Virus record (IMG/VR): IMGVR_UViG_3300033182_000594
Coordinates: 1 to 46,652 of that record
Length of the DNA: 46,652 bases
Strand: one strand, 5' to 3'
From: a virus
Both the position numbers and the translations under genes were made by a program. Position 1 is the first letter of the stretch, and each line of letters begins with the position of its first letter. Shown here piece after piece: positions 1-46,652 of the stretch. Under the pieces are notes generated by a model. That model did no database searches, was not told the origin of the DNA, and saw only the letters and a program-made list of their open reading frames with translations.

Positions 1-1347
1 GTCCCAATCATTTACAATAAGTTGGTCTTGTTCAATCAGCAGTTTAAGCACCGAACAGCCAATAGATTTTACTTGTTGAGTTGTACGAATACCTTTATCA
101 ATCGCAGTGCCTTTCTTACCAAACCCACCCGAAATTCTTTTACCTGCTCGACCAGCATTCTGCGTATGTAAGATATTTTCGTAATCATAATCAAACAGAA
201 GTAGATCTGGAATTTGCGCTCCAATATCATTTACTTCCGTCAATACAAGTGCTTCGTTGTATTTCACGCATATTCTATGTATAATTTCAGTGTATTCAAC
301 AGGTGTAATTAAATTATCACGGAATGTACAAACCTGTTTATATGGCATTTGAGTGCCATCAATAATATGAAACGCTGAATAGTCAAGACCTTTGCCACGT
401 GACACGTCAGCAATACAAAAATATGTATGTTCTTTTAATGGTTCCTCATACACTTTAACATGATGACTTTCCTTTAAAGGTTGACGAGAAACCAATGCTT
501 TGAGTTTGCTACCATCAATTAGCGTTCCTGACGATCCGAGGAACTCGCACTCGAATTCCTGAGCAAACTTCTGCATATCAAAGTCCATGGATTGTAAAGT
601 ATCTTTCTTCCATGCTTCGTCTCTTCCTGGGACTTCATACCAAGGAACTTCAACATACTTGTAACCATTTGAACCATCTTTTGCGCCTTCGCATGTTTTG
701 TAAAAGTGATTAAGTCCATTTGGCGTACTTGTAAATAGAATCTTAGTTGTTGTACCAGAAGAAATGGTAGGGAATACAGATGCGAAGAACTCATCCCATC
801 CTTCTACGAACGCCGCCTCGTCAATATACAGGAATGACACTGACTTACCACGAATAGTAGAGGATGAGGTCGCTGCCGCAATAATCTTACAACCATTTTC
901 AAATTCAACCGAACCTTTGTTCCATTCAATAACACCCTGCTGAATCCACTTCGGCAGTGCTTCGTATGCAATCTTGATACGATCTAGAATTTCACGAGCA
1001 GAATCACCTTTGTTTGCGAGCAGTCCAACCGTTTTGTGATTGTTGAACAGAACATAGTGCAGGATTACTGCTACAGCTGTTGTCGTTTTACCTGCCTGTC
1101 TCGAGGTGACAACGGTAACACGACGATTTTTTGTAATCTTTTCGATAATTTCTTTTTGATAGTCATAAAGTACAATCGGTATGAGTCCATGATCGACATG
1201 AACGATTTGAATGTATTTCTCAGAGAAGTAAACTGGATCTTTGGCACATTTAATAAACTCTTGGACTTGTTCTTTGGTCCAATCAACCTTAACACCTTTG
1301 CGTTTTAGGTTTAAATTACCAAGATAACCTTTCTCAATTTGATTCAT
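1..1347 (-). CDS. gp17: Terminase large subunit (gp17-like), 3' end outside window
   Basis: This is the ATPase/nuclease motor that packages DNA into the prohead. I translated 449 residues by hand from the ATG at 1347. The Walker A motif SRQAGKTT is at residues 82-89, Walker B LYIDEAAF at 173-180 and the coupling motif TSTP at 206-209. The nuclease domain begins near residue 305, with CIADVSRG (metal-binding Asp at 313) and LTEVND (Glu at 371). This order is that of T4 gp17. The frame is open to the left edge, so the last part of the nuclease domain is missing from the window. The start overlaps the end of the gp16 gene by 14 bp, which suggests translational coupling. The identification is secure from the motifs. 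Confidence 0.97.
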   Translation of the reverse strand, partial: MNQIEKGYLGNLNLKRKGVKVDWTKEQVQEFIKCAKDPVYFSEKYIQIVHVDHGLIPIVLYDYQKEIIEKITKNRRVTVVTSRQAGKTTTAVAVILHYVLFNNHKTVGLLANKGDSAREILDRIKIAYEALPKWIQQGVIEWNKGSVEFENGCKIIAAATSSSTIRGKSVSFLYIDEAAFVEGWDEFFASVFPTISSGTTTKILFTSTPNGLNHFYKTCEGAKDGSNGYKYVEVPWYEVPGRDEAWKKDTLQSMDFDMQKFAQEFECEFLGSSGTLIDGSKLKALVSRQPLKESHHVKVYEEPLKEHTYFCIADVSRGKGLDYSAFHIIDGTQMPYKQVCTFRDNLITPVEYTEIIHRICVKYNEALVLTEVNDIGAQIPDLLLFDYDYENILHTQNAGRAGKRISGGFGKKGTAIDKGIRTTQQVKSIGCSVLKLLIEQDQLIVNDWD

Positions 1348-1756
1348 CTTTAATCATCTTCAATAAGTCAGCAGTAGAACCAACAAACAGATTGTTGTTT
1401 ACTGTTCCACCTTTCGCAGTTTCATTTTGTTCTTCTTCTTTCTTCAGTTCTTTTACTTGTTTCTGAATAGCAAGAAGATCTTTGTTAGCGTCAACCAATG
1501 TTTTGGTTAGTTGTCCAACAACTTCAAATGCACGTGGATGTTCAGATGCTTTTGCCAACTCAAGCAACGAGTCAAGCGCATACGATCCCTTTTCAATTAC
1601 CTGATACAAATTGCTACGAGCATACTCATAGTCAGTTTGTATGTCTTTGGATTGATCTTTTGATCTAGGAACCACAATCGGTGCTTTAGGATCATCAATT
1701 ATCAAGTCACCTTCAATTCCCAAGATCTCATTCATATTATCAGTCAAATTTTTCAT
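1334..1756 (-). CDS. gp16: Terminase small subunit (gp16-like)
   Basis: This is the DNA-recognition and regulatory partner of gp17. It is 140 aa, a little shorter than T4 gp16 (164 aa). Recognisable parts are an acidic N-terminus, a central helical region (YEYARSNLYQVIEKG), the HPRAFEVVGQLTKTLVDAN segment that matches the T4 PRHMEVFATLMGQM region, a Lys/Glu-rich coiled coil at about residues 90-115, and a C-terminal NNNLFVGSTADLLKMI that mirrors T4 NATVFMGSPTELMDEI. Its 3' end overlaps the start of gp17, the standard order. No clear Shine-Dalgarno sequence precedes the ATG. Confidence 0.92.
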   Translation of the reverse strand: MKNLTDNMNEILGIEGDLIIDDPKAPIVVPRSKDQSKDIQTDYEYARSNLYQVIEKGSYALDSLLELAKASEHPRAFEVVGQLTKTLVDANKDLLAIQKQVKELKKEEEQNETAKGGTVNNNLFVGSTADLLKMIKDESN

Positions 1757-1772
1757 TAGTGATTGTGCCTAT

Positions 1773-2609
1773 TTACCTTTTTACTCCATCAAAATAGTCA
1801 TATCTATCAAACGCATAACCCCAAGTGCTGTTGGCACTAATGTTTAGATAAGAAATACTTGCTGCTGAGTTTGCGGTTGGAGAACCATTCGCATACTGAC
1901 CAGGAGTAAGAATAATCCTATGGTGTGGACCAATCTCAGTATCAATTGCATTGTTAGATTGCTGAGCAACCATGTCAATAATGGTGCGTTTGATTACACC
2001 TCTGTTGCTCACTGGTCCAAAGAGATAACCTTTGATGGTAAAGTTCCAAGTGTAGATAATTGCTCTACGAGTAACGAAGTCATTCTCATATGTATCTTCA
2101 ATGCTCATATCGTTGAACACTGTAGGAATGTCATAGTAATCGCCGATTGCTGGAATCAACTTCAAACTAGAAGTCCATTCAGGTCTAAAGAATGGAAGGA
2201 TCTGTTCGTTGACTTGAACCGCATCTTCATTGTTACTGAACATACCATACAATGCAATTTGAAAATCATATGGGATTGGCGAATACTGAGCACGAACAGA
2301 ACTAGCACCCGAACCAATATTCGTATTCTTGTTCATTTTATTTAATGAACGCTCAGGCGCATAATTCATATTGATCAACTCAAATGATAAGCGTGGAAGC
2401 TGAATCGCAATCTCACGGTCAATGTTTGAGTCAGAGTTGATTCTTTGTAAGAAACTTTCTACTGGACCATAGGCAATAGGAACGCCAATTGTTTGTACTG
2501 GTGTTCCTGCGCTGTTGTTACGCACGACACGAATATCGTTGAACATATTACCAAACATGATAATATATTTGCGAGTAACACCGTTGTAAAAATATTGCCA
2601 GTTCGCCAT
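1773..2609 (-). CDS. gp15: Tail sheath stabiliser / tail completion protein (gp15-like)
   Basis: gp15 caps the tail at its head-proximal end and joins it to the neck. The protein has 278 aa (T4: 272). It begins with ANWQYFYNGVTRKYIIMFG and continues MFNDIRVVR, matching T4 gp15 FGYFYNSSFRRYATLMGDLFSNIQIKR. Further matches are the LPRLSFELINMNY block, a short SVRAQYSPIPYDF block, and the IVEQILPYFQP-like motif (here VNEQILPFFRPEW). Its start codon overlaps the stop of gp14 by one base (TAATG type), so the two are probably coupled. The C-terminal 50 residues are Asn/Ser-rich and have no clear T4 counterpart. Confidence 0.93.
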   Translation of the reverse strand: MANWQYFYNGVTRKYIIMFGNMFNDIRVVRNNSAGTPVQTIGVPIAYGPVESFLQRINSDSNIDREIAIQLPRLSFELINMNYAPERSLNKMNKNTNIGSGASSVRAQYSPIPYDFQIALYGMFSNNEDAVQVNEQILPFFRPEWTSSLKLIPAIGDYYDIPTVFNDMSIEDTYENDFVTRRAIIYTWNFTIKGYLFGPVSNRGVIKRTIIDMVAQQSNNAIDTEIGPHHRIILTPGQYANGSPTANSAASISYLNISANSTWGYAFDRYDYFDGVKR

Positions 2610-3343
2610 TAGATTTCACCGAATGGATTTGACTCGCTCCAGTCAACAAAGTTGAGCGTCTGAGTCTGAGTTGTATAGTATTCGTTGTTCGCTTGATTGT
2701 CAGCGTCTTCAATACGGTAACCATCGTTGATGATAAACGAACCGTCTTCAAACTTCAAACCACCGCCATCTTCAAGCAGCAGTTGATAGAAGTTCATATC
2801 GCCAGAGTATGCAGTTTCAATCGAATCAATAACATCAATGCCAGTATTGAGCTGCTCATGGCTGTATTCGAACAGTTCACAACGCAGATCATAAACCTGC
2901 AAAGAACCCATCTGATAGAAGATGGATTCGTGTTCTACAAACTTGACTTCAAAAATCTTGCCATTAAGAGGCAGATAGATAAGATCGCCTTCAGCTGGAC
3001 GACCAATACCTTTCGTCGTTTCGCCATCTTCAATTTCTTCAGAGAAACGGCGACGAGCAACTGTTAATGTAACTGCGTCACGAATTTCCAAACCAAACTT
3101 AGAAAGAAAATCGCCATCGCCCTCAAACCCATCAACTGATTTAATATACATTTCAATTGGGTATGCATCATCAAAGGTTGATAATGTATCTTCGCTAAAC
3201 AATAAATCTTCATTTACAATTGTTCTTGGCATGTAGAATATTTCCATGCCATAGATTTTGATGGATTCAATAATAAGATCCTCGATGAGTCGTTGCTCCA
3301 TCGAGTTCTCAAAATTGTTAAAGTAAAAGTTCGTTGTAGGCAT
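2609..3343 (-). CDS. gp14: Neck protein (gp14-like)
   Basis: gp14 forms part of the head-tail connector (neck) with gp13. The protein has 244 aa (T4: 256). The segment [18 protein letters not shown] followed by DLLFSED matches T4 [49 protein letters not shown] matches T4 [43 protein letters not shown] with [10 protein letters not shown] matches T4 [20 protein letters not shown] with FYQLGQ. It sits between gp13 (6-bp gap) and gp15 (1-bp overlap). The C-terminus SNPFGEI resembles the T4 SSPFDND end. Confidence 0.94.
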   Translation of the reverse strand: [244 protein letters not shown]

Positions 3344-3349
3344 GAAGAA

Positions 3350-4093
3350 TTATCCAATCATATCGTAAGTCGGAAGTGAGTATGTATTGATCATCTCTTC
3401 TTCCAGTCGCTTAATCTCCTCATCTGCCTCTTGATAGATTTGTTCGCCATTAAAGGTAACGCCACCTGGCAGCTGCATGCCAGAGAACTTCTTTAGGTTT
3501 GTTCCCCACTGACGCTTAATTAATTGCGTGGCGTACTTACGAAGCCAACGATCACCCCAGACGTCTGCATACGTGTCAGGATCAGCCGTTCTATAACATT
3601 CGATAATAATATACTCACCTGCAGTAACCTTCGCCTCCCAGTCCATGTCAATGTACAGGCGATCCATATGGCGATTGAAGCGGAACATCTGTTTGCCAAC
3701 AAACAGTTCTTGCATCAAAGCAATGCGTTCCATCGACATAGCGTAGTGAGCAAACTGCCCATGCGCCCAGTCATAGATTTCGTTCAGCGTAATCTGATAG
3801 CGAAGGTTGAATAGATTGTTGGTGTTAAGTCCAGCACCAATTGGAAACAAATTAACAACACCAATAATAGATTCTGGCAGCGTGATGTACTTGTTGGTAA
3901 TATCCGCTGATGTTACTTGATACTTGTAATAGTCGTGATAAGAACCATCGTAATGAAAGTCACGATAGTATTCAAGTGCATCAGTAATACGGTCGTCAAC
4001 TTGATCGTCGTCAACATTGATTTCGATAACTGGTGCACCAAGTTCACGAAGGCAATACTTCTTAAACTCAGTTCTTGTTGTTGGAGCTGCCAT
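3350..4093 (-). CDS. gp13: Neck protein (gp13-like)
   Basis: gp13 is the head-proximal neck protein. It has 247 aa, shorter than T4 gp13 (309 aa). The N-terminus FKKYCLRELGAPVIEINV, followed by DDRITDALEYYRDFHYDG, matches T4 LKDVILRRLGAPIINVEL with YDCIQRALELYGEYHFDG. It is the first gene of the gp13-14-15-16-17 packaging and neck block. A TATAAATA late-promoter octamer lies 33 bp before its ATG, and a terminator-type hairpin is nested between promoter and ATG. The ATG directly follows the U-tract of that hairpin, and the only SD-like element (GGGA) is in the hairpin arm. Confidence 0.94.
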   Translation of the reverse strand: MAAPTTRTEFKKYCLRELGAPVIEINVDDDQVDDRITDALEYYRDFHYDGSYHDYYKYQVTSADITNKYITLPESIIGVVNLFPIGAGLNTNNLFNLRYQITLNEIYDWAHGQFAHYAMSMERIALMQELFVGKQMFRFNRHMDRLYIDMDWEAKVTAGEYIIIECYRTADPDTYADVWGDRWLRKYATQLIKRQWGTNLKKFSGMQLPGGVTFNGEQIYQEADEEIKRLEEEMINTYSLPTYDMIG

Positions 4094-4098
4094 AAAAA

Positions 4099-4126
4099 AG
4101 TCCCAGAGAGTTTATCTACTGGGACT
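4099..4126 (-). terminator. Rho-independent terminator ahead of gp13
   Basis: Arms 4099-4106 and 4119-4126 form a perfect 8-bp stem (AGTCCCAG / CTGGGACT) with a 12-nt loop. On the minus strand the stem is followed at once by six U residues (4099-4094) and then the gp13 ATG at 4093. It would stop minus-strand transcripts arriving from the lysis-like and fibre genes. On the plus strand there is no U-tract. Confidence 0.72.
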
Positions 4127-4133
4127 ATTTATA
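4126..4133 (-). promoter_or_regulatory. T4-type late promoter for gp13-gp17
   Basis: Exact TATAAATA on the minus strand, the T4 late consensus. With T4 spacing, transcription would start at about 4120, an A, giving a leader of about 27 nt before gp13. The octamer's last base is the first base of the terminator stem, so the predicted start lies inside the hairpin. Confidence 0.75.
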
Positions 4134-4152
4134 TCATTTGAAAAGTTGTTAC

Positions 4153-4614
4153 TTAACTCTTGCCGAGATAGAATGCGCCTGCAGCTAGGATCGACGTCTT
4201 CAACCATTCAAAATGTACGAGTGCATTTTCTAGTCTGACGAATTCTGTTACAGTCTTTTGTGTGTCAACAATGCCAAAAAGATAAGATCCACCAACTTCC
4301 TGAGTGATCGGAACAATAATATCAAGACCAGTAAGTCCGCCGACCATTGCCCAAGCACCCAATGCGACCATTGAGAGAACGAAGATACGACGAGTCAGTT
4401 TAGCAAACGGATCGTTGCCTACTCTATTCGCCGCTGCGTCTGCCGACTTGGATGCGGATTCTCTCTCCTGATTGGCGATGTCCGCTTTCTGCTGACGATC
4501 CGCCATCATCATTTCCATCTGCTTCTGCTTGTTCTTTTGAGCGTTGTCCATAAATTTGAACAAACCACCCATAAGTGCGCCGCCACCCATTGTTATTAGT
4601 TCGACTGGAATCAT
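4153..4614 (-). CDS. Putative holin, three hydrophobic segments
   Basis: A 153-aa membrane protein of holin type. Residues 5-21 are a Gly-rich hydrophobic stretch (LITMGGGALMGGLF). Residues 25-68 are a polar, Lys/Gln/Ala-rich helix. Residues 77-97 (IFVLSMVALGAWAMVGGLTGL) and about 136-151 (WLKTSILAAGAFYLG, ending GKS) are transmembrane segments. The pattern of an Arg pair before a TM with VAL..W, and a final TM ending in Gly-(Lys/Arg)-Ser, recalls the 3TM holins of gene-transfer agents and marine phages; that family link is from memory, not a search. The RBS AAAGAGGTG is well placed. Its first 191 bp overlap the preceding lipoprotein gene, and a CTAAATA box lies 40 bp upstream. Pairing with a spanin-like gene supports a lysis role, but no endolysin is in the window. 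Confidence 0.55.
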   Translation of the reverse strand: MIPVELITMGGGALMGGLFKFMDNAQKNKQKQMEMMMADRQQKADIANQERESASKSADAAANRVGNDPFAKLTRRIFVLSMVALGAWAMVGGLTGLDIIVPITQEVGGSYLFGIVDTQKTVTEFVRLENALVHFEWLKTSILAAGAFYLGKS

Positions 4615-4981
4615 GTGTCACCTCTTTGTTTTTATTATAATGGTGTCTAACCGTATTTAGTAAAAAGAGGATTCCAGAGAGTCCTGCCAGAAGTTTAAGC
4701 CATGTTGGGACCGAGGAGACTGCTTTTTCTGTGCTGAATGTTGGCTTAGAATCTGGATTGATGATAGGAGTGCCAACAATAGATTTATCAGAGTCAGACC
4801 GAACCACAATCTCACCATTGTCTTTTGTTATAACGGTTTTGATTGTGGTCGGCTGCTCTTTATCTTTTTGTACTGCTTCGTGCGCTTCGCCTATGTCCAA
4901 CAAAGTTGTAATAGGCGTAAGCGCACTACACCCTGCGGTACTAACCAAAGCGAGTAGAAGAAGATAAATTCTGACATTCAT
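4424..4981 (-). CDS. Lipoprotein with C-terminal TM: candidate unimolecular spanin
   Basis: 185 aa. Residues 1-18 form a signal peptide (MNVRIYLLLLALVSTAGC) with Cys18 in a PROSITE-type lipobox. Residues 19-92 are a polar, beta-prone segment expected in the periplasm. Residues 93-111 (TWLKLLAGLSGILFLLNTV) are a TM segment followed by basic RHHYNKNK, which places the C-terminus in the cytoplasm. An outer-membrane lipid anchor plus an inner-membrane TM on one chain is the layout of u-spanins such as T1 gp11, which fuse the two membranes in the last step of lysis. The C-terminal 62 residues are read out of frame with the holin-like gene and are polar, low-complexity and probably not conserved. 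No SD is visible before the ATG. The role is inferred from topology and neighbours only. Confidence 0.6.
   Translation of the reverse strand: MNVRIYLLLLALVSTAGCSALTPITTLLDIGEAHEAVQKDKEQPTTIKTVITKDNGEIVVRSDSDKSIVGTPIINPDSKPTFSTEKAVSSVPTWLKLLAGLSGILFLLNTVRHHYNKNKEVTHDSSRTNNNGWRRTYGWFVQIYGQRSKEQAEADGNDDGGSSAESGHRQSGERIRIQVGRRSGE
4654..4660 (-). promoter_or_regulatory. CTAAATA late-promoter-like box before holin-like gene
   Basis: ACTAAATA on the minus strand, a one-base variant of the late octamer seen elsewhere in this window. The predicted start near 4648 leaves a 34-nt leader with a good SD (GAGGTG) before the ATG at 4614. It lies inside the spanin-like coding sequence, so its bases are also constrained by protein. 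Confidence 0.45.
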
Positions 4982-5009
4982 TAACTAAAAAACTATACAC
5001 TCAAACATA

Positions 5010-5423
5010 TTATACTGTTACTAGCAACCACCCATCGTTAGTTTCATTGTACTGGCTTTCAGACCATTTATAATACGCTGTTAAAACGCCATCATCACCT
5101 ACTGGAATTTCTGGCATTGGTATTGGCGCTTCCCATAGGCACGTTTCTTCATTCAATGACCAGCTTTCATATGGTTGCGGCGGAATAAACGCATCAAAAT
5201 CAGGATTATATGTAAACCCAATGCCAGCATAATTTTTGCGCAATGGCAATCCATCATCTTCTTCACCAGTTTCAGGGTTGTAATGTTTTCCACCAAAAGT
5301 ATTGTAACTTGTTTGAATCCAAGAAATGCCATCTTCTGCGGGCAAAGAATCAATAAAATCTTGTTCGGCAACAATTACCTGAACAACAATATTTTCTGAA
5401 TTTACTTTTGCAAAGTGCGACAT
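5010..5423 (-). CDS. Conserved fibre-associated protein of unknown function
   Basis: 137 aa, starting MSHFAKVNSENIVVQVIVAE with a strong RBS (GGGGGAAATAT). The second half carries NYAGIGFTYNPDFDAFIPP, then PYESWSLNEETCLWEAP. I recognise this as a small protein recurring beside tail-fibre genes of marine T4-like phages. The Trp/Tyr/Pro-rich part suggests a small beta domain that might cap or help assemble the neighbouring fibre, but no function is established from the sequence. It follows the Gly-rich tip protein by 11 bp and is probably co-transcribed with it. Confidence 0.8.
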   Translation of the reverse strand: MSHFAKVNSENIVVQVIVAEQDFIDSLPAEDGISWIQTSYNTFGGKHYNPETGEEDDGLPLRKNYAGIGFTYNPDFDAFIPPQPYESWSLNEETCLWEAPIPMPEIPVGDDGVLTAYYKWSESQYNETNDGWLLVTV

Positions 5424-5434
5424 ATATTTCCCCC

Positions 5435-6424
5435 TTAAGAGATTCTATAACGAATAACAACAATACCAGAAGCACCAGCACCGCCTGGCGTACCACCATA
5501 GTGACCGCCACCACCGCCACCAGAACCAGTATTCACAGTTGCAGCTGTACCTGCCTGACCGCAGCTATTGCCTCGACCAGCGCCACCACCGCCGCCATAT
5601 GCCCATGCGCAACCATAACTGTCTGTTGATGATGAACCACCGCCACCTGCAAACTCATTACTTACGCCAAATGACGCAGCTGAAGTCCATGTACTATATG
5701 AAGACAAAGCTGCGCCACCAGTACCTGGCGTGCCTCCAGAGCCATTACCGCCTGCGCCGCCAGCACCACCACCGCCGCCAGCACCTTGTCCTGGCGAATC
5801 ACCGCCACCATTACCATACGCTGTTTCCCATGATGCGGATGTTTGAGTTGAAACAGTGTTTGTAGGGTTTCCGTTGTGACCACCGTCGCCACCACCAGAA
5901 CCACCATTTCGACCAGCGTTACCTACTGCGCAACCGCCACCGCCGCCGCCCTTTGCAGTACTAGACATACTACTGATATATGAGTCGCTACCATTACTGG
6001 CAACCCCAGTACTGCCGCCAGAACCGCCGCCGATGGTAATTGAATAACTCCCTGTGCTAGGAACCAAATGTCCATAAAGAACACCACCAGCACCACCACC
6101 GCCGCCAACGTCGCCGCCGCCACCTGCACCACCAGCAACTACAAGATACTCAAGTTCATTGTTAACTGGAGATGTAGTCAAATTAAATGTGCCTGACGAT
6201 GTAAATTTATGATACTTATATGAACCAGAAGTGTAAGTTGTGCCGCCAGTAGCAGAAGCAAACACAATGCTACTTGTACCGTAAAAATCAGCAATCGAAA
6301 TTTCTCCTGATGTTGGTACTCCTGCAGCTACACCATAATATTCACTAAGGGAGTGTGGTGCTGAACCACCAAATTCATTAACAATGTCGATGATTGAAAT
6401 TTGTCCAGATCCTGTTACAGCCAT
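5435..6424 (-). CDS. Glycine-rich tail-fibre tip / adhesin-like protein
   Basis: 329 aa. The N-terminal 50 residues (GQISIIDIVNEFGG, HSLSEYYG, SGEISIADFYGTS) look like two short repeats of a docking motif. A beta domain follows (residues about 53-95, ending LEYLVVAGGAGGGG). From residue about 96 to 315 the chain is dominated by Gly runs separated by short variable polar loops. It ends GIVVIRYRIS, a common end of this domain. Long Gly-rich loops occur in T-even gp38-type adhesins, where the loops between them bind the receptor; by analogy this is a candidate receptor-binding tip. The RBS AAAGGAG and a CTAAATA box precede it, so it can be expressed apart from the upstream fibre. Confidence 0.78.
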   Translation of the reverse strand: MAVTGSGQISIIDIVNEFGGSAPHSLSEYYGVAAGVPTSGEISIADFYGTSSIVFASATGGTTYTSGSYKYHKFTSSGTFNLTTSPVNNELEYLVVAGGAGGGGDVGGGGGAGGVLYGHLVPSTGSYSITIGGGSGGSTGVASNGSDSYISSMSSTAKGGGGGGCAVGNAGRNGGSGGGDGGHNGNPTNTVSTQTSASWETAYGNGGGDSPGQGAGGGGGAGGAGGNGSGGTPGTGGAALSSYSTWTSAASFGVSNEFAGGGGSSSTDSYGCAWAYGGGGGAGRGNSCGQAGTAATVNTGSGGGGGGHYGGTPGGAGASGIVVIRYRIS

Positions 6425-6449
6425 TGTATTCTCCTTTATTGATTAACTG

Positions 6450-6456
6450 TATTTAG
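6450..6456 (-). promoter_or_regulatory. CTAAATA late-promoter-like box before Gly-rich tip gene
   Basis: CCTAAATACAG on the minus strand, 26 bp upstream of the ATG at 6424, followed by the RBS AAAGGAGAATAC. It lies in the only real gap between two fibre genes, just after a strong hairpin, so it is a credible separate late start. Confidence 0.55.
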
Positions 6457-6461
6457 GTTTT

Positions 6462-6482
6462 GGCTCCCACTTAGTGGGAGCC
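6462..6482 (-). other. Strong 9-bp hairpin without U-tract between fibre genes
   Basis: Perfect arms GGCTCCCAC (6462-6470) and GTGGGAGCC (6474-6482) with a 3-nt loop. It lies after the stop of the 1001-aa fibre gene. On the minus strand it is followed by AAAACC, on the plus strand by ATTCC, so it lacks the U-tract of an intrinsic terminator. It may protect the 3' end of the upstream mRNA or mark a processing site. Confidence 0.6.
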
Positions 6483-6495
6483 ATTCCGCCATTAA

Positions 6496-9400
6496 TTAAC
6501 CAATTTTCGCCTTTAATTCATCGATCATCGCTTGCTGTTCCTTGATTGCTTCAATCAACAATCCGTGGAGCGCATCGTAGGTGACAACCTTGTACATCTG
6601 GTCGTCATCTGCTTTGTATGGCAGACCCTTTTCTGCTACTGCTTCAGGTAAAACTTTTTCTACTTCTTGAGCAATTACACCTGCCGACACTTTGCCATCA
6701 GCCTTGTATGAGAAGGTGTAGCCGTTAAGCTGCAAAACTTTATTGAGCGCATCATCAATACCAACGATATTTTCTTTCAAACGCTCGTCTGAAACAGTAG
6801 TTGAGTAAGCAACAACGTCGCCGTCAACGTGAAGATCACCGTCATTTTCAAGGCGCATTTCTTCAGAACCTGCTGTGTACCAACGAATGCCGTGTGATGC
6901 GTCATAAAATGTATAGTCATGCGTGTTGCCGCTGTAAATATCAGTGCTTGAGCTGTTGCGGCGGCGATCATCTTCAAGGCGGAAAGTCGTGCCAGACAAG
7001 GTCAGACCATAGTTACCATCAGCAGTGTATGTAGTGTTGGTATCAGTGTAGCTAGAGTTCAACGATGTACCAGAAATTGACAAGTTAGAACCAGCAGACA
7101 ACCAAGCCATAGCACCTGCAGAATCATCCCAGAACATAATGCGGTCAGCATTAGGATCAGACAGAGACTGAATACCCAGATGACTCAGCGAGAAGGTTGT
7201 TCCAGAAAGACCCAGACCTGTACCAGCTGAGTAAGTAGTGTTGGTATCAGTGTAAGATGAGTTCAGAGAAGTGCCGCTGATGCTCATATTAGAGCCAGCA
7301 GACAACCATTTCATCGCACCTGCTGAATCGTCCCAGAACATAATGCGGTCGGCACCAGGATCGCTCAATGATTGAATACCCAAGTGGCTCAATGCCAGAC
7401 CAGAAGCCTGCTGTGTCAAGCCTGTACCAGCTGCAACCGAGAAGGTTGTACCTGAAAGGGAGACACCATTACCAGCAGAGTATGTAGTGTTGGTGTCAGT
7501 AGAACTCAGAGTTGTGCCTGAAATGCTGAGGTTAGAACCTGCAGTCATCCAAGCAACCGCACCAGCACTGTCATCCCACATCATAATGCGGTCAGCATCA
7601 GGATCGGAAAGATTCTGAATGCCGAGGTGGCTCAGAGAAATAGTGCGATTAGCAGCAAGAGAACCACCACCAGTCAGACCTGTACCAGCAGAAATAGTTG
7701 TTGCGCCAAGAGCCTTAGCATCAAGTGCTGTCTGCAGGCCATCAACATTTCCGATAATATGATTATGGCTATCATCAGCAACAGTACAAGTAATAGATAC
7801 TGCGTTTGAAGAGAACGAACCAGAACCAGATACATCACCAGCCAGTGTAATTGAAGCTGCTGCACCAAGACGCTGACCAAGGTTTGTAGTCAGAGTTGTA
7901 GCAAAGTTGGGGTCATCACCCAAAGCAGCTGCCAATTCATTCAGCGTATCCAGAGTTGCTGGAGCTGAATCAACAAGGTTGCTGATTGCTGTATCAACAT
8001 AAGTCTTGTTTGCAGCATCAGTACCTGCTGATACAGTATCAACACCCTGAATACGACCAGTACCAGAAAGAGTAATGTCACCGCCAGATACAGTCAGATC
8101 TGTGCCAACAGTAAATGCGCCTGAAGAACTGCTATGGTTGTGGCTATCATCTGCAACTGTTGCTGTCAGAGTAGCATTACCCAAGTTAGTAAATGTAGCA
8201 GAACCACTAACATCACCATTCAATGTCAGTGTAGGATCAGATGTAGCGGTTGTTGTAATGCTTACGCTATTGCCAGAGAAAGAAGCAGAACCAGTTACTG
8301 CGCCTGTCAGAGCGACAGAAGCTGCAGCACCAAGGCGAGCATTAGCCAGAGCAATTGTATTTGCAACAGACATCTTGTTATTCAGAGCAGTCTGCAGACC
8401 ATCAACATTGCTAATAATATGATTATGGCTATCATCAGCAACTGTTGCTGTCAATGTCATTGCGTTAGCAGAGAACGAAGCAGAGCCGCTCAGATCACCA
8501 GCCAGTGTAATTGAAGCTGTTGCACCAAGACGATCACCATCTCTTGTTTTGGCATTAGCATCAACACTAGAAATATATGCATTGGTGTTAGCAAGGTTAG
8601 AAGCAACAGTGCTCGTCAAAGAGCTGATTGATGAAGACAGAGTAGAGTCTGCAGAATCAACATAACCCTTAGTTGCAGCATCACCAGTATTTACTGGAGT
8701 ACCAACACCAGTAATCTTGTTGCTATTCATTTCGATATTATCACCGAACTCAACCTGAGTACCAGCAGAGTCAATAATACGCTTGCCGCTCAAAAGGGAA
8801 GTTGTGCCTTTCAGCTCAATATTACCCGAAGATGCAGTGATCTGCACGTCGGAAGTACCAGTAGCAGTAACATTTACACCGCCTTCAGATTGAAGGGTTG
8901 TTTCACCAGTACCAGTTGTTTTTACGGTCAGCGATTGATCTGGATCAGCCTTTACAACGATTGTATCAGAATCATCTTCGATCACCTTTGTCCCATTTAC
9001 ATACAATGACCCAGGACCGATGTAAACATCTCGCCACACCATGTTTGCAGAACCAAGATCATAGGTATTGTTGGCAGTCGGAATAATGTGACCAGCGTTG
9101 ACTGTGCCAGTAAAGGAGCCGCCAGAGGAATCCATCTTGGTTGCAATGTATGCATTAGTATTAGCAAGAGCAGACTGGAACGCAGCATTAGATGCCTTTG
9201 TTGCCAGAGAAGTTGCGATTGTAGCTGCGTAGTTAGCGTCATCGCCCAAAGCAGCAGCCAATTCATTCAGTGTATCCAGAGTTGCTGGGGCAGAGTCAAC
9301 AAGACCAGCAACTTCTGTAGAAATTACTGATCTAATCGCAGTGTTAGTTGCGAGGAGCGCAGCCCAGGATGCTTTCGTATTAAGGTCAGCAGCAATGCCC

Positions 9401-9501
9401 GAAGAAAGAGCATTTGCACTGACATTACCGTTGGCGTCGATTACAGTTACACCGTTGACGATGACACCGTGACGAGCCACGAAACCTTTTTTATTTGCCA
9501 T
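6496..9501 (-). CDS. Tail fibre with C-terminal S74 autoprotease/chaperone domain
   Basis: 1001 aa. Residues about 1-130 form a helical N-terminal part with one NLVDSAPATLDTLNEL-type repeat. A shaft of beta repeats follows, with VADDSHNH modules and a second NLVDSAPA repeat near residues 508-547. Three tandem copies of an LSHLGIQ.LSDP.ADRIM unit occur at about residues 623-830. MRLENDGDLHVDGDVVAYST precedes the S74 domain at 904-1001. The domain starts at SDERLK, with the expected catalytic pair Ser904 and Lys909, so the C-terminal chaperone is probably cleaved off after trimerisation. A long coiled helix (LIEAIKEQQAMIDELKAKI) closes the chain. The RBS AAGGAA precedes the ATG. It is one of two S74 fibres in the island and probably contacts the host surface. 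Confidence 0.9.
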   Translation of the reverse strand: MANKKGFVARHGVIVNGVTVIDANGNVSANALSSGIAADLNTKASWAALLATNTAIRSVISTEVAGLVDSAPATLDTLNELAAALGDDANYAATIATSLATKASNAAFQSALANTNAYIATKMDSSGGSFTGTVNAGHIIPTANNTYDLGSANMVWRDVYIGPGSLYVNGTKVIEDDSDTIVVKADPDQSLTVKTTGTGETTLQSEGGVNVTATGTSDVQITASSGNIELKGTTSLLSGKRIIDSAGTQVEFGDNIEMNSNKITGVGTPVNTGDAATKGYVDSADSTLSSSISSLTSTVASNLANTNAYISSVDANAKTRDGDRLGATASITLAGDLSGSASFSANAMTLTATVADDSHNHIISNVDGLQTALNNKMSVANTIALANARLGAAASVALTGAVTGSASFSGNSVSITTTATSDPTLTLNGDVSGSATFTNLGNATLTATVADDSHNHSSSSGAFTVGTDLTVSGGDITLSGTGRIQGVDTVSAGTDAANKTYVDTAISNLVDSAPATLDTLNELAAALGDDPNFATTLTTNLGQRLGAAASITLAGDVSGSGSFSSNAVSITCTVADDSHNHIIGNVDGLQTALDAKALGATTISAGTGLTGGGSLAANRTISLSHLGIQNLSDPDADRIMMWDDSAGAVAWMTAGSNLSISGTTLSSTDTNTTYSAGNGVSLSGTTFSVAAGTGLTQQASGLALSHLGIQSLSDPGADRIMFWDDSAGAMKWLSAGSNMSISGTSLNSSYTDTNTTYSAGTGLGLSGTTFSLSHLGIQSLSDPNADRIMFWDDSAGAMAWLSAGSNLSISGTSLNSSYTDTNTTYTADGNYGLTLSGTTFRLEDDRRRNSSSTDIYSGNTHDYTFYDASHGIRWYTAGSEEMRLENDGDLHVDGDVVAYSTTVSDERLKENIVGIDDALNKVLQLNGYTFSYKADGKVSAGVIAQEVEKVLPEAVAEKGLPYKADDDQMYKVVTYDALHGLLIEAIKEQQAMIDELKAKIG
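7010..7635 (-). repeat. Three tandem LSHLGIQ-type fibre repeats
   Basis: Within the 1001-aa fibre, units begin at about 7635, 7392 and 7188. Each codes for LSHLGIQ, LSDP, ADRIM, WDDSAGA and SNLSISGT in the same order. The last two copies are closest in protein sequence, differing at few positions. Confidence 0.85.
7861..9306 (-). repeat. Two dispersed NLVDSAPA repeats in the 1001-aa fibre
   Basis: A 38-40-residue unit (NLVDSAPATLDTLNEL, then LGDD, NFATTL) is coded at 7861-7980 and, more diverged, at 9193-9306. The same unit occurs four times in the neighbouring 1132-aa fibre. Confidence 0.85.
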
Positions 9502-9540
9502 AAGAGTTCCTTATCCTTCTTATTGGTTATTGAAAAAAAC

Positions 9541-9936
9541 TCACTCCTCAACAACAATTCTAGTAGATCTAAATTTTGTACTAGAATTAATTGGATCAGC
9601 GTATAATGTTATGTTACCGTTATTTATAACAACGGAATATGCTGCAAGCGCAGAATTGTTCGTCTCAAGCACGCCATATTCGTTGTAGTCCATGCCACCT
9701 TCATTATTTTTGACGGCAGCAATGGTAGAATACTGGTACGCCCCATTATATGAGGCGACCACGTGATATGTAACAGCAGCAACAGTAGAAGAGGAAACAC
9801 TATCAATAGCAGTATTTCCATCACCAGCAACAGTTGTTTCAAAAACACCAACCGATGCTTCAGGAGCCTCGCCCCCTTCCCCCGCATAAGCGGAGGTCAG
9901 GAGTTCAGCAAATAATCTATTTCTACTTTTTGCCAC
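9541..9936 (-). CDS. Small fibre protein: mini-paralogue of the 1132-aa fibre
   Basis: 131 aa. It starts MAKSRNRLFAELL, close to MAKSKSRNLADVIG of the next upstream fibre gene. Residues about 45-131 align with the C-terminal 95 residues of that fibre and of the 284-aa protein: a sensor-like beta domain with a YHVVASYNGAYQYSTIA / EYGVLETN pattern against AKYIVQ..DNNYYQSAEVLL / QYGSVELG. It therefore has the head and tail of a fibre with the shaft missing. It may be a decoration or capping subunit, or the product of an internal deletion after duplication. It follows the large fibre by 15 bp. Confidence 0.75.
   Translation of the reverse strand: MAKSRNRLFAELLTSAYAGEGGEAPEASVGVFETTVAGDGNTAIDSVSSSTVAAVTYHVVASYNGAYQYSTIAAVKNNEGGMDYNEYGVLETNNSALAAYSVVINNGNITLYADPINSSTKFRSTRIVVEE
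9621..9628 (-). promoter_or_regulatory. Possible late promoter inside the 131-aa gene
   Basis: Exact TATAAATA on the minus strand, within coding sequence. It would give a leader of about 114 nt for the 1001-aa S74 fibre at 9501. Several such octamers are expected by chance in a window of this size, so support is weak. Confidence 0.3.
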
Positions 9937-9951
9937 TGTTTATCACTTCAC

Positions 9952-12900
9952 TTAAACAATCATCAGTCTCAGCACCTTAACAACAGAGTTTGTTCCTGTT
10001 GGGGTAACTTTCAGACGGACGTTGCCACCAGAGATATCAGCATCAATAGTCATAATATCACCTGGCAAAGCAGCACCAAGTTCAACAGAACCATACTGAG
10101 TGATTTCAACATTAGTACCATCATGAATCAACAGCACTTCAGCTGACTGATAGTAGTTGTTATCAGTATCAGTGCACTGTACAATGTACTTAGCAGTTCT
10201 GTAATCGCCTGTACCAAAGCTGTCAACAACTTGAGCACTAGTGCCAGACAGAGTAGTAGAACCAGTTGAGATGTTTGCATCCTTTTCTACAAAGTTGGCA
10301 GCAGAACTAAACGCCTGCATTGAGATAACATCACCTGTGCCCGCACCATCAGCCAACCAAATTGAGGTTGTATTAGATGCGTAATAGTCGCTACCATTAA
10401 CAAGCAGAACACCATTCATGAATACTGAGGTCTTACCAGAAACATAAGACAAAGTATTACCATTGTCATCAGCACCACCAAATGACTGTTGGTTATTGGA
10501 CGCTGTATAGGTGTATTCGCTGAATACATACTGATTGTTAGCAACAAATGTCTGGAATGTAGTATTCGCCACATAGTTAGCAGTAACAAACGAGTTAGCA
10601 GCCAAGTTGTTAGAAAGTACTGTAATTGTAGCAGCATTAGAGCTGAACGAAGCAGTACCGCCAACATCACCAGTCAATGTGATAGTAGCAGTTTCACCAA
10701 GACGATTAGTTGCGATAGTCTTAACATTAGCAATGTAAGCATTGGTGTTAGCCAAAGCAGCACGTTCAGTAGCAGATACCGAAGCAATATAAGCATTGGT
10801 GTTAGCCAAGTATGCATTTACATTCGAAATAGTTTCGTATGTAGCAGCAGCATTAGCAACCTGCAACTTATCGCTAGTAGGAATAACAGTATCAAAAGTC
10901 TTACCGTCTGCAGTAGAAACACGATATACATTATTGCCCTGAGTATAGGTAGTAGCAGTAACACCAGCAACAGTTTGAGTTGTAGCGCCAGTAATACGAC
11001 CATCAGCAGCAACAGTAATTACAGGAATAGCAGAAGCAGAACCGTAAGAACCAGCAGTTACTGCAGTGTTAGCAATATCAGTTACGACAGTTACAGAGTT
11101 AGCAGAGAAGTTAGCTGAACCAGTAACATCACCTGACAATGTAACAGTAGCAGTAGCACCGAGCTTCTGACCAAGGTTGGTTGCGAGAGTTGTAGCGAAG
11201 TTTTCATCATCACCCAACGCAGAAGCCAGTTCGTTCAGAGTATCGAGAGCAGCTGGAGCTGAATCAACAAGATTAGCAACTGAAGTATCAACATAGCTGC
11301 GAATCGCAGTATTAGTTGATGTCAGATTAGTGTTGAGAAGATCAATACGAGCCGATTCGTCAGCAATGTAAGCATTAGTATTAGCCAAGTGAGACAACTC
11401 AGTTGCCGCATTAGTTGAGATCAACGAACGGATTGCTGTATTGGTAGCAAGCAGTTCAGTCCAAGTTGCTTTGTCGCTAACATTAACCACTGCATCATAT
11501 GTGGTGCCATCAGCAACGGTGATGCGAAGGTTATTATTCGCTTGGGTAAATGTAAATCCAGTTACACCAGCAACAGTCTGAGTTGTAGCAGAAGTAACAC
11601 GACCGTCTGCACCAATTACAACAACAGGAACTTCAGTTGAGGAACCATAAGTGCCAGAAGTAACACCAGAGTTAGCGATGTCAGTTGTAACACTTACAGC
11701 ATTTGCGCTAAATGTAGCAGTACCAGTCACATCGCCCGTCAAAGCAACAGAAGCTGTAGCACCAAGTCTTGAATTAACAAGAGCAATAGTGTTAGCAACC
11801 TGCATTCTATTAGCAAGAGCAGATTCTAAACCGTCTACATTGCTGAGTACATGATTATGGCTATCATCAGCAACAGTTACTGCGATAGAAACTGAGTTAG
11901 ATGAGAACGAACCAGAACCTGACACGTCACCAGTCAAAGTTACAGTAGCAGTAGCACCGAGTTTCTGACCGAGGTTGGTTGTGAGAGTCGTAGCGAAGTT
12001 TGGATCGTCACCCAGAGCAGCTGCCAACTCATTAAGAGTGTCAAGAGTTGCTGGGGCTGAATCAACAAGATTAGAAACAGCAGTGTCAGTATATGCACGA
12101 ACAGCTGTATTTGTTGAAGTCAAAGCTGACCACAATGCACTCGTTTCATTAGCATTATCAGTAACAAGCGCACGAATTGCAGTATTTGTAGCATACAATT
12201 CAGAACGAACATTACTGATATCAGATGCATTAGTTGAGATCAACGAACGCAGAGCAGTATTAGTTGATGTCAGATTAGTATTAACCAGATCAATACGAGC
12301 ATTTTCAGTCGCAATCCAAGCATTAGTATTAGCGAGATTGCTATTAACCAATGTACGAATTGCTGTATTAGTTGATGTCAGATTGGTGTTGAGAAGATCT
12401 GCACGACCGTCAACATCAGATACCAGACTACGAATAGCAGTATTGGTGGCAGTCAATGCTGACCAAGTTGCTTTCGTACCAAGAGCAGTAGTTACTGTCG
12501 CAGCGTAATTGGCATCATCATTGATTGCTGCAGCAAGTTCATTCAGCGTATCAAGAGCTGCAGGAGCGCCATCAACAAGATTATTGATAGCAGATGCGAT
12601 GGCTGCGTTGGTGTTCGCAACCGTCATGTAGTTATCCCACTCAGCCTGATCAATCGTAGCAGTAAAGTTACCACCGTCTGCGGTAGCGATCGTCAGAGTG
12701 TTGTTAGCAGCAGAATAGCTGAAACTATTAACACCAGCAACTGCCTGTGTTGTTGCAGAAGTAACACGACCATCAGCACCAACAGTAATTACTGGAATAG
12801 CAGAACTAGAACCATAAGAACCAGCAGTTACACCAGAGTTAGCAATATCAGTTGTTACTGTTACTGCGTTTGAAGAGAATGACGCCGTACCAGTAACATC

Positions 12901-13350
12901 ACCGTTCAGAGTTACTGTAGCGGAAGCACCCAGCTTCTGGCTCAGATTAGTTGTCAAGGTTGTGGCGAAGTTAGGATTATCGCCAAGTGCTGCTGCCAAC
13001 TCATTAAGAGTGTCAAGAGTTGCTGGAGCTGAATCAACAAGATTAGCAACTTCTTGATCTACATAAGAGCGGATCGCAGTATTAGTTGATGTAAGATTAG
13101 TGTTGAGAAGATCAATACGAGCATTTTCAGTCGCAATCCAAGCATTAGTATTTGCAATTGCAGACTGCAAATAAGTGTTGGATACGAGCGAAGAAGTTCC
13201 TGAACCGATCAACCCTTCGACGGCATCAACATCTATCGCAAGTTGAGAAAGAGTGACGCCATTATTAGCAGCAACGTCGGTGTAATTCTGAGCATATATA
13301 CTTTTCTTACCAATGACGTCTGCTAAATTACGGGATTTGGATTTGGCCAT
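9952..13350 (-). CDS. Large repeat-rich tail fibre (1132 aa)
   Basis: 1132 aa. The N-terminus MAKSKSRNLADVIGKKSIYA differs from the IKRS class. The shaft alternates helical NTNAYIA / TNTAIRSL segments, four NLVDSAPATLDTLNEL repeats, and beta modules with GDVTGTASFSANAVTVTTD and VADDSHNHVLSNVDGL. Near residues 900-1035 is a module with YTASNNQQSF, VFMNGVLLVNGSDYYAS and DVISMQAFSS. The last 95 residues are a beta domain shared with two neighbouring proteins. There is no S74 domain, so maturation must differ from the two S74 fibres. Probable structural part of the long fibres; the receptor or attachment role of each end is unknown. RBS AAAGGAAATAGGAA. Confidence 0.88.
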   Translation of the reverse strand: MAKSKSRNLADVIGKKSIYAQNYTDVAANNGVTLSQLAIDVDAVEGLIGSGTSSLVSNTYLQSAIANTNAWIATENARIDLLNTNLTSTNTAIRSYVDQEVANLVDSAPATLDTLNELAAALGDNPNFATTLTTNLSQKLGASATVTLNGDVTGTASFSSNAVTVTTDIANSGVTAGSYGSSSAIPVITVGADGRVTSATTQAVAGVNSFSYSAANNTLTIATADGGNFTATIDQAEWDNYMTVANTNAAIASAINNLVDGAPAALDTLNELAAAINDDANYAATVTTALGTKATWSALTATNTAIRSLVSDVDGRADLLNTNLTSTNTAIRTLVNSNLANTNAWIATENARIDLVNTNLTSTNTALRSLISTNASDISNVRSELYATNTAIRALVTDNANETSALWSALTSTNTAVRAYTDTAVSNLVDSAPATLDTLNELAAALGDDPNFATTLTTNLGQKLGATATVTLTGDVSGSGSFSSNSVSIAVTVADDSHNHVLSNVDGLESALANRMQVANTIALVNSRLGATASVALTGDVTGTATFSANAVSVTTDIANSGVTSGTYGSSTEVPVVVIGADGRVTSATTQTVAGVTGFTFTQANNNLRITVADGTTYDAVVNVSDKATWTELLATNTAIRSLISTNAATELSHLANTNAYIADESARIDLLNTNLTSTNTAIRSYVDTSVANLVDSAPAALDTLNELASALGDDENFATTLATNLGQKLGATATVTLSGDVTGSANFSANSVTVVTDIANTAVTAGSYGSASAIPVITVAADGRITGATTQTVAGVTATTYTQGNNVYRVSTADGKTFDTVIPTSDKLQVANAAATYETISNVNAYLANTNAYIASVSATERAALANTNAYIANVKTIATNRLGETATITLTGDVGGTASFSSNAATITVLSNNLAANSFVTANYVANTTFQTFVANNQYVFSEYTYTASNNQQSFGGADDNGNTLSYVSGKTSVFMNGVLLVNGSDYYASNTTSIWLADGAGTGDVISMQAFSSAANFVEKDANISTGSTTLSGTSAQVVDSFGTGDYRTAKYIVQCTDTDNNYYQSAEVLLIHDGTNVEITQYGSVELGAALPGDIMTIDADISGGNVRLKVTPTGTNSVVKVLRLMIV
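11155..13044 (-). repeat. Four dispersed NLVDSAPA repeats in the 1132-aa fibre
   Basis: 40-residue copies are coded at 12925-13044, 11953-12072 and 11155-11274, and a 38-residue variant at 12469-12582. Protein identity is high but many codons differ synonymously between copies, so the duplications are not recent at DNA level or are selected at protein level. Confidence 0.88.
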
Positions 13351-13374
13351 TTCCTATTTCCTTTTATTTGTAAT

Positions 13375-14229
13375 TTAAGATGAGATAGAAAGTCTAGTAA
13401 CCCTTGTTTTAGTGTCCGCTGAAAATGGGTTAATTTTCAGCCTAACTTGTCCACTCACCAAGTCTGCATCAATTGATGCAACATTCGCAGATGTTTTTAC
13501 AGCACCATATTCAGTCATAAATACGGCGGAACCATTATGGACTAATAATACTTCAGCGACCTGAAACGCATTAGCATTTCCAGTTCTTTCAATTTGTACC
13601 ATGTATTTAGCCGATCTGTATTCTGTTGAAGACCAAGAATCAGCCAAATATTCGTTAATTGTATTACTATTTGTAGTGTTTTCGGTTAAATTTGCGTTAA
13701 TGCTTACAATTGATGCGGAACCAAACGATTCTACCTGCAAAATATCATCAACGCCAGCTCTTTCAGTTAGCGTAACAGCACTGCTGTTAGCAGTATAATC
13801 TGTTGTTGGAGTAAGTTTTACGCCGTTTAAATATACTGCGATTTGTTCAGGTTTTAATGTAAGCGTTTGCGCATTGGCATCAGCACCAGTAAAAACAGTT
13901 TGGTTATTTGATGCTGTATATGTGTAAGATTTATATCTTGATGTTAACGAATCGCCCCAAGTGATATTACCTGAGCCATCCGTTTGTAGAATTTCGCCAT
14001 AATTGCCGTCTGTTGTTGGTAGCGTGAATGCATTGTTACCAATTGTAATGCCGCCAGTGCCAACAGATAGAGAATGTACATTAGCACCAATTTCAAAGAC
14101 TAGTGCTCCGTCGCTCGAAAACAATCTGCCGTCAGCAGTGTTAAGCGCAAGTTCTCCATTTTCAATGTTTGATGTGGTTGGACGCTTGCCTGCAACAGCT
14201 GAGCGTTTGATCTTAATCAACGATGCCAT
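13375..14229 (-). CDS. IKRS-type fibre protein with shared C-terminal domain
   Basis: 284 aa. The N-terminus ASLIKIKRSAVAGKRP, then ENGELALNTADGRLFSSDG, is the short attachment domain found in many marine phage fibre proteins and resembles the Mtd-type N-terminal fold. Residues about 100-175 hold a YTASNNQTVFTGADANAQTL / IAVYLNGVKLTPTTDY module and residues about 190-284 a YRSAKYMVQIERT..AEVLLVHNG / TEYGAVKT domain. Both modules also end the 1132-aa fibre. It thus combines the start of one fibre class with the end of another. The RBS is weak (AGGACC), and a 99-bp leader with a palindrome, hairpin and mini-ORF precedes it. Confidence 0.82.
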   Translation of the reverse strand: MASLIKIKRSAVAGKRPTTSNIENGELALNTADGRLFSSDGALVFEIGANVHSLSVGTGGITIGNNAFTLPTTDGNYGEILQTDGSGNITWGDSLTSRYKSYTYTASNNQTVFTGADANAQTLTLKPEQIAVYLNGVKLTPTTDYTANSSAVTLTERAGVDDILQVESFGSASIVSINANLTENTTNSNTINEYLADSWSSTEYRSAKYMVQIERTGNANAFQVAEVLLVHNGSAVFMTEYGAVKTSANVASIDADLVSGQVRLKINPFSADTKTRVTRLSISS

Positions 14230-14251
14230 ATGTATGGTCCTAATTTTTCAA

Positions 14252-14265
14252 AGTCTATATAGACT
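14252..14265. repeat. 14-bp perfect palindrome in leader
   Basis: AGTCTATATAGACT reads the same on both strands. It lies 23 bp before the ATG of the 284-aa fibre gene. It could be a small hairpin (6-bp arms) or a protein-binding site; nothing shows which. Confidence 0.6.
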
Positions 14266-14302
14266 GGATTACAAAAATGGAGATGCCCCTATAAAGGGGC
14301 AT
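14255..14302 (-). CDS. Possible 15-aa leader ORF (or relic of a lost fibre gene start)
   Basis: ATG at 14302 is preceded at ideal distance by AAAGGAG (AAAGGAGAATCAATG) and a CTAAATA box. It codes for MPLYRGISIFVIQSI and stops at 14255. The upstream arrangement is nearly the same as that of the Gly-rich tip gene (CTAAATACA ... AAAGGAGAATACAATG). The start codon lies in the arm of a hairpin, which should reduce translation. There is no evidence that the peptide is made; a start-region scar left by replacement of a fibre gene is at least as likely. Confidence 0.3.
   Translation of the reverse strand: MPLYRGISIFVIQSI
14283..14302 (-). terminator. Hairpin with weak U-tract between fibre genes
   Basis: Arms ATGCCCCT (14283-14290) and AGGGGCAT (14295-14302) pair perfectly over 8 bp around a 4-nt loop. 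On the minus strand the next bases are CTCCATTTTTG, so a U5 run starts 5 nt after the stem. It may be a weak terminator after the 281-aa gene or an attenuator in the leader of the 284-aa gene. Confidence 0.45.
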
Positions 14303-14325
14303 TGATTCTCCTTTACATTATAATG

Positions 14326-14332
14326 TATTTAG
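14326..14332 (-). promoter_or_regulatory. CTAAATA late-promoter-like box in fibre island
   Basis: ACTAAATACA on the minus strand contains the TAA stop of the 281-aa gene. The predicted start is near 14320, 18 nt before the ATG of the mini-ORF and about 90 nt before the 284-aa fibre gene. Confidence 0.5.
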
Positions 14333-15174
14333 TAAGTTCCGCCATCGATGATTGCATCTACTTGAGCCAAAGTATAACCTGTTGCGCCAGTATCTACAGT
14401 TGTAGTTGGTTCAGTTTGCAGACCAGTGTAGAACTTAAATACGCTAGAGTCTGAAGAGTCACGGAAGTATCCAGCATATTTGGTTGTTACGCCATCGACA
14501 TACTTAGCGTACACACCATGGTCAACAGAATCTCCTGCATTGTTAGCAGACAGTTTGATCATGGTATCATCAACATTTACAGTCGATGAAGAGATATAAG
14601 TTACGCCACCTTCAACAGTTAAATTACCGTCGATAGTAACATTACCAGCAACACCCAAATCGTTACTAACTGTCAAATCGTTTGTAATGGTAACATCGTC
14701 AGGCAGACCAACTGTTACTGTACCGTTGCTACGAGAAACATCCACTTCATTAGTTGTACCAGAAATAGCAAGAACAGCACCAGAAGAACTATCAGCAAGA
14801 GTTACCGCACCAGAAGAAACCGAGAAGTCGCCACTATCAAAAGAAGCAACGCCTTTGTTTGCAGCAGATGCATCTTCAGCTGCGATTGTGATCGTGCCAT
14901 TAGATTGACGTGTTACATCAACACCTTCTCCAGCTTGAATAAATACTGTATTTGTGGAGAGTACAGAATCGCCGAGAAGTTTGAGGTATGCGCCTTCTGA
15001 ACCAGCACTTTGTGTGGTCAAACGAAAATCTTCACCACCAATTGCAGTTACACCAGCACTGTTACCTACATAGAGTTTTCTGTCGAACAAGTTGACCGCA
15101 ATTTCGCCAACTTCAAGACTCCCAGGTATGGAACCTGAAGTGCTGCTGCGTTTAATTTTAATAATAGATGACAT
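14329..15174 (-). CDS. IKRS-type fibre protein (281 aa)
   Basis: 281 aa. The N-terminus SSIIKIKRSSTSGSIPG, then EVGEIAVNLFDRKLYVGN, is the shared attachment domain. The middle (residues about 105-215: SFDSGDFSVSSGAVTL, NEVDVSRSNGTVTVGLPDDV, GNLTVEGGVTYISSSTVNVD) is closely similar to a block in the 1275-aa S74 fibre (NEVNVSRSNGTVTVGLPDDV). It ends with TGYTLAQVDAIIDGGTY, a short end motif that resembles the LDGGNF and LNGGTF ends of two smaller neighbours. Function: probable fibre or fibre-adaptor subunit. An exact TATAAATA lies about 70 bp upstream, inside the preceding gene. Confidence 0.82.
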   Translation of the reverse strand: MSSIIKIKRSSTSGSIPGSLEVGEIAVNLFDRKLYVGNSAGVTAIGGEDFRLTTQSAGSEGAYLKLLGDSVLSTNTVFIQAGEGVDVTRQSNGTITIAAEDASAANKGVASFDSGDFSVSSGAVTLADSSSGAVLAISGTTNEVDVSRSNGTVTVGLPDDVTITNDLTVSNDLGVAGNVTIDGNLTVEGGVTYISSSTVNVDDTMIKLSANNAGDSVDHGVYAKYVDGVTTKYAGYFRDSSDSSVFKFYTGLQTEPTTTVDTGATGYTLAQVDAIIDGGTY

Positions 15175-15195
15175 TTTAATCTGCTCCTATACCTT

Positions 15196-15492
15196 TTATT
15201 TCGGTATGCCACCCCTGCGAGTTGGCTTTTCTTTGTTTTCTTTATTTATAATAACTTGAACTGGCACATATTTCTTATAGTATTCAAGATCTGCCTGTTG
15301 TTTACGAATTATTGCTTCCATTTCAATAATTTGTTGTACTACACTTTTTGGTATAGGAATTTTATCTCTTGCTTTTAATTCGCTTTCAAGTTCTGTAATT
15401 CGACCACGCAAAGCAACGATCGTTTTGTTCAGATCAACCAGTTGCTTTTCTACCCCAATGTTTGTAATTTCATGATTTAGATAGTCACTCAT
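15196..15492 (-). CDS. Small coiled-coil protein in fibre island
   Basis: 98 aa, almost entirely helical. Heptad-like stretches occur at residues about 15-45 (LVDLNKTIVALRGRITELES) and about 50-77 (VVQQIIEMEAIIRKQQADLE), with a basic C-terminus (KPTRRGGIPK). Size, helical content and place among trimeric fibre genes recall fibre-folding chaperones such as T4 gp57A, but no sequence match to gp57A is evident. It could instead be a structural trimeric linker. It is packed 3 bp after the 130-aa gene. Confidence 0.65.
   Translation of the reverse strand: MSDYLNHEITNIGVEKQLVDLNKTIVALRGRITELESELKARDKIPIPKSVVQQIIEMEAIIRKQQADLEYYKKYVPVQVIINKENKEKPTRRGGIPK
15243..15250 (-). promoter_or_regulatory. Possible late promoter for the 281-aa fibre gene
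   Basis: Exact TATAAATA on the minus strand, inside the 3' end of the coiled-coil gene. The predicted start near 15237 gives a 63-nt leader before the ATG at 15174. It could equally be chance within coding sequence (codons ATT ATA AAT AAA). Confidence 0.4.
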
Positions 15493-15494
15493 AC

Positions 15495-15887
15495 TTAAAA
15501 TGTTCCACCATTTAAACTATCAAAATAGGGCATTCCGTTTGCCGCCACTTGCATTACTTGTCCAGAAGTACCAGACACACCCTCAACAACACCACCTGTT
15601 TTTGTTCGCAGCAGACTGCCAGCAGAAATAGAAGAGAGTGTAAGCGTGTTTGCAGTTAGTGCGCCATAAGATATTGATGCGCTGCCACCAAAAATAATAC
15701 TTTCTAGATTTGCTACCTTATCGACAAGCAGTTTGCCGCCAATATACTCAACGCTTACAGAAGAATTTGATGTATCTGTCTGGCCAATAAAAAGTTTATC
15801 GGAAGAGTATGAATATGCAAGTTCGCCGTTTGAAAGTAAAGTGGGCGCACTGTTACTTTGCGATCTCTTTATGGCAATAATTGTCAT
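15495..15887 (-). CDS. Short IKRS-type fibre-associated protein
   Basis: 130 aa. It carries the attachment domain (TIIAIKRSQSNSAPTL, then NGELAYSYSSDKLFIGQ) at residues 1-40, a short central beta region, and a SLLRTKTGGVVEGVSGTSGQ segment typical of fibre stalks. It ends YFDSLNGGTF. It has the N-terminal domain of the larger fibres but almost no shaft, so it may be an adaptor linking fibre to baseplate, or a truncated paralogue. Its ATG overlaps the stop of the 86-aa gene by one base (TAATG). Confidence 0.75.
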   Translation of the reverse strand: MTIIAIKRSQSNSAPTLLSNGELAYSYSSDKLFIGQTDTSNSSVSVEYIGGKLLVDKVANLESIIFGGSASISYGALTANTLTLSSISAGSLLRTKTGGVVEGVSGTSGQVMQVAANGMPYFDSLNGGTF

Positions 15888-16147
15888 TAAAAATTACCAC
15901 CATCAAGTTTGTATTGATCTGTTGCTTCTATGTAGTCGAAAACCTTTTCGCTTTTATATGTAGATGTCGTCGCATCATAAATTAAAGCTGCACCTGTATC
16001 CGTTCCGCCTGGTTCTGTTATATCAACATCCGCCAACCCCACAACTTTTGTTGCAGATGTGCTGCTCTTTAGCGTAAGAGGTTTTTGTGTCTGGCTAAAA
16101 GCAACCTTTCTTGCGGTTGGTTGGCTTACTTTTACGGTGAAAGCCAT
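15887..16147 (-). CDS. Small conserved structural protein, unknown function
   Basis: 86 aa, MAFTVKVSQPTARKVAFSQ, then KVVGLADVDITEPGGTDTGA and a final YKLDGGNF. I recognise the pattern as one of the small proteins beside fibre genes of marine T4-like phages. The ending resembles the ends of the 130-aa and 281-aa neighbours, which suggests that the three proteins share a docking tail. No enzymatic motif or signal peptide is present. It is translationally coupled to the next gene. Confidence 0.72.
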   Translation of the reverse strand: MAFTVKVSQPTARKVAFSQTQKPLTLKSSTSATKVVGLADVDITEPGGTDTGAALIYDATTSTYKSEKVFDYIEATDQYKLDGGNF

Positions 16148-16158
16148 TTCTGCCCTCC

Positions 16159-16497
16159 CTATGCCTTAGTGACTTCTGGGGTAACAGTAACAACTCCTTC
16201 AACGAGTCTGCTGCGAGTATTTGCAGAAGAGGTCAATTCAACATCATAAACATAACGACCCGCATCCATATTGGTAGTGATTGTTCTGTCGAGAGAAATT
16301 GTCAACTGTCCATCTGTTCTTGGAGAACCAAATGTGCAAGTGAAGACAGTTGCTGTGGATGATGTGTAGTGCTTGCGAATATGTCCATTCGCAGTGTAAC
16401 CAGTCAGATCGATCACCTCGCCATCATCGTCTGTAACGGTCAGCGTGGTAGAAAAATCTGTTCCTTGAGCAACAAGTATGTTTGCCTTGACTGACAT
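16159..16497 (-). CDS. Small beta-sandwich structural protein, unknown function
   Basis: 112 aa, all-beta character: ANILVAQGTDFSTTLTVTDD, then GEVIDLTGYTANGHIRKHY, LTISLDRTITTNMDAGRY and VYDVELTSSANTRSRLVEG. This order resembles N-terminal baseplate-adaptor domains found in siphophage receptor-binding complexes (BppU-type), though the link is from pattern only. A good RBS (AAGAGG) precedes the ATG. It lies directly downstream of the large S74 fibre and is probably a structural adaptor. Confidence 0.7.
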   Translation of the reverse strand: MSVKANILVAQGTDFSTTLTVTDDDGEVIDLTGYTANGHIRKHYTSSTATVFTCTFGSPRTDGQLTISLDRTITTNMDAGRYVYDVELTSSANTRSRLVEGVVTVTPEVTKA

Positions 16498-16515
16498 TTA
16501 TAAATTACCTCTTGA

Positions 16516-19500
16516 TTATTTATTCTTTTTCAATTCATCAATCTCAGCTTTTAATTCTCTAATCGATTCAATTAACAAAGCATGCAGAGCATCATACTTA
16601 ACAGTTTTGTATGCCTCTCCAGTGTTAAGATCATTGACTTCTTTAACAGCTTGAGGAAGAACCTTTTCTACATCCTGAGCGATAACGCCAGCTGAGCGAG
16701 TACCATCTTTCTTCCAAGTAAATTCAACGCCATTGAGCTGAAGAACCTTATCCAACGCATTTTCAACTGTTTTAATGTTATCTTTCAACTTACGGTCAGA
16801 AGATGTTGTAGTTGAGTATGCAATCACGTCTCCGTCGCAGTGGAGATCACCATCATTCTCGAGACGCATATCTAGAACACCGTCGAGATACCAGTCATGA
16901 GTTGTTGTGTTAACAACATAATAATCGTTTGTATCACGACCAATATAGAACACGTCGCCACGAAGGTCAGATTCAACGCTAATTGTATTAGCAGCAACAT
17001 CAATACCAGCACCAGCACCAACATTCAATGTTACAGTGCCAGAAGAAGTAACAGTACCACCGCCAGACAAACCATTACCAGCAGTAACAGTCATGCTTGT
17101 TACAGTACCAGTTGTGGTAGAATAACCAGCATCATTATTGAAGCCAGAAATATTGATATTGCCTTTGGTCAGTTTTCTTTGTACTCCTGATGTGTCAGTA
17201 ACAATAAAGTAATCACCATCACCATTAGTCGTAGATGTAGTCAATTCGCTAAGGTCAAGAGAAATAGTTACTGCTGCACTCTCAGAACCAGAGCCAGAAA
17301 CATCAATACCAGCACTGTCAGTAATTGTAGCAACATAGTTTCCTGAAGTATCAGTACCCAGAACAACATCGTTGTTATATGTTGTTGCAGCATTAATTGT
17401 AATATTGCCAGAACCATCAAAGTTGGCAGAACCAGAACCAGTTACATCACCAGTTAGATTCACGCCAATTGAACGAGCAGATGCTAATGTAGCAGCGGAA
17501 CCACTTGCATTACCAGTAAGATTGCCGACAAAATTATTAGCAGCAAGATTTCTGCCGTCTGTCGACCAACGCTTTGCAGATTCATCCCAAATAAATTGAT
17601 AATTTGCTTTTGTTCCACGCTCAATTACAATACCACCATTTTCTGATGGAGTAGAACCGCTGTAGTTGCTGTTAAGAACAATAAGATTGTCAGCAATATT
17701 AACAGTTTCTGAATTGACTGTTGTAGTTGTGCCTTGTACAATAAGGTTGCCAGAAACTACAATATTTTCGCCAACATTCAACTGACCTGTAACAGTCACA
17801 TCATCTGGTAAACCGACTGTTACTGTTCCGTTGCTGCGAGATACATTGACTTCATTAGAAGTACCATTAATTGCTAGAACTGCACCAGTGGTTGCGTCTT
17901 TAAGGGCAACGTGTCCAGAAGAAACTGTGAAGTCTCCAGAATCAAAAGAAGCAACGCCACGACCAGTACCAGAAGTTGTAGTTGCTGGATCAATATCAGT
18001 TTTAAACGAACCAGCAGCAGTAGCAACAGTGATAGCGTTATTTGATTGAGTATATGTTACATTAGTAACACCAGCAACTGTAGAAGTTGTTGCTGAGGTA
18101 ATTTGACCCTTGCTGTTAACAGTAATAACAGGAACTGCAGTGGCAGAGCCATAAGAAGTAGCAGTTACACCTGTGTTAATCAACTTCGCACTTGCAATAC
18201 CAGCATCCTTCAGAGTAACAAGACCTGAAGAAGTCACAAAGTTATTTGAGTTGAATCGAGCAATACCTTTGTTTGTAGTTGTAGCATCTTCACCAAGAAT
18301 AGAAATTGAATCAGAGTTTACATAGACATCAATACCTTCGCCTTCATAAATGCTTACTGTATCACCAAGATCAACAAGTGTAGTATTACCAGATGCGCCA
18401 TCACGGAATGTCAACTTGGAGTTAGCAAGCATTGCATTGGTAATTGTACCATTGGTGATTGTATTATTAGCATGCAATTTGCCGTTGCTGCCAACAATTA
18501 CAACAGAATCATTTTTCCAAGTACCATCAGCAGTAATATTGCCATCAACATTTAAATTGTTCGTAATTTGAGTGTTGCCACTAACAACAAGATTCTTAGT
18601 GATTGACAGTCTATTTGTAACTGTCATTTCATCACCAACTGTTACATTGTTAGCATAAACATTTGACCACTTGCTGCCAGAAGAACCAAGATTATGGCGT
18701 TCGCCTGCTACTGGGATCACATCGGTGTTAATTGAGCCATTAACATTGATGTTATCAGCAGAGGCATCACCAAGATTTACTGTGCCATTAAGATTTGATG
18801 TTCCAGTAACGGTCAGCGTTGTAAATGAACCTGTTGGCGCAGAAATAGCGGAGCCACCAGAAATATTGACCGCACCAACAACTGTTAGATTGCCGTTGAT
18901 TGTTGCATCGTTATCAACACTTACTGTATTGGCATACAGAGTATTAGCATAAACGCCATTCCAGCGATCGCCAGTAGAACCGAGTGTATAATGACCAGTG
19001 CCATCATCAACAACTGGAATTAGGTTGGAATCAATCTGTGAATTAATGGTAAGCGTATCAGCAGCAGAACTACCAATATTAACATCGTTATTCAAATTTG
19101 AGCCTGATGTTACAGTCAAGGTATCAGAAGCAGCGTCGCCCAAGTTGACATTGCCATTAATATTCATTGTACCATTAAAGTTGGTTATTCCATTAAAGGA
19201 AGCAACACCTGTTACTGCGAGATTAGCGAACTTACCCTTAACAGTAATTGTGTCAGAGTCAGCATCACCCAATGTCATGTTGCCATTAAAGGTTGCTGAG
19301 CTGTTAAAGGTTGTTGCGCCATTAACATTAAGAGTTTGAGAAACGCCAACGGTCTTAAATACGCCTGCACCACCATTCGTCGTGTCAGCCCATGCAGTAC
19401 TCCACTTGCGAGTGGACGAACCAAGCGAACCAACGGCATCAGTTACAGGGATAAGCGAAGCAGCGACGCCCTGAGAAGCTCCTGTAGCGACACTTAGGAC

Positions 19501-20343
19501 ATCAATCTCGGCAGTTCCATCAATATAAAGGTTGCGGAACTCTTGACCAGAAGCACCGAGATCATAGGAGTCGTCAGTTCCTGGGAGAATATGGCCATTA
19601 GCTGTTACAGCATTAAATTGTGCTGTCTTTGCAGTAATGTTGCCGTCTGAATCAATGTACGCTACACGATTGTTTGCGGAATCAGCAACAACTAAAGTAG
19701 AATCACCAGTAGCATCAGCCAATTTAATATAAAGGTCTGAGTCACCAGGAGTTATATCAGCAGCAAGGAATACATCAACAGTATCCGAGATACCAGCAAA
19801 CTTTAAGTGTGGCGAATCACCATTATCACTAAATGTGGTATTAGCAGCCGAAAGAATTAAATGAGCTGAGTTAGAAGAAAGATCAGTAATTTGACGCAGC
19901 GTCAAAGATTCAAAGTCAAGTTTTCCAGAAGCACCCTTTCTAAGATATTGACCAGTGCTACCACCGCTAATACGCAAACGAGAAACATCACCAACATTAA
20001 ATACTTGAGAACCAGTAGTGTTAATGATAACATTACCAGCAATTGTCGTGTTAGCAACAATCGCAACTGAAGTGGCATTGATAGATGTATTAGATTTAAC
20101 ATACAGCCAACCGCCAGCATCAGTAGTGTTACCTGATTTGAGTGTTCCAGTTCTAAGCGTAGTTGCTGAGAAAGTCCCGCTGATATGAGCATTACCAGCA
20201 ACAGAACCGCCACGACCTTGTCCAGTTTTATTTCGCATAACAGTAACAACATTGTTACTCATTACAGTAGCGAGCAAGTTCGTGTTTAGTCGCCAACTAT
20301 TAAAACTGTTGTTTAGATTTGTATTTGCTACAGCTACAGTCAT
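16516..20343 (-). CDS. Large tail fibre with C-terminal S74 domain (1275 aa)
   Basis: 1275 aa. A helical N-terminus (NTNLNNSFNSWRLNTNLLAT) is followed by a long beta shaft with many N-G-N-(L/M/I/V)-T strand motifs and the YDLGASGQEFRNLYIDG / HNLGSSGSKWSNVYANN type of head-domain repeats (four copies in total, the last two being YTLGSTGDRWNGVYANT and HNLGSSGSKW). It contains the block shared with the 281-aa protein. MRLENDGDLHCDGDVIAYST precedes an S74 domain at 1182-1275, starting SDRKLK with Ser1182 and Lys1187 as the expected catalytic pair. It overlaps the preceding small gene by 4 bp (ATGA). It is the fibre closest to the baseplate genes, so it may be the one that joins to the baseplate. 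Confidence 0.9.
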   Translation of the reverse strand: MTVAVANTNLNNSFNSWRLNTNLLATVMSNNVVTVMRNKTGQGRGGSVAGNAHISGTFSATTLRTGTLKSGNTTDAGGWLYVKSNTSINATSVAIVANTTIAGNVIINTTGSQVFNVGDVSRLRISGGSTGQYLRKGASGKLDFESLTLRQITDLSSNSAHLILSAANTTFSDNGDSPHLKFAGISDTVDVFLAADITPGDSDLYIKLADATGDSTLVVADSANNRVAYIDSDGNITAKTAQFNAVTANGHILPGTDDSYDLGASGQEFRNLYIDGTAEIDVLSVATGASQGVAASLIPVTDAVGSLGSSTRKWSTAWADTTNGGAGVFKTVGVSQTLNVNGATTFNSSATFNGNMTLGDADSDTITVKGKFANLAVTGVASFNGITNFNGTMNINGNVNLGDAASDTLTVTSGSNLNNDVNIGSSAADTLTINSQIDSNLIPVVDDGTGHYTLGSTGDRWNGVYANTLYANTVSVDNDATINGNLTVVGAVNISGGSAISAPTGSFTTLTVTGTSNLNGTVNLGDASADNINVNGSINTDVIPVAGERHNLGSSGSKWSNVYANNVTVGDEMTVTNRLSITKNLVVSGNTQITNNLNVDGNITADGTWKNDSVVIVGSNGKLHANNTITNGTITNAMLANSKLTFRDGASGNTTLVDLGDTVSIYEGEGIDVYVNSDSISILGEDATTTNKGIARFNSNNFVTSSGLVTLKDAGIASAKLINTGVTATSYGSATAVPVITVNSKGQITSATTSTVAGVTNVTYTQSNNAITVATAAGSFKTDIDPATTTSGTGRGVASFDSGDFTVSSGHVALKDATTGAVLAINGTSNEVNVSRSNGTVTVGLPDDVTVTGQLNVGENIVVSGNLIVQGTTTTVNSETVNIADNLIVLNSNYSGSTPSENGGIVIERGTKANYQFIWDESAKRWSTDGRNLAANNFVGNLTGNASGSAATLASARSIGVNLTGDVTGSGSANFDGSGNITINAATTYNNDVVLGTDTSGNYVATITDSAGIDVSGSGSESAAVTISLDLSELTTSTTNGDGDYFIVTDTSGVQRKLTKGNINISGFNNDAGYSTTTGTVTSMTVTAGNGLSGGGTVTSSGTVTLNVGAGAGIDVAANTISVESDLRGDVFYIGRDTNDYYVVNTTTHDWYLDGVLDMRLENDGDLHCDGDVIAYSTTTSSDRKLKDNIKTVENALDKVLQLNGVEFTWKKDGTRSAGVIAQDVEKVLPQAVKEVNDLNTGEAYKTVKYDALHALLIESIRELKAEIDELKKNK
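16517..16524 (-). promoter_or_regulatory. AATAAATA late-promoter-like box before the 112-aa gene
   Basis: AATAAATA on the minus strand contains the stop codon of the 1275-aa fibre. The predicted start near 16511 leaves a 14-nt leader that still includes the SD (GAGG) of the gene starting at 16497. Confidence 0.4.
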
Positions 20344-20549
20344 TTGGTTTCTCTATTTACAAGTTGTTGAAGCAGTTGCTCTATATTGGTCATCCTCTGC
20401 TTCAGTTCATCAACATCAGACGACATTTGTCTTTCTTTATTTCTGCGAGCACGATATTTTTCGAGCGAACTCATATCAGTATTTAGCACCGCATTTGACT
20501 TGGTGTCACGGATCAAATCTTCATTGTCTTTAATTTTTACCGCTTTCAT
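20340..20549 (-). CDS. Small conserved helical protein between giant baseplate protein and fibre
   Basis: 69 aa: MKAVKIKDNEDLIRDTKSNA, then VLNTDMSSLEKYRARRNKER, then a C-terminal coiled coil (VDELKQRMTNIEQLLQQLV). I recognise the N-terminal pattern as conserved in T4-like phages of aquatic bacteria, always near the baseplate-fibre junction; the function is unknown. Its start overlaps the stop of the 1979-aa gene (TAATG) and its stop overlaps the start of the fibre gene (ATGA), so it is coupled on both sides. A role in joining fibre to baseplate or in fibre assembly is plausible. Confidence 0.75.
   Translation of the reverse strand: MKAVKIKDNEDLIRDTKSNAVLNTDMSSLEKYRARRNKERQMSSDVDELKQRMTNIEQLLQQLVNRETK
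20480..20486 (-). promoter_or_regulatory. CTAAATA box inside the 69-aa gene
   Basis: GCTAAATACTG on the minus strand, about 137 bp before the start of the 1275-aa fibre. It is in coding sequence and is supported only by similarity to the intergenic CTAAATA boxes. Confidence 0.25.
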
Positions 20550-23500
20550 TATTTTTGCAGCGCAATCGCTCTCATATCACGAACTAATGGAACAACCGCA
20601 GAAGACTCGGATGTCATAACAATCTTAATAGCATACGTCTTAAAGGTATGATTGTAGGAACCATCGCCTGAACGATAAGCAACAACATCATTATTACCAG
20701 TGTTCATATATGCATGATTGTTTGCCCAACCAGTACCCAAGAAATTTAATCCGTCGGTATTAGCAGAGAATCCAAACTCAAATTCCTTAAAGTCGTTACG
20801 ATTAACAGTATCTGAATATGTATTCGCAGCAGTAATTTGACGAAGAGGCGTCCAATCCTTATCATTAAATCCTTCAGAATCTTCAGGATTATGAATACGA
20901 GCATATACATTAATGCCAGTTGTAGATGGCTTATAGGCTGAGATATAAATCAGCAAATCTTCAGCGTCTTGACCGTCAGCCAATGTTACTGGGCGAGTCA
21001 TATAACGCATGCTTGCGCCACCAACATCCTTCCATTCTTCAGTAGCAGCAGCAGATGTACCGATAATATTATTAATTACAACTGCATTAGAGCGACTGTT
21101 GTCAATAACAGGTGACACGTTGGTATCATTAGTTGACAACGAACCCTTAAGAATCAAAGTTCTTCCTGCTTTATTCGACTTCGAGTAAATTTTCTTCACG
21201 CCATCAGTAAAGTTATTTTCAGCTTGAAGGTCAATATTCTCAAAGGTTGTACCAACTACACCGCCTGAAGAAGTTGTTTTAGCTGTCCAAGAAACGCTAG
21301 TGTTGCCATAGGTAATCTGCGGAATCTTTGGAACAAGTGTATTCAATACAACATTATCAATTGATGTTACTCTTGCAGAACCACTAGATACCTGACCACG
21401 AACATAACCGTTAGCAAACGGAGTTGATGTTGTACCAGTAGAATTCGTGATGTACAACTTACCACCTGTTTGATGGTAGAAACTAACAAAACCGCTGCGA
21501 GTATTAGCAGAGTAAGAACTCATTTCACCCATACCGCTAGTGAAGTTCGTACCATAAATCATCAAACGATCGCCAGCTGACATAGCATCAAACTTAGCAG
21601 AGTTATATGGATCGATCTTAACAATACATACACCGTTTGCATATTCTTTTACAATCTGGCGAACAACACCATTAGCAGCAGTAGAAGTTGCTCTGTTATT
21701 AGCAATTACTGTACCAACTGTAATGTACTGACCAGCAGAGTTACCTGTTACACCAGAAATACGAAGTACAGATTCAGCTACAATCTTTTCGCCGCAGTTA
21801 AATGAACCGCCGATATTATCAATTGAGAAGTAATCGTCGTTCTTATTATCTAGATAAACAGTACCAGTACTGGTGCTAAACTGCGCTTTGTGTAGTTTAA
21901 ACTTAACATCTTCAGACTGAACAGGACTCCAAGTTCTGTCATTAGAAGAAGTGAACAATACGCCACCAGCTGGTTGTTTATCAATCAACTCATTGGTATT
22001 AACATCAGTGCCACCAAGTTGACCGCACCACAAGGCATAGTCATCGTTGTTACCACCAGGCATTACAACAAATGCATAGTCAGTATTGTTCTTCAAGAAT
22101 ACTGGCGAATCAAATGTAAATGTAGTTGCCGAAGCAGTTGGTGCGCTGTTACCATAAACATTAACAGAAGAAGGTTGTAAAGTAACAGAAGAATAAGGAA
22201 CGATTGTTGATGTTGGGAAACCGTTTTCAACTTCACGCAACTGTACTGTAATTGGATAAGTGCTTGACTTACGACCAAACCACAAGTCCAACTTAGTTAC
22301 AAATACACCTTCAGATTGACCAGCAGCAACTGTAAAGGTTTGCGCAAGCGGATCCCAACGGCGAGTTACAACAGTTGAAGTTCTAACAGAAGTTAGTGTT
22401 CTATTGTCAGTAACAACATCATCAGCGAACTGAGGGACAACCATATTAATTGATGAACCACGCTGAGTAACATCAAGAGGAATTGACGTGTAGTCGCCGT
22501 GAGCTGATGTAGTCATTAACGAAGATTGAGTCTGAGTATTGGCAACGTCCTTTAGAGTAAAACGCTTGGTGCCAACACGGAATTTCCCATCAGGTATGCG
22601 GAAAATGCCATATACATTACCTTTCGCATCAGTAACAAGTTCGCTACCTTCTACTGAGGTATTTGCAAACGAACTGTTTGCTGGAGTACAATACTCTTCT
22701 ACAAGTTCATCGTCAAAATATGGATAAACTCGAGTGCTTGGCTTCATACGAGAGCCAGTAAACTCAATCAAACGAGAACGCATATATTCACGAACCGCAA
22801 CATTTTCTACGAAGTTGCCGATTTCAAAAGTTTCGTTTGATGCACTAATGGTAGTCTGTAATCCTTCACGGATTTGATCTGTTTGAGTAGTTGTTTCTTG
22901 AATGAAACCAGCCCAGTTACCGCCGCTAACATTACCAAGGTTTGTGGTTGTGCTTGTAGAAGAAGTGGTAATCCAGTTGCCCCAATCAGTGCCAGTGACA
23001 CCAGTACGATCAGCAATTTCTTGAATTGCTTGGAACATACCATCAAAATCAATTTGAATATCAGGCAAGGTAGTGATGTCTGGAGTATTATCCGCTGGAG
23101 GATTAAGTTTAATCTCGCCTCTCCAATCGAAAGTCAATTCCTGTACTGGGTTGCGCAACTTAGAAGCATATTTCTGATCAAGTAATGTTGCTTCAGTATA
23201 AGAAAGCGTAACAATACCATTGTTGTTGACAACATTAGTTGAAGTTGATTGTACGTCCTTAGACAACGCCACGTCTGTACGAGTATAAGTTGGACGAAGT
23301 TGAGTTCTATTTCTATCAATAGCTGCACGATAACCGACTTTGGTTGTATCGGCGATATTGTGTCCATCAAAGTTATCAACCAAGAAACCGTTCTTATAGC
23401 GGTCAATGCCAGTAGAACCAAAAATCTGTTTGTTCTTAGCTGAAGATTCAAGAGCATTCAATGATGAGTAATACTCAAGAGTTTTAACACGCTGTTCAAC

Positions 23501-26488
23501 TGCACGCAGATCCTTCATCGTATAACGACGATTGTTTTCAAGATTCAGCGTTACTGCATAATCTTGACGACCAGATTGTTTAGCAACATATGGAGAAAGC
23601 GATGGATATACTGGAATGTTTAGTACACCCAAAGTCATTGAGCCAGCTCTTTCGTCTGGAGTTCTAGGAGTTATAGCAGCAACACCCTTAATGACTTCAA
23701 CCTCACCTTCTTTGGTCAGTACAACTCGGTCTTTTCTTGGCAAGTAATACTGCAAATCGCAACGGAAGTTTTCGCTTGGCGAAATGTTATATACGCCATA
23801 ATCGCTACCATACAAGAATGTATTAGAAATTCTTGGGTTAGTAGGTGCGCCAGCAACAGTACCAGTTGCGGTTGGCTCACATGTGTTAGCCATATATGGA
23901 CGGAAGTCAACAGCATCACGCAAGTCAATTCTTCTGCCGTTAGTAGGAGAAATGAAGACTGGAATTTCTTGTGTTGTAATTGCAGTTGTATTTGCGCTAT
24001 TCTCGTTTGGATCAATTGGGTATGAATCAACTGAAGTGTAAGCATAACCATTAGATGTTGATCTATAGAAATAGTTAAACTTGACCATCAAACCATCAGC
24101 AGCAGACAACGACAAAGAACTTGTTGCTTTCTTTCTTAGATATGCTGGACCATAATAACCATCCTTCATACCACTATCAAGTTCAAAGTGAGAAGTAACA
24201 TCTGAATCAGCAGTAGAAACGGCAGTGTTAGAACCTTTATAAACACCAACCAGTTTAAACGCATCAGATACGCCGAGGCACCATGGACCAAGGTTATTGG
24301 TTACATTGTTGCCGCAGTTAATATGTACGAACTTATCTTTATATACAGTCTTGTCAGCATGTACAGCGTTGTAACGAACAACATCCCAATATACTGTAGC
24401 AGCAGTATCGCTAGAAATTTTGCGACCAATGTTAATTGTTAATGTATCTTCTGTACCAGTAATGCTGCCATTAGCAGACATATCGAAAATTGAACCAGCA
24501 GGATAAGATGCTTTATGGTTTAGCGATAAACCGCCACCAGTGTAGCCAATATTGTTAGCAACATAAATTGTTGTGGCGCCATTGATACCTGTAATTCTTT
24601 CAAGAATTGTATTTGAACCATGCGTAAAGGTGATGAAATCACCTACGCTGTAATCGTCATTAAAGTCGGTGCCAGAACCAGTAATTGTATTTCCGCTGAA
24701 TGCGCTAATTGTACCAGTCTTGTTATTAGAAGTAGCAGCAGCACGTGAAACGACAATAAAGTTTCTGCGGTCAGAAACATCTAGTGTACCAGAATCATTA
24801 TGATCCTCATCAGAAGTACCACCAGCAGCATTCGCTGTACCGAAATTGGTAATTGTACCAGCAGTTGTAATTGTTACTGCAGCTGATTTACGAACTACAA
24901 AGTTTGTATCAATTGTACCAGCAGAATCTCTTAGTGTTTTCGTTCCTTTCTGAGAGAACGGGAAAACAAGGCTGTTAAGTCCTGGTTCCTTAATCTTAGC
25001 AGTACCGTCAGACTCAAGAATAATGTCAGCCATAGCGTTCAAAGAACCGCCACGAGTACCATCATAGATAGAACGAACTTCAGCAAACGAATAACCGCTA
25101 TACATTCTTACATCAAAAAGATAGATACGGAACTGACCGTTCCAATGACCCATCGTACCTGAATCCCACTCAATACCACGGACACGTGCTTCACCAATAA
25201 CAGTACCAGAAGCAGCAGTTTGACCCAATGTTTTCTTAGAAATACCTTTTTGAGCTGCGCTGTAAAGTTTGACGACCTTTAAGTTTCTAAAGTCAAACTG
25301 ACCAACAACTTCTTTACAAAGAACATAATGACCAAGCGACATACCAACGGTGCGGTTGTCTGTTGAAGTGAAATCGGTCGCCTTATCTACATCACGGAAT
25401 ACTGTATTCTCAATAGAAATACGATTACCACTTACATAACCAACGCCTCTTTCAACTTCAGTAACCAATTTGTTCTTAGTACCACCACCATCTGCATTGT
25501 AACGACCAAGGTTATCGGTGCGCTTTAGATGCTCACGAACACGAATATTAAATGGTTCAACTGCATAGTTGCCATGTGTTTCATAGAACTTCTGATTAAC
25601 ATATTGACCGATGTCTGAATATGTTGTATCAGTAAAGCGTTGAATTACATTGCCATTTTCAATGTTAGCAATAGTAAAGAAAGTGGTTGTATTTGCTGCC
25701 GTTAGACTACGAGTTGCAAGAACTGGACTCATCTTAAGACGAGTAGCACCAGGAGCAGCATAGTTGGTTGCGCCAGTGGCGTTATCGAGCAACGAAGAAT
25801 CAGCGTTTGAATCTACAATAGATTCACGTGTTTCAAAACCAAGTTTCTTGTTAGGGCTGGTGCTATATTTTTCAACGATAATACTTTGCGGAGATACACG
25901 AACAAAATTCCCTTTATGATAGATAACCCCATCAGAAACAGTAGCACGGAAACCTTTGCCAGTTGCGCTAGTAACAATCGTGTTTGCTGCAACTTTAAAT
26001 GTATTATTGCCTGTCCAACGAGCAATCAGCGTTTCGTTGTCAGAAAAACTTTTTGCAGTATTAAGAGAACCAGAGTTTGTGTATTGAACAAACAAAGAAA
26101 GATAGTTTGGAGCTGAAGTTTCAGAACCTTCTTTAGCATCAACCAAACGTGCAGTAACACCAGAATCAGAACCAGTAATTGTTACATTCGCAATTGCGCC
26201 GCCTGAAAAAAAGTCACCAAGCAGCAATACACGATTGTTCGCATCTTTGTCACGCAACTTAACATAATCAATCTGAGAGGTTGTAAGACCAACCCCTGTT
26301 ACAACAGTGCCATCTACCAACACTTCATTGGCAAATCGTTCAATCTGATTTTGCAGAATACTTTGAAGCTGTGTTAATTCACGAGCCTGTACTGCATATC
26401 CTGGGCGGAAGAGAACACGGTGAAAATTTTTACTCTCCGCAAAGTCATCAAAATATGGACTTTGATTAAGATTGGTTTCGATTGCCAT
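20549..26488 (-). CDS. Giant virion structural protein (1979 aa), DUF4815-type
   Basis: 1979 aa, the largest gene in the window. The N-terminus (NQSPYFDDFAESKNFHRVLF, then RPGYAVQARELTQLQSILQN and QIERFANEVLVDGTVV) is the recognisable hallmark of a large baseplate-associated protein of marine T4-like phages, which I recall as DUF4815. The rest is mostly beta-rich and Asn/Thr/Ser-rich, with a probable helical stretch near residues 985-1010 (NNRRYTMKDLRAVEQRVKTL) and a domain near 1265-1290 (RSRLIEFTGSRMKPSTRVYP, then YFDDELVEEYC). It follows gp8-like by 11 bp and precedes the fibres, so it probably forms the peripheral baseplate to which fibres attach. The exact role is unknown. Confidence 0.85.
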   Translation of the reverse strand: MAIETNLNQSPYFDDFAESKNFHRVLFRPGYAVQARELTQLQSILQNQIERFANEVLVDGTVVTGVGLTTSQIDYVKLRDKDANNRVLLLGDFFSGGAIANVTITGSDSGVTARLVDAKEGSETSAPNYLSLFVQYTNSGSLNTAKSFSDNETLIARWTGNNTFKVAANTIVTSATGKGFRATVSDGVIYHKGNFVRVSPQSIIVEKYSTSPNKKLGFETRESIVDSNADSSLLDNATGATNYAAPGATRLKMSPVLATRSLTAANTTTFFTIANIENGNVIQRFTDTTYSDIGQYVNQKFYETHGNYAVEPFNIRVREHLKRTDNLGRYNADGGGTKNKLVTEVERGVGYVSGNRISIENTVFRDVDKATDFTSTDNRTVGMSLGHYVLCKEVVGQFDFRNLKVVKLYSAAQKGISKKTLGQTAASGTVIGEARVRGIEWDSGTMGHWNGQFRIYLFDVRMYSGYSFAEVRSIYDGTRGGSLNAMADIILESDGTAKIKEPGLNSLVFPFSQKGTKTLRDSAGTIDTNFVVRKSAAVTITTAGTITNFGTANAAGGTSDEDHNDSGTLDVSDRRNFIVVSRAAATSNNKTGTISAFSGNTITGSGTDFNDDYSVGDFITFTHGSNTILERITGINGATTIYVANNIGYTGGGLSLNHKASYPAGSIFDMSANGSITGTEDTLTINIGRKISSDTAATVYWDVVRYNAVHADKTVYKDKFVHINCGNNVTNNLGPWCLGVSDAFKLVGVYKGSNTAVSTADSDVTSHFELDSGMKDGYYGPAYLRKKATSSLSLSAADGLMVKFNYFYRSTSNGYAYTSVDSYPIDPNENSANTTAITTQEIPVFISPTNGRRIDLRDAVDFRPYMANTCEPTATGTVAGAPTNPRISNTFLYGSDYGVYNISPSENFRCDLQYYLPRKDRVVLTKEGEVEVIKGVAAITPRTPDERAGSMTLGVLNIPVYPSLSPYVAKQSGRQDYAVTLNLENNRRYTMKDLRAVEQRVKTLEYYSSLNALESSAKNKQIFGSTGIDRYKNGFLVDNFDGHNIADTTKVGYRAAIDRNRTQLRPTYTRTDVALSKDVQSTSTNVVNNNGIVTLSYTEATLLDQKYASKLRNPVQELTFDWRGEIKLNPPADNTPDITTLPDIQIDFDGMFQAIQEIADRTGVTGTDWGNWITTSSTSTTTNLGNVSGGNWAGFIQETTTQTDQIREGLQTTISASNETFEIGNFVENVAVREYMRSRLIEFTGSRMKPSTRVYPYFDDELVEEYCTPANSSFANTSVEGSELVTDAKGNVYGIFRIPDGKFRVGTKRFTLKDVANTQTQSSLMTTSAHGDYTSIPLDVTQRGSSINMVVPQFADDVVTDNRTLTSVRTSTVVTRRWDPLAQTFTVAAGQSEGVFVTKLDLWFGRKSSTYPITVQLREVENGFPTSTIVPYSSVTLQPSSVNVYGNSAPTASATTFTFDSPVFLKNNTDYAFVVMPGGNNDDYALWCGQLGGTDVNTNELIDKQPAGGVLFTSSNDRTWSPVQSEDVKFKLHKAQFSTSTGTVYLDNKNDDYFSIDNIGGSFNCGEKIVAESVLRISGVTGNSAGQYITVGTVIANNRATSTAANGVVRQIVKEYANGVCIVKIDPYNSAKFDAMSAGDRLMIYGTNFTSGMGEMSSYSANTRSGFVSFYHQTGGKLYITNSTGTTSTPFANGYVRGQVSSGSARVTSIDNVVLNTLVPKIPQITYGNTSVSWTAKTTSSGGVVGTTFENIDLQAENNFTDGVKKIYSKSNKAGRTLILKGSLSTNDTNVSPVIDNSRSNAVVINNIIGTSAAATEEWKDVGGASMRYMTRPVTLADGQDAEDLLIYISAYKPSTTGINVYARIHNPEDSEGFNDKDWTPLRQITAANTYSDTVNRNDFKEFEFGFSANTDGLNFLGTGWANNHAYMNTGNNDVVAYRSGDGSYNHTFKTYAIKIVMTSESSAVVPLVRDMRAIALQK

Positions 26489-26499
26489 TTATCTTATCC

Positions 26500-28266
26500 T
26501 TAGAAATCTAGAATGATCTTAATATCTTCAATTTGGTCTGGGTCACGAGTTACTGCTTGTACATTTTCTGTAAAGATAATTTCTCCAGAGAATGTATTTG
26601 CCTCTGGACCACTAATTGCCTCAACAGTAGCCAATGGAGTTGTACTGGTGCTCTTTAATAGAACATCATCTTTAGTAAAAGCAGGATAATCGCTGTAACT
26701 TTCTACGCTATTTATATACAGAGTTTGAAAGTATGCATCGTCAACTGTTTCATCATCTCTTGCATATACAACATTACAGTTTGCAGCAAGTACTGCATTG
26801 GACAGAGCAGCTGCTGTTTTTGCAGCAGTACCAAACTGTGTCACAAATTCGAGTTCACCAGATACTGCACGATTATAGTTGCGCAAATTGGTAAGAATAT
26901 TGTTAGGAACAATGTTACCAATAAGTTCTGGACTCAAATAGGCAATACCCAAACGAGTTGTTAAGCGCAAAGTTGATGGAGAATTAGAAGTATTGGCAAT
27001 ATGTTCAACAGAAACAATATCGTTGTTTGCATCAACCTTTAAGATTGGATCACGCAAAACGCTGATTGTTCTGAAATCAGTATTTGATGGAATATATCCT
27101 TTGCCAGTATTTGATTGCCCTTCGGAACCATTAAACTGAACATTCAACATTAATTTATCAGCATGCAAGTTACGAATTGGATCTTTGCCATGACCGCCAA
27201 GCGGAGAAATAACAACATTTGCCGTTGCGCCTGATCCATGAGTAGAGTTTGCACTAATAAGTGCCGTTGCACGTGTATAACCAGAACCAGTATTGATTAC
27301 AGAAACATTAGCAATAGCACCAGTGCTTGTATCAACAAGACTATATGCTTTTGCTCCTTGTCCGTCACCAATAATAGTAACAGTTGGAGAAATAATAACA
27401 CGTGAATCTGTATTACATACTGTCGCAAATGCAGTATTTACAGTCAGCGTTCTTGTTGAACCAGACCAGTTGATAATTCTACGCAGCTGTCCAGCACCAG
27501 TTCCATCTGTAACATAAACGCTAGAACCATTATAAAAATCATTTTCTGAAGCAGGATTAGCAGTAGAAGAAATTCTTAAAGTTGTTAAACCTGCTGCATC
27601 AACAGCAGCATTCGCAACCTGATAATATCCAGAACCAGTTTGGTTTGTTTCAACAACTAAGATCGCACCATTTACTGCAGCATTTTGTACTGCAAGTTGG
27701 CGAGAGGATTCAATTGAACCGTCATCTGCAGTAATTGTTTTGACTGGCATATGAACCGCAGTCATAAACTTTTGAGCGTCACCCAACGAAATTGTGTACA
27801 TGTACTTCCAAGTATATCCATCAGAGGTTGTAAATGGAAGAGTTGAGAATCCAGTTGGTTTAATCGTTGACTGGGCACCTTTGTTGTTATACAAACAAAT
27901 GTACACGTTATTTTCGTCAGTAAGAACATACCATGCACGATCATACATATCTGTATCGATATCACGATACATAGAATAAGTTGTACCTGAAGTCCAATCA
28001 TATCTTGGAATTACATGACTTACATCAGTTGGATTTACTTTTTTAGCACCAAGCATTCTACGCATTACTTCATAATGCAAATACTGCTCGTTGTCTGGTG
28101 GATTCTCAGGTGTTGGTTCATTTGGCCAAGGATTTGTTCTACCTAGACAAACATAAAGAATAACCGAATTCTTTGTTGCTCTACCATCACTTGCGCTGAG
28201 CGCATCTTTAAATGCTTCAGCATTAGTAATTGAAAGGTCTTTTGTAGCGTATCTATAAACAGCCAT
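26500..28266 (-). CDS. gp8: Baseplate wedge protein (gp8-like), enlarged
   Basis: 588 aa, against 334 in T4. The N-terminal part matches gp8: VILYVCLGRTNPWPNEPTPE against T4 IFITFGRSEPWSSNENE, VIPRYDWTSGTTY against VIPRRDWGDTRY, and SDGYTWKYMYTISLGDA against GDGYVWEYLFEIPPDV. The C-terminus (TFSGEIIFTENVQAVTRD, then QIEDIKIILDF) matches T4 SGEMIYMENRPPIIMAMDQTEEINILFTF. Between about residues 190 and 400 there is an added beta-rich region with G-x-G-A and G-S-G-Y repeats (VSVINTGSGYTRATALIS). It is coupled to the gp7-like gene by a 1-base stop/start overlap. Confidence 0.88.
   Translation of the reverse strand: MAVYRYATKDLSITNAEAFKDALSASDGRATKNSVILYVCLGRTNPWPNEPTPENPPDNEQYLHYEVMRRMLGAKKVNPTDVSHVIPRYDWTSGTTYSMYRDIDTDMYDRAWYVLTDENNVYICLYNNKGAQSTIKPTGFSTLPFTTSDGYTWKYMYTISLGDAQKFMTAVHMPVKTITADDGSIESSRQLAVQNAAVNGAILVVETNQTGSGYYQVANAAVDAAGLTTLRISSTANPASENDFYNGSSVYVTDGTGAGQLRRIINWSGSTRTLTVNTAFATVCNTDSRVIISPTVTIIGDGQGAKAYSLVDTSTGAIANVSVINTGSGYTRATALISANSTHGSGATANVVISPLGGHGKDPIRNLHADKLMLNVQFNGSEGQSNTGKGYIPSNTDFRTISVLRDPILKVDANNDIVSVEHIANTSNSPSTLRLTTRLGIAYLSPELIGNIVPNNILTNLRNYNRAVSGELEFVTQFGTAAKTAAALSNAVLAANCNVVYARDDETVDDAYFQTLYINSVESYSDYPAFTKDDVLLKSTSTTPLATVEAISGPEANTFSGEIIFTENVQAVTRDPDQIEDIKIILDF
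26709..26716 (-). promoter_or_regulatory. Possible late promoter inside gp8-like gene
   Basis: Exact TATAAATA on the minus strand, 221 bp before the ATG of the 1979-aa gene. Coding codons (TAT ATA AAT AGC) explain it equally well. Confidence 0.25.
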
Positions 28267-31200
28267 TAGAAAGTTCCTGAGATATAATAAGCATTCGCAC
28301 CAGAAAGATCTGCTCTAACCCACTTAGAAACAAGGTTTGCAGAAGTAGCGGAATTCACCTTATTTAGTACGAGTTTGTCATATTGTTTATGCGCAGTTTC
28401 AATAAGGATAACATCACCATTAACAAATTCGCTGGTCAATGTAGTTGAAGAACCAACAATTGTATGAGAGTTTGCAAAGTAGATATTTGCGCCAGTAATT
28501 GTACCAAAGATCCAGTTATCAGTTAGAATTACATTCGTTGCTGAATTGGCGCTAAAGCCAACCTCAACAAAACGATTAGGAATACCATCACCTGGATCCC
28601 ACTCTACGATAAAGCTGCTCTTACCATTTACTGTGTAGTTTGAATTGGAAGAAGCACCCTTCATATTTACATCAGGTCTAACTGACATAACTGTATTGTT
28701 AGCAATAGTTTTAATGACATAATCGTTGTCACCAACTTGCAGAAGGTCACCAACCGCATAATTTGTAAATGAGGTGCCAGTACCGATTACAGTTGCATTT
28801 GCCGCTGTTACTTCTACGCTACCAGCAACTGCCTTGTTACCAAACTCACCCAAGAAGTTGGTAGATGTACCCACAACATAATTATTTCCATTTTCAATTG
28901 CTACTGTACCATTTGCTGCGGTCTTAGTAATTGAAATTGTACCATTAGAAATAAGCGTCTTGGTGAATGATGTATTTGCGGTCACGTCAACATAAACATT
29001 AGACTGTGAACGGAACTTACCAAACAACGCTTGACCAGCTGGATGTACCAGTTTCAATGCATAATCACGATATCTCTGCAGAGAAATTGGTGAGATAATT
29101 TCATATGAAAACTCTTGATAGTATTCGCCATCTTGAATGTAACCACGAGCGGTTGATACATGGCTTCTTGTAGTGGCATAGTAACCTTCAGCATTCGCAA
29201 CGCCAGAAAGATTAATTGTTCCTGTGCCGCCAGTAGCAAGTGGACGATTGGTTGCTTCAAGAATAACTTCTTCACCTTGTTTGTATGAGAAACCAGAGTC
29301 TAGAGTACGAATCGCAGTAATCGTACCGTTCGCACCAACACCAGCATTAATAATTGCGTTCTTACCAAGCACGCCTTTGTCATCAATTGCGGTAATCGTA
29401 ACATTAACAGTACCATCTAATGTTCTTGTGTCGGTCTCATAACCAGGAATCCAAGAACCAGCCATTCTTCTAAGAGTTGCTGCGCCCAATGCATATTGGT
29501 TACTATCAGGATCACGATTACCGAAGTCTTGCCATACACGTGCAACAACTTGATATGTTACGCCATCAGGCAAAAGTTCTTTGTTAAAGATTTGTTTAAT
29601 ATCACCATATGCGCCCGCACTCGTTTGATGCAATCTATCACTTGTATCAATAAGATTAAGACCAGAATCTGTACTGGTCATGGTAATCCAAGATTCGCCA
29701 ATACCAAGTGCAGCAACATCATTAGATCGTACACGAACCGTTGGAGCACGTGAGTAACCAGAACCACCAACGACGCTTGACAATTTTCTAATCGTACCGA
29801 AAGTTGTATCTAGATAATTAAATGCATCTTCAAGTTTAGTGTACACATTTTCAATAATACCATTAGAAGTAACTGACCAATCTACAACATTACCAACTGT
29901 TGTATTTGCAGTTACCAAAGCAATTGGTTCATAATGAGAAAACGATTTAATTGGTCCCGCAGTAAACTGACTTGTTAAATTTGCGCTAGTGTTAGCAGCA
30001 ACACGATAAGTAATTACATCACGAACTACAGTTGATGGTGCAGTATATGCGCCTGTATTAGCAGCACCAACATGAGTAACAATACCAATTGCGCCTGAGT
30101 TTCTACCACGAATCTCATCACCAACCGAAAGTTCTTGACCAGAGATAACCGCAACTGATAGTGGAATCCAACCAGCAGTGTTGCCTGTAAATGAGGTAAC
30201 TGTACCCACTGTTGTGCCAGAAGCAGTGCTGATATTTACCTTTTCAGTGCCTGTAAAGTTTTTATATGTATCAACGCCAACAACAATGTTTGTACTATTA
30301 TATGCTCTACGAATTGTAGTAACAGTTGCATTGGCGCCAGAAGTAACACCAAACAAAGATGCGCCAACAGTAATTCCAGGATCAGAAGTATTTGCAACTA
30401 CAAGTACAGCATTCGCATGATCGCTGTATCTTCTATTACCAAGAACTTCCGTACCTGATTCTCTAAATCCATAATCAGTTGCTGAAATAATTACATTCGC
30501 AAATGTATTCATTGCTCTTGGTGCGCCATCAGCATCAGTAATCACTGGAGCCATGGATCCAAAAACAGTATTGCTTTGAATCAGATCAGTGTTAATTGAA
30601 ATCGCAAAGGTGTCGTTAATGCCTGTTTGTCCAATAACAAAACTTGCTGGCTCATTTCCGTCACCACCGATCAACTCAATCGTTGTCCCACCATTACTGG
30701 TTGAAGTTGTATAACCTGAACCACCATCTTCAATTGAGAATGTAAGTGTACCACCAAGGTCAACTGTTCCAATAACAACAACTTTAGCAAACTCGCCAAC
30801 ATCAGGAGAAATCAAACGAACAACATCACCATTGCGATATTCACCACCAGGAGATGTAATTGTTACATTATTAATACCTGCTTCAATAATCGGAGTGTGA
30901 CCAGTTGAAGTCGTATCAGACAACAAACGAATTGGTTCTAGATGATTAAATGTACCTTTAACATTTGATACAAGAATCTGCATCAAATCTCGACCACGAA
31001 CAACACGGCGAACTACATCTTCCACAAGAGCTTCAGCTTGCGAAGATGTACCTTTAATTGTTTTGCCGATAAAATTGTATGTTGCTGGCTGATAACTACA
31101 AACTAGATATTGATCAATGCGCCAATCACCATCAGAAACTTTAAGAATAGATTCTGAGGGATAGAACAGTTCAATACTTTCATTGTAGATTGTACGGAAT

Positions 31201-31517
31201 AGAAGTTTATATGATGCTAAAGAACCACGTGACAAGTTAAATTCTTTAATGTACTTCGCCATAATTTTTTTATCGGCGAGTACTTCTTCTGGCACAGAAG
31301 GCAATAGTGTATTAAAGAAATATGTAATATAATCGTCAGTAGTTGTACTGATATCACGATAAGAACTTAGATTACGAACCTCATGAGTCAGTTTGCCTTC
31401 CTGCTCCATGTATTCATAATATGCCTGCATAAAGAGAAGGAATCCTTCTCCATCTTCTTTATAAAAATCAGGAAACTGGTTCTTTACCAGTTTAGAAATT
31501 TTTTCTAGGACTGCCAT
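28266..31517 (-). CDS. gp7: Baseplate wedge protein (gp7-like), rearranged architecture
   Basis: 1083 aa (T4 gp7: 1032). Residues about 1-125 (FPDFYKEDGEGFLLFMQAYY, EYMEQEGKLTHEVRNL, FNLSRGSLASYKLLFRTIYN) match a region that lies in the last third of T4 gp7 (DSNFEAFCEAYIQYLSDGYG, KGIEASYKLF-type KFLFKVLYNEEVEIE). The T4 N-terminal two thirds are missing and the protein instead extends with beta-rich G-x-G-Y modules (FSIEDGGSGYTTSTSNGGTT). LVHPAGQALFGKF near residue 830 matches T4 FVHPVGFGFIAI. The gp6-gp7-gp8 order and stop/start overlaps on both sides support the call. Confidence 0.82.
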   Translation of the reverse strand: MAVLEKISKLVKNQFPDFYKEDGEGFLLFMQAYYEYMEQEGKLTHEVRNLSSYRDISTTTDDYITYFFNTLLPSVPEEVLADKKIMAKYIKEFNLSRGSLASYKLLFRTIYNESIELFYPSESILKVSDGDWRIDQYLVCSYQPATYNFIGKTIKGTSSQAEALVEDVVRRVVRGRDLMQILVSNVKGTFNHLEPIRLLSDTTSTGHTPIIEAGINNVTITSPGGEYRNGDVVRLISPDVGEFAKVVVIGTVDLGGTLTFSIEDGGSGYTTSTSNGGTTIELIGGDGNEPASFVIGQTGINDTFAISINTDLIQSNTVFGSMAPVITDADGAPRAMNTFANVIISATDYGFRESGTEVLGNRRYSDHANAVLVVANTSDPGITVGASLFGVTSGANATVTTIRRAYNSTNIVVGVDTYKNFTGTEKVNISTASGTTVGTVTSFTGNTAGWIPLSVAVISGQELSVGDEIRGRNSGAIGIVTHVGAANTGAYTAPSTVVRDVITYRVAANTSANLTSQFTAGPIKSFSHYEPIALVTANTTVGNVVDWSVTSNGIIENVYTKLEDAFNYLDTTFGTIRKLSSVVGGSGYSRAPTVRVRSNDVAALGIGESWITMTSTDSGLNLIDTSDRLHQTSAGAYGDIKQIFNKELLPDGVTYQVVARVWQDFGNRDPDSNQYALGAATLRRMAGSWIPGYETDTRTLDGTVNVTITAIDDKGVLGKNAIINAGVGANGTITAIRTLDSGFSYKQGEEVILEATNRPLATGGTGTINLSGVANAEGYYATTRSHVSTARGYIQDGEYYQEFSYEIISPISLQRYRDYALKLVHPAGQALFGKFRSQSNVYVDVTANTSFTKTLISNGTISITKTAANGTVAIENGNNYVVGTSTNFLGEFGNKAVAGSVEVTAANATVIGTGTSFTNYAVGDLLQVGDNDYVIKTIANNTVMSVRPDVNMKGASSNSNYTVNGKSSFIVEWDPGDGIPNRFVEVGFSANSATNVILTDNWIFGTITGANIYFANSHTIVGSSTTLTSEFVNGDVILIETAHKQYDKLVLNKVNSATSANLVSKWVRADLSGANAYYISGTF

Positions 31518-33280
31518 TAGGTAGACTCGCCAACAATAGTAATTGCCGCATCTCCAGAATTCATTAATAATATCTGTTCACGAACAGGAATTACATCTAA
31601 ACGATCTGGAGTAATTGTTACACGAATTTCAATACCAGAATATGCAGTTGGTGCAAAATTATTTACTTCGATTACGCCAGTGGTGTAGTTTACTGTACCA
31701 GCATTAGAAACAACATTTACTCTTTGTCTTGAAGCATTAAAACGATAGATGTTAATGTTACCTAAACCGTCATCATCAAAGTAGCAAGAAAAACCGTTGT
31801 ATGTAAATTCAGTAGAAGCAACTGATTCTCTACGAATAGGGTTATTGTATTCAAGTTCAACTTTTTCAGCAGCATTTACATTTGGAACAAAACGCTTTTG
31901 AAGATTAATAACCGCATCGTTGTTAAGAATGCTGCCAGTTGTAATATTATCCAAAGCACGAACGAAACGAGAATAGCGCAAACGATTACCAAATCTTTCA
32001 AGATTAGTTGAAGCAAAAGAAGCAATTGTATTACGAATGGTTTGTTCAATCGCCGATTCCGTTACACGTGTTCTAGTTTTATCATAGTATGTTGTAATAC
32101 TAGGAATAAGATAAGTGTAATTTGGATCAATAATAATTGGATCAATACCAAGAGGTGTTCTGTCAAGAATAGAAGCACGAACTTGCGCTTTGCGGTTTTG
32201 AGTAGCAAACTCTTCGCCGAAAGGTTTAACAGCAATGTACACCTTACCATAGACTGGAGGACTAGCATTTTCCCCACCAAACGCCACCACAGACTGCAGG
32301 TCTGCGTTTTCAGCAAGAAGGATGCGCTGGTAGTCTTCATCAATAACAGCTCGGTTCTGTGTCTGATAATTCCTTGGAGCATTAAATTTAATTGAAGAAA
32401 TTGTTTCAGCAGGACGACCGCCTCGTGCTGTACTATTGGTTGTTAATGTTGCTTGTGTATAACTAACACCAACATTCAACGTGTCAATAGAAAACGAAGA
32501 TGCGCCATTAGTAGCATCGCCGTTACAAACAAGATAATCTACAATAATAATATTGCCGTTTTTGAGTGCCTTACCCAAAGAACCTGAACCAAAAATAATC
32601 TCATGCTTTTCATCAGCAACTTCTTCTAAAAAGAATACTGGACTTGTAGAGAATACTTGATTTACATTAGTTGCACGTGTAAATTCAGTCACGGTTGTAT
32701 CAGAAGATGATTCTTGTACTGTTACGGCAATACTTGAAGCGTCAACATTTTTATTTGGAATGATGTAACGCTGAGGATTATTGCTATCAACTACAAATCT
32801 ATGAGTAAGAGGAGTGCCTTCTTTAATCTCGATTGATGTTTGAAATCCGTTGTTATCAATAACTTTATATGCTTGTGGTGTAACATAAGTATATTGTACA
32901 TCATCAATAATCGTTGTAAATTTAGAATTCTTAGGAATTGTAAACTGCGAAGTACCAGCAGCAACACCAGTAAATGTAACCTGAACATTCGCAGTTGCAC
33001 CGATAGCAGATACAGGAACATATCCCAGTTCTTTAGCACGAGATACAACCGAATCACGCTGCTGCGCAGTATCTAAGAACATCTCATTAGCAAGCATGTT
33101 TAGATAGTATGCATTGTAGTGAGTATTATAAGCAAGCACATCAAGAAGAACTGACATAGCAGAACCATCAAAATCATAATCCTGAAACTGACTTTGTGTG
33201 CTTAAATATGATTTAAGGTTTGTTTTGATTTGGTCAAAATCAAGTTCAGTAACTCTGAGATATGTGTTTGCCGTTGCCAT
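31517..33280 (-). CDS. gp6: Baseplate wedge protein gp6-like
   Basis: 587 aa (T4: 660). The N-terminus (LRVTELDFDQIKTNLKSYLS, FDGSAMSVLLDVLAYNTHYN, AYYLNMLANEMFLDTAQQRD, SVVSRAKELGYVPVSA) is the strongly conserved gp6/J-type wedge signature shared by contractile tails. It dimerises around the hub to form the inner baseplate ring. A further conserved block, YGKVYIAVKPFGEEFATQNR, is at about 347-366. Its start overlaps the gp25 stop by one base (TAATG), and its stop overlaps the gp7-like start the same way, so the wedge genes gp25-gp6-gp7-gp8 are coupled. Confidence 0.95.
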   Translation of the reverse strand: MATANTYLRVTELDFDQIKTNLKSYLSTQSQFQDYDFDGSAMSVLLDVLAYNTHYNAYYLNMLANEMFLDTAQQRDSVVSRAKELGYVPVSAIGATANVQVTFTGVAAGTSQFTIPKNSKFTTIIDDVQYTYVTPQAYKVIDNNGFQTSIEIKEGTPLTHRFVVDSNNPQRYIIPNKNVDASSIAVTVQESSSDTTVTEFTRATNVNQVFSTSPVFFLEEVADEKHEIIFGSGSLGKALKNGNIIIVDYLVCNGDATNGASSFSIDTLNVGVSYTQATLTTNSTARGGRPAETISSIKFNAPRNYQTQNRAVIDEDYQRILLAENADLQSVVAFGGENASPPVYGKVYIAVKPFGEEFATQNRKAQVRASILDRTPLGIDPIIIDPNYTYLIPSITTYYDKTRTRVTESAIEQTIRNTIASFASTNLERFGNRLRYSRFVRALDNITTGSILNNDAVINLQKRFVPNVNAAEKVELEYNNPIRRESVASTEFTYNGFSCYFDDDGLGNINIYRFNASRQRVNVVSNAGTVNYTTGVIEVNNFAPTAYSGIEIRVTITPDRLDVIPVREQILLMNSGDAAITIVGEST

Positions 33281-33675
33281 TACCTTACTCGTTCTAAGAT
33301 TACATCCAGTACAACTGGAGTTGTGTCATTTCTAACTCTAAACGCAACTGAAACAGTGAGTCCGTTTAGGTCTGGTCTATCTTCAACCAAGACACGCATT
33401 AAGTTTGCTCTTGGTTCAAAATTTTCAATCGTTTCTTTGATTGTATTCTCCATCTGCTGCTTGAGCGATGGAGTAAAGTGTTCAAACAAATATGAGCGAA
33501 TGTTACAACCAATGTTCGGCTGAAACGGACGCTCATAAAAATCTGTAAGAATTAGATTGCGAATAGATTGTTTGACAGCATCTCTGTCAATTTTGCGTGT
33601 CAGTTTTCTTGTTACTGGATGTGCAGTAAACGCAAGATTAATGTCGCTAAAAATTTCTGTTTTTGCTATCGCCAT
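33280..33675 (-). CDS. gp25: Baseplate wedge / sheath initiator gp25-like
   Basis: 131 aa (T4: 132). gp25 links the first sheath ring to the wedge. The conserved EPR triplet is at residues 87-89 (ENFEPRANLMRV), and SIRNLILTDFYERPFQPNIG at 37-56 is the typical gp25 sequence. The start at 33675 is preceded by AATAAATAGTAC, with no clear SD; translation may be coupled to the gene upstream, whose stop is 13 bp away, or start on a leaderless late message. Confidence 0.95.
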   Translation of the reverse strand: MAIAKTEIFSDINLAFTAHPVTRKLTRKIDRDAVKQSIRNLILTDFYERPFQPNIGCNIRSYLFEHFTPSLKQQMENTIKETIENFEPRANLMRVLVEDRPDLNGLTVSVAFRVRNDTTPVVLDVILERVR

Positions 33676-33688
33676 GTACTATTTATTC

Positions 33689-33895
33689 TTACACTTTTGG
33701 TTTTAATTGTTGGACTGCCTTTTCAAGATCGTTTTTGCTATTCTGAATTTCTGCTCTACGCTCTTTAGCCAACTTTGCCATTTCAGAAAGTGCTTTACGA
33801 GCTCTTGTACCAGCAGATCTATTACCTTGCATAAACTTTTCATTCTCTGCAATGTATGTTTCCATTAAATTTACGATGCTATCATGATTTTCCAT
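33689..33895 (-). CDS. Small basic protein, histone H1-like (Hc1-type)
   Basis: 68 aa. The core MQGNRSAGTRARKALSEMAK, then LAKERRAEIQNSKN, matches in pattern the N-terminal part of bacterial Hc1 histone-like proteins (GNKAAG.RARKAL..I.KLAKE.RKEIQ..K). It is helical, with Lys/Arg at regular intervals. It lies directly before gp25 in the baseplate operon. It might bind DNA, for example host or packaged DNA, or be a helical virion protein that merely resembles Hc1. RBS AAGGAG is followed by a T6 run and the ATG. Confidence 0.62.
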   Translation of the reverse strand: MENHDSIVNLMETYIAENEKFMQGNRSAGTRARKALSEMAKLAKERRAEIQNSKNDLEKAVQQLKPKV

Positions 33896-33905
33896 AAAAA
33901 ACTCC

Positions 33906-33934
33906 TTGACTTATCAATTCAAAATTAGTATAAT
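33906..33934 (+). promoter_or_regulatory. Near-perfect sigma-70 promoter, antisense to baseplate genes
   Basis: TTGACT at 33906-33911, a 17-bp spacer, and TATAAT at 33929-33934 on the plus strand: 11 of 12 consensus bases with optimal spacing. It lies in a 71-bp gap. The predicted start near 33941 gives RNA antisense to the 182-aa gene and the PAAR gene. No plus-strand gene follows for several kb. Confidence 0.5.
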
Positions 33935-33960
33935 CAAATTGTCCCCTTTAAGGTTAAGAT

Positions 33961-33968
33961 TATTTATT
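33961..33968 (-). promoter_or_regulatory. AATAAATA late-promoter-like box before Hc1-like gene
   Basis: AATAAATA on the minus strand, overlapping the stop codon of the 182-aa gene. The predicted start near 33955 gives a 60-nt leader for the Hc1-like gene and gp25. It faces the plus-strand sigma-70 promoter. Confidence 0.45.
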
Positions 33969-34515
33969 AGGCAGCTGCGGTTTGTTGAAACCAAGGTGTA
34001 ATCGACTTTCTATCAACTGGAGCACTAATACTTGGCAATGCGCTTGGTACTGATACTTCAGGGATTTTAGTTGGTGCGCCTGATCTTTTAGGCAACACTC
34101 GGTAAGTTTTTATACCATCAACTTCTTCATAAACAACATCATCTAATAATTGACACAAGTCATTAATACCAAAACTTGGAATTCTACTGCAGTCTAGTTG
34201 TAATGTATCAACTACATTTTGAAAACCAGACCAATCACCAAAATCTTCTACCAATGCATTATACTTGGCGCATGCTTCATGAACGCTTCTAGAGTTTACA
34301 ATATCTAGCAAACGCAAGAATAACCTTGCTCCTTGTTCAATCCATGACTTAACATATGCAATCAGTTGCCTCAGCGTATTTATCACCTGTTGAATTACGG
34401 CAAACAATGCTGCGATTGCTGCTAATCCTTTAAAGAATAATGATAATGCGCCTGAAATAATTTTCTTTAGGGCTGCAATAATTTCCTTTGGTATGTCACA
34501 TACTGATGGTAACAT
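33967..34515 (-). CDS. Unknown baseplate-region protein with hydrophobic N-terminal half
   Basis: 182 aa; not recognised. Residues about 8-55 are strongly hydrophobic and helical (EIIAALKKIISGALSLFFKG, LAAIAALFAVIQQVINTLRQ) and could form one or two membrane or amphipathic helices; residues 56-130 are helical and mixed; the last 45 are Pro/Ser-rich (KIPEVSVPSALPSISAPV). Cys6, Cys82, Cys109 and Cys121 are present. It is one base away from the PAAR gene, so it may be part of the spike or hub complex, perhaps a protein ejected or inserted during infection. That is inference from position only. Confidence 0.7.
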   Translation of the reverse strand: MLPSVCDIPKEIIAALKKIISGALSLFFKGLAAIAALFAVIQQVINTLRQLIAYVKSWIEQGARLFLRLLDIVNSRSVHEACAKYNALVEDFGDWSGFQNVVDTLQLDCSRIPSFGINDLCQLLDDVVYEEVDGIKTYRVLPKRSGAPTKIPEVSVPSALPSISAPVDRKSITPWFQQTAAA

Positions 34516-34516
34516 A

Positions 34517-34819
34517 TTATCCTCCTCCTACGCCTACATTATGCGAACCACATGCAATAAATGTACACGATGTTAAATCTGACCACATATGAGCCATTCC
34601 TCTCATATTAACACGAACAGTAAGTGAGCCAAATGTAACAGGTGCTGAGTGAATTGCACAAAACTTGCCAGCAGGAACCAAGTGTGGTGTATTTAAATCG
34701 CCTTGCCTCACAGCTCCTAACATATTAACACGCACGTTTGGTGAACACATTGCCATTGCGGATGGTCCACAATGTGGTACGCATGGATCGCCTATTCTTG
34801 CGGCTGGTAATCCTAACAT
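34517..34819 (-). CDS. gp5.4: PAAR-type spike tip protein (gp5.4-like)
   Basis: 100 aa. It starts MLGLPAARIGDPCVPHCGPS with the PAAR motif at residues 5-8. Candidate metal ligands are His16, His46, Cys54 and His57. The repeated VRVNMLGAV / VRVNMRGMA segments are the pseudo-threefold strands of the conical PAAR fold. Such proteins sharpen the tip of the gp5 spike and start membrane penetration. T4 gp5.4 is of similar size (97 aa). The gene overlaps the 78-aa gene upstream by 7 bp and lies near the gp5-like spike gene, as expected. Confidence 0.92.
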   Translation of the reverse strand: MLGLPAARIGDPCVPHCGPSAMAMCSPNVRVNMLGAVRQGDLNTPHLVPAGKFCAIHSAPVTFGSLTVRVNMRGMAHMWSDLTSCTFIACGSHNVGVGGG

Positions 34820-35049
34820 CTGTTAGACCTCCGTAATATTTCTGGTTGAAGTTCTCGCATCAACTCAATCCATTCGTGATTATGACCATCAACTTCTGGT
34901 GGGTTTGGCATAAAAGACACCATGTGATCAAAAGATTCAGGAATATCATCAAACTTTTCGTATGATTCAAATTGCCCATCTTTGACAATAACAAACTTGC
35001 CAGTTATCTTTGATGTGTCAATAATCACTTCATCGTTATCATAGTCCAT
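34813..35049 (-). CDS. Small acidic protein, unknown function
   Basis: 78 aa, acidic (MDYDNDEVIIDTSKITGKFV). No family recognised. The central VKDGQFESYEKFDDIPESFD and MPNPPEVDGHNHEWIELMRE segments suggest a small folded domain with a helix at the C-terminus. The gene overlaps the 241-aa gene (TGATG) and the PAAR gene, so it belongs to the spike operon and may be an assembly factor or adaptor. Confidence 0.7.
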   Translation of the reverse strand: MDYDNDEVIIDTSKITGKFVIVKDGQFESYEKFDDIPESFDHMVSFMPNPPEVDGHNHEWIELMRELQPEILRRSNRC

Positions 35050-35774
35050 CAGTAAAAATAACTCCCATAAGTTGCTTCAAGAGAAGAATTTCCGAACACA
35101 TAATTGTTTGCTGTATATGCAACCAATGTTTTTCTGTGTTCTGCTATTCTTATAATATAGAATTCCCAGTCATTATATATATCGTGTGTTACTGAAAACG
35201 ATTCATTGGCTGTAGGATTACCTAAAAGATCGCCGACTCTAACATACACGTTATATGATTCAGTAACATATGTTGAGGTATCTCCATCAACATAAAACAA
35301 ATTTGTATTTGCTGGTAGATTACCAAACCCAACAACAGTTGTTGGTTCAGTTGTTATGTTAAAGGTTATTTCAGCATTTGCTTCCTTAACCAAGTCAAAT
35401 TCTTCAGGCAATGTTTCTCGAGAAACAAAATACCCATTAGCATAACTTTTATTCAAAGGAAGATATTTTAATGTATCTGTAAATCCATTCAGGTATCTTC
35501 CGCTAACAGTTGCAGTGTTTGCGCTATTTGCCGTTGCTATTTGTGGTTCTTCAGGTCGTGTAAAAGAACTTGGTTCAATACCGCACCATAAAATAGTTTC
35601 AATAGGAATACCATACTCATTAACATCTGGGTGCGCTGTTACTGATACTGTAAAAGTATTGCTCCCACTACCAACAAAACCTTTTCCTCTAGTAACATCA
35701 GCCCATTGAGTATTTGATGCTGCGCCACCATAAGATTCAGTTGATTTTGTTGGAGATAATGTAATATATGCCAT
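35049..35774 (-). CDS. Unknown beta-rich structural protein next to the spike gene
   Basis: 241 aa. Starts MAYITLSPTKSTESYGGAAS and is beta-rich throughout (FTVSVTAHPDVNEYGIPIET, FNITTEPTTVVGFGNLPANT). No recognised motif, signal peptide or membrane segment. Coupled by a 1-base overlap to the gp5-like gene and to the 78-aa gene. Probable virion or baseplate protein by position. Possible counterparts among T4 proteins of similar size could not be shown from the sequence. Confidence 0.72.
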   Translation of the reverse strand: MAYITLSPTKSTESYGGAASNTQWADVTRGKGFVGSGSNTFTVSVTAHPDVNEYGIPIETILWCGIEPSSFTRPEEPQIATANSANTATVSGRYLNGFTDTLKYLPLNKSYANGYFVSRETLPEEFDLVKEANAEITFNITTEPTTVVGFGNLPANTNLFYVDGDTSTYVTESYNVYVRVGDLLGNPTANESFSVTHDIYNDWEFYIIRIAEHRKTLVAYTANNYVFGNSSLEATYGSYFY

Positions 35775-37237
35775 TATAGTGGGTTCAATTCAATCATCGG
35801 AGCAATAGCAGTCATAATACCAGCAGAACTCATATTATACACGCCACCAGCAGCAGAGAATATACCACCACCAACTGCAGTTGTTTGAGCAGCACCAACC
35901 AAAACAGTTTGCGCACCAACAACATCAGTAATATGAGATGCGCCATAATTTTCTGTTTTAATACCAACAACAGTTTCAGTACTTGCACCACCAACCGTTT
36001 CAAACTTGTAAAGACCAGTTGTTTCTGATCTAAATCCAAGCGCAGTTGATTGAATGTAACCAAATGTGTCCATATCAATACCAATACCAGCAGTTGCTGC
36101 GATGCTTGTACCAGCAGTAATGCTAGTTGTAAGTCCTGAGTTGAATGAAGTGCCTAACAAACTGGTTGCACTATATGCTCCGCTTGTAATTAGTGAAGCA
36201 CCACCAATTCCTGTCGTTGTATTTTGCGCACCGAGCAATACATTAATAGTTTGATCGCCTCTCATTACAGTAAGATAATCATTTTCTGCGATACCGATAG
36301 ATCTTTCGTGACCAATTTCTTGGTTAAAACTGCCGCCAACTTTATTTTGCCAAGATTGTTGGAAGTCATAACCAACTTCACCTTGTACTTCTAAGAAATA
36401 GTCGCCTTTGATCAGTTCTCTTTTATTACCGTTGACTGTAACATTAAGATCACCTTCAACATACATGTTGACGCCATCCATATACAGTTCATAATTTTTA
36501 CCAATAACTTTTATTGTTCTTGTGCCATCTGCAATAATTTCTTCATATGTTCCAGATGGGTGATAACGGTGGTATCTTTCTTTTCCTTCAGTATCATCAA
36601 ACTCTTGAAGATGACCGTTCTCTGTTTCATACACATGATTGTGAGGGTATTCAGGAATAGAATCATTTGCTGCAGGCAATTCGGTCCATGGATTTGATTG
36701 ATAATAATTATCTACCTTTGGTCCAACTACATTATCATCAAGTCTTGGTGGTTTCGCAGTAGGAATTGAGCGTTCGTTACCATTAACATATCTGTTTGCA
36801 TTTTTATGTTGTCTAGCAATAGCAAGACTTGCGAGCGATTCACGAGCAGCTGGGTTAGTATCTGGAATTTTAGTCCATCTTGGATACTCGCCATATGGAT
36901 CATTAAATCCAAGACCAGTGTTTGACATATCTACTGGCACGCCATTAAGCGAACCAAGAACAATTGGTTCCTGCGCACGCTCGCCATCCATAAAGAAGCC
37001 AACAACCCAAGAACCTTCAACCAAACCTGTTGGTGAATGACCGATTCCTGATACTGAAGCAGACTGAATGTTATTTACAATAACAGCCCATGGTAATGCA
37101 TCAGTTGGAATTTGACCTTTATCTTCAGTATGCCAACCAAATGCACGCACTCGCACACGACCCATTTGTACTGGATCGTTTCTATCTTCAACGACTCCGA
37201 CAAACCAGACGAAGTCTTTTCCCATAAAATTACGCAT
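35774..37237 (-). CDS. gp5: Baseplate hub spike (gp5-like) without lysozyme domain
   Basis: 487 aa (T4: 575). Residues about 10-105 are the OB-fold (VWFVGVVEDRNDPVQMGRVR, then PTGLVEGSWVVGFFMDGERA and PIVLGSLNGVP). Residues about 105-205 are a Pro/Asn-rich linker. Residues about 210-487 form the triple beta-helix needle, with YPHNHVYETENGHLQEFDDT and later short G-x-x-x-x-T strand repeats. The T4 lysozyme domain (residues 174-342 there) is missing. The protein pierces the outer membrane upon contraction, tipped by the PAAR protein. The start overlaps the 55-aa gene by 8 bp. Confidence 0.9.
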   Translation of the reverse strand: MRNFMGKDFVWFVGVVEDRNDPVQMGRVRVRAFGWHTEDKGQIPTDALPWAVIVNNIQSASVSGIGHSPTGLVEGSWVVGFFMDGERAQEPIVLGSLNGVPVDMSNTGLGFNDPYGEYPRWTKIPDTNPAARESLASLAIARQHKNANRYVNGNERSIPTAKPPRLDDNVVGPKVDNYYQSNPWTELPAANDSIPEYPHNHVYETENGHLQEFDDTEGKERYHRYHPSGTYEEIIADGTRTIKVIGKNYELYMDGVNMYVEGDLNVTVNGNKRELIKGDYFLEVQGEVGYDFQQSWQNKVGGSFNQEIGHERSIGIAENDYLTVMRGDQTINVLLGAQNTTTGIGGASLITSGAYSATSLLGTSFNSGLTTSITAGTSIAATAGIGIDMDTFGYIQSTALGFRSETTGLYKFETVGGASTETVVGIKTENYGASHITDVVGAQTVLVGAAQTTAVGGGIFSAAGGVYNMSSAGIMTAIAPMIELNPL

Positions 37238-37397
37238 TTACGATTTCCTGAAGGGATTCCTTTTTCTTGTCGCTTTTGACGGTATTGTTTGTTTCTTCAT
37301 CTTCTGGAATATGATTTTCTGGTTCAATTAATTCTTGAAGGACTTGAGGTTTTGGTTTAATTTGATAGTCCATGACTTCATCTAAAAATTTACTCAT
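37230..37397 (-). CDS. Small 55-aa protein between hub and spike genes
   Basis: ATG at 37397, stop TAA at 37230-37232. The SD GAGGAAAATT is close to ideal and starts inside the stop of the gp27-like gene; its end overlaps the start of the gp5-like gene. The protein (MSKFLDEVMDYQIKPKPQVL ...) is strongly charged, with an acidic centre (PEDEET) and Lys-rich tail (KSDKKKESLQ), and probably disordered. The position and RBS show it is a real gene; the function is unknown, perhaps an assembly factor for the hub-spike complex. Confidence 0.72.
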   Translation of the reverse strand: MSKFLDEVMDYQIKPKPQVLQELIEPENHIPEDEETNNTVKSDKKKESLQEIVNA

Positions 37398-37405
37398 AAT
37401 TTTCC

Positions 37406-38764
37406 TCACTCATCGTAGTCTTCTGCTAATGCTTGGAACACATTATCTTCCATAATCTGCGTATCTTTTACGCATTCCAGTACAGTAATGAATGGTGATA
37501 CATTGCCCATCACTTTACTGAATTTGTTTCTTACCTTTGTTACAAGATATTTACCAGACAACTGCGGATCATTACCACCTTTTCCTTGAAGCAATGACTT
37601 TAAAGGAAACTCTAGATTAATAGTATCGCCTGCATTAATTACAGTTGTTCCTGGCACAGTAATACTTAGTACAGTATTGAATAAGTGTTTTTGGTATGAT
37701 TTTCTTGGACCAATAATGTAATCAATTCTTTTCGGTAAATGATTTTCTTCAGAGAATATTTGACACTGACAGTCATGCCCTTGTCTTGTAGTAATAAGTG
37801 TTACATTAATATTTGAATCTCCAACAACTCCATTGTGGTAGAATTGCTGGAGAGTTTTAAACCTATCATCTTGTCTTGCTTCGTTATAGTCAAAAACGCT
37901 TTCTGTAACTTTTTTCTTTAACACGTCTAGATGTATAGTTTTTGACTTATACATTCCATCTCTTGCGTTTTCTAAGAAGTTTGTTTCTTTCTTAATATTG
38001 TACTGTATAATTTTTCTATGATCTTCGTCAGCAGCATTAATGTTAAATTCTGTATAGTAGTAATTCATTACTGGGGCTGCGTCAACTAATGACTCTAGAT
38101 TATAAAAATAGAATCCATCTTGCCTTTCCCAAAACATATATCTTGAAGTATAACCAAGACCTTGCGCTTCGTTACAGAAAAATTCAATCGTATCGTCAAC
38201 ACTTAAACTAGGAATGATAAATTTTTGTAACCCTGAAGTTGGTTCAGCTACAAACACTTTTTCTTGCATTACATTAAGTGTAGTTTTTATTGCACCATAC
38301 TGATCTTTTACACCTCTGCTATAAACATATTCATCAAATAAACTTTTGACCATCTTATCAATAGTGTTGCCATTTGGCGATCCATATGCTCTAGAGATTT
38401 TTCTTGGGTATGAATCGTATGCTTCTAAACTAATACCAGAAAGGATATATCTTTCGACTGTTTCTTTGGCTTTGGTTCTATTTGATCTTTCGTATAATAC
38501 AAAACAATTAGATAGCGTCGGGTTATGTTGAGCGGTATATTGAATGACTAGAATTTCGCCGCCAGTAAAGCCACCGTTGATCCTTCTTCCTATATCTTGT
38601 TTTGTTGCTAATGACAAGTCAACAGCATCATGCATTACAAGTTCGCATTGCATATAATGATCAAATATGCTTTGATAAATGCTAATCTCAGCAACAAGAT
38701 CGGAGATGTCAATGACAGCTCCTTGTGTCGTGATGTAACTTAGTTTATGAAATTTGGCTCGCAT
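37406..38764 (-). CDS. gp27: Baseplate hub protein (gp27-like)
   Basis: 452 aa (T4 gp27: 391). The N-terminal half (LVAEISIYQSIFDHYMQCEL, then GGEILVIQYTA) and the middle (SVDDTIEFFCNEAQGLGYTS, RYMFWERQDGFYFYNLESLV) have the order of gpD/gp27-type hub proteins, which form a trimeric tube on which gp5 sits. The C-terminal TVINAGDTINLEFPLKSLLQ, then LSGKYLVTKVRN, matches the OB-like end domain of hub proteins. Being next to gp5 and gp53 supports the call. Direct residue identity with T4 gp27 is low. Confidence 0.78.
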   Translation of the reverse strand: MRAKFHKLSYITTQGAVIDISDLVAEISIYQSIFDHYMQCELVMHDAVDLSLATKQDIGRRINGGFTGGEILVIQYTAQHNPTLSNCFVLYERSNRTKAKETVERYILSGISLEAYDSYPRKISRAYGSPNGNTIDKMVKSLFDEYVYSRGVKDQYGAIKTTLNVMQEKVFVAEPTSGLQKFIIPSLSVDDTIEFFCNEAQGLGYTSRYMFWERQDGFYFYNLESLVDAAPVMNYYYTEFNINAADEDHRKIIQYNIKKETNFLENARDGMYKSKTIHLDVLKKKVTESVFDYNEARQDDRFKTLQQFYHNGVVGDSNINVTLITTRQGHDCQCQIFSEENHLPKRIDYIIGPRKSYQKHLFNTVLSITVPGTTVINAGDTINLEFPLKSLLQGKGGNDPQLSGKYLVTKVRNKFSKVMGNVSPFITVLECVKDTQIMEDNVFQALAEDYDE

Positions 38765-39486
38765 TAAACGCCATTCCTAAGAATCGTTTTCAATTCATTT
38801 TTTACTTTGTTTAGATATCTTTTATCTAAGATTTTAATGATACGCTTTGCTTCATTTTGTTCAAGTTCCCACTCATATTTTGTTACTGGATTGCCAGCAA
38901 CTTGCCAATGACTTTCTTTTGGCGGAGCAATACCTGTAGCAGCAACAGAATTAATATAGATGTATGCTTTGGTTTTTACTAATTGAGTTTCTTCGTCAAT
39001 TGATGAATATACAACTGTGTCGCCTTTTTCATATAGCGTAGATGGGCTGTATGCTGCGCTTGACATAACGCTATTATCAACAACAACATAACGGTGCGGA
39101 ATAATAGTGCCGTTCGTTAGCGTTTGACGATTTGTAATTGTTTTGCGATATTCGTGCACTTCACTCATTGCAGCTGGAACGCTACCATACTTTCCTTTGA
39201 TGTATTGATTAAAGTCATCACCAAAGAGTGGCCAACCAAATATCGGATCATGAATTTCATTCATCATCATAATAATCCAACCGAATCCAGAATCACCATA
39301 ATACTTGTACGAAATTGTATCTGGTCTATCGCCAGCTCTTACAGTGTATTCATGAAAAACACCAATGTTATTTTTAACAGAAGATTCGATAGTAAATCTA
39401 CGAAGAATATTGGTTAGTTGAACCTGCTGACCAATATTTGTAAGGTCGTGTTCAGTTGTTGGAAAATATGTAAAATACTTTGACAT
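38764..39486 (-). CDS. gp53: Baseplate wedge protein gp53-like
   Basis: 240 aa (T4: 196). Residues 47-90 (YTVRAGDRPDTISYKYYGDS, GFGWIIMMMNEIHDPIFGWP) match T4 gp53 RTYYIKGSPRPEELANAIYG, LYWVLLMCNDNYDPYYGW, a LysM-like fold. The C-terminal EWELEQNEAKRIIKILDKRY, then LNKVKNELKTIL, matches the T4 end (LENEKLRQIKIIAKSDINSF). Compared with T4 there is an added region at about 150-205. It bonds neighbouring wedges in the dome-shaped baseplate. The start of the hub gene overlaps its stop by one base. Confidence 0.93.
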   Translation of the reverse strand: MSKYFTYFPTTEHDLTNIGQQVQLTNILRRFTIESSVKNNIGVFHEYTVRAGDRPDTISYKYYGDSGFGWIIMMMNEIHDPIFGWPLFGDDFNQYIKGKYGSVPAAMSEVHEYRKTITNRQTLTNGTIIPHRYVVVDNSVMSSAAYSPSTLYEKGDTVVYSSIDEETQLVKTKAYIYINSVAATGIAPPKESHWQVAGNPVTKYEWELEQNEAKRIIKILDKRYLNKVKNELKTILRNGV

Positions 39487-39497
39487 CTTTCTTTACC

Positions 39498-40598
39498 TTA
39501 AAAATATGCAAATTCTTTAGCAACATCCGCATCAAATCCTTCATTAATCAGTTCTTGCATCTCAAGAACTTCCTTCGTAAGAATTTGAGTTTCCTGGAAT
39601 TGTAAAGAAAGGTCAACTACAACTGGTTCGTTTGTATCAGCAAAGAACGCTGGTCCTTGATCTGAGTTATAACTTACCGAAACATTCTTAAGAACACATG
39701 GCAAGAAATCAAACAACTGTCCCTTTAATGCATTTGAGAATTCAATTTGAAACTCGTCGGGATATACGAATACGCTGCTTGTTTCCAACTCATCCAAGTA
39801 AGAAGGTAGCATATGTTTCTGGAATGTTTTGACGATCATTCGAATCATTTCGGATTCTTCTTTGTTTCTAGCAATCATTCTGTAATTGAAATTGAACCCA
39901 CGGAAATTAACATTGTCAAATAGAACAGCAAGTCTTGGATTGTATGCTACGCCTTGATTGAACGCATACCCCTTCATATACTGAGCAGTTGCATAACCAG
40001 CAGCCAATACATTACCTGTCATACCAAGTTGCGCAGCTGCAAACAAACCGCCACCAACTAAAGCAGCGTCGCCGAGTAAACCCTCTTTCTTTTCTTCGCC
40101 AAACGCACCCAGTGCTTTACCAACCATTTCTTTAACACTTGCTCCTACTTCTTTAGCAGCTCCACCACCAAACTGTCGTAGGATTTTAGCGGAGTCTGAA
40201 ACGATCTCATCAAACGACATTTTACCTGCGCCAGCACCACCAAGAATACCAAGTTGAGTGTCGTTGTAGTTGACTGAACGATCATCTCTAAGATTAAGAG
40301 GCAACGGCAAAGCAATCGTAGGATAGTCCGCTGATAATGTTTGAGGTTTTGGTGTATTCACATAACCGTCAGAGCTCGGCAATCTTTTTCTTACATTAAA
40401 CAGAATGTAGTGCGTATTATCTAAATCTGCTGGATACTGTAAATTGTTTTTCCCAGGAGAAACATACAAACTTTTAAGTTCCGAATTTACTGCTGTTACA
40501 TTTACAGCATCGCCAGCGATCAACTCATTCATTGTTCCTGAGATAGACCAGTTGCCAGACAGTATATTACCAGCATTTACATTTGAAAGGATTGCCAT
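39498..40598 (-). CDS. gp48: Baseplate tail-tube cap protein (gp48-like)
   Basis: 366 aa from the ATG at 40598 (MAILSNVNAGNILSG); T4 gp48 has 364. A longer reading from 40628 is rejected because the predicted late transcript starts near 40624. The protein matches gp48 in layout: beta N-terminus, a Gly/Ala-rich helical middle (GGAAKEVGASVKEMVGKALG), and a tube-like end (FNFNYRMIARNKEESEMIRM, CVLKNVSVSYNSDQG). gp48 seats the first tube ring on the hub. It heads the long minus-strand baseplate operon and has a TATAAATA late promoter 32 bp upstream. Individual identities to T4 gp48 are low, so the call rests on size, position and fold pattern. Confidence 0.83.
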   Translation of the reverse strand: MAILSNVNAGNILSGNWSISGTMNELIAGDAVNVTAVNSELKSLYVSPGKNNLQYPADLDNTHYILFNVRKRLPSSDGYVNTPKPQTLSADYPTIALPLPLNLRDDRSVNYNDTQLGILGGAGAGKMSFDEIVSDSAKILRQFGGGAAKEVGASVKEMVGKALGAFGEEKKEGLLGDAALVGGGLFAAAQLGMTGNVLAAGYATAQYMKGYAFNQGVAYNPRLAVLFDNVNFRGFNFNYRMIARNKEESEMIRMIVKTFQKHMLPSYLDELETSSVFVYPDEFQIEFSNALKGQLFDFLPCVLKNVSVSYNSDQGPAFFADTNEPVVVDLSLQFQETQILTKEVLEMQELINEGFDADVAKEFAYF

Positions 40599-40629
40599 AG
40601 AGAATGCCCTATATAGAATTGTTTTCATC

Positions 40630-40637
40630 TATTTATA
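40630..40637 (-). promoter_or_regulatory. T4-type late promoter for gp48 and baseplate operon
   Basis: Exact TATAAATA on the minus strand in the 44-bp divergent gap between gp48 and gp4. With T4 spacing the start is near 40624, 26 nt before the gp48 ATG. Confidence 0.75.
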
Positions 40638-40642
40638 CTGTT

Positions 40643-41080
40643 ATGACAAAGTTCTATCAAGGCAGATTTCAACCAAAATTTCCAAAGAAATATAGAGGCG
40701 ATCCGTCTAATATTATCTACCGCAGCTCTTGGGAACTGCAGTGTATGTCATACTTTGATCGCAATCCAGATATTGTTTGGTGGGCAAGCGAGGAGTTCGC
40801 TATACCGTATCGCTCACCAATAGACGGCAAACTTCATAGATACTTCCCTGACTTTATTGTGAAAACAAGCAATGGTGATACTGTTGTGTTTGAGGTCAAG
40901 CCAGCATCACAGTCTAAACCACCTGAGAAAAAGTCACGCATCACTAAGAAATACATCAACGAAGTAAAGACTTGGGGTGTTAATCAAGCCAAGTGGGAAG
41001 CAGCTGCTGAGTTTTGTTCTGATCGCAATTGGAAATTTCAGGTTATCACTGAAAATCATCTGTTTGGAAAGAATAAATAG
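40643..41080 (+). CDS. gp4: Head completion nuclease (gp4-like)
   Basis: 145 aa from ATG 40643 (MTKFYQGRFQPKFPKKYRGD); T4 gp4 has 150. Matches: NIIYRSSWELQCMSYFDRNP with T4 RIVYRSQWECSFMKYCDLNP, and PYRSPIDGKLHRYFPDFIVK with T4 PYLSPVDGRVHRYYLDFIVV. A PD-(D/E)xK nuclease core is visible: Asp70, then Glu84-Val-Lys86. It trims DNA or helps to join the filled head to the tail. An in-frame ATG at 40604 gives a longer reading, but the start of homologues favours 40643; no strong SD precedes either. It is the first plus-strand gene. Confidence 0.93.
   Translation: MTKFYQGRFQPKFPKKYRGDPSNIIYRSSWELQCMSYFDRNPDIVWWASEEFAIPYRSPIDGKLHRYFPDFIVKTSNGDTVVFEVKPASQSKPPEKKSRITKKYINEVKTWGVNQAKWEAAAEFCSDRNWKFQVITENHLFGKNK
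41072..41079 (+). promoter_or_regulatory. AATAAATA box at end of gp4
   Basis: AATAAATAGG on the plus strand contains the gp4 stop codon. With T4 spacing transcription would begin at 41085, one base before the ATG of the next gene, i.e. a nearly leaderless message. It may be only the Asn-Lys-stop codons. Confidence 0.3.
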
Positions 41081-41085
41081 GCAAT

Positions 41086-41673
41086 ATGGCAAGTGTTTTT
41101 GATCAGATTCTATTGAAAGGTGTCCGTGCTGGACAGATTCCTGCACGCAATAAAGCAGCACGTGATTGGTTCCGTGGCGTAGCATCTGATGTAAGCAGCA
41201 GTCGTGTTAGTTCTAAACGAATGTTCAAAGAAAATCGTTTGGTTGATGGTCCATCTATTGGTGGTATGTATCACTTTCAATATGATCCAAAGCATAAGGC
41301 AACACTGCCTTACTATGATCGCTTCCCATTGATCTTTATGGTTGGTGGTGCTGCTGGTGGATTTTATGGATTGAATCTACACTATCTGTCGCCTGTGCTT
41401 AGAGCAAAGCTGATGGATCAACTATACACATTGTCAACGAATCGTAAGTATGATGAGTCAACTCGTATTGCTATGTCATATAGCATTCTCAGCAAGGCGA
41501 GTCGCTTCAAATACTTTAAACCAACATTTAAGCATTACCTAAGCAAGCATGTGAGATCTAGATTCATTTATATTAGTCCTGCCGAATGGGATATTGCACT
41601 AATGCTACCAACGCAACGCTTCAGCAAAGCAAGCGCAAGTCAAGTATATACAGAATCAGAGGCAAAAATCTAA
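41086..41673 (+). CDS. Conserved phage protein of unknown function between gp4 and gp54
   Basis: 195 aa. The distinctive core is MYHFQYDPKHKATLPYYDRF, then PLIFMVGGAAGGFYGLNLHY, then LSPVLRAKLMDQLYTL. Near the end, HVRSRFIYISPAEWDIALML is followed by PTQRF. I have seen this pattern in T4-like and other large myophages, without an established function. The Lys/Arg-rich N-terminal 55 residues suggest nucleic acid or virion contacts. Position between gp4 and gp54 suggests a role in head or tail completion. RBS is a weak AGG. Confidence 0.75.
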   Translation: MASVFDQILLKGVRAGQIPARNKAARDWFRGVASDVSSSRVSSKRMFKENRLVDGPSIGGMYHFQYDPKHKATLPYYDRFPLIFMVGGAAGGFYGLNLHYLSPVLRAKLMDQLYTLSTNRKYDESTRIAMSYSILSKASRFKYFKPTFKHYLSKHVRSRFIYISPAEWDIALMLPTQRFSKASASQVYTESEAKI

Positions 41674-42701
41674 TGGCAAGTTTCAAAGATTTCGCAAAAA
41701 GTCAAGCAAAAGGTTTTGTTGATACGGCAGTCAACAATCTACTCGGCGAAGTATTTGGGCAAACTGGTCCAGCTTCTGGTTTTAATGTTCAGAATATGGT
41801 ATCATCTCTTGGCAAATCTGGATTTGCTAAGACTGATCATTTTGAAGTTTTTATTACTGGTCCTGGTGATTCTTTGGATCAAAGAGATCTAGCCATTCGT
41901 GCTGATACTGTAGATATCCCAGGAAGAAACCTTACGCTGACTGAGCATAGATTTAATAACACTGGTCCATTTAATCGTATTCCTACGATGCAAACATATT
42001 CAGATGTCACCATGACATTTATTCTAAGCGAAGATATGCGTGAGAAGGATTACTTTGAACGCTGGCAGAATAAAATTATGGACACTGGTGCTTATGAGGC
42101 ATCACAAACTTCTACCGAAATAAATCCAATAACTGGTGAAATGCAGTTAGATTCTCAGAGTGCCTTGTATAGACAGAACTATACCAACGCAAGATTTATG
42201 CATCAATACTTTGATAAGTATATCGGTCGCATTGAAATTAGGCATTACGGTGCTGGCGGCACGTTAGGTGCTATTCATACATTACAAGAAGCATACCCAG
42301 TAAGCATTGCTCCTATTGGATTAAACTGGGGCGATGAATCTATCGCAAGACTTTCTATTTCGTTTGCTTATAGAAACTACAAAGTAATTTTCAACAGAAA
42401 AAATCAACCAGGACTTGGTGCTGGATTCTTCTTTAATCTTGGCGCTGGCGGTAGTCAATTTGGCATCACGCTGCCAGGAGTTGGAAATGTAAGTTACACT
42501 AAAGAAACTGGATTTGGTGGTAATATACAACCAGTTTCAAAAACCATCTTTAAGAGTGCCAGCGCAGGACAAAATACATTGCGTGGCTTTGATGGTGGAG
42601 TTATTGGATCAAATGGTTTGCCGTTGAATGAATATGGATCATCAATTAGCGGTGATATTGAACCTGTTAACACTAACATTATAGGCGGAATTGTCGCATA
42701 A
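41673..42701 (+). CDS. gp54: Baseplate tail-tube initiator / tube protein (gp54-like)
   Basis: 342 aa from ATG 41673 (MASFKDFAKSQAKGFVDTAV; T4 gp54: 320). This start overlaps the preceding stop (TAATG) and has the SD AGAGG; a reading from 41586 would lie inside the upstream gene. The tube fold is visible: FAKTDHFEVFITGPGDSLDQ, then AIRADTVDIPGRNLTLTEHR, then YSDVTMTFILSEDMREKDYF and WGDESIARLSISFAYRNYKV. The C-terminal 100 residues are Gly/Asn-rich. A gp19-like tube protein is the alternative, but the position beside gp26-like and the tape measure gene, and the length, favour gp54. Confidence 0.8.
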   Translation: MASFKDFAKSQAKGFVDTAVNNLLGEVFGQTGPASGFNVQNMVSSLGKSGFAKTDHFEVFITGPGDSLDQRDLAIRADTVDIPGRNLTLTEHRFNNTGPFNRIPTMQTYSDVTMTFILSEDMREKDYFERWQNKIMDTGAYEASQTSTEINPITGEMQLDSQSALYRQNYTNARFMHQYFDKYIGRIEIRHYGAGGTLGAIHTLQEAYPVSIAPIGLNWGDESIARLSISFAYRNYKVIFNRKNQPGLGAGFFFNLGAGGSQFGITLPGVGNVSYTKETGFGGNIQPVSKTIFKSASAGQNTLRGFDGGVIGSNGLPLNEYGSSISGDIEPVNTNIIGGIVA

Positions 42702-42704
42702 ATA
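42697..42704 (+). promoter_or_regulatory. CATAAATA late promoter for gp26-like and tape measure genes
   Basis: CATAAATA on the plus strand overlaps the gp54-like stop codon. The predicted start near 42710 leaves an 18-nt leader containing GAGGAG before the ATG at 42728. Confidence 0.55.
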
Positions 42705-42727
42705 TTTTTTGAATTGAGGAGTAAGTT

Positions 42728-43435
42728 ATGACTTTACCAACAATTGCAACACCTAAGTTTGCAACAGAAGTCCCATCGACAGGGGAAACAGTACACTTTA
42801 GACCATTTCTTGTAAAAGAAGAAAAGATTCTTTTGATGGCAATGGAAGGCGGCGATCCTAATGAAATGACGCAAGCCACTAAAACTATTTTGGAAAGTTG
42901 TATTGAAGAAGATATTGATGTTGGTAAGTTGGCGACGTTTGATATTGAATACCTATTCCTCAAGCTGCGTGCTAAATCAGTTGGAGAAATAATTGAACTT
43001 CGCATTGGTCACACTGGCGAAAATGTTACTTGTGATCATAAGACTGAAGTCGGTATTAATATTGATGACATTAAGGTTGATGGCATCAAGAAAGATAAAA
43101 AGATTATGATTACTGATCAAATCGGTATTGTTGTACATTATCCATCAATGGCAGATGTTGAGCATCTAGATATTGATGACAAAGAAACACCATTTAAGGT
43201 TATTGCTGCTTGTATTGATATGGTGTTTGATGGTGATAATGTTTATGATGACTTCACGCCACAAGAAATGCAAAAATGGCTGGAAGGATTAAATCAGAAA
43301 CAGTTTAAAAAGGTGTCAGATTTTTTTGCGGAAATGCCGAAGTTGACACATAAGGTTGAATGGACTTGCGAGAAGTGTAAGAAAAAGGATTCATTTATAA
43401 TTGAAGGATTGTCAAGTTTTTTTACATTGCTCTGA
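42728..43435 (+). CDS. gp26: Baseplate hub / tail assembly chaperone (gp26-like)
   Basis: 235 aa (T4 gp26: 208). The N-terminus TLPTIATPKFATEVPSTGET, then VHFRPFLVKEEKILLMAME and FDIEYLFLKLRAKSVGE, is the conserved T4_baseplate/gp26 pattern. Cys102-Asp-His104 and Cys214-x2-Cys217 could form a zinc site. The gene lies just before the tape measure gene, the place of the G/GT chaperones in other long-tailed phages, which wrap the tape measure protein before tube growth. A T7 run at codons 231-232 allows a -1 shift into an open frame that adds 59 residues. A strong RBS (GAGGAG) is present. Confidence 0.87.
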   Translation: MTLPTIATPKFATEVPSTGETVHFRPFLVKEEKILLMAMEGGDPNEMTQATKTILESCIEEDIDVGKLATFDIEYLFLKLRAKSVGEIIELRIGHTGENVTCDHKTEVGINIDDIKVDGIKKDKKIMITDQIGIVVHYPSMADVEHLDIDDKETPFKVIAACIDMVFDGDNVYDDFTPQEMQKWLEGLNQKQFKKVSDFFAEMPKLTHKVEWTCEKCKKKDSFIIEGLSSFFTLL

Positions 43436-43464
43436 TACATGACTCGTTGGCGAATATGTATCAG
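43417..43464 (+). promoter_or_regulatory. Programmed -1 ribosomal frameshift signal
   Basis: The slippery heptamer T TTT TTT is at 43417-43423, in the right phase of the gp26-like frame (AGT TTT TTT). An 8-nt spacer (43424-43431) follows, then a perfect 9-bp stem: CTGATACAT (43432-43440) with ATGTATCAG (43456-43464), loop 15 nt. GCGAA in the loop (43450-43454) can pair with TTCGC at 43471-43475, so an H-type pseudoknot is possible. The 0-frame stop (43433-43435) lies in the stem. All elements of a classical -1 signal are present. Confidence 0.78.
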
Positions 43465-43602
43465 TTGAATTTCGCACTAATGCAACATCATAAATATAGT
43501 TTGACAGAACTTGAAAATATGATTCCATTTGAAAGAGAAATTTATGTTACATTATTAAAACATCACTTGGATGAACAAGAAGAACAAATGAGAAAGAAAT
43601 AA
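43423..43602 (+). CDS. Frameshift extension of gp26-like protein (gpGT-type C-terminal domain)
   Basis: After a -1 slip, reading continues TAC ATT GCT CTG ATA CAT ... to TAA at 43600-43602, adding 59 residues (YIALIHDSLANMYQLNFALM, then QHHKYSLTELENMIPFEREI, then YVTLLKHHLDEQEEQMRKK) for a 291-residue fusion. The FALMQHHKYSLTELENMIP(F/W)ER pattern is one I associate with the C-terminal part of gp26-type proteins in other marine T4-like phages. An internal ATG at 43456 could start a separate 48-aa product, but it has no SD and lies in the hairpin arm, so fusion is preferred. The stop overlaps the tape measure ATG (TAATG). Confidence 0.75.
   Translation, partial: YIALIHDSLANMYQLNFALMQHHKYSLTELENMIPFEREIYVTLLKHHLDEQEEQMRKK
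43489..43496 (+). promoter_or_regulatory. Possible late promoter before tape measure gene
   Basis: CATAAATA on the plus strand, inside the frameshift-frame coding region (codons CAT AAA TAT). It would give a leader of about 100 nt for the tape measure gene. Weakly supported. Confidence 0.3.
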
Positions 43603-45449
43603 TGGCTGAAATAGATACACTGCCGATTGTTAATGCAATCCAAAATCTAAAAGAGTCTAACTCTGAGAATCGTCAGCGTTTGCAAAAAAGTTTGCGAGCG
43701 GGATTGCTTAATGTCGTTAAAAGTGTTGACCGAATCAATTCTAGCATTATTTCTACTATGTCAGCTAGAAAAGATCCGTTTGAACAAGGGCAGGATTTTG
43801 CTCAACAAATGGAACGAAGCAATACGACTACTCTCGCTGAATTTGCACAGATTGCTCAGGCATTTTTGCAGTTTGGTACTAGAGAAAACACAGCGTTACA
43901 AGCAAAACTTAGTGGTCAAGTAGAAGAACAAACAGAAGTTATGGCAATTGCCCAACAAGGGCAAACGCAACTGTTTGCTACTATGGGTAAAATGCTTGGA
44001 CAGATGAATGCAAAGTTGGCGGACATCGCTGCTCATGGTTTAAGGCAAGTACAATTCCTCAAACTACAACTACAAGAAAGAATGAACCCAGCTTTGGTTA
44101 CGGATCAAATTCGTTCCGAACTTGCTAGAGATATGGGTATTTCTATTGAGAAAACATTAAGCAGACAAAAAGCAAGAGAAGGTTATAGTGAACAATTAAT
44201 TATGGAGTTGGAAGCTGTTGTGAGAAGAGTAAATCAAGCTCTTGGTTTGCAAACAGCAGCAACTTTAAAGATGGAAGATGGCTACGAAGATGCAGCTGAA
44301 GATATTTCAACAACTGTTTCAACAAATACACAAGAAACCGCAAAGAACACTAAAGCAATCAACAACAACACTAAAAGTGAAGCCAGACAAGAAAGTTGGT
44401 TAGTCAAACTTCATAAGATTATTAAGAAAGATCTTATTGATAATCTAAAAGATATGACTAAGAATTTCAAAAGCGGAATGTTCGGCGGCGCATTGGCTGG
44501 TGCTGGCATTGGTGGCGCACTATTTGGTCCAATGGGAGTAGCAGGTGGTGCGCTAATCGGCAGTGGCGTTGGCGGACTATTCTCTATGATTGCTAGTCGT
44601 GCTGCTATGGCTGTTCTATTGAATCCATATGTCTTAGCGGCAGCAACTGCAGCAACTGCTGGTTACTTTGGACTTGAAGAATTTAAAAAGCAACAAGAAC
44701 AGCGCATGCAAGATTTCCCAGAAGAAACTTCATGGCAAGCTGGTACTAATGTTGCTGGTGATTGGACTGCAGAATCATTAGGTTGGTTGCTTGGTAAGCC
44801 AAACGATTATTTGAATGAACTTCTATTTGGTCAAAAAACAAATACTGAAGCAGCAATTGAAAATGCAACAAGAGCTGCATTTGAAAAAGTTGCTGAAAAT
44901 ATTGGCGATCTACAAAAATGGATTGAAGAGCAACCAAACCCATTTACTGAATCACGTGATGGTATTGACCGTGGTTGGTTGGGCAACTATTGGGATAATC
45001 TTAAAAGAGATTTAGAATCCATTAGCCAATCAATCCAACAGTGGATTCTTGACGAACTTGATGCAACTAGAAACGGTCTTAAACAATTGTGGAATGAAAG
45101 TTGGGGACCTGGTCTTACAGGTTTGTATTTCCGTGTACCAAAAAAACCTAAAGTCCCTGCAGAACCACCTGAGCCAGGATCAGATGTTCCGACACTTCCT
45201 CCTATAACCCCGCCAGCTCAAAAAAACCCTGCGCCTGTTATTGATAAGCAGTCAAAGATAATGCTTCAAAACTTTGCTAGAGGCAACTATTCACCAGCTG
45301 CAGCTGCAACGCCGCCATCGATGATTAATAATATGTTTGATAACAGAGTGAATCGCAGTTACTATGCTGAGATTGATGCTGGTAAGTATAGTCCAACTAC
45401 ACAACCTGATCCATTCTCAAACTTCTACGGAACATACGGTTTTAAATAA
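43602..45449 (+). CDS. gp29: Tail tape measure protein (gp29-like)
   Basis: 615 aa (T4 gp29: 590). Residues about 1-290 are almost wholly helical with many Gln (GTRENTALQAKLSGQVEEQT), as expected for an extended rod. About 290-355 is a Gly/Ala-rich hydrophobic stretch (GALAGAGIGGALFGPMGVAG, AVLLNPYVLAAATAATAGYF) that could insert into the host membrane on ejection. The C-terminal part (PKVPAEPPEPGSDVPTLPPI) is Pro-rich. It follows the chaperone gene and ends the plus-strand cluster. No detailed identity to T4 gp29 is claimed; the call rests on composition, size and gene order. Confidence 0.8.
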   Translation: MAEIDTLPIVNAIQNLKESNSENRQRLQKSLRAGLLNVVKSVDRINSSIISTMSARKDPFEQGQDFAQQMERSNTTTLAEFAQIAQAFLQFGTRENTALQAKLSGQVEEQTEVMAIAQQGQTQLFATMGKMLGQMNAKLADIAAHGLRQVQFLKLQLQERMNPALVTDQIRSELARDMGISIEKTLSRQKAREGYSEQLIMELEAVVRRVNQALGLQTAATLKMEDGYEDAAEDISTTVSTNTQETAKNTKAINNNTKSEARQESWLVKLHKIIKKDLIDNLKDMTKNFKSGMFGGALAGAGIGGALFGPMGVAGGALIGSGVGGLFSMIASRAAMAVLLNPYVLAAATAATAGYFGLEEFKKQQEQRMQDFPEETSWQAGTNVAGDWTAESLGWLLGKPNDYLNELLFGQKTNTEAAIENATRAAFEKVAENIGDLQKWIEEQPNPFTESRDGIDRGWLGNYWDNLKRDLESISQSIQQWILDELDATRNGLKQLWNESWGPGLTGLYFRVPKKPKVPAEPPEPGSDVPTLPPITPPAQKNPAPVIDKQSKIMLQNFARGNYSPAAAATPPSMINNMFDNRVNRSYYAEIDAGKYSPTTQPDPFSNFYGTYGFK

Positions 45450-45454
45450 AAAAA

Positions 45455-45474
45455 GGGGGAGCCGAAGCTCCCCC
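45455..45474 (-). terminator. Rho-independent terminator for gp32
   Basis: GGGGGAGC (45455-45462) pairs over 8 bp with GCTCCCCC (45467-45474). On the minus strand the loop is UUCG closed by C-G, an extra-stable tetraloop, and the stem is followed by U7. On the plus strand the stem is followed by A5, so it is not an intrinsic terminator for the tape measure gene, though the hairpin could stabilise that mRNA. Confidence 0.88.
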
Positions 45475-45495
45475 AAAAACACTAGCAAAATGGCA

Positions 45496-46398
45496 TCAAT
45501 CTTCTTCTGCTAGTTTTTCAAAGAACGACAAGTTATCATCGTCATCATCATCGAAGGAAACTTCATCGCTTACCTTTGGTGCTGGAGCAGACTTCATCTC
45601 AGGTGCCTTAGCAACTGGTGCTGGATCATATTCTTCAGCACGAGTGGCAGGAGCATTCAGACCAAGAACTCGATCCAACTTTGCCTTCAGTTCGTCATAA
45701 GACTTGAAGTGCTTACGGTCAAGGAAGTCTTGTAGTGAGTACATAGAATTGTACACCTTTTCAAGAGCATCATCGTCACCATCAAGCAAAGCAGACGCTG
45801 AGTCAAACTCTGACTTGTCATAGTTACGATACCCTTCAACATTACGAATCTTCAGCTTGAAGTCAGCACCACCCCAGAAGTCGAAAGGATTAATTGCATC
45901 CTCATCTTCAAACTGCGGATTCATTGCTTCATTCAACTTATCCCAAATCTTCTTGCCATACTTGTATAGAAATACCTTACCTTCATTGGCAGGATTCGCT
46001 GGATCCTTTACGACATAGATGTTTGAGTAATAAGAAAGACGACGCTTTTGCTTACGAGCCTGTTCCTTACCAGCATCAGTACCATTGTTCCAAAGCATGC
46101 TGTTGTATTCACCAACAGGATCCTTTTCGCCGATAGTTGTCAAAGAGTTTTCGATATACCAACCACCAGGACCTTGGAAACCATGGTCAAAGATACGCAC
46201 GAATGGCAGATCTTCACCGTTTGGTTCAGGCAAGAAACGAATTACCGCAAAACCATTACCAGACTTGTCCACTTCTGGCTTCCAGAAACGATCGTCCGCA
46301 CCAGATGATTGCTGTTGACCGCTGGTAAGTTTGCTTGATTCTTGAACTAGACGTGCCAGAGAATTGCCACGGGACTTTTTAAGAGATGCAAAAGACAT
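45496..46398 (-). CDS. gp32: Single-stranded DNA-binding protein (gp32-like)
   Basis: 300 aa from ATG 46398 ([20 protein letters not shown]); T4 gp32 has 301. A longer reading from 46461 is rejected because the SD GAGGT precedes 46398 and the promoter start is at about 46454. Matches: [20 protein letters not shown] with T4 [40 protein letters not shown] with [39 protein letters not shown] with KVFKYRFGKKIWDKINAM. The basic N-terminus (cooperativity) and acidic tail ([20 protein letters not shown]) for partner binding are present. Of the T4 zinc ligands only His72 remains. It protects ssDNA in replication and recombination. Confidence 0.96.
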   Translation of the reverse strand: [300 protein letters not shown]

Positions 46399-46399
46399 A

Positions 46400-46435
46400 T
46401 GTATTACCTCGTATTGCGTTGTATAAACTTCGTAT
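46400..46435 (-). repeat. Imperfect tandem repeat in gp32 leader
   Basis: Minus-strand ATACGAAGTTTATACA (46420-46435) and ATACGAGGTAATACA (46400-46414) are near copies, the second containing the gp32 SD. It may be a decoy or operator for translational autoregulation, which is known for T4 gp32, or chance. Confidence 0.35.
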
Positions 46436-46460
46436 CCACATTCACATAATATAAGAGTCA

Positions 46461-46489
46461 ATTATACTATGATCTAGCATAAATGTCAA
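46461..46489 (-). promoter_or_regulatory. Perfect sigma-70 promoter for gp32
   Basis: On the minus strand TTGACA (46484-46489), a 17-bp spacer, and TATAAT (46461-46466): 12 of 12 consensus bases with optimal spacing. The predicted start near 46454 gives a leader of about 56 nt. The -35 and spacer lie in the 3' end of the gp59-like gene. Confidence 0.85.
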
Positions 46490-46652
46490 GCACCAATTTA
46501 CGAAACTTAGCACTTTCAATTTGTACAGCGTTGTTTAGAAACGGTCTGTACTTATTCATCAGAAACACATGGTCTTGTAACATTTTATCACCGTGCTTTG
46601 ACCACACCTTACCATAACCAACCAAATCATCAAGAATGACCATGGTCTCCAA
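46467..46652 (-). CDS. gp59: Helicase loader (gp59-like), C-terminal 61 residues only
   Basis: The reading frame enters from the right edge; no start is in the window. The 61 residues include ETMVILDDLVGYGKVWSKHG, then LMNKYRPFLNNAVQIESAKF and RKLVLDIYARS. They align with the end of T4 gp59 (ETFILLDSFLNIIDKHDEQT, LKAYRKILNIDSQKAKNVFI, ETVKSCKY) with matching spacing. gp59 loads the gp41 helicase on gp32-coated DNA, and T4 also has gp59 directly before gp32. The gp32 promoter overlaps its 3' end. Only the tail is seen. Confidence 0.7.
   Translation of the reverse strand: METMVILDDLVGYGKVWSKHGDKMLQDHVFLMNKYRPFLNNAVQIESAKFRKLVLDIYARS

Follow-up and report, generated by a model that had tools for sequence, protein, structure and literature searches.

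A conserved promoter directed against the baseplate operon of uncultured T4-like phages, a candidate source of an oriE-like replication primer

In the 46,652-nt viral sequence analysed here (the window), a sigma-70-type promoter points backwards into a baseplate operon. Its pattern of conservation indicates that it is probably a functional host-type promoter, maintained by selection in a group of uncultured aquatic T4-like phages. Since the promoter is conserved although no gene follows it, it probably gives an early non-coding RNA, and we tentatively favor an oriE-like replication primer as the most likely role of that transcript. No published report of this promoter was found in the literature, as far as its texts were available. 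The elements of the site and its neighbors are as follows.

31517 to 33280, minus strand: gp6-like baseplate wedge gene, 587 aa, named from synteny
33280 to 33675, minus strand: gp25, baseplate wedge (family match)
33689 to 33895, minus strand: hc1, encoding a 68-aa histone H1-like protein (PF07432, E 1.1e-13)
33902 to 33907, minus strand: Shine-Dalgarno sequence of hc1, AAGGAG (plus strand CTCCTT), read directly and overlapping the -35 box
33906 to 33911, plus strand: -35 hexamer of the antisense promoter, TTGACT, read directly and kept as TTGAC(A/T) in relatives
33929 to 33934, plus strand: -10 box TATAAT of the antisense promoter, read directly and seen in relatives
33940 to 33942, plus strand: TGT start-site element (90% pairwise identity), whose G at 33941 is the predicted first RNA base
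33946 to 33952, plus strand: CTTTAAG element in the predicted first transcribed bases, a motif in relatives
33968 to 33961, minus strand: late box of T4 type, AATAAATA, directed towards the promoter and overlapping the stop codon of the 182-aa gene
33967 to 34515, minus strand: 182-aa gene (ORF), the first that the predicted antisense transcript would cross
34517 to 34819, minus strand: PAAR protein (PF05488)
35774 to 37237, minus strand: gp5, baseplate hub with an OB domain (family match)

A preliminary description of this DNA had placed TTGACT-N17-TATAAT in a gap of the operon, facing a minus-strand late box and followed by no plus-strand gene. Indeed, a scan of the window locates the promoter as an exact plus-strand match at 33906-33934, in the 71-bp gap (33896-33966) between the 182-aa gene and hc1, with the late box opposite. 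No plus-strand ORF of at least 60 aa starts between 33569 and 35514; the next begins at 35515, antisense inside a 241-aa gene. The hexamers are spaced within the 16-18 nt of sigma-70 promoters, and the start is conserved. Matches to TTGACT-N17-TATAAT with at most two mismatches number 12 in the window against 9 expected, the antisense site being the sole mismatch-free one, and the 10/12 match that had been noted inside a fiber gene is found at 17714-17742. Between 27000 and 46652, 61 promoter-like sites compare with 66 in shuffles, and only the gp32 promoter (12/12, minus strand, 46489-46461) outscores the antisense site. In the window alone, the site is not beyond chance; its conservation is. 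The perfect TTGACA-N17-TATAAT preceding gp32 (PF08804; minus strand, 46461-46489) lacks the TGT-N3-CTTTAAG that the antisense site carries. Across nine records, TTGACW-N16/17-TATAAT occurs ten times, once per record at the antisense site and once more at gp32 in the window; in a 102-kb record, the antisense site is the only such match.

Upstream of hc1, the gene order is the 182-aa gene, PAAR, a 78-aa gene, the 241-aa gene, and gp5. The name gp6-like reflects relatives in which the gene after gp25 is annotated as baseplate wedge or baseplate J. The phage collection yielded no near relative of the window DNA. The 182-aa gene has no family match and its protein no relative in the phage collection or in viral_contigs, so it could not serve as bait. 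With gp6 as bait, 72 loci were collected from viral_contigs, of which the 15 sharing 66-84% of gp6 were taken as close relatives. The antisense promoter is present in all 14 that reach the spot (L009 is cut off), some of them near-copies of one another, with 11 or 12 of 12 positions matching and a spacing of 16 or 17 nt. The conservation in related phages that had been proposed as a check is thus borne out among close relatives. At the 57 more distant gp6 loci, many of which have short upstream DNA, the promoter is absent from this spot.

A search by hc1 alignment, covering the best 80 of at least 576 rows together with the loci already collected, gave 97 loci with an Hc1 match. We scored a strict site where at least 11 of 12 positions match and the -35 box lies 7-12 nt before the hc1 start codon. 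Within this set, such a site occurs in 53 of the 97 loci and in 25 of the 48 that remain after dereplication by a simple similarity cut, related sequences not being independent. Among 200 shuffles the mean was 0.025 and the maximum 1, and reversed and complement controls gave 0 of 48. These counts, and the occurrence of the extended motif described below in only two genome_contigs, dispose of the chance origin that had been considered. In 17 sites with 17-nt spacers, mean pairwise identity is 0.94 for the hexamers, 0.35 for the spacers, and 0.90 for the TGT at the start. The hexamers were kept while the spacers diverged, indicating selection on the promoter and not on the leader sequence; the same pattern argues against the earlier idea of a relic of a lost gene.

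The strict site is absent from about half of the dereplicated hc1 loci (among the best 80 of at least 576 and those already collected), including loci with almost no gap between hc1 and its upstream gene, and one lineage that has the late box only. A second hc1 clade (representatives L130, L134, L135, L140) has doubled antisense TTGAC boxes; in its 10/12 antisense match, 20-23 nt separate the -35 box from the start codon, and we left it out of the strict counts, along with L084, L103, and L138 (10/12 in the usual place). The hc1 gene accompanies gp25 in 93 of the 97 Hc1 loci from the same search (best 80 of at least 576, plus loci already collected). Hc1-like stretches in viral_contigs number at least 576, yet only six GenBank phage records match, and in three of these six, those examined, no hc1-gp25 antisense site was found.

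On the 3' side of the -10 box, the conserved layout is 5 nt, TGT, 3 nt, CTTTAAG. The start at 33941 given in the preliminary description coincides with the G of this TGT, which supports its prediction. The exact pattern TTGACWN{16,17}TATAATN5TGTN3CTTTAAG occurs in 31 contigs of viral_contigs and in 2 among all genome_contigs, both titled Clostridia. Fifteen of the 31 have hc1 behind them, and two are cut contigs whose promoter sequence is as in hc1 loci. Eight lie in a gp55 setting, where the motif is antisense, with uvsW and a small gene on one side and gp55-gp47-gp46 on the other. We read five of the eight completely and assigned L167, L187, and L188 by their identical layout. (We identified gp55 as PHROG 234 in the genome G001; the name of its homologue beside the motif is based on similarity and synteny.) Three more, from one lineage (L164, L165, L177), are in sense orientation before uvsY, two are antisense before a cytidyltransferase gene, and one (L170) precedes small genes.

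The TGT is present in 25 of 29 consensus promoters at hc1, in 3 of 42 in uvsW-region loci, and in neither of two others, counted over 73 distinct exact-consensus promoters (L005-L155 and L191-L278, motif-selected loci left out). Being common at hc1 and rare elsewhere, the element does not mark early promoters in general. When two or fewer mismatches are allowed, it is present in 11 of 22 records, at most once in each. A position weight matrix, trained on the same hc1 sites, scores 31.8 at the antisense site of the 102-kb record, 22.3 at a site inside uvsW, and at most 14.8 elsewhere. Further, in 23 dereplicated segments the arms flanking the start pair better within a site than across sites (mean arm stem 3.26 versus 2.77 when permuted, P 0.001), as in an operator, though this dyad is not visible at many single sites. 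TGT-N3-CTTTAAG and the dyad set the promoter apart as a special class and may represent an operator or a sequence used in initiation.

In the 102-kb record, the site inside uvsW is antisense and next to uvsY. Its reference positions are:

L200 (uvsW at 3001-4455) and G001 at 91267, antisense: promoter-like site inside uvsW

Of the 19 loci L199-L217, all 18 other than L205 have this site with a score of at least 15, as do L218 and L221, and it is absent from that place in the other 59 of 80 loci. The codons TAT TAT, and in most cases GGT, persist there despite residue changes (for example, in L204). The case for a conserved antisense promoter here is suggestive, because amino-acid constraint could also explain the kept bases. 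Between uvsW and gp55, L163, L171, L185, and L175 carry back-to-back promoter-like sites, one in sense orientation towards gp55 and the other antisense with the TGT element.

We infer transcription, its early timing, the start at 33941, a long non-coding transcript, and a priming role from the sequences compared here. In the proposed mechanism, host polymerase would use the antisense promoter at once after infection, and a non-coding RNA starting at about 33941 would extend, against the direction of the operon, across the gene upstream of hc1 and on in the direction of gp5. This early transcript would prime leading-strand DNA synthesis, as at T4 oriE, and late transcription would later cross the region in the opposite direction. 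Among 22 loci, no terminator-like hairpin lies 0-300 nt after the start and five lie at 300-600 nt (loci without 600 nt were dropped), which disfavors a short terminated small RNA and points to a long transcript. Folding of the first 120 nt is no more favorable than that of shuffled sequences (z +1.5), offering no sign of a structured RNA, and Rfam returned nothing at E 1 or better for 33000-36000.

The closest known counterpart is in T4, whose record (NC_000866) marks oriE at 79355, pointing in the minus direction, and describes its primer RNA as complementary to the transcript of gene 5; the gene order there is 53-5-5.1-segC-5.3-5.4(PAAR)-6. The T4 mark lies inside the 3' part of gene 5, and so within the gene 5-6 interval only in a wide sense; scanning T4, we found an antisense TTGATG-N17-TATAAT (L190 3378-3350) on this origin mark (L190 3356). 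The window site similarly lies in the gene 5-6 interval, between gp5 and the gp6-like gene, and appears as a sigma-70-type promoter directed against late baseplate genes and towards gene 5. Compared with the T4 primer RNA, gp5 adjoins the start in L010, L012, L013, and L073 but lies 1.8 kb further on in the window. Unlike T4 oriE, the window site stands beside hc1-gp25-gp6 and not inside gene 5, and it has the TGT-N3-CTTTAAG that the T4 site lacks. T4 oriE reportedly also includes repEA and repEB, said to have been described by Vaiskunaite and co-workers in 1999. Near the window site there is no plus-strand ORF of at least 60 aa that could correspond to them, the listed relatives share no conserved antisense ORF (at least 45 aa, judged by eye), and, in place of T4-like iterons (12-nt direct repeats), 33400-34600 contains a single two-copy 11-nt repeat. 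Because T4 iterons and repE genes are absent, we do not file the site as a member of oriE; it may work like oriE without itself being called one.

Two further observations count for the primer reading: genes of recombination and replication lie near further copies of the start element (of the 31 exact matches, 8 in the gp55 setting and 3 before uvsY, and also the site inside uvsW in the 102-kb record), and gp5 is crossed directly in the four loci just named. T4 oriF, located at uvsY, is comparable in that the start element precedes uvsY in L164, L165, and L177 and is antisense near uvsW or gp55 in others. The available part of PMC3016281 describes R-loops and a MotA middle promoter at oriF, or ori(uvsY), and states that T4 origins have no common sequence motif; most of the phages compared here have a direction different from that at oriF. 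Several points count against a primer. The tight distance between promoter and hc1 start would fit hc1-related control too, and the motifs before the cytidyltransferase gene and the L170 small genes have no replication link. In addition to the missing iterons and repEA/repEB-like ORF, neither the window nor the 102-kb record shows a GC-skew turn at the antisense site, so that skew gives no origin evidence. The absence of the site from this spot in the 57 distant gp6 loci, many of which have short upstream DNA, and from part of the hc1 loci weighs the same way, as does the single theta origin predicted for cyanophage Syn9 (PMC2984593, in the part available). According to that same partial text, antisense RNA was first reported in T4-like phages with CfrI of cyanophage S-PM2, which is approximately 225 nt long and antisense to both psbA and a homing endonuclease gene. 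The RNA predicted here would likewise be antisense in a T4-like phage (S-PM2 is marine), but its locus, hc1-gp25-gp6, is not that of psbA and its neighbor as the available text gives it, and the two have no locus in common.

Antisense interference is a close rival, nearly as good, which we regard as possible rather than probable. Here, an early transcript or a promoter-bound polymerase would keep the late baseplate genes and hc1 from being transcribed too soon or by read-through, and Hc1 made too early would compact DNA. Its strength is that the site holds a fixed place relative to hc1 and opposes late transcription: the promoter is oriented against the late operon, and in strict loci its -35 box sits on the hc1 Shine-Dalgarno sequence. 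A late box, NATAAATA, lies within 160 bp in 16 of the 25 dereplicated promoter-bearing loci, as in the window, but is missing from the other 9, which weakens the idea that the promoter shields a facing late box. The gene crossed by the predicted transcript is not constant either: it is the 182-aa gene in the window, gp5 in L010 (where its identity was confirmed), L012, L013, and L073, and PAAR in L011 and L042; in L005 and L006 a gene of 690 aa takes this place, and in L016 and L025 one of 368 aa. Further, the predicted RNA does not cover the hc1 start, and T4-type late promoters require late factors anyway. Lacking both a constant target and a constant late box, interference is weakened. The antisense site inside uvsW lends it some support, since it would act on a helicase gene that is late in T4 (PMC3016281, in the part available). 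The preliminary description had proposed an RNA antisense to the 182-aa and PAAR genes that keeps late genes silent early in infection. The 182-aa gene is indeed the one crossed in the window, but the upstream gene changes between lineages, so this target is not the conserved part; early silencing survives as interference, with its late-box component diminished.

An improbable alternative is a general early promoter that drives plus-strand early genes inserted in some relatives and stands empty here. Genes do follow the motif in L170 and in L164, L165, and L177, and the Pelagibacter phages Mosig (L003 3758-4921) and HTVC008M (L004 4279-4796) have reverse-strand genes upstream of gp25, Mosig with tRNAs as well, in a region near the place of the antisense promoter. 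However, close relatives have no conserved plus-strand gene, the TGT is concentrated at hc1 and rare among uvsW-region promoters, and, if gp32 in the window is set aside, no record has more than one site. We consider it very improbable that chance, or a sense-strand effect in which GTCAAGG and ATTATA are kept for the hc1 mRNA (Shine-Dalgarno sequence, leader structure), explains the site: the leading TT of the -35 box does belong to the Shine-Dalgarno complement, but the 16-17-nt spacing is held across a diverged spacer with TGT at the start position, site-less hc1 loci use other Shine-Dalgarno forms, the motif recurs in other gene contexts, and the reversed and complement controls were empty.

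A broader form of the primer reading, which we regard as doubtful, is that backward promoters with TGT-N3-CTTTAAG, often with a dyad, mark origins both at the oriE place, with Hc1 beside it, and near uvsY. If this is true, origins in uncultured T4-like phages would be flagged by an element that most other consensus promoters there lack. Little is known of how replication starts in T4-like phages outside the coliphages, and a recognizable backward promoter at the oriE position, present in many uncultured phages, would make both the place of an origin and an early antisense RNA predictable from sequence. If the promoter is a silencing device instead, it would represent a conserved cis-antisense switch acting on a late operon.

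Follow-up and report, generated by a model that had tools for sequence, protein, structure and literature searches.

The locus examined here raises the question of whether a T4-like phage makes a short and a long tail assembly chaperone from one gene, by a programmed -1 frameshift, or from two separate genes. The window, the whole 46,652 nucleotide stretch of the IMG/VR virus record IMGVR_UViG_3300033182_000594, contains a gp26-like gene with a run of Ts near its 3' end, for which a first-pass annotation had proposed a frameshift of the kind known from lambda G and GT. The features concerned are as follows.

42728..43435, plus strand: gp26-like gene, short form (TAC-N), zero frame, 235 aa
43403..43408, plus strand: SD-like sequence GAAGGA, lying before the slip site, a candidate dnaX-like stimulator
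43417..43423, plus strand: slippery heptamer T TTT TTT, in phase, conserved as T TTT TT[T/C/G] in relatives
43423..43602, plus strand: extension in the -1 frame, 59 aa followed by TAA, a gp51-like domain at the C-terminal end of the long form
43424..43431, plus strand: spacer of 8 nt, read directly
43432..43464, plus strand: stem-loop with a 9-bp stem, candidate stimulator, with the zero-frame stop TGA (43433-43435) inside it
43450..43475, plus strand: possible pseudoknot helix, GCGAA (43450-43454) with TTCGC (43471-43475)
43602..45449, plus strand: probable tape measure protein gene, 615 aa, named from its position and a weak phrog_4070 match (E 9.5e-4)

The 3' end of the gp26-like ORF reads TCA AGT TTT TTT ACA TTG CTC TGA, with position 43417 as the third position of its codon, TTT TTT at 43418-43423, and exactly seven Ts in the run. 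The stem is formed by CTGATACAT (43432-43440) and ATGTATCAG (43456-43464), with 9 of 9 positions paired. No stop interrupts the -1 frame between 43423 and 43599, and its TAA (43600-43602) overlaps the ATG at 43602 as TAATG; joining 42728-43423 to this extension gives the long form (TAC-NC) of 291 aa, with SFFYIALIHD as the predicted residues across the junction. The coordinates given in the first-pass annotation for the heptamer, spacer, stem, -1 frame and TAATG are all correct base for base. In-phase TTTTTTY occurs only twice in the approximately 14,840 codons of the main ORFs of the window, both times in the gp26-like gene, and by chance around 0.0013 would be expected in the final 10 codons of any one gene; a heptamer with an open -1 frame in this gene is not a product of chance. 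The second in-phase T TTT TTT, at Asp-Phe-Phe (43321-43327), was rejected as a functional slip site, since the -1 frame there stops after 8 codons and this copy is therefore probably not productive. TTTTTTY is also present at the equivalent site in several relatives.

The short form was assigned to PF12322 (E 1.7e-63; 214.7 bits against a family cut-off of 24.5) and matches phrog_150, annotated as 'baseplate hub', with an E value of 2.7e-68. The gp26-like protein was matched in 694 phage records, and the nearest such protein found is 65% identical to that of the window. Its AlphaFold model is confident (pLDDT 86) and matches gp26-like proteins among viral predicted structures, while the search of solved structures placed the HK97 tail assembly chaperone gp13 (2OB9) sixth, as a weak match (E 1.1, prob 0.44, TM 0.43 by target). 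The NCBIfam search returned no useful match, and the PDB sequence search returned nothing beyond two weak hits, both to coiled-coil proteins (sc-apCC-6), which were judged to be due to chance. The -1 extension aligns with phrog_634 (gp51, 'baseplate hub assembly catalyst'; E 2.4e-25) over the C-terminal part of that family, and also with the end of phrog_150, beyond position 237. Downstream of the -1 frame, relatives with enough flanking sequence carry a long, fast-diverging ORF at the position of the probable tape measure gene. Elsewhere in the window, the listed coordinates of the gp2-like ORF (41086-41673) and of the tail tube ORF (41586-42701) give an overlap of 88 nt, and the real start of the latter is probably further downstream. 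By eye, a hairpin at 45455-45474, GGGGGAGC-CGAA-GCTCCCCC between A runs, looks like a terminator for the minus-strand gp32-like gene.

Conservation of the slip site was assessed in 80 IMG/VR loci and the annotated regions of approximately 25 phage records. The first-pass annotation had called for an alignment of gp26-like relatives, and this alignment bears out its reading: an in-phase T TTT TT(T/C/G) is found at the same place in 98 of 100 single-copy loci, some of them near-duplicates (94 of 94 loci and four more records), and in all 98 the -1 frame is open into the same gp51 domain. The forms observed were T TTT TTT, T TTT TTC and, once, T TTT TTG, and the taxa include Kyanoviridae, several Straboviridae (nt-1, phi-ST2, 1.081.O and ZPAH1), Pootjesviridae and others. 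The single T TTT TTG is the slip site of Rhizobium phage RL38J1 (L090, NC_070888.1), in which the gp51 part lies inside the terminal repeat and is present at both ends of NC_070888.1. Homopolymers are prone to error, and the T run could in principle be a sequencing or assembly mistake in a gene that is truly one continuous frame, but the same frame relation recurs in these 98 loci, from independent isolates as well as metagenomes; the survey refutes this explanation, which we consider scarcely conceivable.

Codon choice at the site is similarly constrained. A wobble T followed by TTT as the first Phe codon is found in 71 of 71 nonredundant loci, where codon usage would predict 0.47, and in only 14 of the 67 other Phe-Phe pairs of the same genes. 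The residue preceding Phe-Phe varies (Ser, Asp, Asn, Ala or Gly), yet its codon ends in T every time. These loci are related by descent, and for that reason no combined probability is given for the conservation of the heptamer. In most loci a stop closes the +1 frame after a few codons, and this frame contains no domain; a +1 shift was rejected on these grounds. It is also highly improbable that the -1 frame is reached by slippage of RNA polymerase on the T run instead of by the ribosome: the run is a homopolymer and extends to 8-9 Ts in some relatives, but in 30 of the 71 nonredundant loci the slip site is TTTTTTC, leaving about six Ts, which is short for transcriptional slippage, and the signal bears the marks of ribosomal frameshifting in its frame-specific phasing, its SD-like element and its downstream stem.

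The deposited genomes themselves raise the question of whether the -1 domain is produced in fusion or as a separate short gp51, initiated at a start codon of its own or through stop-start coupling, the T run then being incidental, since in the records examined gp51, where it is annotated at all, is a separate gene from gp26. The annotated gp51 starts, however, disagree between records. The first ATG of the extension lies anywhere from codon 3 to codon 56, depending on the locus, and is not preceded by an SD (mean of -0.5 kcal/mol, against -6.8 before gp26, in relatives); no conserved start codon or ribosome-binding site for a separate gp51 was found across relatives. Conserved residues begin directly after the slip site and in many loci lie upstream of any ATG. 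Differences in the -1 domain between related loci fall mostly at the third codon position (3328, with 970 at the first and 322 at the second), a bias across relatives which points to purifying selection on this frame. Together with a heptamer conserved beyond what codon usage explains, and with the domain being fused in a single frame in T4 and Campylobacter, these observations make a separately initiated gp51 very improbable, and argue for a -1 domain made as a fusion.

Only two of the 100 single-copy loci lack the heptamer, those of the Vibrio phages K393 and D533, which are of one type (L092 3170-3400 and L100 1670-1900) and have CTT TTC AAG TAA TGG in its place. Both possess a gp26-like gene with an open -1 frame, which was aligned to the gp51 domain by eye and falls below the threshold for phrog_634, and one PF12322 gene (checked in K393). 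Both also have TAATG at the gp26 stop, in the -1 frame, an overlap that would permit reinitiation and, with the heptamer absent, speaks for a gp51 translated separately. It may be that the T4 superfamily uses a bipartite dnaX-like signal (an upstream SD-like element with a downstream stem or pseudoknot), with a third mode in these Vibrio phages involving one gene that keeps the -1 domain, no heptamer and either the TAATG stop-start overlap or single-tRNA slippage, but this is a tentative proposal with somewhat less than even chances.

The upstream half of such a signal is visible in the relatives of the window. In 56 of 71 nonredundant loci, a distance of 9-11 nt separates the heptamer from the end of the first SD-like tetramer before it, and pairing with the anti-SD averages -7.2 kcal/mol across the 71 loci, against -5.3 kcal/mol in synonymous shuffles (p 5e-10); the window itself shows a small excess (-5.5 against -5.0). 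Within the SD-like element, Glu is encoded by GAG in 33 of 47 cases (23% elsewhere) and Gly by GGA or GGG in 36 of 47 (37% elsewhere). Downstream, a stretch of 54 nt shows greater folding stability than synonymous shuffles (p 2e-10) or other parts of the same genes (p 6e-5). The p-values for both the SD and the folding take no account of the relatedness between loci, and the codon usage behind the shuffles was pooled. The stem in the window is modestly better than dinucleotide shuffles (z -1.24) and better than 98% of synonymous-codon shuffles. Across 25 close relatives, 83% of its cells are paired and two-sided changes occur at 3 of the 9 pairs; with the pseudoknot helix included, 86% of cells are paired, against 26-47% for slid versions, and there are 16 two-sided changes against 8.1 in shuffles, arising from columns 19/45, 16/48 and 36/57 and from one sequence at 18/46. 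The pseudoknot helix taken separately has 92% of its cells paired and two-sided changes at one pair, support that is weak because both of its sides encode conserved residues. Of the pairings proposed in the first-pass annotation, the 9-bp stem is thus conserved in close relatives, whilst the pseudoknot may be regarded as a possible addition to it. A single universal RNA structure was rejected, as the stem of the window holds only in its own clade and other lineages have stems at other positions, and the Rfam search gave no match. The upstream SD-like element and the downstream stem are therefore best described as candidate stimulators of the slip.

The number of PF12322 genes was also compared with the presence of the heptamer. 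One PF12322 gene was found in each of 16 records with the heptamer; with the protein of the window as the query, no gp26-like gene besides itself was detected in the window record, which at 46.7 kb is probably a fragment. Two PF12322 genes are present in T4, Aeromonas phage 25, Stenotrophomonas phage IME13, Campylobacter phage CPt10 and Vibrio phage SRILMA, and the heptamer is absent from the end of gene 26 in T4, Aeromonas 25 and IME13. In T4 this end reads GAG TTC TTT, with Phe-Phe kept at the site. Both T4 proteins score against PF12322 (215.6 bits for gp26 and 177.5 for gp51), but gp51 covers positions 13-280 of the 282 of phrog_150, extension included, whereas gp26 reaches only to 235 and its 3' limit coincides with the end of the short form. 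When the fused products are taken as a profile, their alignment with T4 gp51 runs across the junction. By homology, T4 gp51 thus corresponds to the long form and T4 gp26 to the short form, and the link to T4 hub assembly drawn in the first-pass annotation holds. In Vibrio phage SRILMA (L105 302-1644) a short and a long chaperone gene lie in tandem on the same strand, unlike in T4, where genes 26 and 51 are on opposite strands.

The heptamer, the gp51 domain, the copy-number pattern and the match of T4 gp51 to the whole fusion lead us to interpret this locus, with high confidence, as encoding in a T4-like phage a pair of tail assembly chaperones of the lambda G/GT type, made by -1 frameshifting. 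The frameshift first proposed for the gp26 locus is upheld by the phased heptamer in 98 of 100 loci, the homology of the -1 domain to gp51, the purifying selection on it, the lack of a conserved start for a separate gp51 and the candidate stimulatory elements, and it agrees with all the computational tests applied. Most ribosomes would stop at TGA (43433-43435) and release the 235-residue gp26-like short form. We infer that a minority, the efficiency being likewise inferred, move back by a single base at T TTT TTT, where both Phe tRNAs could re-pair perfectly, and that the upstream SD-like sequence and downstream stem-loop aid this; the slipped ribosomes would then produce the 291-residue long form with its gp51-like domain. 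By analogy with lambda, both forms may coat the tape measure protein encoded by the next gene, and the long form may recruit tail tube subunits. T4 and a small number of other lineages have a paralogous gene for each form (26 and 51). The frameshift signal, by which one gene would yield short and long tail-assembly helper proteins, is real and widely conserved among the relatives of phage T4. On this reading, the annotation of gp51 as a separate gene would be an error in hundreds of records from cyanophages and related phages. The occurrence of one frameshifting gene or two paralogous genes within one superfamily could also serve to test whether recoding gave way to duplication or duplication to recoding.

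Among known systems, E. coli dnaX has an SD-like element approximately 10 nt before its slip site, a downstream stem and the heptamer A AAA AAG. The window shares the upstream element and the downstream stem, but has T TTT TTT instead of A AAA AAG, in an unrelated gene. Lambda slips at G GGA AAG, a different heptamer from that of the window, and the two are likened by arrangement, a -1 shift (predicted in the window) at the end of the chaperone gene, before a tape measure gene (a probable one in the window). The lambda G and GT proteins arise by -1 frameshifting at the end of the chaperone gene, ahead of the tape measure gene, and a 2016 review described G-T frameshifting as widely conserved, with T4 excepted (PMC5009743). 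Both products of the window have PF12322 homologues in T4 genes 26 and 51, but those are separate genes on opposite strands, with no slippery run. Vladimirov, Gautam and Davidson (Virology 566:9-15, 2022) reportedly found frameshifting to be conserved in several T4-like groups, with genes 26 and 51 in T4. According to one passage citing Vladimirov et al. (2022), some T4-like phages have one short and one long gene and no frameshifting (PMC10885494), and poly-T is named as a known -1 signal in TAC-N genes of T4-like phages in another passage citing the same work (PMC12846349). Because of this earlier work on T4-like phages, the finding in the window is the correct detection, in a new and uncultivated phage, of an arrangement already published; to what the papers citing the 2022 work state, the present analysis adds the SD-like element, the stem with some compensatory changes and the exceptions. 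The window and the T4-like gp26/gp51 chaperones (TAC-N/TAC-NC) described previously belong to the same family, with short and long forms sharing their N-terminal part, and the window differs from them in being the record of an uncultivated virus.
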